Below are positions 1 through 32,848 of a stretch of 32,848 nucleotides of DNA, piece by piece. How positions within the stretch are numbered: position 1 is the stretch's first letter; every line of letters starts with the position of its first letter. The notes beneath the pieces are model-generated. The model worked only from the letters and a program-made list of their open reading frames with translations, ran no database searches and had not been told where the DNA came from. This DNA is from Beijerinckiaceae bacterium (lineage in GTDB: Bacteria > Pseudomonadota > Alphaproteobacteria > Rhizobiales > Beijerinckiaceae): contig CANGTC010000023.1 in NCBI GenBank assembly GCA_947456505.1, positions 1 through 32,848 of the forward strand, written 5' to 3'. A program made the position numbers and the translations under genes.

Positions 1-2
1 AG

Positions 3-314
3 CATTTCAACACCTGTCCGAACCCCGCCCGCTATCTCGCCTGCAGCCTGGGCAGTCGCCGCTATCCCTTCATCGCGCTGCGTCGGCGCAGCGCGGAGGG
101 CGGCGGCTCCATCTCGATCCAGCAAGGCGGTCGGCAGATCGAATACGAGGATCAGGATCCACGCATCCATCGCAAATGGCTGGAGGCGCTGGCTGAGACC
201 GGCGTGGCCTCAGAGATGGGCGACATCTTCAACGAGCGCGCGATCATGGCGCTTGACCCCGCAAAATTGACCGGCGTCATCAGCACGCCGCGCTCTACCG
301 GCCCGGCGATCTGA
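3..314 (+). CDS. C-terminal part of an unidentified protein (cut by the window edge)
   Basis: Frame 3 is open from the left edge to a TGA at 312-314, giving 104 residues with no start in view. The fragment begins HFNTCPNPARYLAC and ends STGPAI. It holds two cysteines and a charged stretch (QGGRQIEYEDQDPRIHRKW), and shows no membrane segment. I do not recognise the family. Codon use is GC-rich at third positions like the genes downstream, which supports real coding. It stops 9 bp before the start of the LTA-synthase-like gene on the same strand, so the two are probably cotranscribed, and it may belong to the same envelope-glucan function. That link is inference from position only. Confidence 0.6.
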   Translation, partial: HFNTCPNPARYLACSLGSRRYPFIALRRRSAEGGGSISIQQGGRQIEYEDQDPRIHRKWLEALAETGVASEMGDIFNERAIMALDPAKLTGVISTPRSTGPAI

Positions 315-323
315 CAGGTACAT

Positions 324-2078
324 ATGACCAAAGAGCCAGAGGGCCAGCTTCCGCCCTTACCCTCGTTCCCGCGAAAGCCCCTGCTGCAGCGCCTGCGCAT
401 GGCGCGCGCCAATGCATGGTTGGCGATGGCCCTGAGCCTGCCCATCGTGCTGGCGGTGGCGGAGTATTTTCGCCGCTACGAGGGGTCCGGACCCAATCTG
501 ATCTGCACCAGCGCCATTACTGTCGCCCTCTGGTGCGGATTGATGATGCTGACGCGTCGGGTGCTTGCCTCCACCATCGCCATTGGCTCGATGATCGCTT
601 TCGTCGTGGGCGTGTCGGTCGCCAAACGCTCGCTCGAAAAGATGGTGATGCACGCCTATGACCTCTATTTCTATTTTCCGAGCGGGCGGCTGCTGACTTC
701 GCTCTGGGCGAACCATCGCGGCTTTCTTGTCGCGGTGATGATGGGCGCCGTGGCGAGCCTGACGGCGTTCGCCATCGCCTGGACGTTGGAGCGTCCGCGC
801 CTGCGTCGCCGCTATGCGGCGGGCGTCTGCGTCCTTGGCGTCGTGGTGGGCGCCGCAGCGTCCCACGAAAAGATCGAACGTCGGCATACCCAATTGTATT
901 GGGAGGACCTTTTCGTCTCCTCCTTCTATGGCACCTGGCCCGAAACGCTAGAGACGCTGCTGCGCGGGGAAATTCTGGAGGCCGCCCCCAGCGCTTCGCC
1001 GCGCCCGCCCATTCTATCGCTCGCACAGGCGTCCTGCGCCCCGGCCGACAAGCCCCCGCATATCGTCCTCATCCACGAAGAGTCCGTTTTCCCACCCGAA
1101 ATCTTCCCCAAGCTCGCCTATGACAAGCGCCTCGACGCCATGTTCAGGTCCTTTGACGGGCGGACCCGGCACATGCGCGTGGAGACCTATGGCGGCGCCT
1201 CCTGGCTGACGGAATTCTCCGTCATGACAGGCCTGTCGTCCCGCTCCTTCGGCGGCATCCGCAATTTCCTGCAAACCTATATGGTGGGTCGCCTCAGCGA
1301 CACCCTGCCCCAGGCCCTGAGCCATTGCGGCTATCGCAATGTGCTGTTTTACCCGATGCTGAAGACCTTCATCTCAAGCGCGTCATTCTACACATCCATC
1401 GGCATCAAGGAGATTTTTGACGCCAGGGATCAACAGTCGAACACCCCCTTCGAACGTGACCGCTTCTATTTCGGGAACGCGCTGAAAAATCTGGAGGATC
1501 ATGTTGCGGCCTCAAAGGCGCCGCTCTTCACTTTCATCGAAACCATGTCGACCCATTGGCCCTATCATGAAACCTTCTTCCCCGAAGAGAAGGTCCCTGG
1601 CGGCGGCGAGGGCGTGGACGCGGAGATGAATGAATTTCTGCGTCGGCTCTGGCTTTCGAAATCAGACCTCGAAGACTTCCGCGCGCAATTGGCCGCACGA
1701 TTTCCCAAGGAGCGCTTTCTGGTCGTGCATTATGGCGATCACCACCCGGTCGCGACCCGCCAGTTGCTTGGCTTCCCGCCGCAAAACGAGGCGGAGGATG
1801 TGGAGCTGGCTCCGAATTCACCCGGTTATATCACCTATTTCGCGATAACCGGCGTGAACTTTACACCCCGCACTCTGCCGGTCATGGATCCCATTGATGT
1901 GGCCTACCTGCCCGCGCTCATCATCTATGCGGCAGGACTTCCACTGCCAGACAGCTATACTGAGCGTCTGCGCCTCATGAAGGATTGCAACGGGCGCTAT
2001 TATGATTGCTCCGACCGCAACGAGATCCTGGACTTCCACCGCAGATTGACCGACGCCGGTCTGCTGAAGCCGAGATAA
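324..2078 (+). CDS. LTA-synthase/OpgB-like membrane phosphotransferase (sulfatase superfamily)
   Basis: A 584-residue inner-membrane protein. Hydrophobic segments lie at about residues 29-49, 58-78, 82-102, 133-156 and 164-180, followed by an extracytoplasmic catalytic domain from about 245. Visible motifs match the alkaline-phosphatase/sulfatase fold of lipoteichoic acid synthase, OpgB and EptA: the metal-binding acidic strand VLIHEES (248-254), a nucleophile region YGGASWLTEF (289-298) with Ser/Thr candidates, THWPYH (410-415) and the metal motif YGDHHP (470-475). Family members move phosphoglycerol or phosphoethanolamine from a phospholipid onto an envelope acceptor. The gene converges on an OpgD/OpgG gene with only 3 bp between stop codons, so periplasmic glucan is the likely acceptor (inference). 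The ATG at 324 has only a weak AGGT upstream. A sulfatase cannot be excluded, but the membrane anchor and the HWPYH/GDHH motifs favour a phosphotransferase. Confidence 0.75.
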   Translation: MTKEPEGQLPPLPSFPRKPLLQRLRMARANAWLAMALSLPIVLAVAEYFRRYEGSGPNLICTSAITVALWCGLMMLTRRVLASTIAIGSMIAFVVGVSVAKRSLEKMVMHAYDLYFYFPSGRLLTSLWANHRGFLVAVMMGAVASLTAFAIAWTLERPRLRRRYAAGVCVLGVVVGAAASHEKIERRHTQLYWEDLFVSSFYGTWPETLETLLRGEILEAAPSASPRPPILSLAQASCAPADKPPHIVLIHEESVFPPEIFPKLAYDKRLDAMFRSFDGRTRHMRVETYGGASWLTEFSVMTGLSSRSFGGIRNFLQTYMVGRLSDTLPQALSHCGYRNVLFYPMLKTFISSASFYTSIGIKEIFDARDQQSNTPFERDRFYFGNALKNLEDHVAASKAPLFTFIETMSTHWPYHETFFPEEKVPGGGEGVDAEMNEFLRRLWLSKSDLEDFRAQLAARFPKERFLVVHYGDHHPVATRQLLGFPPQNEAEDVELAPNSPGYITYFAITGVNFTPRTLPVMDPIDVAYLPALIIYAAGLPLPDSYTERLRLMKDCNGRYYDCSDRNEILDFHRRLTDAGLLKPR

Positions 2079-2081
2079 ATC

Positions 2082-3701
2082 TCAGAAATTATAGACCTTC
2101 CAGGCATAGGCCCAGGTCTCCGTCAGCACCCTCGGTCCTGTGCGGAGCTTGCAGGTCATATTGGTCATGTCGGTGGGGTGAACCTCCACATCGAGCATCA
2201 CCCGGAAACCGCCAATAGCGGGATTGGGCACGAGAAACTGGCGGAAAATCTTGCCATTGGTGACGGTCGCCACAATCTCGACGCCAGCGGGCTTGGCAAG
2301 ATGAAAGGCCAGGTCGCCTCCGACAAAATCGATCATGAAACGGCGGGTGTTCTTGCTCACCGCCTCGCCCGCCCCCAGCGCATAGGCGGGCGCTGTGAAG
2401 GTGTTGAGGGTGTAACCCAGCGAATGCAGCTTCAGTCCATCTGTGAGCGAGCGCATGCGGTAGGTGAAATTGAAGGGCTTCCTAGCGTCCGCCGGTTCAT
2501 TGGGCACGAAGGCGACGATGATATTGTCGAAGGTCTCGTCCTTGGTGGCCAGTTCGATCAGCTCGACGCGCCCCTCGCCCCAATCGTCCTCCGGTTCGAT
2601 CCAGTAGCTGGGCCGCTCTTCGTAATTCAGCTCGATGTCCTGATAATGAGCGAACTGGCGGTCACGCTGGATGAGCCCATAGCCTCGCACATTGGTCATG
2701 GGGAAATTATGGACTTCCTGCACCAGCGGATTATGCAGGGGACGCCAGATCCATTCGCCCTCGTTTGTATGCATCAGCAACCCATCTGAATCGTGCAACT
2801 CGGGCCGGAATTCATCGTATTTGTTGCGGTCGTTCAGATGGCGATCATTTTCGCCAAGGAAATACATGGATGTCAGCGGCGCCAGGCCGATCCGCGAGAC
2901 GCTCTTGCGAGGGAACAGGGTCACCTCCACCTCGACAGGCGATTCCGGGCCAGGGGCAAAGGTGAACTTATAGGCGCCCGTCAGCGAAGGACTATCGAGC
3001 AAAGCATTGATATTGATGGCGGAGGCCTCACCAGCCGGGGCTTCGATCCAGAACTCGGTGAAGAAGGGGAACTCCTCCTTGTTATCGAGCAGGCCGGTGC
3101 CGATGGACAGGCCGCGTGCGGACAACCCATATTTCTGATCGCGGCCCAACCAGCGGAAATAGCTCGCGCCCAGGAAGGAAACGAATTCATCCGAGCGGCG
3201 CAGATCGTTCAGGGGATAGTGGACGCGAAACCCGGCTACGCCGAGATCCGCCGGCAGGGGTTTGGTGAATTTGACGGATCCGTAGTCGAAAAGCTTCGCC
3301 ACATTGGCCAGAGGCTCGGCGCGGCCGTCATGCACCAGATTGATCGCCACAGGACGCTGAAAGAGGTGCCCGGGGTGGAAGAGTTGCAGACGAAACCGCC
3401 CGCCCTTTTCCCCAAGCGGAGCCTTCGCGGCCACGAACCGGATTTCGCGCCATTTGTCGAAATCAAGCTTCGCAAGTTCCTCGGGCAGTGGCGCGATGAC
3501 CGCGTTGTGTTCCTTGAGCGACAATTCCCGCGCCCGCTTCAACACATCCTCGAACCCGAAAGATGGAGCCTTCTCCGACGCCGGCTTGTCTGAGCCCGGC
3601 CTGACAGGGCCACCTTGCGCAAAGGCGGGCAGCCTGAGCCCAAGGCTCGCGGAGGCTGCGAAGAGAGCGCCGAGAAGAGAACGACGGGACAGACCGGTCA
3701 T
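2082..3701 (-). CDS. opgD: Glucan biosynthesis protein, MdoG/OpgD family (periplasmic)
   Basis: A 539-residue protein starting with a twin-arginine-like signal (SRRSLLGALFAASASLG, cut near AFA at about residue 28), as is typical of OpgD; OpgG uses a Sec signal. The mature part carries the MdoG-family pattern throughout, for example FGFEDVLKRARELS, a FLGASYFRWLG stretch, SMYFLGENDRHLNDR, DEFRPELHDSDGLLM, NEGEWIWRPLHNP and LNYEERPSYWIEP. The length is close to the family norm of 510-550. OpgG/OpgD proteins act in the periplasm on beta-1,2-glucan backbones during osmoregulated periplasmic glucan synthesis; E. coli members are glycoside hydrolases of family GH186. No opgH glucosyltransferase lies in view. 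OpgD rather than OpgG is chosen from the Tat-like leader, which is suggestive only. Confidence 0.85.
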   Translation of the reverse strand: MTGLSRRSLLGALFAASASLGLRLPAFAQGGPVRPGSDKPASEKAPSFGFEDVLKRARELSLKEHNAVIAPLPEELAKLDFDKWREIRFVAAKAPLGEKGGRFRLQLFHPGHLFQRPVAINLVHDGRAEPLANVAKLFDYGSVKFTKPLPADLGVAGFRVHYPLNDLRRSDEFVSFLGASYFRWLGRDQKYGLSARGLSIGTGLLDNKEEFPFFTEFWIEAPAGEASAININALLDSPSLTGAYKFTFAPGPESPVEVEVTLFPRKSVSRIGLAPLTSMYFLGENDRHLNDRNKYDEFRPELHDSDGLLMHTNEGEWIWRPLHNPLVQEVHNFPMTNVRGYGLIQRDRQFAHYQDIELNYEERPSYWIEPEDDWGEGRVELIELATKDETFDNIIVAFVPNEPADARKPFNFTYRMRSLTDGLKLHSLGYTLNTFTAPAYALGAGEAVSKNTRRFMIDFVGGDLAFHLAKPAGVEIVATVTNGKIFRQFLVPNPAIGGFRVMLDVEVHPTDMTNMTCKLRTGPRVLTETWAYAWKVYNF

Positions 3702-3937
3702 GGGAGAATCTATGCCTGATGATAGAATTTTAGATTTATATTCAGTGACTTGCAGACAGACCCCAAAGCTCGGAGCCTAGCGCGCCACTATATCGACAAG
3801 CTGCCCCCCGCGCCAGCGGGAAGCAAACCGAAAAATCTGGCGATGGTTGACGACGCCAACGCCCAAAGGCCACCCTTTTACAACCCTACCCCCAGATCGA
3901 TAGCTTTCAAGCAAAGAACAAGGTGGGGGGAAGCCGC

Positions 3938-5089
3938 ATGTCCAGCGCTGACAGAATTTTGACGACCCATGTGGGATCCCTGCCGCGACCCACGGATTTC
4001 CTCGATCTCATGAAAAGCCGGCTGGAAGGCGGCCGCGTAGACACCGCCGCCTATGAGGCGCGCTTGAAACAGGCGGTGGCGGAGATCATCCGCCAGCAGG
4101 TGGATGTGGGTCTCGACATCGTGGCCGATGGCGAAATGTCCAAGCAGGGCTTTTTCGCCTACGCCAACGAGCGGCTGGAGGGCTTCGAGAAGCGGCCCCA
4201 CGTCAAACACAAGATGTTCGCCAAGGAAGTCGCAGCCTTCCCCGAATATTACGCGGGCTATTTCGCCCGGGCCATGCTGGGCGGAACAGTCGCGCCTGTC
4301 GTGCCGATTTTCTGCATAGGGCCTGTACGCTACTGCGGGCAGGAGGCGCTGCACCGCGATCTCGCGAATATGAGAGCCGCCGTGGATGCAGCAGGCGCCA
4401 GGATGGCCTTCATGCCCTCCACCGCCCCCAGCGCCATTCCCAACAATGAATATTACAAGACCGAGGAAGACTATTTCCAAGCGGTGGGCGAGGCCATGCG
4501 AACCGAATATCTCGCCATCGTGGAAGCGGGATTCCTCGTGCAGATCGATGATCCCTTCATGGCCGATCTCTTCGTCGACTTTAAGGACGATCAGGCCGCG
4601 CTGAAGCGCAAGGCGGACCTCTATGTGGAGGTCATCAATCACGCCATTCGCGGCATACCCCCAGAGAAAGTGCGTTTTCACACATGCTATGGCATCAACG
4701 AGGGCCCGCGCATTCATGAATCCTCTCTGCAGGAAATGATCGGGCATATCCTGAAGATCAACGCTGGCTATTACTCCTTCGAGGGCGCCAACTGCCGCCA
4801 CGAGCACGAATATCACGTGTTCGAGGATGTGAAGCTGCCAGAGGGCAAGGTGGTGATCCCCGGCGTCATCACCCACGCCAGCAATATCGTCGAACATCCC
4901 GAGCTGATCGCCGAGCGCATCGTGCGCTACGCCAAGCTCTGCGGGCGCGAGAATGTCATCGCGGGCGCCGACTGCGGCTTCTCCTCCCAGGCCTGCTACC
5001 ACCCGGAGGTCCATCCCACGGTCATGTGGGAGAAGTTCCGGGCCATGACGGAGGGAGCGCGGATCGCTTCACGCAAGCTCTGGTCCTGA
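3938..5089 (+). CDS. MetE C-terminal-domain methyltransferase (B12-independent methionine synthase family), paralogue 1
   Basis: A 383-residue protein equivalent to the catalytic half of cobalamin-independent methionine synthase, without the N-terminal half. It opens with the family signature THVGSLPRP (10-18) and IVADGEMSKQGFF. The zinc ligands of MetE are all identifiable: H248 and C250 in FHTCYG, E282 in SFEGAN and C346 in GADCGF. It probably transfers a methyl group to a thiol such as homocysteine; the methyl donor is unknown, since stand-alone C-domain proteins often do not use the usual polyglutamyl folate. I chose the ATG at 3938 because a purine-rich GGGGGGAAG sits just upstream, whereas the in-frame GTG at 3923 lacks such a site. 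A strong hairpin follows at 5120-5147. A divergent paralogue lies at 9106-10215. Confidence 0.85.
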   Translation: MSSADRILTTHVGSLPRPTDFLDLMKSRLEGGRVDTAAYEARLKQAVAEIIRQQVDVGLDIVADGEMSKQGFFAYANERLEGFEKRPHVKHKMFAKEVAAFPEYYAGYFARAMLGGTVAPVVPIFCIGPVRYCGQEALHRDLANMRAAVDAAGARMAFMPSTAPSAIPNNEYYKTEEDYFQAVGEAMRTEYLAIVEAGFLVQIDDPFMADLFVDFKDDQAALKRKADLYVEVINHAIRGIPPEKVRFHTCYGINEGPRIHESSLQEMIGHILKINAGYYSFEGANCRHEHEYHVFEDVKLPEGKVVIPGVITHASNIVEHPELIAERIVRYAKLCGRENVIAGADCGFSSQACYHPEVHPTVMWEKFRAMTEGARIASRKLWS

Positions 5090-5119
5090 AGCGGCCCCAT
5101 CAGACGGGCGCCCCCCTAC

Positions 5120-5147
5120 GAAAGCCGCCCCCCAGGAGGCGGCTTTC
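5120..5147 (+). terminator. Hairpin terminator after the MetE-like gene
   Basis: A perfect 10-bp stem, GAAAGCCGCC (5120-5129) and GGCGGCTTTC (5138-5147), closes an 8-nt loop 31 bp after the stop codon at 5089. The downstream T tract is short, but the position between two same-strand genes fits an intrinsic terminator separating them. Confidence 0.7.
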
Positions 5148-5234
5148 TGCGTTGAGTGACCCGCAGACCCCCTCGCCTTTCTTGTGCGGTGCAATATAAT
5201 ACAGCTTCCAGCATCCAACCATTCGGAGAGTTGC

Positions 5235-6020
5235 ATGTCTCTCGCATCCCGCAACGCCATCGTCACCGGCTCCACCAGCGGCATTGGCCTCGCCATAGCC
5301 CGGGCGCTCGCGAAGGAAGGCGCCAATATCATGATCAATGGCTTCGGGGAGGCCACGGCCATCGAAGCCGAGCGCGCCGGCATCGAGAGCGAATTTGGCG
5401 TCAAATGCATCTATAACGGGGCCGATATGTCCAAGGGCGACCAGATCGCCGCCATGGTGAAGGAAGCCGAGGAGAAGCTGGGCTCGGTCGACATCCTCGT
5501 GAACAATGCGGGCATCCAGTTCGTCTCGCCCATCGAGGATTTCCCCCTCGACAAATGGGACCAGATCATCGCCATCAACATGTCGTCGGCCTTCCACGCG
5601 ATCCGCGCCGCAGCGCCGGGCATGAAAGCGCGCAAATGGGGGCGCATCATCAACACGGCGTCAGCCCATTCGCTGGTCGCCTCCCCCTTCAAGGCCGCCT
5701 ATGTCACCGCCAAGCATGGCGTCGCCGGGCTCAACAAGACCGTGGCGCTGGAGCTGGCGACCTTTGGCGTCACCTCCAACTGCATCTCGCCCGGCTATGT
5801 CTGGACGCCGCTCGTCGAAAAACAGATCCCGGACACCATGGCCGCCCGTCATCTGACCCGCGATCAGGTCATCAATGACGTGCTGCTGACGGCGCAGCCG
5901 ACCAAGCAATTCGTCACCTCCGAACAGGTGGCGGCTCTGGCGGTGTTCCTGTGTTCGGACGCTGCCTCCCAGATCACCGGCGCCAACATCTCCATGGATG
6001 GAGGCTGGACGGCCGCTTGA
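5235..6020 (+). CDS. bdhA: D-3-hydroxybutyrate dehydrogenase (SDR family)
   Basis: A 261-residue classical short-chain dehydrogenase that interconverts D-3-hydroxybutyrate and acetoacetate with NAD, in the cytoplasm, usually as the step after polyhydroxybutyrate (PHB) breakdown. It shows the cofactor motif TGSTSGIG (11-18), NNAG (90-93), the catalytic S143, Y156 and K160 (YVTAK) and SPGYVWTPLV (185-194). The substrate-site residues known for hydroxybutyrate dehydrogenases appear at Q95, H145 and K153, and the C-terminus SMDGGW is typical. The length matches the family norm of about 260. The ATG at 5235 follows GGAGAG at 5225-5230; the in-frame ATG at 5184 would add 17 non-conserved residues. 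The next gene follows 10 bp downstream and is very probably cotranscribed. Confidence 0.9.
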   Translation: MSLASRNAIVTGSTSGIGLAIARALAKEGANIMINGFGEATAIEAERAGIESEFGVKCIYNGADMSKGDQIAAMVKEAEEKLGSVDILVNNAGIQFVSPIEDFPLDKWDQIIAINMSSAFHAIRAAAPGMKARKWGRIINTASAHSLVASPFKAAYVTAKHGVAGLNKTVALELATFGVTSNCISPGYVWTPLVEKQIPDTMAARHLTRDQVINDVLLTAQPTKQFVTSEQVAALAVFLCSDAASQITGANISMDGGWTAA

Positions 6021-6030
6021 GGCCTCCGTC

Positions 6031-7071
6031 GTGGCCCAACCTCCCATCATCGACTGGACGGGCAAGAAAAAGATCAACCTCGCCCTGCAGGGTGGCGGCG
6101 CCCATGGCGCCTTCACCTGGGGGGTGCTGGACGCCATCCTCGAAGACGGTCGGCTGGACGTGGAGGGCGTCACCGGCACCAGCGCGGGAGCCATGAACGC
6201 GGTCGTCTTCGCGCAAGGCTATCTCGATGGCGGACGGGAGGGCGCGCGAGCGGCTCTGAAAACCTTCTGGACCCGGGTCAGCGACAAGGGCGCCATCGGC
6301 CCGGTGCAACGCAAGCTTTTTGATAGTTTCTTCAAACCCTTTGGCTTCGATGGATCGCCCGCCTACTGGTGGGCCGACTTCGTGACCCATTACGCCAGCC
6401 CCTACGACTACAATCCTCTGGACATTAATCCGCTACGCGATCTTCTCACCGACAGCATCGATTTCACCAAGGTGCGCGCCTGCGAGGAGATCAAGATTTT
6501 CATCGGAGCCACCAATGTGCAGACGGGCAAGGTGGCGATATTCAAACGTGAAGAACTGACCGCCGACCATATCATGGCCTCCGCCTGTCTGCCGACCATC
6601 TACAAGGCCGTTGAGATCGAGGGCGTGCCCTATTGGGACGGGGGCTATTCGGGCAATCCGCCCCTGTTTCCCCTCTTTTATGAAACCGCCACGCCCGATG
6701 TTCTGATCGTTCAAATCAATCCCGTCGAGCGCGACGAGACCCCGCGCACCATGCGCGACATTCAGAACAGGCTCAACGAAGTCACCTTCAACGGCGCCCT
6801 GCTGCGCGAGTTGCGCGCCGTCGAATTCGTGCAGCGGCTCTATGATCAGGGCAAGCTGCCGCATGACGAATATGTGCGTCCCTTCATCCACCGGATCGAC
6901 GGCGCTGACCCCCTGAAGCGCTTCTCAGCCGCCTCGAAGCTCGACGCCTCCTGGACTTCGCTCACCGCCATCCGCGACATCGGGCGCAAGGCCGGACACG
7001 CCTGGCTCAAGGCGAATTATGACAGCATCGGCATGTGCGACACGATGGACCTCCGGGCGGCGTTTGGATGA
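6031..7071 (+). CDS. Patatin-like phospholipase/esterase, linked to hydroxybutyrate metabolism
   Basis: A patatin-family Ser-Asp hydrolase of 346 residues from the GTG at 6031. Motifs (numbered from that start): the oxyanion loop GGGAHG (21-26), the nucleophile motif GTSAG (49-53, Ser51) and the catalytic Asp in WDGGYSGN (D203). No signal peptide or membrane segment is seen, so the protein should be cytoplasmic or associated with membrane or granule surfaces. The GTG start has GAGG at 6019-6022 with good spacing; an ATG at 5998 would overlap bdhA by 23 bp and lacks a ribosome site. Its position right behind hydroxybutyrate dehydrogenase suggests a role in lipid or PHB ester hydrolysis feeding the dehydrogenase. 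That is inference; the general function of lipid acyl hydrolase is secure. Confidence 0.85.
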   Translation: MAQPPIIDWTGKKKINLALQGGGAHGAFTWGVLDAILEDGRLDVEGVTGTSAGAMNAVVFAQGYLDGGREGARAALKTFWTRVSDKGAIGPVQRKLFDSFFKPFGFDGSPAYWWADFVTHYASPYDYNPLDINPLRDLLTDSIDFTKVRACEEIKIFIGATNVQTGKVAIFKREELTADHIMASACLPTIYKAVEIEGVPYWDGGYSGNPPLFPLFYETATPDVLIVQINPVERDETPRTMRDIQNRLNEVTFNGALLRELRAVEFVQRLYDQGKLPHDEYVRPFIHRIDGADPLKRFSAASKLDASWTSLTAIRDIGRKAGHAWLKANYDSIGMCDTMDLRAAFG

Positions 7072-7314
7072 GCGCGCAAGGAAAAATCAAGGCATTTATC
7101 GGTCGATAAAATCGAAAACTAAGTCAAAGCCGTCAAGGCTAAAATAAATTTTCTTAGTTATATTTTAGCCGGAAATATTCTTCCAAATAATTTTCAGTGG
7201 TTTATTTGAGATATATGCTATTTGTAATATTTTATATCACAATATTGTTGCTCGCAGCAATATCCGGGGCCCTAAGATTTTTCAGGAACCAATCCTCGCT
7301 CCGGGAGCCTAAAA
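7072..7314. other. AT-rich intergenic region before the cytochrome genes
   Basis: A 243-bp stretch visibly richer in A and T than the surrounding genes, with runs such as AAAATAAATTTT. It contains the inverted repeat described at 7137-7170. A short open frame from 7197 encodes a hydrophobic peptide but overlaps the cytochrome gene out of frame and is probably not a gene. The region likely holds the end of the patatin transcript and the cytochrome promoter; no clear -35/-10 pair can be assigned. Confidence 0.5.
7137..7170. terminator. Inverted repeat, possible terminator or regulator site
   Basis: GGCTAAAAT (7137-7145) is repeated inverted as ATTTTAGCC (7162-7170) across a 16-nt AT-rich spacer, 66 bp after the patatin stop codon. 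A smaller palindrome (TTTATCG/CGATAAA) lies just before it. It could end the bdhA-patatin transcript or bind a dimeric regulator of the cytochrome genes. The two cannot be separated by reading. Confidence 0.4.
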
Positions 7315-7749
7315 ATGATCCGCACTATTCTGACCCTTGGGGTTCTGGCTATCGGCATAACCTCCGTCATGGCCCAAAACGACCCCATCGCGACCCGCAA
7401 GGAAACGATGAAGCAGGTTGGCCGCGCCAACGCCGAGGTCACCAAGATTTCCAAGGGTGAGGCGCCCTTCAAACTGGAGACAGTTCAAGCAGCTCTGAAG
7501 ACGATGCAAGACGCATCCAAGGCGATGCCGGATCTGTTCCCGGACACCACCAAGACTGGCGGCGATACTGCGGCGCTTCCCAAGGTCTGGGAGACCAGGG
7601 CCGACTTCAACGGCCGCTGGGAAAAATTTGGCAAGGATGCTGCGACCGCATCAGCTAAAATTGTCGATGAAGCAACCTTCAAGGCCGCCTATGGGGAAGT
7701 CACCGGCAATTGCGGCGGCTGCCATGAAGGCTATCGGTTGAAGAAGTAA
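7315..7749 (+). CDS. Cytochrome c'/c556-type class II cytochrome
   Basis: A 144-residue secreted monoheme cytochrome. The N-terminal signal peptide ends at about residue 20 (GITSVMA). The mature part is Ala/Lys-rich and predicted helical, and the heme site CGGCH (133-137) sits near the C-terminus, the hallmark of class II cytochromes c. RKETMKQVG near the start of the mature protein (Met32) resembles the axial-Met position of low-spin c556 proteins; true cytochrome c' lacks such a ligand. It should act as a periplasmic electron carrier or bind small ligands such as NO. The next gene, a diheme cytochrome c, begins 23 bp later, so the two are likely cotranscribed and may exchange electrons. Confidence 0.88.
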   Translation: MIRTILTLGVLAIGITSVMAQNDPIATRKETMKQVGRANAEVTKISKGEAPFKLETVQAALKTMQDASKAMPDLFPDTTKTGGDTAALPKVWETRADFNGRWEKFGKDAATASAKIVDEATFKAAYGEVTGNCGGCHEGYRLKK

Positions 7750-7772
7750 CCGCCCGGCGGCTGAGGTTCTTC

Positions 7773-8699
7773 ATGCACAAATGGGTGGCCCTCGGTCTTC
7801 TGTCCTGCCTCGCCGTCGCTGGGGCGGGATGGATTCTGAGCGCCCCCAAACCGGTGATCGCCTCCACAGCGCCCGCCCTTGAACAGGGCGGCGATGCGGG
7901 GCGTGGAAAACTGTTCTTCGACGTCGGCGGCTGCGCCTCCTGCCATGCGACGCCCGGTCAGGACGACCGGCTTAAACTGGGCGGCGGGCTGGAGCTGAAA
8001 TCGCCTTTCGGTACTTTCATCGCGCCCAACATCTCATCCCACAAGTCAGATGGAATCGGCGGCTGGAAAGTCGCCGATCTCGTCAACGCCATGCAGGCGG
8101 GCGTCTCGCCCTCGGGCGAGCACTATTACCCGGCCTTTCCTTACACAACATATGCAAAAGCGCAGGTCGAGGACATCCGGGACCTCATGGCCTATCTGCG
8201 GACCCTGCCGCCAGTTGCGGGCAAGGCGCCCGCGCACAGGATAGGCTTCCCCTTCAACATCCGTCGGGGCCTGGGCCTTTGGAAACTCGCAAGCCTCAAT
8301 CCGCGTCCACTCACGCCCGACTCCCAACAGAGCGCCGAATGGAATCGCGGGCGCTATCTGACGGAGGCCTTCGGCCATTGCGCCGAATGTCACTCCGCGC
8401 GCGACTTCAAGGGGACCATTATCGCCGATTTCCGCTACGCAGGCGGGCCGGACATGGAGGGGGCTAACTGGGTGCCCAACATCACCCAGCACAAGGACGG
8501 CGTCGCCGAGTGGTCGGCCAAGGACATCGCCTGGATGCTCAAGAGCGGCGACACGCCCGATGGCGACGTGGTCGGCGGGTCCATGAAGTCTGTGGTCAAA
8601 AATATGGCCGAGTTGCCTGATGCGGACCGGAACGCCATCGCGGCCTATGTCAAGGCGCTGCCCGAGCGCGCCAGCCCGCCCAAACCCGCCAAGAAATAG
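7773..8699 (+). CDS. Diheme cytochrome c (membrane-anchored or secreted)
   Basis: A 308-residue protein with an N-terminal hydrophobic segment (about residues 5-24) and two class I heme domains: CASCH at 54-58 and CAECH at 203-207. Each is followed by the APNIS/VPNITQH-type segment seen in cytochrome subunits of periplasmic alcohol, aldehyde and gluconate dehydrogenases. The C-terminus is Pro/Lys-rich (PPKPAKK). No dehydrogenase subunit lies nearby, so the electron donor is unknown. A GAGG site lies about 10 bp upstream of the ATG. The pairing with the class II cytochrome just upstream suggests a two-protein periplasmic electron relay; the terminal acceptor is not visible. Confidence 0.85.
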   Translation: MHKWVALGLLSCLAVAGAGWILSAPKPVIASTAPALEQGGDAGRGKLFFDVGGCASCHATPGQDDRLKLGGGLELKSPFGTFIAPNISSHKSDGIGGWKVADLVNAMQAGVSPSGEHYYPAFPYTTYAKAQVEDIRDLMAYLRTLPPVAGKAPAHRIGFPFNIRRGLGLWKLASLNPRPLTPDSQQSAEWNRGRYLTEAFGHCAECHSARDFKGTIIADFRYAGGPDMEGANWVPNITQHKDGVAEWSAKDIAWMLKSGDTPDGDVVGGSMKSVVKNMAELPDADRNAIAAYVKALPERASPPKPAKK

Positions 8700-8780
8700 C
8701 CTATGGCGGCATCCGCGTTGACAGGCGGGTCTGTAACTGCATGAGTTCCGCTCATCTTTGCATCTCAGATGGACATGGAC

Positions 8781-8999
8781 ATGAAAAAAGCCGCCGCCAT
8801 TCTTTGCATGACCCTTGGCTTCCTCGTCATCGAAGCCAATCAGGCCAGCGCTTTCTATTGCGAAGCGCGCGGCACGACCGGGGCCAGAGGCTGGGGCCAA
8901 TCCCCCAGTCCGGAGCGGGCGCGTCGGATCGCCCTGCGCGAATGCGCCGTTCGCACGCCCAGGCGCGCTGTATGCCGGATCATGTTCTGCACGCGCTAA
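8781..8999 (+). CDS. Small secreted cysteine-containing protein of unknown function
   Basis: About 72 residues from the ATG at 8781; ATGs at 8769 and 8775 lie in the same frame and would add MDMD. It starts with a clear signal peptide (MKKAAAILCMTLGFLVIEANQASA) followed by a short basic mature part. Four cysteines remain (FYCEAR, LRECAV, AVCRIM, FCTR) and could form two disulfides. The mature sequence resembles the small exported proteins, common in alphaproteobacteria, with a YCxA...GWG...A...AL..C pattern, but I cannot name the family. No strong ribosome site marks one start. It lies 81 bp after the diheme cytochrome gene; cotranscription is possible but unproven. Confidence 0.6.
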   Translation: MKKAAAILCMTLGFLVIEANQASAFYCEARGTTGARGWGQSPSPERARRIALRECAVRTPRRAVCRIMFCTR

Positions 9000-9055
9000 G
9001 CGTAAGATAAGTCGCTTCACGCATCTGCAAAAATTGTACGCTGTAAAAAGATCAA

Positions 9056-9078
9056 GGGGCGACCTTGAGGCGCGCCCC
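9056..9078 (-). terminator. Hairpin downstream of the second MetE-like gene
   Basis: GGGGCG (9056-9061) pairs with CGCCCC (9073-9078). Read on the minus strand it lies 28 bp after the stop of the gene at 9106-10215 and is followed within a few bases by a run of five T (plus-strand AAAAAG at 9045-9050), a plausible intrinsic terminator. Confidence 0.5.
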
Positions 9079-9105
9079 CATGTTTCATGGCGACTTTTAT
9101 CAGCC

Positions 9106-10215
9106 TTATCCCCAGACCTCGTGCGCGGTCTGCACAACCAGTTCCAGCTTGCGCTTTTCGTCGTCCACCGTGAGGCGGTTGCCGCCAATCGTGGAGGCGA
9201 AACCGCATTGGGGCGATAGCGCCAGACGCTCCACCGGAACGAACTTGCTGGCCTCGTCGATCCTGCGCTTCAGATCGTCTTTGGACTCGAGTTGGGGACG
9301 CTTGGAGGTGACAAGGCCGAGCACTGCCACCTTCTTGCCGCTCAGGAACCGCAGGGGCTCGAAGCCCCCTGCCCGCTCGCTGTCATATTCGAGGAAGAAG
9401 CCGTCCACCTCGATCTCGCCGAAGGCCACTTCTGCAATGGGCTCATAGCCCCCTGACGCGACCCAGGCGCTCTCGTGATTGCCCCGGCACATATGAACCG
9501 CCACCGTCATGTCGGCAGGCCGTCCGCGCACGGAATCGTTGATCAGCTTGGCGTAGATTTTCTGCAGCCCTTGGGGATCCTCACCGATGGCCCTGACATG
9601 CTCGTGGATCTTGGGATCGCAGAGGAAGGGGAAATTGGTCTCGTCGATCTGCACGTAGCGGCAACCCGCAGCATAGAGGGCCGCCAACTCCTCCCGATAG
9701 ACCCGCGCGAGATCGTCGAAATAATCTGCCATATCAGGATAGGCCTTCGGATCGACGCCAGCCCGGCCACTACGGAAATGCACAAGCGTGGGAGAGGGCA
9801 AAGCCTGCTTTGGCGTGAGCCCCGCCTTCTCCGCATGGGGTTTCAGATCAGCGAACTCCTCGCAGGCCAGCGGCCTTGGCCTAGAGAGCTTGCGCTTTGT
9901 GACCACAACTGGCGGCGCCATGACAACAGGCCCGCTTTCATCTTGGAAGGTGGTCTTGAGACCGCCCTCGAAGGCGACGCCCTCGATACGCTCGACAAAA
10001 TCCATGAACCAATGGCGCCGGTGATATTCGCCGTCGGTGCAGACCTTGAGGCCTACCGACTTCTGCAGCATGACCGCTTCATTCACAGCGGCGCTCTCAA
10101 TTGCCCAGAGATCTTCGCGCCGAATCTCGCCCTTTGAAAATCGCTCCCGCGCCGCACGAATGCCATCCGGCCGCAGCAAGGAACCAACAACATCCGCCTT
10201 GAAAGGACCCGACAT
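9106..10215 (-). CDS. MetE C-terminal-domain methyltransferase family, paralogue 2
   Basis: A 369-residue protein of the cobalamin-independent methionine synthase fold, again only the catalytic half. It opens ADVVGSLLRP (7-16). The zinc ligands H241 and C243 (VHMCRGNH), E276 (FLEYDSERAG) and C337 (SPQCGF) are preserved. It differs from paralogue 1 around the active site (CRGNHES against CYGINEG) and at YVQIDETNFPFL against VQIDDPFM, so the two probably use different methyl donors or acceptors. Bacterial proteins with this CRGN pattern (YxjG/YxjH type) are often annotated as methionine synthases, but substrates are seldom shown. The ATG at 10215 is preceded by GGGGGGTGAG. It is downstream of glnII on the same strand, but the glnII terminator makes it a separate transcript. 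Confidence 0.82.
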   Translation of the reverse strand: MSGPFKADVVGSLLRPDGIRAARERFSKGEIRREDLWAIESAAVNEAVMLQKSVGLKVCTDGEYHRRHWFMDFVERIEGVAFEGGLKTTFQDESGPVVMAPPVVVTKRKLSRPRPLACEEFADLKPHAEKAGLTPKQALPSPTLVHFRSGRAGVDPKAYPDMADYFDDLARVYREELAALYAAGCRYVQIDETNFPFLCDPKIHEHVRAIGEDPQGLQKIYAKLINDSVRGRPADMTVAVHMCRGNHESAWVASGGYEPIAEVAFGEIEVDGFFLEYDSERAGGFEPLRFLSGKKVAVLGLVTSKRPQLESKDDLKRRIDEASKFVPVERLALSPQCGFASTIGGNRLTVDDEKRKLELVVQTAHEVWG

Positions 10216-10323
10216 CTCTCACCCCCCGACATTTTTTCTTGAGCGTAAGGTTAGAGAAATCCAGCGGAGGCTGCAATCAGCGAGAACGGGATAATTGGGG
10301 CCGGGTCTTGAGCAAGGCGCAAT

Positions 10324-10362
10324 AAAAAATCGCCCGACGAGGCCTTGGCCTGCGCCGGGCGA
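10324..10362 (-). terminator. Intrinsic terminator of glnII
   Basis: On the minus strand a GC-rich stem (TCGCCCG at 10330-10336 with CGGGCGA at 10356-10362, plus an inner GGCC-rich pairing in the loop) is followed at once by TTTTTT. It lies 15 bp after the glnII stop and is a textbook rho-independent terminator. Confidence 0.88.
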
Positions 10363-10377
10363 CATGTCAGCCGAAGC

Positions 10378-11397
10378 TTACTTGGTTGGGACTGTGGAGA
10401 TCGTCTTCAGAATCTGGGACGCGATGGCGTAGGGGTCCCCCTGAGAGTTCGGACGGCGATCTTCCAGATAGCCCTTATAGTTGTTGTTGACGAAGCTATG
10501 GGGGACGCGGATCGAGGCGCCGCGATCAGCCACGCCATAGCTGAACTGGTGGATCGACTGCGTCTCGTGCTTGCCCGTCAGGCGCATATGGTTATCGGGC
10601 CCATAGACCGCGATATGATCGGCGCGCGCCGCTTCAAAGGCTGCCATGAGCGCCTCGAAATAGGCCTTGCCGCCAACTTCGCGCATATGAGTGGTCGAAA
10701 AGTTCGCATGCATGCCCGACCCGTTCCAGTCGGTGTCGCCGAGCGGCTTGCAGTGATATTCGACGTCGATGCCGTATTTCTCGGTCAGACGCTGCAGCAG
10801 GTAGCGAGCCATCCAGACTTCATCAGCGGCTTTTTTGGAGCCCTTGCCGAAAATCTGGAATTCCCACTGCCCCTTCGCCACTTCAGCGTTGATGCCCTCG
10901 TGATTGATGCCCGCCGCGAGGCAAAGCTCAAGATGTTCTTCTACGATCTGCCGCGCGACGCTGCCCACATTGCTATAGCCGACGCCGGTGTAATAAGGCC
11001 CTTGGGGGGCGGGATAGCCATGCTCGGGGAAGCCAAGCGGGCGGCCGTCCTTGTAGAAGAAGTACTCCTGCTCGAAGCCGAACCAGGCGCCGGGATCGTC
11101 CAGAATGGTGGCGCGGGTGTTGCTCGGATGTGGCGTCTTGCCGTCGGGCATCATGACTTCGCACATGACGAGAACGCCATTGACGCGGGCGCTGTCAGGA
11201 TAGACCGAAACAGGCTTCAGAACGCAATCGGAGCTTCTGCCCTCGGCCTGCATTGTCGAGCTTCCGTCGAAGCCCCAGAGGGGAAGCTGCTCGAGCGTTG
11301 GAAAGTGATCATATTCCTTGATCTGCGTTTTTCCACGCAGGTTCGGCACTGGCGTATATCCGTCGAGCCAAATGTACTCGAGCTTGTACTTAGTCAT
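10378..11397 (-). CDS. glnII: Glutamine synthetase type II (GSII)
   Basis: A 339-residue eukaryotic-type glutamine synthetase that makes glutamine from glutamate, ammonia and ATP in the cytoplasm. Type I enzymes are about 470 residues, so length alone marks GSII. Motifs: WGFDGSST (41-48), the metal-site glutamates in WFGFEQEYF (E109, E111), INAEVAKGQWEFQ (169-181), the substrate loop around NGSGMHANFST and the C-terminal NNNYKGYLEDRRPNSQGDPY region. A GAGGAGAGG ribosome site precedes the ATG. In rhizobia glnII is a second glutamine synthetase induced by nitrogen limitation through NtrC and sigma-54. The -24/-12 promoter at 11471-11485 and the downstream terminator show a monocistronic nitrogen-controlled unit here. 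Unlike GSI, GSII is not controlled by adenylylation. Confidence 0.96.
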   Translation of the reverse strand: MTKYKLEYIWLDGYTPVPNLRGKTQIKEYDHFPTLEQLPLWGFDGSSTMQAEGRSSDCVLKPVSVYPDSARVNGVLVMCEVMMPDGKTPHPSNTRATILDDPGAWFGFEQEYFFYKDGRPLGFPEHGYPAPQGPYYTGVGYSNVGSVARQIVEEHLELCLAAGINHEGINAEVAKGQWEFQIFGKGSKKAADEVWMARYLLQRLTEKYGIDVEYHCKPLGDTDWNGSGMHANFSTTHMREVGGKAYFEALMAAFEAARADHIAVYGPDNHMRLTGKHETQSIHQFSYGVADRGASIRVPHSFVNNNYKGYLEDRRPNSQGDPYAIASQILKTISTVPTK

Positions 11398-11470
11398 TAA
11401 AGCCTCTCCTCGCTAAAGGGCGCTCTGAAGTGGACGGTCGGACGCTCCTACATGGGGCAGGACTGCCTAG

Positions 11471-11485
11471 GCAACGCTCGTGCCA
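11471..11485 (-). promoter_or_regulatory. Sigma-54 (-24/-12) promoter of glnII
   Basis: The minus strand reads TGGCACGAGCGTTGC, an exact match to the sigma-54 consensus TGGCAC-N5-TTGC. The -24 element lies at 11480-11485 and the -12 element at 11471-11474. Transcription should start near 11460, leaving a leader of about 60 nt before the glnII ATG at 11397. I could not pick out an NtrC dimer site with confidence upstream. Confidence 0.92.
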
Positions 11486-11913
11486 AAGTCATCCGCCGAC
11501 GGCTTCCACGATGAATTGATCCAAGCAGACCCGAGATCCCCTTGGTTTGCCGCGTTTTCGGGCATGGAAAAACGAAAGCAAACGACAAACTTGCCGGCGA
11601 TGGGCCTAAGTTGCGACCACTCAGAATTGATTAAAAATTAATCAATCGCCTATTTTTGAATCATAATTGTCCAATAGATGAACATGTCGCCGAATCAAAT
11701 GGCAGTTTTGAATGACGCTCGCCGGATCAGGGAAGGCTTGTTCAAAAGGCCCCGACCAACAATCACCGCCCCATTGGCGCCATGGAGGCCCATCGCCCCG
11801 GCGGCTTGATCACGCGAACCATGCAGCATAGCTTGCATCAGGATATGGGCGCGAAAGGGGTCGAGCGACGAACCGAAAGGCTCGCAATGCGACCCACGCG
11901 TCCCCTGCCCTGA
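11486..11913. other. Intergenic region upstream of glnII
   Basis: Contains the AT-rich activator region expected for a sigma-54 promoter (ATTGATTAAAAATTAATCAAT near 11627-11645 has the look of a bent or protein-binding site, and TTGATTAAAAATTAATCAA is an imperfect palindrome). From about 11700 the sequence is GC-rich with short open frames on both strands; none has a convincing start, family signature or length. No gene is called. Confidence 0.45.
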
Positions 11914-12576
11914 ATGAAAGGCCGTGTATTGAACGTCTTCGATTTGCCCATCTTCAATAATCGCTCGGGCTACCGCGCAGGCATTGAAGACTATCTTTTC
12001 GAAAAGATGAACCGGCTGAGCCTTGAAGGCATAGTCAGTCAGGAAATATTGAAGAACTCGGTCAAAAGTAACCTCAAACACGCCACCTATTATCAGCCGA
12101 TCACCTGCAGAAACCTCAAGCTCATCCTGGACAAGGCAATCAAAACCAAAATTCCTTTTGACTGCTTCATCGATATTGGATCTGGCAAGGGAAAGGCCTG
12201 TTTCTATGCTGCGCAGACTCTCAAATGCAAAAAATTCATCGGGATCGAATTCTCGTTATCGCTTGTGAAAGCAGCAAACAAGAACAAGGCTATATTCGGA
12301 AACCGCAATATCAGCTTTCTGAACGAAGATGCCGCAACCTATACGCTCCCAGAGGCGAAATGCCTGATATTCTTATATAATCCATTCAACGACATCATTC
12401 TGGAAAAATTCGTCGCGAACAATTACGGCCATTTCAAGCGCCACGCCTCCATCATCGCCTATGCCTATGATGTCCATCGCGAAACCCTCCTGCTGAACGG
12501 GTTCAGAACCCTCTTTCGAGCAGCTGACAGGAAGCTTTCTTTGTATCAATTCAAGACCCCGAAGCCACTCTCTTGA
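11914..12576 (+). CDS. Class I SAM-dependent methyltransferase, substrate unknown
   Basis: A 220-residue cytoplasmic protein with a Rossmann methyltransferase core. Motif I is FIDIGSGKGKA (85-95), the acidic residue after strand 2 is in GIEFS (110-114), NEDAA lies at 137-141, and LYNPFND (154-160) occupies the motif IV position. An upstream helix region with YYQPI (59-63) is seen in DOT1-like/small-molecule methyltransferases. The acceptor cannot be told; the NPFND motif resembles an N- or O-methyltransferase. An in-frame TGA lies directly before the ATG, so this is the longest possible start; the ATG at 12007 is a shorter alternative. The gene is AT- and Lys/Asn-richer than its neighbours and stands alone, which hints at horizontal gain. 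Confidence 0.78.
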   Translation: MKGRVLNVFDLPIFNNRSGYRAGIEDYLFEKMNRLSLEGIVSQEILKNSVKSNLKHATYYQPITCRNLKLILDKAIKTKIPFDCFIDIGSGKGKACFYAAQTLKCKKFIGIEFSLSLVKAANKNKAIFGNRNISFLNEDAATYTLPEAKCLIFLYNPFNDIILEKFVANNYGHFKRHASIIAYAYDVHRETLLLNGFRTLFRAADRKLSLYQFKTPKPLS

Positions 12577-12639
12577 CCAGAACTGCCGACTCCCATCTAT
12601 CCTGACAGCGATTATGATTGCGATATCAGGAGCTTGGCT

Positions 12640-13521
12640 TTGGATTCCGAGGAAATGGCCGCAGCCCTGGAGGCAAGCGGCGAATACCGGGTACTACGGA
12701 AAATCAAGCCACGCACCACCCTTGCGCCCGCAGACGGCTCGCCACTCCGCAAGGCTGTCTTCGTAGACGTGGAGACCACCGGTCTGGATCCGGACCGACA
12801 CGAGATCATTGAACTGGCCATGGCGCCTTTCACCTATGGGAAAACTGGCCAAATCTTCAGCATCGGAGAACCTTTCCACCAATTGCGCCAACCAAAAGAC
12901 CCCATTTCCCCCGAAATCACAGCCATCACCGGCATCACAGATGAGATGGTGGCGGGGCACGAGTTTGATAGCCACGCCATAGAGACCTTTATCGAGGATG
13001 CCGACCTTGTGGTCGCTCATAACGCGGCTTTCGACCGCCGTTTCCTCGAAAACTATAGCCCGGTCTTTGAAATGAAACCCTGGGCTTGCTCAATCCAGCA
13101 AGTCGACTGGCGCAGAGAGGGCTTCGAAGGGACGCGTCTGGGCTATCTCGTGGCTGGTGCAGGCTATTTCTACGATAGCCACAGGGCCCTGAATGATTGT
13201 TACGCCGCCATAGAATTGTTGGCCATGCCCCTGCCCCACTCCGGCGAACCAGCCTTCAGGCAATTGCTCGAGAACGCCCGCAAACCCACATGGCGGATAT
13301 GGGCGACCTACGCCCCCTTTGATCTCAAGGACAAATTGCGGGAGCGCGGCTATCGATGGAACGCCGGCGGCGATGGAGCCCTGCGCGCCTGGTATATCGA
13401 TGTCGCCGAGGAGATGAAAGAGCCGGAACTGTTCTTCCTCCAGAGCGAAATCTACCATCGCGAGGTGGATATCCCCACGCGCAGGATCGACGCCTATACG
13501 CGCTTTTCCAACAGAGCCTGA
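12640..13521 (+). CDS. DEDDh 3'-5' exonuclease (DnaQ/epsilon-like) with extra C-terminal domain
   Basis: About 293 residues. The exonuclease domain carries all DEDDh motifs (numbered from the TTG at 12640): D43 and E45 in VDVETTGLD, ISPEITAITGIT (the epsilon-type Exo II approach), HNAAFD (127-132) and H181 with D186 in DSHRALND. It should remove nucleotides 3'-5' from DNA or RNA with two metal ions. Residues beyond about 205 form a small extra domain including RERGYRWNAGG and AWYID, often seen on alphaproteobacterial stand-alone exonucleases; its job is unknown. The start is uncertain: AGGAG at 12628-12632 is best spaced for the TTG at 12640. A TTG at 12634 and an ATG at 12655 are alternatives. 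Confidence 0.85.
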   Translation: MDSEEMAAALEASGEYRVLRKIKPRTTLAPADGSPLRKAVFVDVETTGLDPDRHEIIELAMAPFTYGKTGQIFSIGEPFHQLRQPKDPISPEITAITGITDEMVAGHEFDSHAIETFIEDADLVVAHNAAFDRRFLENYSPVFEMKPWACSIQQVDWRREGFEGTRLGYLVAGAGYFYDSHRALNDCYAAIELLAMPLPHSGEPAFRQLLENARKPTWRIWATYAPFDLKDKLRERGYRWNAGGDGALRAWYIDVAEEMKEPELFFLQSEIYHREVDIPTRRIDAYTRFSNRA

Positions 13522-13776
13522 AGAATAAACTGGGCGCACGGGCCGAGCCGAAAGAAAAAATGTCGCAGCTGCAATAACTTGGGGATAGCAACCGTCCACA
13601 GGCTTCCTCAGTCGCAGTGAATGCTCAATATGGAGAGATGAGGGCTATGAAAGCGTCGGCATTGGATCAACTCCAGGCGGCGCGCCGCTTGAGGTCCTGA
13701 ACCAGAAAATAATCAATCACAGCGAGATGCTCCTGCGGGCATCCGTTCTCAGGTCACGTAGATTGGAATCCACGGA
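13522..13776. other. Intergenic region before the K+ channel gene
   Basis: 255 bp with no convincing gene. A 20-codon open frame begins near 13639 (MRAMKAS...) but shows no family signal. No clear promoter was identified. Confidence 0.4.
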
Positions 13777-14823
13777 ATGCTGATGATCCCGGAAGAAGAG
13801 CAATACCCCACCATCATCCACCGGCTCATTCATGACACCGAGCATCCCGCTTTCAAAGCCTGGACATGGGTTGTCAACGCACTGATATACCTCTCTTGCG
13901 TGGCGATCGCGCTTGAATCCATAGAATCCATTAAAGCGGAGTATCACATGGAGCTTTCAAGCTTCGAGTGGTTCTCGGTAGCCTTTTTCACGCTGGATTA
14001 CGCGTTCAACATTTATGCCGCCGAAAACCGATTTAAATATATCACAAGTTTCTGGGGCACGGTGGATCTGCTGTCGATCATGCCGTCCTTCCTGATGCTC
14101 TTTAATTTTTCATCGGTCCGTGCAACCAAGATCCTTCGCTTGCTGCGCGTCATCCGCATCTTGCGTGTGCTCAAGCTGGCTCGATCCGCCATGAAGGACG
14201 CTAATGCGGCCCGGGATGGCAAGACAAACCAGATCGCAGCCAATCTGCGCATCTATTTCATAGCGCTCTTCTCGGTGCTGATGATCTCGTCCACATTGAT
14301 GTTCTATGTGGAAGGAAGCCTCTATTCGCCTGAAGCCATCGCAGAAGGCCAAATTCATCTCGATGCTGCGGCCGTCGCCAAGGGCGAGCCAGCGGGCGTC
14401 GCCAAATTCACCCCAAGCGACCCACTGACGGGCGCCGCAATACCCGAGGACAAGCGTTTCTTCACTTCGATCCCCGAAACCATGTGGTGGTGCATAGTGA
14501 CGCTGACGACCACCGGCTACGGAGATCTTTATCCCGTGACGATCGGCGGGCGCATCATCGCCGGGGGCACGATGTTGCTCGGCTTGGTCCTCTTTGGCAT
14601 GTTGATGAATATCGTCGGAAAAACGCTGATGGTCATGCTGTTCGGCGAGCCAGTAGGCCACGAAGCCGACGACCAGCCAAAAACACCGGAGGAGAAAATC
14701 GGCGCCGCCCTAGACCTGCTCGCGGACGCGGGGGTCATATCCTACAAATCCGCCTATATGCTTCGAGACATCACACCTGATGAAATCTCCCAGCGGCTGG
14801 AGAACGAAAAAGCCTCCGCATGA
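13777..14823 (+). CDS. Voltage-gated potassium channel (six-TM Kv type)
   Basis: A 348-residue inner-membrane protein with S1 at about 30-47, S2 62-80, S3 88-108, S4 112-136, S5 157-177, pore helix and filter 232-250, and S6 257-288. The filter is TTTGYGD (244-250), the K+ signature. S4 has a positive residue at every third position (R115, K118, R121, R124, R127, R130, K133, R136), a complete voltage sensor. Unusually, an Ala/Gly/Pro-rich insert of about 50 residues (180-231) separates S5 from the pore helix. There is no cyclic-nucleotide or TrkA-N/RCK domain after S6; only about 60 residues follow, ending in a helical segment. It probably conducts K+ under membrane-potential control. The ATG at 13777 is used; 13783 (MIPEEEQ) is equally possible. 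Confidence 0.88.
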   Translation: MLMIPEEEQYPTIIHRLIHDTEHPAFKAWTWVVNALIYLSCVAIALESIESIKAEYHMELSSFEWFSVAFFTLDYAFNIYAAENRFKYITSFWGTVDLLSIMPSFLMLFNFSSVRATKILRLLRVIRILRVLKLARSAMKDANAARDGKTNQIAANLRIYFIALFSVLMISSTLMFYVEGSLYSPEAIAEGQIHLDAAAVAKGEPAGVAKFTPSDPLTGAAIPEDKRFFTSIPETMWWCIVTLTTTGYGDLYPVTIGGRIIAGGTMLLGLVLFGMLMNIVGKTLMVMLFGEPVGHEADDQPKTPEEKIGAALDLLADAGVISYKSAYMLRDITPDEISQRLENEKASA

Positions 14824-14865
14824 AGCCGGGGATCCTGTGAACCTCTCTGAAAGATGATCAGGACC

Positions 14866-14902
14866 GACAATGGCCCGAACGCAGAGCGCTCGGGCCATTG
14901 TC
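14866..14902. terminator. Bidirectional hairpin between the K+ channel and flgE
   Basis: A perfect 13-bp stem, GACAATGGCCCGA (14866-14878) with TCGGGCCATTGTC (14890-14902), around an 11-nt loop. It sits between convergent genes, 42 bp after the channel stop and 37 bp after the flgE stop, and probably ends both transcripts although its T tracts are short. Confidence 0.75.
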
Positions 14903-14938
14903 TTAAACCGCAACGAAGAAACCCCAACCTAGACCTTG

Positions 14939-17900
14939 CTATCGGATCTGGATCAAGGTCTCCGTCAATTGCTTCTGGGTGTCGATCATCTTCGCGGACG
15001 CCTGAAAATTGCGCTGGGATGTGATAAGTTTCACCAACTCATCCGTCACATCGACATTGGACTGCTCCAGCGCGCCTGACTTGATTGAACCCAGACCGCC
15101 AATCCCCGCTTGTCCCATTAACGGCTCGCCAGACACCGCTGTCGCGACCCAATCTGCATTGCCGATCTGTTGCAAACCATTGGGATTGGCGAAGTTCGCC
15201 ACCATGATCTTGCCCAACGCCACGGTCTTGCCATTAGAATAACTCGCGCGAACGGTGCCGCTGGCGTCAATATCCAGTCCATCCATGCTCCCCTTGGGAT
15301 AACCATCCTGAGAAAGCGATGTGACGGAAAAAGCTGTATTGAACTGCGTCGTCGTTTTCCCAAAATCAATACCCAAATTCAGAGCGGCGGCGCTTCCTAG
15401 ATCCAACGGCGCCGTCCCGTCCTCCAACTGATCTGATGAATACTGGAAAGCCTCCAGCGGCGAAACAATCTTACCATAGGTGTCGAACGAAAGTTCGCCT
15501 TCGTCGAGATACAAAGGAACCCACTTCTGGTCGTTCGCCGGATCTGAGTTGCTTGTCACATAATTGGATGCAACGACTGTCCGCATAGTGCCATCGGCGT
15601 TCAATGCGGGCGCAAGGATAGTATATTGAGGTGTAGAACCACTCGTCTGCGTAACATTCTTCAACCCAAGGCTCGCGGACCCGATGACATTAATCTGGGA
15701 ATTTGGCCCGGTGCTTCCTGCGGTAAACTCAAGACGATTTTGATCGGGATTATACCGGACCACCACACCGCTCACTTTACCTTTGCTGGTTTCGAATTGA
15801 TTGACGCGCTCCTGGATCGCAGAAGCCAGGGTGTCTCCGGTATAGGCTTTTATCGGGAGAGTGATATCGCCTACAATGCCATCCACCGAGATCGTTAACT
15901 TGTTTTCAGAGTTAAGGACATTAGGCGTGAAGGTCTTGTTCATCGGAATGATGGCGCGCATTCCAATGGCGGTCGCATGTGTAGATGGAAGCCCCTCGCC
16001 AACTGCGGATTGGGTCAACGCACCCCCCGAAACATAGTTAACCCCAACTCCCAGCAGATTGCTGTTTCCATTGAAATCAACGACTGACACGGACCCAACG
16101 GTCTGCCCATTGGTGCTCTCGATGGCGGACGAAGAAACCCCATTCAGGCGAACATTGATAGGTAAATTATCGCCTGTGGAAGGACCGAAAACCGTAAGCT
16201 TGCTTTCGTTAAGGGCGACAGATATCGAGCCCAGGTCAGGTGGACGAACTTGAACCCCCGCCGCCTTTATTTGCTCTATCGAGATAGTACCCAACACAGC
16301 ACCATTAGCATTCCACGTCGCCACCAATGCGTTACCCGCCGCGCTGAACGTCACATTCGCAAATTCAGATATAGTATTCGCCTGTAGCGCCAAATCATCC
16401 ACAGTACCATGAGCTAGCGTCACGTCGTGGCTCGCCACCGAACCGTCATGCATCGGTATGGAAACCCTGTAAACATCCCCCTGCGACAGATTGAGCGAAG
16501 AACCAGTCGGATTCTTGAAAGCCAGCGTTTGAACGGTCCGGGTATTATCAGTGCCCGAAATTACGTCCGGAATAGAACCGACAACCGTGACATCCGTTAG
16601 ATCGATAGGATTGAGGATCCTGCTATTTCCATCATAGTCTTGAGCCATGGTAACCGTATCTGCCGGCCCAAAAGTCGTCCAAGAGAACAAAAGCTGCTGG
16701 CTGCCAGGATCGGACGTTACACTGACCTCAATTGGATCAGGGCTAGGCGGAACCTTGTTGGGATCATTGTAGTCCGAAATCGCACCATTTATGGCTGTCG
16801 CAAGTTCAGCGCGACGTTCCGCAGGGCTTTTTCCGGTCAGATCGGGCAAGGGACCAACGCTCAACGACACGGGAGCGACACCACTCGAGGGCGCAATTCT
16901 GAGTGTAAAATGATCGCCTGTCTGCAGTAATCCAGAAGCAGTCAGGGCCCTGCTTTCATAACTAGTGTCCGAACCAGGCGAAACTACGGTGTCTGCTGAG
17001 AAGTTGACCCGAACGAGCGTACTGTCGGTTCCCCGGACTGTCTGTTTAATAGAGACCGGCGAAGAAATAGGATCCGAACTGGGCCAGGTGAATTGAATTT
17101 TGTTATCAGCCGTCAGCGCAGCGACTGCTTTGACAGGATCTACGGGATTAGGCGACCCTACGGGACCATTATAAGATGATATCGCATCATTGATCTTGTT
17201 TAAGAGAAAATTTAACCGACCATTGACGGAAGGGAATGTCAGGGGCCCGATATGCAGTGTGACAGATTTTTTCCCGGATGATGGAGTAATAGAGATGTCA
17301 AATTTGTCGCCATTCATTAATTTCCCGCTTGGGCTTAATGACGCAACCAGTTCGCTTTGCGTTCCTTGAGTTGCGCTTTGTGTCGCCGCAGTGACATCCT
17401 TGAAGGTGACAGGAAGAGCCTGCTCCAACCCATCAAGAAAAGCTGCCTGCTGGGTTGCCGGATCACTAAGTTCAGGCGGCGTAAAATTATAGTTCAACAC
17501 TCTTCCATTAGCCATCAAAGACAATGTTTGAGACGAAGAAAAGCCAGTCGCAGTCAGATCATAAATTTGCTTCTGGGGCATAGCAGACGTTACAAGTAGA
17601 GATCGACCAACAGAGACCTTCGAGTTCACACCTGTCGACCCTGACACAAAACTGAATGTACTGTCGCCGTTGTAATCGACCCGAATGTCGCGTCGCTGAA
17701 AACTGGGATCGGGAATGGCGTCAGGCAAAGCTTCACCACCCACCCAACTCGATGCTGTTCCAATGGGCGTAGCGATGCTATCCGCCTTGGGTGGAATGCC
17801 GAGACTGTTTGCGGAAGTTGAGGCGTTAAAAACCTTGATAGCTGAATATTTATTGAGTTGATTGCTGTCGACCGTGAACGTCAACGCACGCGCCTGTTTG

Positions 17901-19414
17901 TCGTAACCGACAAGGATCGGGGGATGTAAGGGATCGTCGGCCCAATTCGCGGGCTTATCGAAATCCTCTCTTCTCTGGTTCAACAGATCGTTGAGTTTCC
18001 TTTGCGCTATCTTGACAAGCTCATCGCTGCTCAACGTAAGCTGATTGTCCGGCTGCGCCTTCGGCTGCCCTTGAACGGCGACTGTCGGCGTTCCGGAAGA
18101 ACCTCCCAAGCCCAGCAGGTCGATCTCAAGAGGATGATCGAGGGACAGGAGCGACTGCCCGTCCGGCTTGAGCAAATCAATTTGTAAAATGTCATTTCCA
18201 GCCACGACAGTTCCGCCGGGCGTCCGATAAGTGTCCTGAATCGTAAATTTACCAGCATCATCAAACTGATTATTGACGGCTTTCGTCAGAGCGTCAGCCA
18301 GTTCCGTGGCGAAATATTGCTTGCTGGGCTGATCCTGGACAATGCTTATGGACCGAGGGGGTGACCCATCGATCGAAACTGTAAACATATTGCCGCCCCA
18401 AAATACATTAGGGTCGTTACCTCCGCCTTCTTGTGTCGTCTGAAATAAAGCAGGATCGGTGACTATCGTCACCTTTCTATCGTTCGCCTCACCAAAATCA
18501 AATCCCTTAGCGCTCAATACTGACGCACTGGTTGAGGCGACAGTGTTATTTTGATTATCCTGTTTGTACAGAGGTTGAGTGACTGAATCAACTTTTAAAA
18601 GACCAACGACCTTATCAAGTTCGGCATCCGTTTTAATGCTACCGAATTGATCTATGTAGTATACATTGCCTTGAGAATTCTTAGCTTGCATGAGCGGCGG
18701 TTTTAATTCCGAGTCGCCTACAAACACATGTGTCTGCCACTTATTGCCAGACGAATTATCGCTGGCGTTGGCTGTTTTGACATAATAGATCGTCGCGATC
18801 CTGGCCGTTCCCAGTGAATCGTATATGGTGACCGAAGACGATTTTGAATAGGTACTGGGATTATTCTTATCAAACGCTACAGTTGATGGAATGACTTTGG
18901 AATCAGCAGGCAAATTCACAGCAAGCTGGATATTCGACGTCGCCTGAGGCGGCGGAGACGTCATAGGCAACTGCAGACTCTTTGCTGCGCTAACGCCCGT
19001 TGCAAATACAGAACCATCAGAGTTTACAGGATAAACCTGCAGGTGCTGACCTTGGCTGTCGACCACATAAAAGTCGCTGTTGACTGTAAAAGAACCGCTG
19101 CGTGAAAAAATAATTTGGCTAGAAGAGAGGCTTGGTTTGAGGGTAAAAAATCCCTGTCCTGAAATCGCTATATCGAGCGTATTGCCGCTTGTCGCGAGAT
19201 TGCCCTGCGTAAACTGCTGTTTGATTGATTTCAGCAGGGTTCCAGAGCCGATGGTGAATTTGGAAGATTGAGACGGAGACGTCGAAAAAATATCCCCGAA
19301 TTCAGCTGTAGAGCGCTTGAATCCTGTAGTGCCGATATTTGCAATATTATTGGAGGTGGTTGCAATCTCGTTCTGGGCTCCGTGAAGGCCTGTAAGTGCG
19401 GTGGAAAATGACAT
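14939..19414 (-). CDS. flgE: Giant flagellar hook protein FlgE (1491 residues)
   Basis: FlgE polymerises into the flexible hook joining rod and filament; it is exported by the flagellar type III system. The N-terminus has the hook/rod signature (SFSTALTGLHGAQNEIATTSNNIANIGTTG is the D0 helix; SGQGFF at 85-90; FSRSGSF at 103-109). The C-terminus has the matching D0 helix (ALEQSNVDVTDELVKLITSQRNFQASAKMI, then TLIQIR). Between them lie about 1000 extra residues: enteric FlgE is about 400 and many alphaproteobacterial forms are below 700. The insert is Ser/Thr/Asp-rich and contains repeated modules (see the repeat entries). The whole frame is open, so it is not an assembly fusion. The ATG has GAAGAG upstream. 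No other recognisable flagellar gene is in the window, so the gene is detached from its usual cluster. Confidence 0.93.
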   Translation of the reverse strand: MSFSTALTGLHGAQNEIATTSNNIANIGTTGFKRSTAEFGDIFSTSPSQSSKFTIGSGTLLKSIKQQFTQGNLATSGNTLDIAISGQGFFTLKPSLSSSQIIFSRSGSFTVNSDFYVVDSQGQHLQVYPVNSDGSVFATGVSAAKSLQLPMTSPPPQATSNIQLAVNLPADSKVIPSTVAFDKNNPSTYSKSSSVTIYDSLGTARIATIYYVKTANASDNSSGNKWQTHVFVGDSELKPPLMQAKNSQGNVYYIDQFGSIKTDAELDKVVGLLKVDSVTQPLYKQDNQNNTVASTSASVLSAKGFDFGEANDRKVTIVTDPALFQTTQEGGGNDPNVFWGGNMFTVSIDGSPPRSISIVQDQPSKQYFATELADALTKAVNNQFDDAGKFTIQDTYRTPGGTVVAGNDILQIDLLKPDGQSLLSLDHPLEIDLLGLGGSSGTPTVAVQGQPKAQPDNQLTLSSDELVKIAQRKLNDLLNQRREDFDKPANWADDPLHPPILVGYDKQARALTFTVDSNQLNKYSAIKVFNASTSANSLGIPPKADSIATPIGTASSWVGGEALPDAIPDPSFQRRDIRVDYNGDSTFSFVSGSTGVNSKVSVGRSLLVTSAMPQKQIYDLTATGFSSSQTLSLMANGRVLNYNFTPPELSDPATQQAAFLDGLEQALPVTFKDVTAATQSATQGTQSELVASLSPSGKLMNGDKFDISITPSSGKKSVTLHIGPLTFPSVNGRLNFLLNKINDAISSYNGPVGSPNPVDPVKAVAALTADNKIQFTWPSSDPISSPVSIKQTVRGTDSTLVRVNFSADTVVSPGSDTSYESRALTASGLLQTGDHFTLRIAPSSGVAPVSLSVGPLPDLTGKSPAERRAELATAINGAISDYNDPNKVPPSPDPIEVSVTSDPGSQQLLFSWTTFGPADTVTMAQDYDGNSRILNPIDLTDVTVVGSIPDVISGTDNTRTVQTLAFKNPTGSSLNLSQGDVYRVSIPMHDGSVASHDVTLAHGTVDDLALQANTISEFANVTFSAAGNALVATWNANGAVLGTISIEQIKAAGVQVRPPDLGSISVALNESKLTVFGPSTGDNLPINVRLNGVSSSAIESTNGQTVGSVSVVDFNGNSNLLGVGVNYVSGGALTQSAVGEGLPSTHATAIGMRAIIPMNKTFTPNVLNSENKLTISVDGIVGDITLPIKAYTGDTLASAIQERVNQFETSKGKVSGVVVRYNPDQNRLEFTAGSTGPNSQINVIGSASLGLKNVTQTSGSTPQYTILAPALNADGTMRTVVASNYVTSNSDPANDQKWVPLYLDEGELSFDTYGKIVSPLEAFQYSSDQLEDGTAPLDLGSAAALNLGIDFGKTTTQFNTAFSVTSLSQDGYPKGSMDGLDIDASGTVRASYSNGKTVALGKIMVANFANPNGLQQIGNADWVATAVSGEPLMGQAGIGGLGSIKSGALEQSNVDVTDELVKLITSQRNFQASAKMIDTQKQLTETLIQIR
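16268..16540 (-). repeat. FlgE insert module C (degenerate)
   Basis: Residues 959-1049: FKNPTGSSLNLSQGDVYRVSI, HDVTLAHG, then FSAAGNALVATW and GTISIEQIK. It keeps the GD-x-x-x-x-x-I strand and the N-x-L-x-x-x-W strand of modules A and B but lacks the PSSG loop, so it is a weaker third copy. Confidence 0.45.
16637..16963 (-). repeat. FlgE insert module B
   Basis: Residues 818-926: LTASGLLQTGDHFTLRI, APSSGVAPVSLSVGPL, a helix ending NGAISDYNDP, then VTSDPGSQQLLFSW and VTMAQ. It aligns by eye with module A over its full length, including the GD, PSSG, GPL, AIS-YN and F-W landmarks. Confidence 0.7.
17045..17359 (-). repeat. FlgE insert module A
   Basis: Residues 686-790 of FlgE: LSPSGKLMNGDKFDISI, TPSSGKKSVTLHIGPL, a helix ending NDAISSYNGP, then VAALTADNKIQFTW and VSIKQ. 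The same order of elements recurs in module B about 132 residues later, showing a tandem domain duplication that has diverged. Confidence 0.7.
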
Positions 19415-19681
19415 GTCTGACGTCTCTTCTGCTGGTCTTTGTCTACTTCAGGAATTGTTGGAATCCGGCATCAATAAAACGGTTACGCGAATTGCAGGGA
19501 CTATGGGCGCGGCTGGATAAAACTCATTAATCAGCCATTTCACTTCACCCCCACAAGCTCAACTGAGGAAAATCTACTCTTTAAAACTCCATCTCGGTTC
19601 GCTAAGTCCATCCGGCGAATAAGCTTGCAGCGATCAGTGGCGGGAATATCCTTGTCTAAAGCGCCAACAGGCCCCTGCGCA

Positions 19682-20122
19682 TCAAGCTGCATTAGGATTG
19701 ATTGCGATCTGGACCTTATTTCCTTCGAAGGAAATCGCCCATTTCATCTCTTTCTTCGCCGACGTTTGATCCTTGACAGCTCCCGATATGGCGACTCCCC
19801 GGTGCGCTGCCGCCAGATAATTCGAACTGCTTTGAGACGCGGCGGTTTGTTGGCTCGCCAACGAGGCTGCCTGCAGTTCAAAGATTTCCTGGAACCGGTT
19901 GACTCTACCGGATTGACCATAGGCATCCAATTTTTCAGGAGCCTTTGGCGCCTCGTTGGCGCTCCTGTCGGAGTAAAAACCCGTCGCTCCGATATGAGCA
20001 TAGGTAAGCGGTTCATCGACAGCGGCGAACGTTGTCGATTGGGTTTGCCCAGTCGCGATATTTCGACCGGTTCCCGCCAAAGTCCTCGTTGCCAGAACGC
20101 TTGAAGTGCTGATCGGTACCAT
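19682..20122 (-). CDS. Unknown 146-residue protein upstream of flgE
   Basis: From the ATG at 20122 the product is MVPISTSSVLATRTL... to INPNAA, Ser/Ala/Gln-rich with no signal peptide or membrane segment. The central part (NRFQEIFELQAASLASQQTAASQSSSNYLAAA) looks like a long amphipathic helix, and the C-terminus (MKWAISFEGNKVQIAINPNA) like a small beta unit. GGGGGG lies just upstream of this ATG; a longer start at 20164 (MVNGAPFYPIGG) has no ribosome site. It precedes flgE on the same strand by 267 bp and may be a flagellar accessory or export-related protein. That rests only on position and composition. Confidence 0.6.
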   Translation of the reverse strand: MVPISTSSVLATRTLAGTGRNIATGQTQSTTFAAVDEPLTYAHIGATGFYSDRSANEAPKAPEKLDAYGQSGRVNRFQEIFELQAASLASQQTAASQSSSNYLAAAHRGVAISGAVKDQTSAKKEMKWAISFEGNKVQIAINPNAA

Positions 20123-20447
20123 GCTTTGCCCCCCAATGGGATAAAACGGCGCGCCGTTAACCATTTGTTAGCAAATTCGGCGCCAGCAAGCGGACCTCAA
20201 GAATCAACAACTTGAGAGAGGACTGCTACGTGCGACCCCGCAAATTCTCCCCCAAAGTTTGAAAATTGGACGACACGCTCCAGCTATATCATTGCAATAA
20301 ATAGTTTGCAGAACTGTCAGCACTGCCCCCGAGCCCTACCAATAGGTCCAAACGCAATCCCGCATAAAAATCGAAATACAGGCATTTTTAACTTTATCTT
20401 TGCAATTGAGGGATAGGCACATACCCATCAGGCGTTAATGGTTTCCA

Positions 20448-21561
20448 ATGAGACCCATCGCATCTATCATCCTGGATGAGCGATATAATGCGCAGCGCGA
20501 TTTCAGCGCAGCACTGGGGAGCGGGACTTTGGCAACTTTCTTCTTCAAGACCGGTTTGGTTGCGACGGCTATCCACCTAACGTCTCCCGCCCTCGCCGAA
20601 CCTGTGGCAGAGTTCTATAGAGGAAAACAGGTTTCCTTGATCGTTCCCTCGGGAGTAGGAGGCGGTTATGATCTCTACACACGATTTTTAGCCCGCTTCT
20701 ATGGCAAATATATTCCGGGCAACCCCGGGATGGTCGTCAAGAACGTACCTGGCGCGGGGGGGCATCACGGCGGCAAACGCCATGGCGTCGACGACCGCCG
20801 CCGATGGCCTGACGATAGCCATGGTTCAAAATACTGTGACGCTGAACCAGTTGACCAAGGCTGCCGCAGTCCGTTTCGACGTCCGCAAGTTCGAGTGGAT
20901 CGGCAACATGAGCATTGCCTCTACGATTTGCGCCCTTTCGGGAAAGGCGAGAGATGCGACGCCGCAGGACCTCCTGAAGCAAGAGATTGTGGTCGGCGCT
21001 ACTTTTGGGTCTCCGAGCATGATCCCATCCGTTCTTAACAACCTCGCAGGGACAAAATTCAGAGTAGTTCAAGGTTATGTCTCCACATCCAACGTTCAGA
21101 TCGCCATGGAGGCAGGTGAAGTGTCCGGTCTGTGCGGATGGTCATGGGACGGTGCACGGGTGAATGGACGCGACATGTTCAATCGCGGGATTGCAAAGCC
21201 GGTCATCGATATCGCCATTCAACCCCAGCCTGAATTACAGAAAATGGGCGTGCCGTTCCTGATGGACTTCCTGCCGGAAGGGGACAAGAAGGAAGCGCTC
21301 AAGGTCATTCTCAGCACGCAGGTCTATAATCGCCCATTCGCTGCGCCGCCTGGAACTCCAAAAGACAGACTCGCGGCCTTGCGTCTCGCGTTCTCGCAGA
21401 CAATGGCTGATTCCGAGTTCTTGCAAGAAGCAGACAAGCTTGGTTTGGACATCGCTTATTTACCCGGCGAACGCATTCTCGAATTGATTACGCTCGCCCT
21501 CGACGCACCACAAAGGATCCAGGATGCGGCCGTTGATGAACTAAACAAGGCCGGATTCTGA
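20448..21561 (+). pseudogene. Bug/TctC-type periplasmic solute-binding protein, frameshifted
   Basis: Two overlapping frames together encode one tripartite-tricarboxylate-transporter receptor. The first part (from 20448) gives a signal-like segment ending SPALAEP, then EFYRGKQVSLIVPSGVGGGYDLYTR and GNPGMVVKNVPGAGG. The second frame continues with ITAANAMASTTAADGL, VRKFEWIGNM, and so on to LNKAGF at 21561. The break falls in a run of seven G at 20756-20762; removing one G joins the frames exactly at GAGG-ITAA. The rest of the protein is intact and family-like, so the mutation is recent, a phase-variable tract, or a sequencing error. Such proteins bind organic anions in the periplasm for TctAB transporters; none is visible here. 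The true start is uncertain because about 45 residues precede the signal cleavage site. Confidence 0.85.
20756..20762 (+). other. Seven-G tract that breaks the binding-protein frame
   Basis: GGGGGGG after GGCGC. Six G would keep the frame (codons GGC GCG GGG GGC ATC). With seven, downstream reading shifts and the first frame runs on out of phase to a stop at 21038. Confidence 0.85.
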
Positions 21562-21665
21562 ACGTTCGAGCACGTCACTGGCGCATAACGCGCCCAGCGT
21601 ATTCTTGAAAGCCCCCGCTGATCGATCTAAACTACTTAATAAGACACAAACAAAAGGAAACGCAC

Positions 21666-22619
21666 ATGCGGAAGGTCGCCGTCACCATTCCCTATTTTGA
21701 TTTCTTTCCGCATTTGAAGGACGAATTGCGAGCCATCTATCCTGATGCAAAATTTCGCACGGACCGGATGCGCTTCAATGAAGATCAGTTGATCGACTAT
21801 CTGCGCGGCTATGATGCGGCCGTTATCGGAATCGAGACAATTACAGAAAAGGTTCTCAGCGCATTGCCGGACCTGAAAGTGCTGTCGCTGTGCTCAGCGG
21901 GCGTTGATCATATCGATCCAGACTTGTTGAACCGACACAATATCAAGATGTGGTGGGCGCCGGGCGTCAACAAGATTTCAGTCGCCGAACTTGCCGTCTG
22001 CTACATGATCATGGCCAACCGAAAGGTTCACTTTTTCTCCGGCATCCTTCGTAAAGGGGAGTGGAAGGGACCGGTGGGCTTCGGCGCGGATCTGCGTGGC
22101 AAAACCATCGGCATTCACGGATGCGGTCATATCGGCAAGGAAGTGGTACGCTTGCTACAACCCTTCGGCGTCAAAATCATCATCTGCGACAAGGTCGACA
22201 TGGCCGATTTCTGCAAGGAGCAGAACATTGAGCAAGTGAGCCAGGATGCGCTTTTCGCCCGATCTGACGTATTGACGATCCACCTATCGCGCAATTCATC
22301 GACCATCGGTCTCTATACGCACGAGAATATCGCGAAGTTGAAACCGGGCATGATTTTGGTCAACATCGCGCGTGGTACGCTGGTGGATGAAACCGCACTC
22401 AAGGACGCACTGGATTCTGGACATATATCGGGAGCTGCCTTCGACGTATTCGCAGTTGAACCAGCCAACAACAATCCTTTGATCCATCATCCCCAGATGT
22501 TCGCTTCTCCGCACATCGGCGCCACCACCAGTGAATCCTGGGAGAATATGCTTCGCTCGGGCATGTATGGAGTTGAAAAAGCATGGACGCCGCAGACCGG
22601 CGTCTATCCATTCGACTAA
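21666..22619 (+). CDS. D-isomer-specific 2-hydroxyacid dehydrogenase
   Basis: A 317-residue cytoplasmic NAD(P)-dependent dehydrogenase. The nucleotide-binding motif is GIHGCGHIGKEV. The catalytic triad is visible as Arg in VNIARGTLVDE, Glu in FDVFAVEPAN and His in SPHIGATTSES. The length fits the glyoxylate/hydroxypyruvate reductase and phosphoglycerate dehydrogenase group; the exact substrate cannot be read. AAAAGGAAACGC provides a ribosome site before the ATG. It lies 104 bp downstream of the broken binding-protein gene on the same strand, and another binding-protein gene converges on it, so it may take part in catabolism of an imported organic acid (inference). Confidence 0.88.
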   Translation: MRKVAVTIPYFDFFPHLKDELRAIYPDAKFRTDRMRFNEDQLIDYLRGYDAAVIGIETITEKVLSALPDLKVLSLCSAGVDHIDPDLLNRHNIKMWWAPGVNKISVAELAVCYMIMANRKVHFFSGILRKGEWKGPVGFGADLRGKTIGIHGCGHIGKEVVRLLQPFGVKIIICDKVDMADFCKEQNIEQVSQDALFARSDVLTIHLSRNSSTIGLYTHENIAKLKPGMILVNIARGTLVDETALKDALDSGHISGAAFDVFAVEPANNNPLIHHPQMFASPHIGATTSESWENMLRSGMYGVEKAWTPQTGVYPFD

Positions 22620-22621
22620 GC

Positions 22622-22679
22622 GCGACGGCTGCGTCAAGTCATCAACTTACCAAGGCTGTTCACGCATCCGCGCCGTCGC
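22622..22679. terminator. Inverted repeat between convergent genes
   Basis: GCGACGGC (22622-22629) and GCCGTCGC (22672-22679) are perfect complements, with further pairing of TGCG and CGCA inside. It fills the 60 bp between the convergent dehydrogenase and binding-protein genes. The long spacer makes it an atypical terminator. Confidence 0.45.
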
Positions 22680-23702
22680 TCATATCGGTTTGATATGGGC
22701 GAACGCGATGACCTCAGCCCATTTTTTCGCCTCACTGCGAAGGAGGTCGCCAAACTGGTTCGCCGACAGCCGCAAGGGGGTAGCCCCAAAGGAGCCAATT
22801 TTTGTCTGTACGTCGGCTTCACCCAACCCTCTTGCAATTTCCGCAGACAATCTGTCAATGATCGCCGGGTCGACGCTCTTTGGCGCCGCCGTACCTGTAA
22901 TCGAGGTTGCGTCATAGCCAACAAGCGTTTCGGCGACGGCTGGCGTATCAGGCAGATGCGGCGAGCGCATCACAGATGTGACGGCGATGGCGCGTAGTTT
23001 GCCATCCAGAATATAGGGAAGCGATGTCGGCAGAGGGTCCCACGCGCACTGGAGACGCCCGCCAAGAAGATCACTCAAGACCTGGGGCGAACCGCGATAG
23101 GGTACATGCGTCATGGAGGCGCCCGTCTTCATCTTGAACAACTCGGCGGCAATATGGGAGATGCTCCCAACGCCGCCTGATCCATGGTTGAGCAAACCGG
23201 GATTGGCCTTCGCGTAGGAGATGAACTCAGCCATCGTCTTAGCGGGGAAATCAGGCGAAACGACAATGACGAAGGGCACTTCATAAACGCCGGCCACGGG
23301 CGCGAGGTCGGTCAACGGATTAAACGTGAGATTGGGATAAAGCGACATATTGGCCGCAGCCGCATTGGACAATTGCAGAAAAGTGTAGCCATCGGGTGGT
23401 TGATGGACGACATATTCAACGCCGACATTGCCGCCCGCCCCTGCCCTGTTCTCAATAACAAATTGCTGCCCCAGCCTTGCGCCCAGCCTGTCGCCCATAA
23501 TGCGCGCAACTATGTCATTGGCGCCGCCCGCGATGAAGGTGACGACGAGATGCACAGGCCGATCAGGCCAGGTGGTAGCCCCAAAAGCCCGCGACGTAAG
23601 TGTCGGCAGGGCCGCAGCCAAGAATCCTGTCGCTTGACGACGCGTTATCATGAACGCTTTGGTTCGCGATTGCGCGCCGCCGACAGCCTGGAACCCAGCC
23701 AT
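22680..23702 (-). CDS. Bug/TctC-type periplasmic solute-binding protein
   Basis: A 340-residue tripartite-tricarboxylate-transporter receptor. The leader contains a Tat-like motif (TRRQATGFLAAALPTL) cut near SRAFGA. The mature protein begins WPDRPVHLVVTFIAGGANDIVAR and shows the family landmarks VIENRAGAGGNVG, PPDGYTFLQL, the LLNHGSGGVGS loop, MTHVPYRG and WDPLPTS. It binds an organic acid in the periplasm; the ligand is unknown and no TctA/TctB membrane partner is in view. The start at 23702 has GGAGGG a few bases upstream; a later ATG at 23651 (MITRRQ) would give a more normal Tat leader. Unlike the Bug gene at 20448 this one is intact. Confidence 0.88.
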   Translation of the reverse strand: MAGFQAVGGAQSRTKAFMITRRQATGFLAAALPTLTSRAFGATTWPDRPVHLVVTFIAGGANDIVARIMGDRLGARLGQQFVIENRAGAGGNVGVEYVVHQPPDGYTFLQLSNAAAANMSLYPNLTFNPLTDLAPVAGVYEVPFVIVVSPDFPAKTMAEFISYAKANPGLLNHGSGGVGSISHIAAELFKMKTGASMTHVPYRGSPQVLSDLLGGRLQCAWDPLPTSLPYILDGKLRAIAVTSVMRSPHLPDTPAVAETLVGYDATSITGTAAPKSVDPAIIDRLSAEIARGLGEADVQTKIGSFGATPLRLSANQFGDLLRSEAKKWAEVIAFAHIKPI

Positions 23703-23926
23703 GATCCCTCCGTTGAGCTTTGAGGGTCACACGCGAGATAGCCTTGCAAAAACGCTTCCGCCCTCAATTTATTGCTTGGGAAGCATACTGCGCCAGAACA
23801 AGAACAGGAAGCAAGCGGCGTCCATCAGCCGAAAAAGAAGAAGAGAACTCCTGAGCTCGAAAAATTGAATTGCTAAACTAAATCAACGTGAACGGACGCC
23901 CTAAATTCCCAATGAGCCTGTAGCGA
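23703..23926. other. Intergenic region between the Bug gene and the small secreted-protein gene
   Basis: 224 bp without a supported gene. It should hold the promoter of the Bug gene (minus strand) and the end of the efflux operon. No clear promoter elements can be assigned. Confidence 0.4.
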
Positions 23927-24211
23927 TCACGGGGCTACACAGGATAATGGCCGCACATATCCAATGTCATGCCCACAAGTGGGGACCTCCCAAGGGTCGC
24001 AGGAAAGCCCATGCCGTTGGATGAACGCCAGGCAATCTTTATGACGAGCTTCCAGATTAGACGAAGATTTCCTGGGTTCCTTTTTTGAGGTAACCGCTGG
24101 CGCGGAGGGTGGAACGGTGTCCTCGGCCATGGCGTCAACGCAAGAAAACATGAATGAGCCGACGAAAATGGCTGCGCTCAAGCAACGAATCATAGCCCCC
24201 GCACCAATCAT
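23927..24211 (-). CDS. Small periplasmic Cys/His protein downstream of the efflux pump
   Basis: 94 residues. A signal peptide (MIRCLSAAIFVGSFMFSCVDAMA from residue 7) is followed by a Pro/Ser/Lys linker and a short domain with four cysteines and three histidines: RHKDCLAF, RHGLSCDPW, PTCGHDIG and LSCVAP. The Cys/His pattern could form disulfides or bind metal. GGAGG lies about 9 bp before the ATG at 24211. It follows the RND pump gene by 74 bp on the same strand, so it may be an extra component of the efflux operon such as a periplasmic metal carrier. It does not look like CusF. No family is recognised. Confidence 0.65.
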   Translation of the reverse strand: MIGAGAMIRCLSAAIFVGSFMFSCVDAMAEDTVPPSAPAVTSKKEPRKSSSNLEARHKDCLAFIQRHGLSCDPWEVPTCGHDIGYVRPLSCVAP

Positions 24212-24269
24212 TTAATCAACCTCCGCTCGTGAACGCACTCTGCATAATATAGGCAAATACGGTCTCGCA

Positions 24270-24284
24270 ACCTTCAGCGAAGGT
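24270..24284 (-). terminator. Small hairpin just after the RND gene
   Basis: ACCTTC (24270-24275) and GAAGGT (24279-24284) form a 6-bp stem with a 3-nt loop immediately after the RND stop codon. There is no T run, so it may attenuate or stabilise the message rather than terminate it. Confidence 0.35.
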
Positions 24285-24285
24285 C

Positions 24286-27200
24286 TCACACAGAGGAATT
24301 ACTGGAAACAGAGGGTAGAAACATCCTCGCCAGCGTAGGAATGACAAGAAGGCTGCAGATGGGCGACAGAAGCATCCCCCCCACGATCACGCATGCCAGG
24401 GGTTGCTGCACCTGCGAGCCGATCCCGGTTGAAATAGCCGCGGGCACCAGACCGATAGAGGCGGACAATCCAGTCATGAAGATCTGTCGCATACGCGTCT
24501 TGCCCGCATCGAGGATCGCTTGCTCTGTGCCCGAACCCTCTTCAATATTTTTACGAATGCATGAAATCAGCAATATACCATCCATCGCTGACACACCGAG
24601 CAGCGAAATAAAGCCCACAGCGGCCGAGACGCTCAAATTGAGCCCGGCGACATAAAGCCCCAGAATGCCGCCGGCGGCGGCGAATGGAATGCCGGAAAGG
24701 GCGAGCAGACTATCGCGCAGAGAATTGAAGAGGGAATAGAGCAGCATCAGAATGAGCGCGATCGCAAGAGGCACAATCACCAGCAAACGCTCCTTGGCCT
24801 CCTGCATGGCGCCAAACTCACCCGACCACTCCAACCGATAGCCCTGCGACACCGGAACATTTTTGCCGACCCGATCTTGCGCCTCGGCGACAGTGGAGCC
24901 CAGATCGCGATCCCGGACGCTATATTTGAGCGGGATGAAACGCTGACTGTTCTCCCGATAGATATAGGCAGCGCCCGACTCAAGCGTGACCGTTCCCAGA
25001 TCCTCAAGTTTGATATAGGCCGTGGGACCTTTAGGATCGCTATTGGGCAGGGCCACGGGAATGCTACGGATCGCGTCTACATTGCCGCGATAATCAGAAG
25101 CGAGGCGAACAGAGAGGGCGAAATTCATTTCGCCTTCATAAACGCGCGTAACTTCCTGGCCACCGATGGCCGCTTTGACCACGGTGTTCACGTCCCCGAC
25201 CGAGAAGCCATAGCGAGCGGCCTTCCCGCGATCGATCTTGATGACCAGATTTGGCTGGCCCAGCAGATTGAAAGCCGACGGCTCACGGACGCCTGGCACC
25301 GCCTCTATCTCGCTTTTGACAGACTTGGCGAGCCGCTCAAGTTCGCCGAGATCCCGACCAAAAATCTTGATGGAATTCTCACCCTTCACGCCGGAGACAG
25401 CTTCTTCAATATTATCCTGAATATATTGCGAGAAGTTGAAGTCGACCCCGACAAATTCCTGGTTCAACCGCTCATTCAATTCGTTGATGAGCTTTTCCTT
25501 TGTGAGGCCGCTCGGCCATTCCTTGAAAGGCTTGAGCGGAACAAAGAACTCCGCCAGAAAAGCGCCGTCAGGATCAGTCCCTTCCTCGCCCCGTCCCTGC
25601 TCTGAGGTGACGGTAAGCACGGGCGGATAGGAGCGGATGACGTTTCTGATTTTAGCAACAGTGTCCATTCCCGCTTCAAGCGAAATGGTCGGCGGCATCG
25701 TCGCGCGGATCCACATATTGCCCTCTTCGAGTTTTGGAAGAAACTCGGTTCCAAGGCGCATGCCGATAACAGCCACGACAATCAGAAAAGATGCGGCGAT
25801 AAGCGCGGAGCGGCGATAATGAGCCACGACTCCAGGCAATATGGCCTGGTAGATGCGACGCAACATCCGCACCAAAAAGGTCTCGACATCCTTTACATGA
25901 GCAGGGAGAAGAAGGGACGAGAGAACAGGCGTGATCGTGAAGGTTGAAATGACAGCGCCAACCAAGGCATAGGCATAGGTGCGCGCCATCGGACCAAATA
26001 TCTGCCCCTCGACGCCCTGCATGGTGAACAGCGGCAAGAAGGCTGCGATAGTAATGATCACCGAAAAGAGGATGGATTTATCGACCTCTATGGCGCCTTG
26101 CAGCACATTTGTGAGCTTCGAAGACGACGGGTGATCGTGTTTGCCGTGGGATAGATGGCGATGAATATTCTCCACCATGATCACCGTCGCATCGACAATG
26201 ATGCCAAGGTCAATGGCGCCCACCGATAGCAAGTTTGCGGACTCGCCGCGCAAAACCGTGATGATGACGGCGACAAACAGCGCCGCAGGGATAGTCGCCG
26301 CGACTATGACCGCACATCGCAAATCACCGAGAAACAACCACTGCACGAAGAATATGAGCAGAATGCCGAAGATCAGGCTATGTAGAACCGTGTCAATCGT
26401 GATCGCCACGAGGTCGCCGCGATCATAGAAAGGGACGACCTGAACGCCTGCAGGAAGCGTCCCGTCAGTGTTGATGCGTTGGACCGCTGCGCGCAGACGT
26501 TTGATCACGTCCATTGTGCGCTCCAACTTCTGCATGAGCACGATGCCGGAGACAGTGTCCGTTTCATCATCCTTACCCGACATGCCCAGACGAGGCGTGA
26601 AGCCAATGCTCACCTCCGCCACATCTGACACAAGCACAGGAACACCGTTCTGCTGGGTCAGGACTATATTGGAGATATCCTCGAGGTTCTGGATGACGCC
26701 AAGCCCGCGGACATTCACGGATTGCTCGCCCATCGAAATGGTGCGGCCACCAACGTTCACATTACTGGCGGAAATGGACTGGATCACCTGCGGCAGCGTC
26801 AGGCCACGGGCCATCAGACGGTTGAGATCGATTTCAACCTGATATTCCTTGGTCTTCCCCCCCATCACCGCAACATCGGCAACGCCAGGCACAATGCGCA
26901 AACGAGGCTCGATCACCCAGTCCTGCAACGTCTTCAATTGCATGACATCCACATTGGGGGGGCCTTTGACCTGATAACGGAAAATCTCGCTGATGCCGCC
27001 CGCAGGTGAAATCTTTGGCTGCACGCCCTCCGGCAGCTTGGCCTCATTCAGGCGATTGATGGTTTGTTGGCGTACAAAATAATAATCCTGCCCATACTCA
27101 AACTGCAGGCGGATGAAGCCCAGCGCGTAGACAGTGTTGGAACGAACAAACTTCAGGCCCGGCGTACTGGCGATCGCAATCTCGATCGGCACTGTCACAT

Positions 27201-27390
27201 AGCGCTCAACTTCTTCAGGAGATTGTCCGGGCCATTGCGCGATGACTTCAATGATAGGCGGGGCCGGGTCTGGATAGGCTTCGATGTTCAACGTGCGGAA
27301 GGCCGCATAACCAATGCCCAGGAATGCGAAGAAAACAAGCACCACCAGCGGGCGGCGCGAGAGGCAACCGGCAATGAGGCTACGCAGCAT
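24286..27390 (-). CDS. CzcA/CusA-family heavy-metal efflux RND pump
   Basis: A 1034-residue inner-membrane proton antiporter. The N-terminus (RPLVVLVFFAFLGIGYAAFRTLNIEAYPDPAPP) and the twelve hydrophobic segments in two halves fit RND pumps. The fourth membrane helix region VGAIDLGIIVDATVIMVEN carries D394, D400 and E407 with the 6 and 7 residue spacing of the CzcA-type (Co/Zn/Cd) signature; the copper/silver pump CusA lacks the first Asp. The His-rich loop HRHLSHGKHDH follows. It would export divalent metal from the periplasm with the adaptor and outer-membrane genes upstream, 24 bp separating it from the adaptor. Metal specificity is inferred from the motif; one D-to-L-G-I-I-V pattern differs slightly from the usual DFG. 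Confidence 0.88.
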   Translation of the reverse strand: MLRSLIAGCLSRRPLVVLVFFAFLGIGYAAFRTLNIEAYPDPAPPIIEVIAQWPGQSPEEVERYVTVPIEIAIASTPGLKFVRSNTVYALGFIRLQFEYGQDYYFVRQQTINRLNEAKLPEGVQPKISPAGGISEIFRYQVKGPPNVDVMQLKTLQDWVIEPRLRIVPGVADVAVMGGKTKEYQVEIDLNRLMARGLTLPQVIQSISASNVNVGGRTISMGEQSVNVRGLGVIQNLEDISNIVLTQQNGVPVLVSDVAEVSIGFTPRLGMSGKDDETDTVSGIVLMQKLERTMDVIKRLRAAVQRINTDGTLPAGVQVVPFYDRGDLVAITIDTVLHSLIFGILLIFFVQWLFLGDLRCAVIVAATIPAALFVAVIITVLRGESANLLSVGAIDLGIIVDATVIMVENIHRHLSHGKHDHPSSSKLTNVLQGAIEVDKSILFSVIITIAAFLPLFTMQGVEGQIFGPMARTYAYALVGAVISTFTITPVLSSLLLPAHVKDVETFLVRMLRRIYQAILPGVVAHYRRSALIAASFLIVVAVIGMRLGTEFLPKLEEGNMWIRATMPPTISLEAGMDTVAKIRNVIRSYPPVLTVTSEQGRGEEGTDPDGAFLAEFFVPLKPFKEWPSGLTKEKLINELNERLNQEFVGVDFNFSQYIQDNIEEAVSGVKGENSIKIFGRDLGELERLAKSVKSEIEAVPGVREPSAFNLLGQPNLVIKIDRGKAARYGFSVGDVNTVVKAAIGGQEVTRVYEGEMNFALSVRLASDYRGNVDAIRSIPVALPNSDPKGPTAYIKLEDLGTVTLESGAAYIYRENSQRFIPLKYSVRDRDLGSTVAEAQDRVGKNVPVSQGYRLEWSGEFGAMQEAKERLLVIVPLAIALILMLLYSLFNSLRDSLLALSGIPFAAAGGILGLYVAGLNLSVSAAVGFISLLGVSAMDGILLISCIRKNIEEGSGTEQAILDAGKTRMRQIFMTGLSASIGLVPAAISTGIGSQVQQPLACVIVGGMLLSPICSLLVIPTLARMFLPSVSSNSSV

Positions 27391-27414
27391 GGCGATATCC
27401 TTCCAGCAGCCCGG

Positions 27415-28590
27415 TCATTGCTTCCACTCGTTATCAATGAAAATGGCCCCGCGTCCAACCACGGCATCGCCGATCTTCAATCCCTCAAGGACAGCCACCC
27501 GGCCATTCTCTTCCTGGCCCAAGACCACAGGACGACGTTGGAATTCCTGCTTTTTCACTTCGACAAAAACAAAGGCGCGCTCTCCCTCGCGGATCACAGA
27601 TTCAATCTTGATGCTTGGATAGACCTGACCTTCGCTGACGAAAATCCGGAAGGACGCGAACATCTCTGGCCGCAATATACGGTCTGGATTGACCAATTCC
27701 GATCGAACCATGACGCGGTGGGTCATGGCGTCGGAGGCGGCCCCAATGGCTGTGATCTTTGCGCTGAAAAGCCTCTGGGGAACAGCGTCGATCCGCACTT
27801 CGAGTTCCTGTCCCACGCGCACAAGAGCAATATCGTTTTCCGAAATCGCAGCGCGCAGCCACATGGTCGAGAGGTCAGCGACCCCATAGAGCGGCTCACC
27901 GGAGTCGGGCCTCACCAGTTGCCCCTGCCCCACCTTTCGCGTCACCACCTGCCCGGCGATCGGCGAGCGAACGAGAACGATGGGATCAATCACCCGATCC
28001 CGTTCAATCCGCTCCAGCTCAGCCTCGGATCGGCCAACGAGCACACGGATCCTGTTACGAGCGGCGGCCACGACGCCCTCGGCCGTGCGCAGGTCCGCCT
28101 CCGCAGCGGCATAATCCGCCTGAGCCTGATCAAGTTCGCGCATGGCGGCGGCCTGCTCACTCACCAGCGTGGTTTGCCGATCCAGCACTCGCTTGGCGAA
28201 GAGCTTTTGCGCACGAGCCTTCTCCGCAGCATTCAAGGCTGCGATGAATTCAGTCTGCATCTGCACGACTTCGGGACTGTCAATCTCGAAGAGGGGTGTA
28301 TTGGCGTCGACCTCATCCCCGATTTTTCCCAGCACCTTGGTCACACGCCCCGCAAAGGGAGGAAATACAACCGTGCTTGTATCTTCATTGAAGGCGAGCT
28401 GACCAATCGCAGACTTCTGAGGGCGAAAGCGCCTGGCCTCCACAGCTTCCATGCTCACAGAGCGCACCTGAGCCTCAGAAACCTTTATGGTCTCCTCTCC
28501 AGAACGCGCCTGCAGACCTTGCGGCACCACGATTTGGCAGCAGAGGACGAAGGCGATGAGGCGGGAGTATCGATAATGCAACATGATCAT
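27415..28590 (-). CDS. RND efflux periplasmic adaptor (CzcB-like membrane fusion protein)
   Basis: A 391-residue exported adaptor linking pump and outer-membrane channel. A signal sequence (about residues 10-28, ending LQARS) precedes a lipoyl/barrel-sandwich half (VVFPPFAGRVTKVLGKIGDEV at 74-94, cut here as VVFPPFAGRVTKV and GKIGDEV) and a long alpha-helical hairpin rich in Ala/Glu/Gln (about 108-185). The second lipoyl half reads IVLVRSPIAGQVVTRKVGQGQLV and a beta-barrel/MP domain follows. There is no His-rich N-terminal metal-binding extension as in some CzcB. Its ATG overlaps the stop of the outer-membrane factor gene by 4 bp (ATGA), showing translational coupling. Confidence 0.88.
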   Translation of the reverse strand: MIMLHYRYSRLIAFVLCCQIVVPQGLQARSGEETIKVSEAQVRSVSMEAVEARRFRPQKSAIGQLAFNEDTSTVVFPPFAGRVTKVLGKIGDEVDANTPLFEIDSPEVVQMQTEFIAALNAAEKARAQKLFAKRVLDRQTTLVSEQAAAMRELDQAQADYAAAEADLRTAEGVVAAARNRIRVLVGRSEAELERIERDRVIDPIVLVRSPIAGQVVTRKVGQGQLVRPDSGEPLYGVADLSTMWLRAAISENDIALVRVGQELEVRIDAVPQRLFSAKITAIGAASDAMTHRVMVRSELVNPDRILRPEMFASFRIFVSEGQVYPSIKIESVIREGERAFVFVEVKKQEFQRRPVVLGQEENGRVAVLEGLKIGDAVVGRGAIFIDNEWKQ

Positions 28591-30065
28591 TTCACTGCCT
28601 GTGCTTGCATCACGATCTTTGTATGATTTTCAGGCGATGGCCACCATGGGCGACCGAGGGCTTGCAAGAGAGCGAACATATCGGCGCATCTGGCCGCCTC
28701 CGCCTGCACCTTGGTGAGGGAGGTTTGAAGATAGGCCTGCTGCGCGGAAAGCAGCGCGGGCAGGCTCACCTGCCCCCCTTCCACTTGCTTGCGCACCAAA
28801 GACAGGTTGCGATTGGCGGATTCCATGGCGGCGCGCGCCGCTTCGATCATGCGTTCATCTGTCTGAAGCGCGCGCAGGCTGTCCGCAACATTCTGGAATG
28901 CGCCCAGTACGGTTGATCGATATTGCGCGAGAGTCTGATGATAGCTCTCCTCGGCCGCCACCTGCTTGTTCGCCAGGATGCCCGCATCGAAAATTGGCGC
29001 CAAGGCGCCGCCGGCCAGCGTCCAGAACCCGTTATTGGCCGAGAACAGCTTGCTCATGTCCGACGAACTGCTGCCAATCTGCCCCGTCAGGGTGATTTGG
29101 GGAAATCTATTGGCCATCGCCACGCCCACCGCCGCATTGGACGCGCGCAACTGCGCCTCGGCGGCGCGGATATCGGGCCGGTTCCGGAGAAGGTCTGAGG
29201 TGGTTGACCGAGGAATGGTCGGCAGATCGCGAAAATCCCTGAGCGTGAAGCTTTCGGGTGGGCGCTGGGATGGATAGCGTCCGGACAGGACCGAGATAAG
29301 ATTGCGTTGAAGCTCCAACTGCTTTTCAAGCGGCAACAAAAGCAATCTGGTTTGTGCGAGCGCGGTTTCCTGAGCCGCGACATCCGCCTGGCCAATCTGG
29401 CCGGCGGCGTTTTGACGCTGGAGAACACTCAAAAATCGTTGTTGTATTTCAATCATTTCCTTGGTGACGTCGATCTGCGCGCGCAAGGAGGCTTCCTGCA
29501 CGGCGGACGTTGCGACGTTGGCGGCCAGGGTCAGTTCCAGGGCCTCTCGTTGATAGACCTGCGCATCCACCACCGCATTGGCGCCCTCGACCGCACGACG
29601 CACGCCACCCAGCCAATCCAGATTATAGGCGATGTTGAGCTGAGCCGTACTCAAACTGAACAAGCTGGCGTTCGATTGGAGTGGCGAGACCACCGTGCCT
29701 TGGGCGATCTTCTGCCGGTTTGTGTCGAAAGCGCCGGTCACCGAGGGAAAATAGGCCCCGGTCTGGACCGCTGCATTCGCCTGGGCGAGACGAACGCTGG
29801 CGGCTGCCGCCTCCAAGTCTACATTATGGATCAGCGAGTATTCAACCAGCGAACGCACCTTCGCGGGTTTTAAAGAGGACCACCACTCATGGGGGTGATC
29901 TGATTGGTCGATGGCGGCCTCATGAACAAGAAATCCCGGATCGCCGCCAGGAAGAAAAGTCGCCGAGGGAGCAAGATCCGGCGTCTGGAAATCAGGGCCA
30001 ATGGCGCAGCCCGCAAGAGCCCCAATAGTAACGAGGGCCGACAACCAGCGGAATCCTCCCCTCAT
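28587..30065 (-). CDS. Outer-membrane efflux lipoprotein (NodT/CzcC-type factor)
   Basis: 492 residues from the ATG at 30065. The leader ends in a lipobox (IGALAGC, Cys20), so it is a lipoprotein of the NodT/OprM group. The body shows two TolC-type repeats with long Ala/Gln-rich helices. Landmarks are ATSAVQEASLRAQIDV, the LVGNRPDIRAAEAQLRASNAAVG-like segment (here RNRPDIRAAEAQLRASNAA) and FPQITLTGQIG. It forms the trimeric exit duct for the adaptor and pump encoded downstream. The 5' extension to 30146 has no lipobox logic and is rejected. AGGGG lies about 9-10 bp before the chosen ATG. It heads the efflux operon, 207 bp after the porin gene. Confidence 0.88.
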   Translation of the reverse strand: MRGGFRWLSALVTIGALAGCAIGPDFQTPDLAPSATFLPGGDPGFLVHEAAIDQSDHPHEWWSSLKPAKVRSLVEYSLIHNVDLEAAAASVRLAQANAAVQTGAYFPSVTGAFDTNRQKIAQGTVVSPLQSNASLFSLSTAQLNIAYNLDWLGGVRRAVEGANAVVDAQVYQREALELTLAANVATSAVQEASLRAQIDVTKEMIEIQQRFLSVLQRQNAAGQIGQADVAAQETALAQTRLLLLPLEKQLELQRNLISVLSGRYPSQRPPESFTLRDFRDLPTIPRSTTSDLLRNRPDIRAAEAQLRASNAAVGVAMANRFPQITLTGQIGSSSSDMSKLFSANNGFWTLAGGALAPIFDAGILANKQVAAEESYHQTLAQYRSTVLGAFQNVADSLRALQTDERMIEAARAAMESANRNLSLVRKQVEGGQVSLPALLSAQQAYLQTSLTKVQAEAARCADMFALLQALGRPWWPSPENHTKIVMQAQAVK

Positions 30066-30272
30066 CAGGGTGACCCCTGAGGTTCCTCTTGGACAAGGAA
30101 GTCGACGGAGGACCGAATTGTAGGGCATTACGCTCCCGAACACCACGTTACGAGATCACGAACATTTTATTTGACATTGTTTACGCGCAAACAGAGCTCA
30201 TCACAACGCCAGCACGAACCGTTAACCCTTTTTCCACGCCCTTACCAACAGTCAGACAAGCTATCCTCAGGT

Positions 30273-31583
30273 TTAGAACGAGAGTGTGGCGCGAACGCCC
30301 GCCACGAAGGCTGGCTTTTGGTAATCTTGGGAGAAGCGGTTAGCCGAGATGGGAATGGCGGCGCCGGGATTACGAACATATTGTAGGGAGGGTTGCAGTG
30401 TCAGTTTGTCGGAAATGATCGCCTGATAGGTAAGCTCTGTAACAAATTCAAAGGCCTGAATGGGCTTCAAGCCCGTTCCCGCCGCATATCCATCGGCATA
30501 ATAGGTCCGCGCCGCCTTGCTGGTGCGCATGTAGGCGAAGGCGAGGCCCAAAGTATCTTTCGGGCGACTTTCAACCAGACCCTTGAATGTCAGACCGCCT
30601 TCAACGAACAGGTCGATAAGATTGCGGTCTTGAGGGGAGGACATCGCCAAGCCCCAAACGCCAAGGCCCTGATCATCCGTGCCCGGCCGCCGCCAGATCT
30701 GCTGATCAATGACCGCATAAAATCCATGGTTGCCTCTATGCTGCAAACCCGCCGCCCCCGTGAGCGCAATTTTCCCGCCGGTGGGATCAAAACGCTGGTC
30801 CGCGAAATCCCCGTCATGGCGCCATATGCCCACCTTCCACAGCCCAGGCAAATACCCCTCAAAAGCGCCTTCGGGACGGAACCACAACTCATTGAAAATC
30901 AAAGGCGCATCCCGCAGACGAAAGGCCATGCCATAACGATCGCGCAGTTGAGGATCGCCCGCGCCTGGCCCGGCTGGATCTCCATCAAAAATCGCCCCGG
31001 ACCAGGAGACGGCCTCGCCGAACTTGTAGACCCAGCGCGTCATGGGGGCGGCGATCGGATAGTTTGGGCCGCCCGAAGGAAGATTAGCAGCAAGAAGAGC
31101 TGGATAACCAAAGCTTGAATTTAAGAAAAGTTGCGCCTGTTGTGAGATCATCATCTCATCATTAGCGCCTTCCTGACCGATACGCAGATCTAAACGTCCG
31201 TCAAAGAACTGTTTTGTTATCCATAGATTGTAAAGTTTCGTCGAGCGTGTGGCTTCAATATTACTGATTGTTTGTAAATTTCCCACGAGATCTTGTGAGA
31301 TACCCCGCCCGTGGATCTGGAATACGCTGCCGTAGAGGCGCCACCCATCAAGGCTCGCCAACACCCCAAGATCAGCATTCAAGCTCAGTGTCAGCAAGCC
31401 ATTTGCAGTGACGCCGCGTTGACGGCCACCCGCTTGATTGGTCCAGGCTTCAGCCTGCTCCTGCACGCCAAAGGAGAGGCTCTCTTGCTTGGATGGACCG
31501 GCAGTGTCTTGCGCCTTGGCCTGCGGATAACCAAGGAAATGGACCCAACCAATTATAAAAAAACATAAAATCCAAAACGGCAT
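30273..31583 (-). CDS. OprB-family carbohydrate-selective porin
   Basis: 436 residues from the ATG at 31583 (a GTG at 31616 is less likely; AGGAAAG precedes the ATG). A signal peptide ends near PQAKA (about residue 24). The mature protein alternates polar and aromatic residues in beta strands and shows OprB-type features: LWITKQFFDGRLDLRIGQ, YGMAFRLRDAP, GLWKVGIWRHDGDF, LGLAFAYMRTS, FVTELTYQAIISDKLTLQPSLQYVRNP and a C-terminal FVAGVRATLSF ending in Phe, the outer-membrane assembly signal. It should be a passive outer-membrane channel for sugars or related solutes. It stands before the efflux genes on the same strand, but 207 bp separate them, so cotranscription is unsettled. Confidence 0.82.
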   Translation of the reverse strand: MPFWILCFFIIGWVHFLGYPQAKAQDTAGPSKQESLSFGVQEQAEAWTNQAGGRQRGVTANGLLTLSLNADLGVLASLDGWRLYGSVFQIHGRGISQDLVGNLQTISNIEATRSTKLYNLWITKQFFDGRLDLRIGQEGANDEMMISQQAQLFLNSSFGYPALLAANLPSGGPNYPIAAPMTRWVYKFGEAVSWSGAIFDGDPAGPGAGDPQLRDRYGMAFRLRDAPLIFNELWFRPEGAFEGYLPGLWKVGIWRHDGDFADQRFDPTGGKIALTGAAGLQHRGNHGFYAVIDQQIWRRPGTDDQGLGVWGLAMSSPQDRNLIDLFVEGGLTFKGLVESRPKDTLGLAFAYMRTSKAARTYYADGYAAGTGLKPIQAFEFVTELTYQAIISDKLTLQPSLQYVRNPGAAIPISANRFSQDYQKPAFVAGVRATLSF

Positions 31584-32114
31584 TGTACTCTTTCCTGCCT
31601 GCCCGCCCACCGACACTGAGCTAAGATGCTACTTTATGAGGGGGCCATCCGCTAGTTTGAGAGGTCCCTAAAACTGTGCATTAGCGCCAAAAAGCACCCA
31701 AGTTATATCTGACACTCACCGTACACGTTTTTATGACATTCGCGCTCGACAGCAACAGCCTCGCACCCGTTTATCGTTGACCGTCGATGCGCAAAACAGG
31801 ATCAGCATCAATTGTTTCGCACAACAGATTGTTTGCTGCTCTTGTTAAGCATCTTTCCGCCCCAATCGATGATCGCGAGATCCGGGCGCGAAGGCTCCTC
31901 GCTCACCCACCCATCCAAGACTGCAACCAAACCGCTAATCGGCAATCGGAAGCTGATCCTGAGCTGGGACCCCTTGGCGGCGGCAGCCATGGAGGCGCCC
32001 AATGACACCTCGCACCCTCAACCATCAAAATCCATGATGATCGAATGCTCACACCTGTAGATTAAGTGTTAGGCCGTAATTCACCCAATGGACCCGAACG
32101 ATCCCCTAACCCAG
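31584..32114. other. Gene-poor stretch between the porin and tRNA-Thr
   Basis: About 530 bp with no supported gene. On the minus strand a 66-residue frame at 31808-32008 (GTG start) reads GSQLRISFRLPISG and DGWVSEEPSRPDLAI, faintly like a PilZ domain or the end of a histidine-kinase ATPase domain, with a stop codon a few residues upstream. It may be a remnant; the evidence is too thin for a gene call. Confidence 0.35.
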
Positions 32115-32143
32115 TTGCGCGATTCACAAGAGACTGCTAGCTC
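32115..32143 (+). promoter_or_regulatory. Possible sigma-70 promoter of tRNA-Thr
   Basis: TTGCGC (32115-32120) and TAGCTC (32138-32143) are separated by 17 bp and end 18 bp before the tRNA. The -35 is fair and the -10 poor. Confidence 0.3.
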
Positions 32144-32161
32144 ATGTCTGCCTGAGGGCGC

Positions 32162-32237
32162 GCCGGTTTAGCTCAGTTGGTAGAGCAACTGATTTGTAAT
32201 CAGTAGGTCGCGGGTTCGACTCCTGCAACCGGCACCA
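32162..32237 (+). tRNA. tRNA-Thr(TGT)
   Basis: A 76-nt tRNA with encoded CCA. The acceptor stem GCCGGTT (32162-32168) pairs with AACCGGC (32227-32233), followed by A and CCA. The D arm contains AGCTCAGTTGGTAGAGC. The anticodon stem ACTGA/TCAGT closes the loop TTTGTAA with anticodon TGT. The T arm has GGTTCGACTCC. Threonine codons ACA (and ACG by wobble) would be read. Confidence 0.97.
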
Positions 32238-32784
32238 ATTAAATCAGAGACTTAGGTGGCTTTTTAGGTCGCTCTTTTCCGGGGCTAAAATTCTGCGGAC
32301 CCATAGCGGACCCGCTGGGCGAAGTTTTCTGGATAGGGGGCCGTAGTCCTTATTGACGATGGTTTTAAGGCCCTGCTTGCGTCCAAGCCGATGGGGCAGG
32401 CCTTCAGCCCCACAGCCGTCGTGCGCAACGCTTGCCTGCTCGGCCAAAAAAAACTCACCCAAAAAAAGTGGCGAGCCACCCCGACCCCCGCGAAATGCTT
32501 TCGCAGCGAAGATATTTCACCCTCCACGGCCGGACCTGAGTTGGTCTTGGCGCCACGCCGAAGGGGAAGCCGCGATATGCCGCGAGGTCCGTCCCCCCGA
32601 AGGGCTGTGACCTAGTGCATGGCCTTGGCGGGAGGCGGCTGAGCCATCAGGGCGCGGCGGGCACACCCTTCAGTGGCACCCTGCTTGGCGCGTAATAATG
32701 TATTCCTCCGGCGAAGGCCGCCTAGATTGCTTTTGCGAGGCTCGTATAAGTGTCCACTTGTATTAGAAGTGGACATTATCGCCC
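32238..32784. other. Non-coding or remnant stretch downstream of tRNA-Thr
   Basis: About 550 bp. Short overlapping frames exist on both strands but none has a clear start and family. It contains A-runs (AAAAAAAA near 32446 and 32460) and GC-rich patches. It lies between a tRNA 3' end, a common integration target, and an apparent insertion sequence, so it may hold debris of a mobile element. No integrase is recognisable. Confidence 0.4.
32751..32775. repeat. Perfect 9-bp inverted repeat before the IS-like ORF
   Basis: TGTCCACTT (32751-32759) and AAGTGGACA (32767-32775) with a 7-nt spacer, ending 9 bp before the ATG of the transposase-like ORF. It may be part of the left end or the operator of the element. 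Confidence 0.6.
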
Positions 32785-32848
32785 ATGTTGATCGTAGAGC
32801 CAGTAGCCACAAATCTGCCCAGGCGCAAACGCCGGTCCTGGACGCTAG
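32785..32848 (+). mobile_element. Start of a transposase-associated ORF (IS66/IS3 OrfA-like), cut by the window edge
   Basis: The ATG at 32785 opens a frame reaching the right edge: MLIVEPVATNLPRRKRRSWT. The basic RRKRRSW segment is the usual entry to the helix-turn-helix of the small first ORF (TnpA/OrfA) of IS66- and IS3-type insertion sequences, normally continuing with a KRxIVxE..PGASV pattern that would lie outside. Only 21 residues are visible, so the family is tentative. The inverted repeat just upstream supports an element boundary near 32750. Confidence 0.45.

Follow-up and report, generated by a model that had tools for sequence, protein, structure and literature searches.

The window, as we call the whole stretch of 32,848 nucleotides of Beijerinckiaceae DNA analysed here, carries a giant flgE gene of 1491 codons without an internal stop (open-frame analysis; minus strand, 14939–19414) away from the flagellar genes, and we propose with middling confidence that its product is FlgE2, a diverged second copy of a clade-specific giant hook protein, a reading that takes in the steps of assembly set out below. 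The genome has one flagellar locus and two giant hook genes, the other one lying on contig C7, with about 50% identity between the two proteins. The earlier note had described a giant FlgE of 1491 residues in one open frame, with both conserved ends and an insert of about 1000 residues, and all of this is borne out, with the minus strand now assigned and the insert placed inside domain D2.

Pfam families match the orphan protein at both ends, with Flg_bb_rod at residues 5–33, the FlgE/F/G D1 domain at 83–140, FlgE_D2 from 167 and Flg_bbr_C at 1446–1490, all above curated cut-offs, so that PF00460, PF22692 and PF06429, taken as the marks of FlgE membership, are all exceeded. The FlgE_D2 match (71 bits, cut-off 22.7) is split in two, profile positions 1–99 falling on window 18563–18916 and 64–142 on 15299–15556, and therefore the insert is placed inside D2, at about residues 283–1286 (15557–18568, in the gap between the two matches). 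Around it, all on the minus strand, are the N-terminal D0/D1 core (residues 1–150, 18965–19414), the first part of D2 (residues 167–282, about 18569–18916, profile 1–98 or 1–99), its second part (residues 1287–1372, 15299–15556) and the C-terminal D1/D0 core (residues 1373–1491, 14942–15298). The protein is 3.7 times as long as the FlgE chain of 6jzt (403 residues), and in the region of the insert five short FlgEs are sparsely aligned or unaligned (five of 24 short-FlgE loci were included in this alignment, which was used only for where short FlgEs end). The orphan misses the NCBIfam equivalog cut-offs for FlgE (388.1 against 400 for NF004238, 385.2 against 472 for NF004240) and passes the subfamily model TIGR03506 (283.3 against 70.25); since the genome's own operon copy also falls below both equivalog cut-offs (384.6 and 393.4), the miss is due to the insert or the lineage. 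For the insert itself, Pfam at E 0.01 returned no flagellin/FliD D2–D3 family and no other functional family.

Inside the insert there are repeated modules, as the earlier note had claimed. Module M1 (residues 681–801, 17012–17374, minus strand) was delimited by pairwise and profile searches, and its nearest copy M2 (residues 816–935, 16610–16969, minus) by pairwise, profile and profile-profile comparison; their Smith–Waterman score is 138, against a maximum of 62 in 1000 shuffles, and a blind scan with 100-residue windows peaks at 135 on the same pair, while no score above 65 came from 20 shuffles of the whole protein. The third, degenerate copy of that note, M3 (residues 956–1058, 16241–16549, minus, profile search), stands in part: it was recovered by the iterated profile prior to its inclusion in that profile, but its pairwise similarity is weak, with M1–M3 at 48, a score that 2 of 1000 shuffles attain, and M2–M3 at 28, which 394 attain. 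HHalign profile-profile comparison gave 96% for M1–M3 (the reversed control, which was not clean, gave 31%) and 3% for M2–M3. On these sequence comparisons we take M3 to be a remote repeat of the M1/M2 module. The distant pair reported near residues 581 and 1221 is also confirmed, as a significant, though short, match of 25 residues (score 53, best of 1000 shuffles 46), and about residues 1160–1258 (15641–15937, minus) there is possibly a flagellin/FliD-like module. The AF2 model of M1 consists of three strands, a helix and three strands. Foldseek searches of the PDB with M1 and with a 1200-residue model returned mostly immunoglobulin-type domains with poor superposition and were discarded, as was the VIA list for M1, in which no row was clearly above unrelated antibodies. 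In alignment A1 the five other giant FlgEs have gaps where M2 stands. On the second-subunit reading, a hook made of the orphan would carry a different outer shell, with three modules versus two. One module is also picked up by the module profile in FlgK from locus L088, while phmmer comparison of the FlgE inserts with FlgK gave a best E of 0.0053.

The gene is called an orphan because no flagellar family was found by Pfam at E 0.01 among 19 further window frames that were scanned, 16 of which were matched. The neighbours are a sulfatase, MdoG, a patatin, two cytochromes c, a methionine synthase-like protein, glutamine synthetase, a methyltransferase, an exonuclease, an ion channel, a hydroxyacid dehydrogenase, TctC, an RND pump in three parts and OprB. 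The place behind flgD in a flg operon belongs to the copy on contig C7 and not to the orphan. Contig C7 encodes FlgD, the giant operon FlgE (1372 aa), FlgI, a FlgJ-type rod-binding protein, a giant FlgK (1406 aa, L034:2013-6233) and FliL, and also FlhA, FlhB, FliR, FliK, a FliI-type ATPase, FliG, FliF, MotA, MotB and a sigma-54 activator; FlgF, FlgG and FlgA are presumably there as well, being named from size, position and the usual gene order. Searches of the whole genome (88.17% complete) turned up a single FlgD and a single FlgK. The C7 flagellin has 279 residues (L049:1690-2526) and is small beside the giant hook protein and FlgK. Two additional genes are of FlgE/F/G type, one coding for 270 residues (L034:17362-18174), with relatives in 20 of the 28 loci named below, and one for 362 residues (L051:5278-6366), ahead of motA/motB with its own sigma-54-type site.

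The query P0001 (E 1e-60) matched 24 of 298 family genomes in 5 of 43 genera. In the genus there were matches in 10 of 51 genomes, the window's own genome being counted in both figures. A second giant copy was found neither in the other family genomes, where the matches together make up no more than one gene, in some cases divided between two contigs, nor in the other genus genomes searched. In the FlgE_D2 scan 40 of 60 family genomes matched, and the frames listed besides the giants have 404–758 residues. It had been asked whether all FlgE of the order have this size and insert, and they do not, as the insert profile matched one of 297 sampled order genomes, the window's own. The search proposed for FlgE above 1200 residues in related genomes thus yielded giants, in the 24 family genomes mentioned and in four of the loci below with gammaproteobacterial titles.

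A scan of named records gave 28 loci, mostly titled Beijerinckiaceae, Rhizobiales, Hyphomicrobiales or Alphaproteobacteria. FlgE is complete in 19 of them (1118–1695 residues), the others being eight loci cut by contig ends and L102, whose frame is broken off by a stop at residue 529, with 39 bases of contig remaining. By BLAST with the C7 queries, flgD precedes flgE in 27 of the 28, and the remaining locus, L106, begins inside flgE. FlgK, complete in 13 loci and on C7 (four cut ones, in L087, L096, L100 and L106, were left out), is giant in all 14, with 1188–1783 residues, and FlgE and FlgK lengths are correlated (Spearman 0.78, n = 14, kinship not corrected). A 61% match in genome G988 was considered as an orthologue of the orphan and rejected, since its contig is as long as that of L102, where flgD and fliL adjoin, and operon copies reach 60.6% (residues 1–521). 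Three loci (L095, L096 and L101) are titled Gammaproteobacteria and one (L100) Klebsiella pneumoniae; all four are placed in one order, and the Klebsiella title therefore looks wrong. In the tree the complete ones (L095, L096, L100) group with the six alphaproteobacterial copies without M modules (support 100), which suggests a transfer of giant FlgE between classes, in either direction. Matches came from 7 of the 36 genomes in the order of L095 and were weak in three; the frames of these three (G708, G710 and G715, 925–1140 residues), with weak similarity to the insert profile, may represent an earlier version of the giant hook protein. Among the listed titles and abstract openings of open-licence PMC papers we found no report of a FlgE above 1000 residues or of a second giant hook gene.

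The orphan has diverged strongly from these relatives. It keeps 321 of the 411 columns that are invariant in 20 other giant FlgEs (seven of the misses are gaps), while each of the 20 keeps 97.6–100% of the columns invariant in the rest. Its branch is the longest in the tree (1.13, against end branches of 0.03–0.33), and its placement among the tree groups is weakly supported (59). The divergence extends to D0/D1, where the orphan is on average 66–73% identical to the 20 relatives (67–73% for the N-terminal core), compared with 81–91% among the others, and for this reason its polymerisation may be altered. When unconstrained drift of the C7 gene to 51% identity was simulated, at least 15 stops appeared in 20 of 20 runs; since the frame of 1491 codons is open, it has been under selection during most of its history.

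Upstream of the gene there is a sigma-54-type site, TGGCGCCGAATTTGCTA, found by pattern match at 20169–20185 on the minus strand, which is that of flgE. By the consensus, sites of this type are putative sigma-54 promoters. When the window and C7 were searched, the same 17-mer recurred on C7 before a frame of 145 residues near the flagellin gene, with otherwise dissimilar flanks, and this frame matches no Pfam family. A stricter sigma-54 pattern has two matches in the window against 0.27 expected (two or more in 3 of 100 shuffles) and a looser one has five. With such counts the site alone would be modest evidence, and the 17-base identity with the C7 site weighs more. TGGCAC-N5-TTGC sites were found 850–897 bases before flgD in 17 of the 24 relatives' loci scanned (of the seven others, the contig of L100 is too short to reach that far), and whereas these 17 cluster sites read TGGCAC, the orphan site reads TGGCGC. 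The orphan site precedes an open frame of 160 codons (19682–20164, minus strand, co-directional with flgE; 146 codons from a second start at 20122), which ends 267 bases before flgE and is likely the first gene of the orphan unit. Neither Pfam nor NCBIfam gave a family for it at E 0.01. Weak matches immediately before flgD in the loci of three relatives (E 0.18, 0.41 and 0.47) and elsewhere in L080 (0.026) were taken as chance, and a phmmer comparison with 25 frames before flgD gave at most 10 bits, so that no convincing relative emerged in the fetched flagellar loci. The frames before flgD are, as judged by eye, presumably FlgC-like.

For the function of such a protein Campylobacter offers the nearest comparison. 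C. jejuni has two hook genes, the product of only one of which is in the hook, and its 865-residue protein was counted in 2016 among the longest hook proteins (PMC5069557); in the Campylobacter hook D0 and D1 form the core, which D2, D3 and D4 cover at rising radius, and cells with FlgE lacking D3/D4 have very poor motility, flagellar stubs (in more than 90% of cells) and broken flagella (PMC5097172), and changes in FlgK are tied to the larger hook (PMC5691160). C. jejuni FlgE2 (865 aa) is like the orphan in having extra domains beyond D2 (D3, D4) in a genome with two hook genes (PMC5069557, PMC5097172), but it is about 600 residues shorter, and in that species the larger of the two copies serves as the hook protein. 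When the A2 profile of the giant family was compared with PDB sequences, 5az4 was matched in one stretch (chain 610–739, the C-terminal end) and 5jxl in two, the better of which (724–850) is likewise C-terminal. By analogy with the D3/D4 and FlgK findings, the giant insert would mean a wider and stiffer hook, with FlgK grown to match. Ordinary proteobacterial FlgE has the D0, D1 and D2 core in common with the orphan and measures 362–667 residues among the matches listed for 398 phylum genomes, and longer ones may stand among the weaker matches below those listed.

We set out the second-subunit reading as follows, each step being a proposal. Sigma-54 would turn on the orphan unit along with the flagellar genes, and the protein would be exported by the flagellar type III apparatus. 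Its D0/D1 core would polymerise in the 11-protofilament hook, mixed with FlgE1 or replacing it. The string of modules would face outward and form an outer shell, making the hook thicker and stiffer in the manner of D3/D4 in Campylobacter, and the larger FlgK would match the hook's wide end. The earlier suggestion of a decorated hook, thick or adhesive, is thereby retained for the outer shell, by the Campylobacter analogy, while adhesion has no sequence support. This reading rests on the core domains above cut-offs, a flg cluster that has a second giant FlgE and a giant FlgK, the single FlgD and single FlgK found in the genome, the giant FlgE in 19 complete copies, the FlgK giant in 14 of 14 with correlated length, the frame kept open against the expectation from drift, the sigma-54-type site and the motility defect of Campylobacter without D3/D4 (PMC5097172). 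Against it are the distance from every flagellar gene found, the lost invariant columns with D0/D1 affected, the lack of a second giant copy in any other genome searched, TGGCGC in place of TGGCAC, and the presence in the C. jejuni hook of only one of its two hook gene products (PMC5069557). A more far-reaching form, which we put forward as doubtful, is that one flagellum is built with two giant hook subunits, swapped or mixed to alter the shell (stiffness, thickness, phage recognition), the modules being a fast-evolving cassette that turns over by gain and loss, with 0 to 4 copies, and is sometimes common to FlgK.

The C. jejuni precedent (PMC5069557), together with the orphan position and the changed constraint in D0/D1, also suits a protein that is no longer a hook subunit and is exported via the flagellar apparatus for use outside the hook, e.g., as a surface or released protein. 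We consider this unlikely, because D0/D1 is still 66–73% identical on average to the operon copies and the insert matches no other functional family. The long branch (1.13), the loss of otherwise invariant residues and the lack of a second giant copy in the other genomes searched could mark a duplicate under relaxed constraint, on its way out and without present use; however, a frame of 1491 codons that is still intact after such change must have been selected for throughout most of its past, and the promoter-type site is retained, which makes decay less likely again. The least probable explanation, with a slim chance, is a contig from another organism of the same sample, in which there may be no other hook gene. 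A contamination of 6.27% is given for the genome, and when stretches of three same-genus genomes (G249, G288 and G028) were searched, only the ion channel was matched among 22 window frames, FlgE included; no shared orphan locus and no clean empty site came to light there. However, that ion channel is closest to those of the same three genomes (79, 79 and 76% identity), in which respect the window is in keeping with the genus, the 17-base site has an exact counterpart on the flagellar contig, and even then the gene would stand outside any flg operon. Blastn also matched window 5249–5333 in two same-genus genomes, at L142 and L143 (84 and 75 bases, about 75% identical), in otherwise unrelated surroundings.

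With FlgE2 as a second hook subunit or not, there is here a bacterial group with hook proteins of 1118–1695 residues and FlgK of 1188–1783 residues, beside a flagellin that, in the single genome read for it, has 279 residues. The giant flagellins of marine gammaproteobacteria (Bermanella, Oleibacter) are alike in being axial proteins above 1000 residues with tandem-repeated extensions, and form thick filaments (PMC6248924); there the flagellins are giant, whereas here it is the hook protein and FlgK. The group is a natural test of the width and stiffness limits of the universal joint, of the adaptation of the hook-filament junction and of the passage of long subunits through a narrow export channel. 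One member, Rhizobiales bacterium TNE-4 (L080), has a record that, like that of L102, is not marked as a MAG, and it may be a cultured strain.
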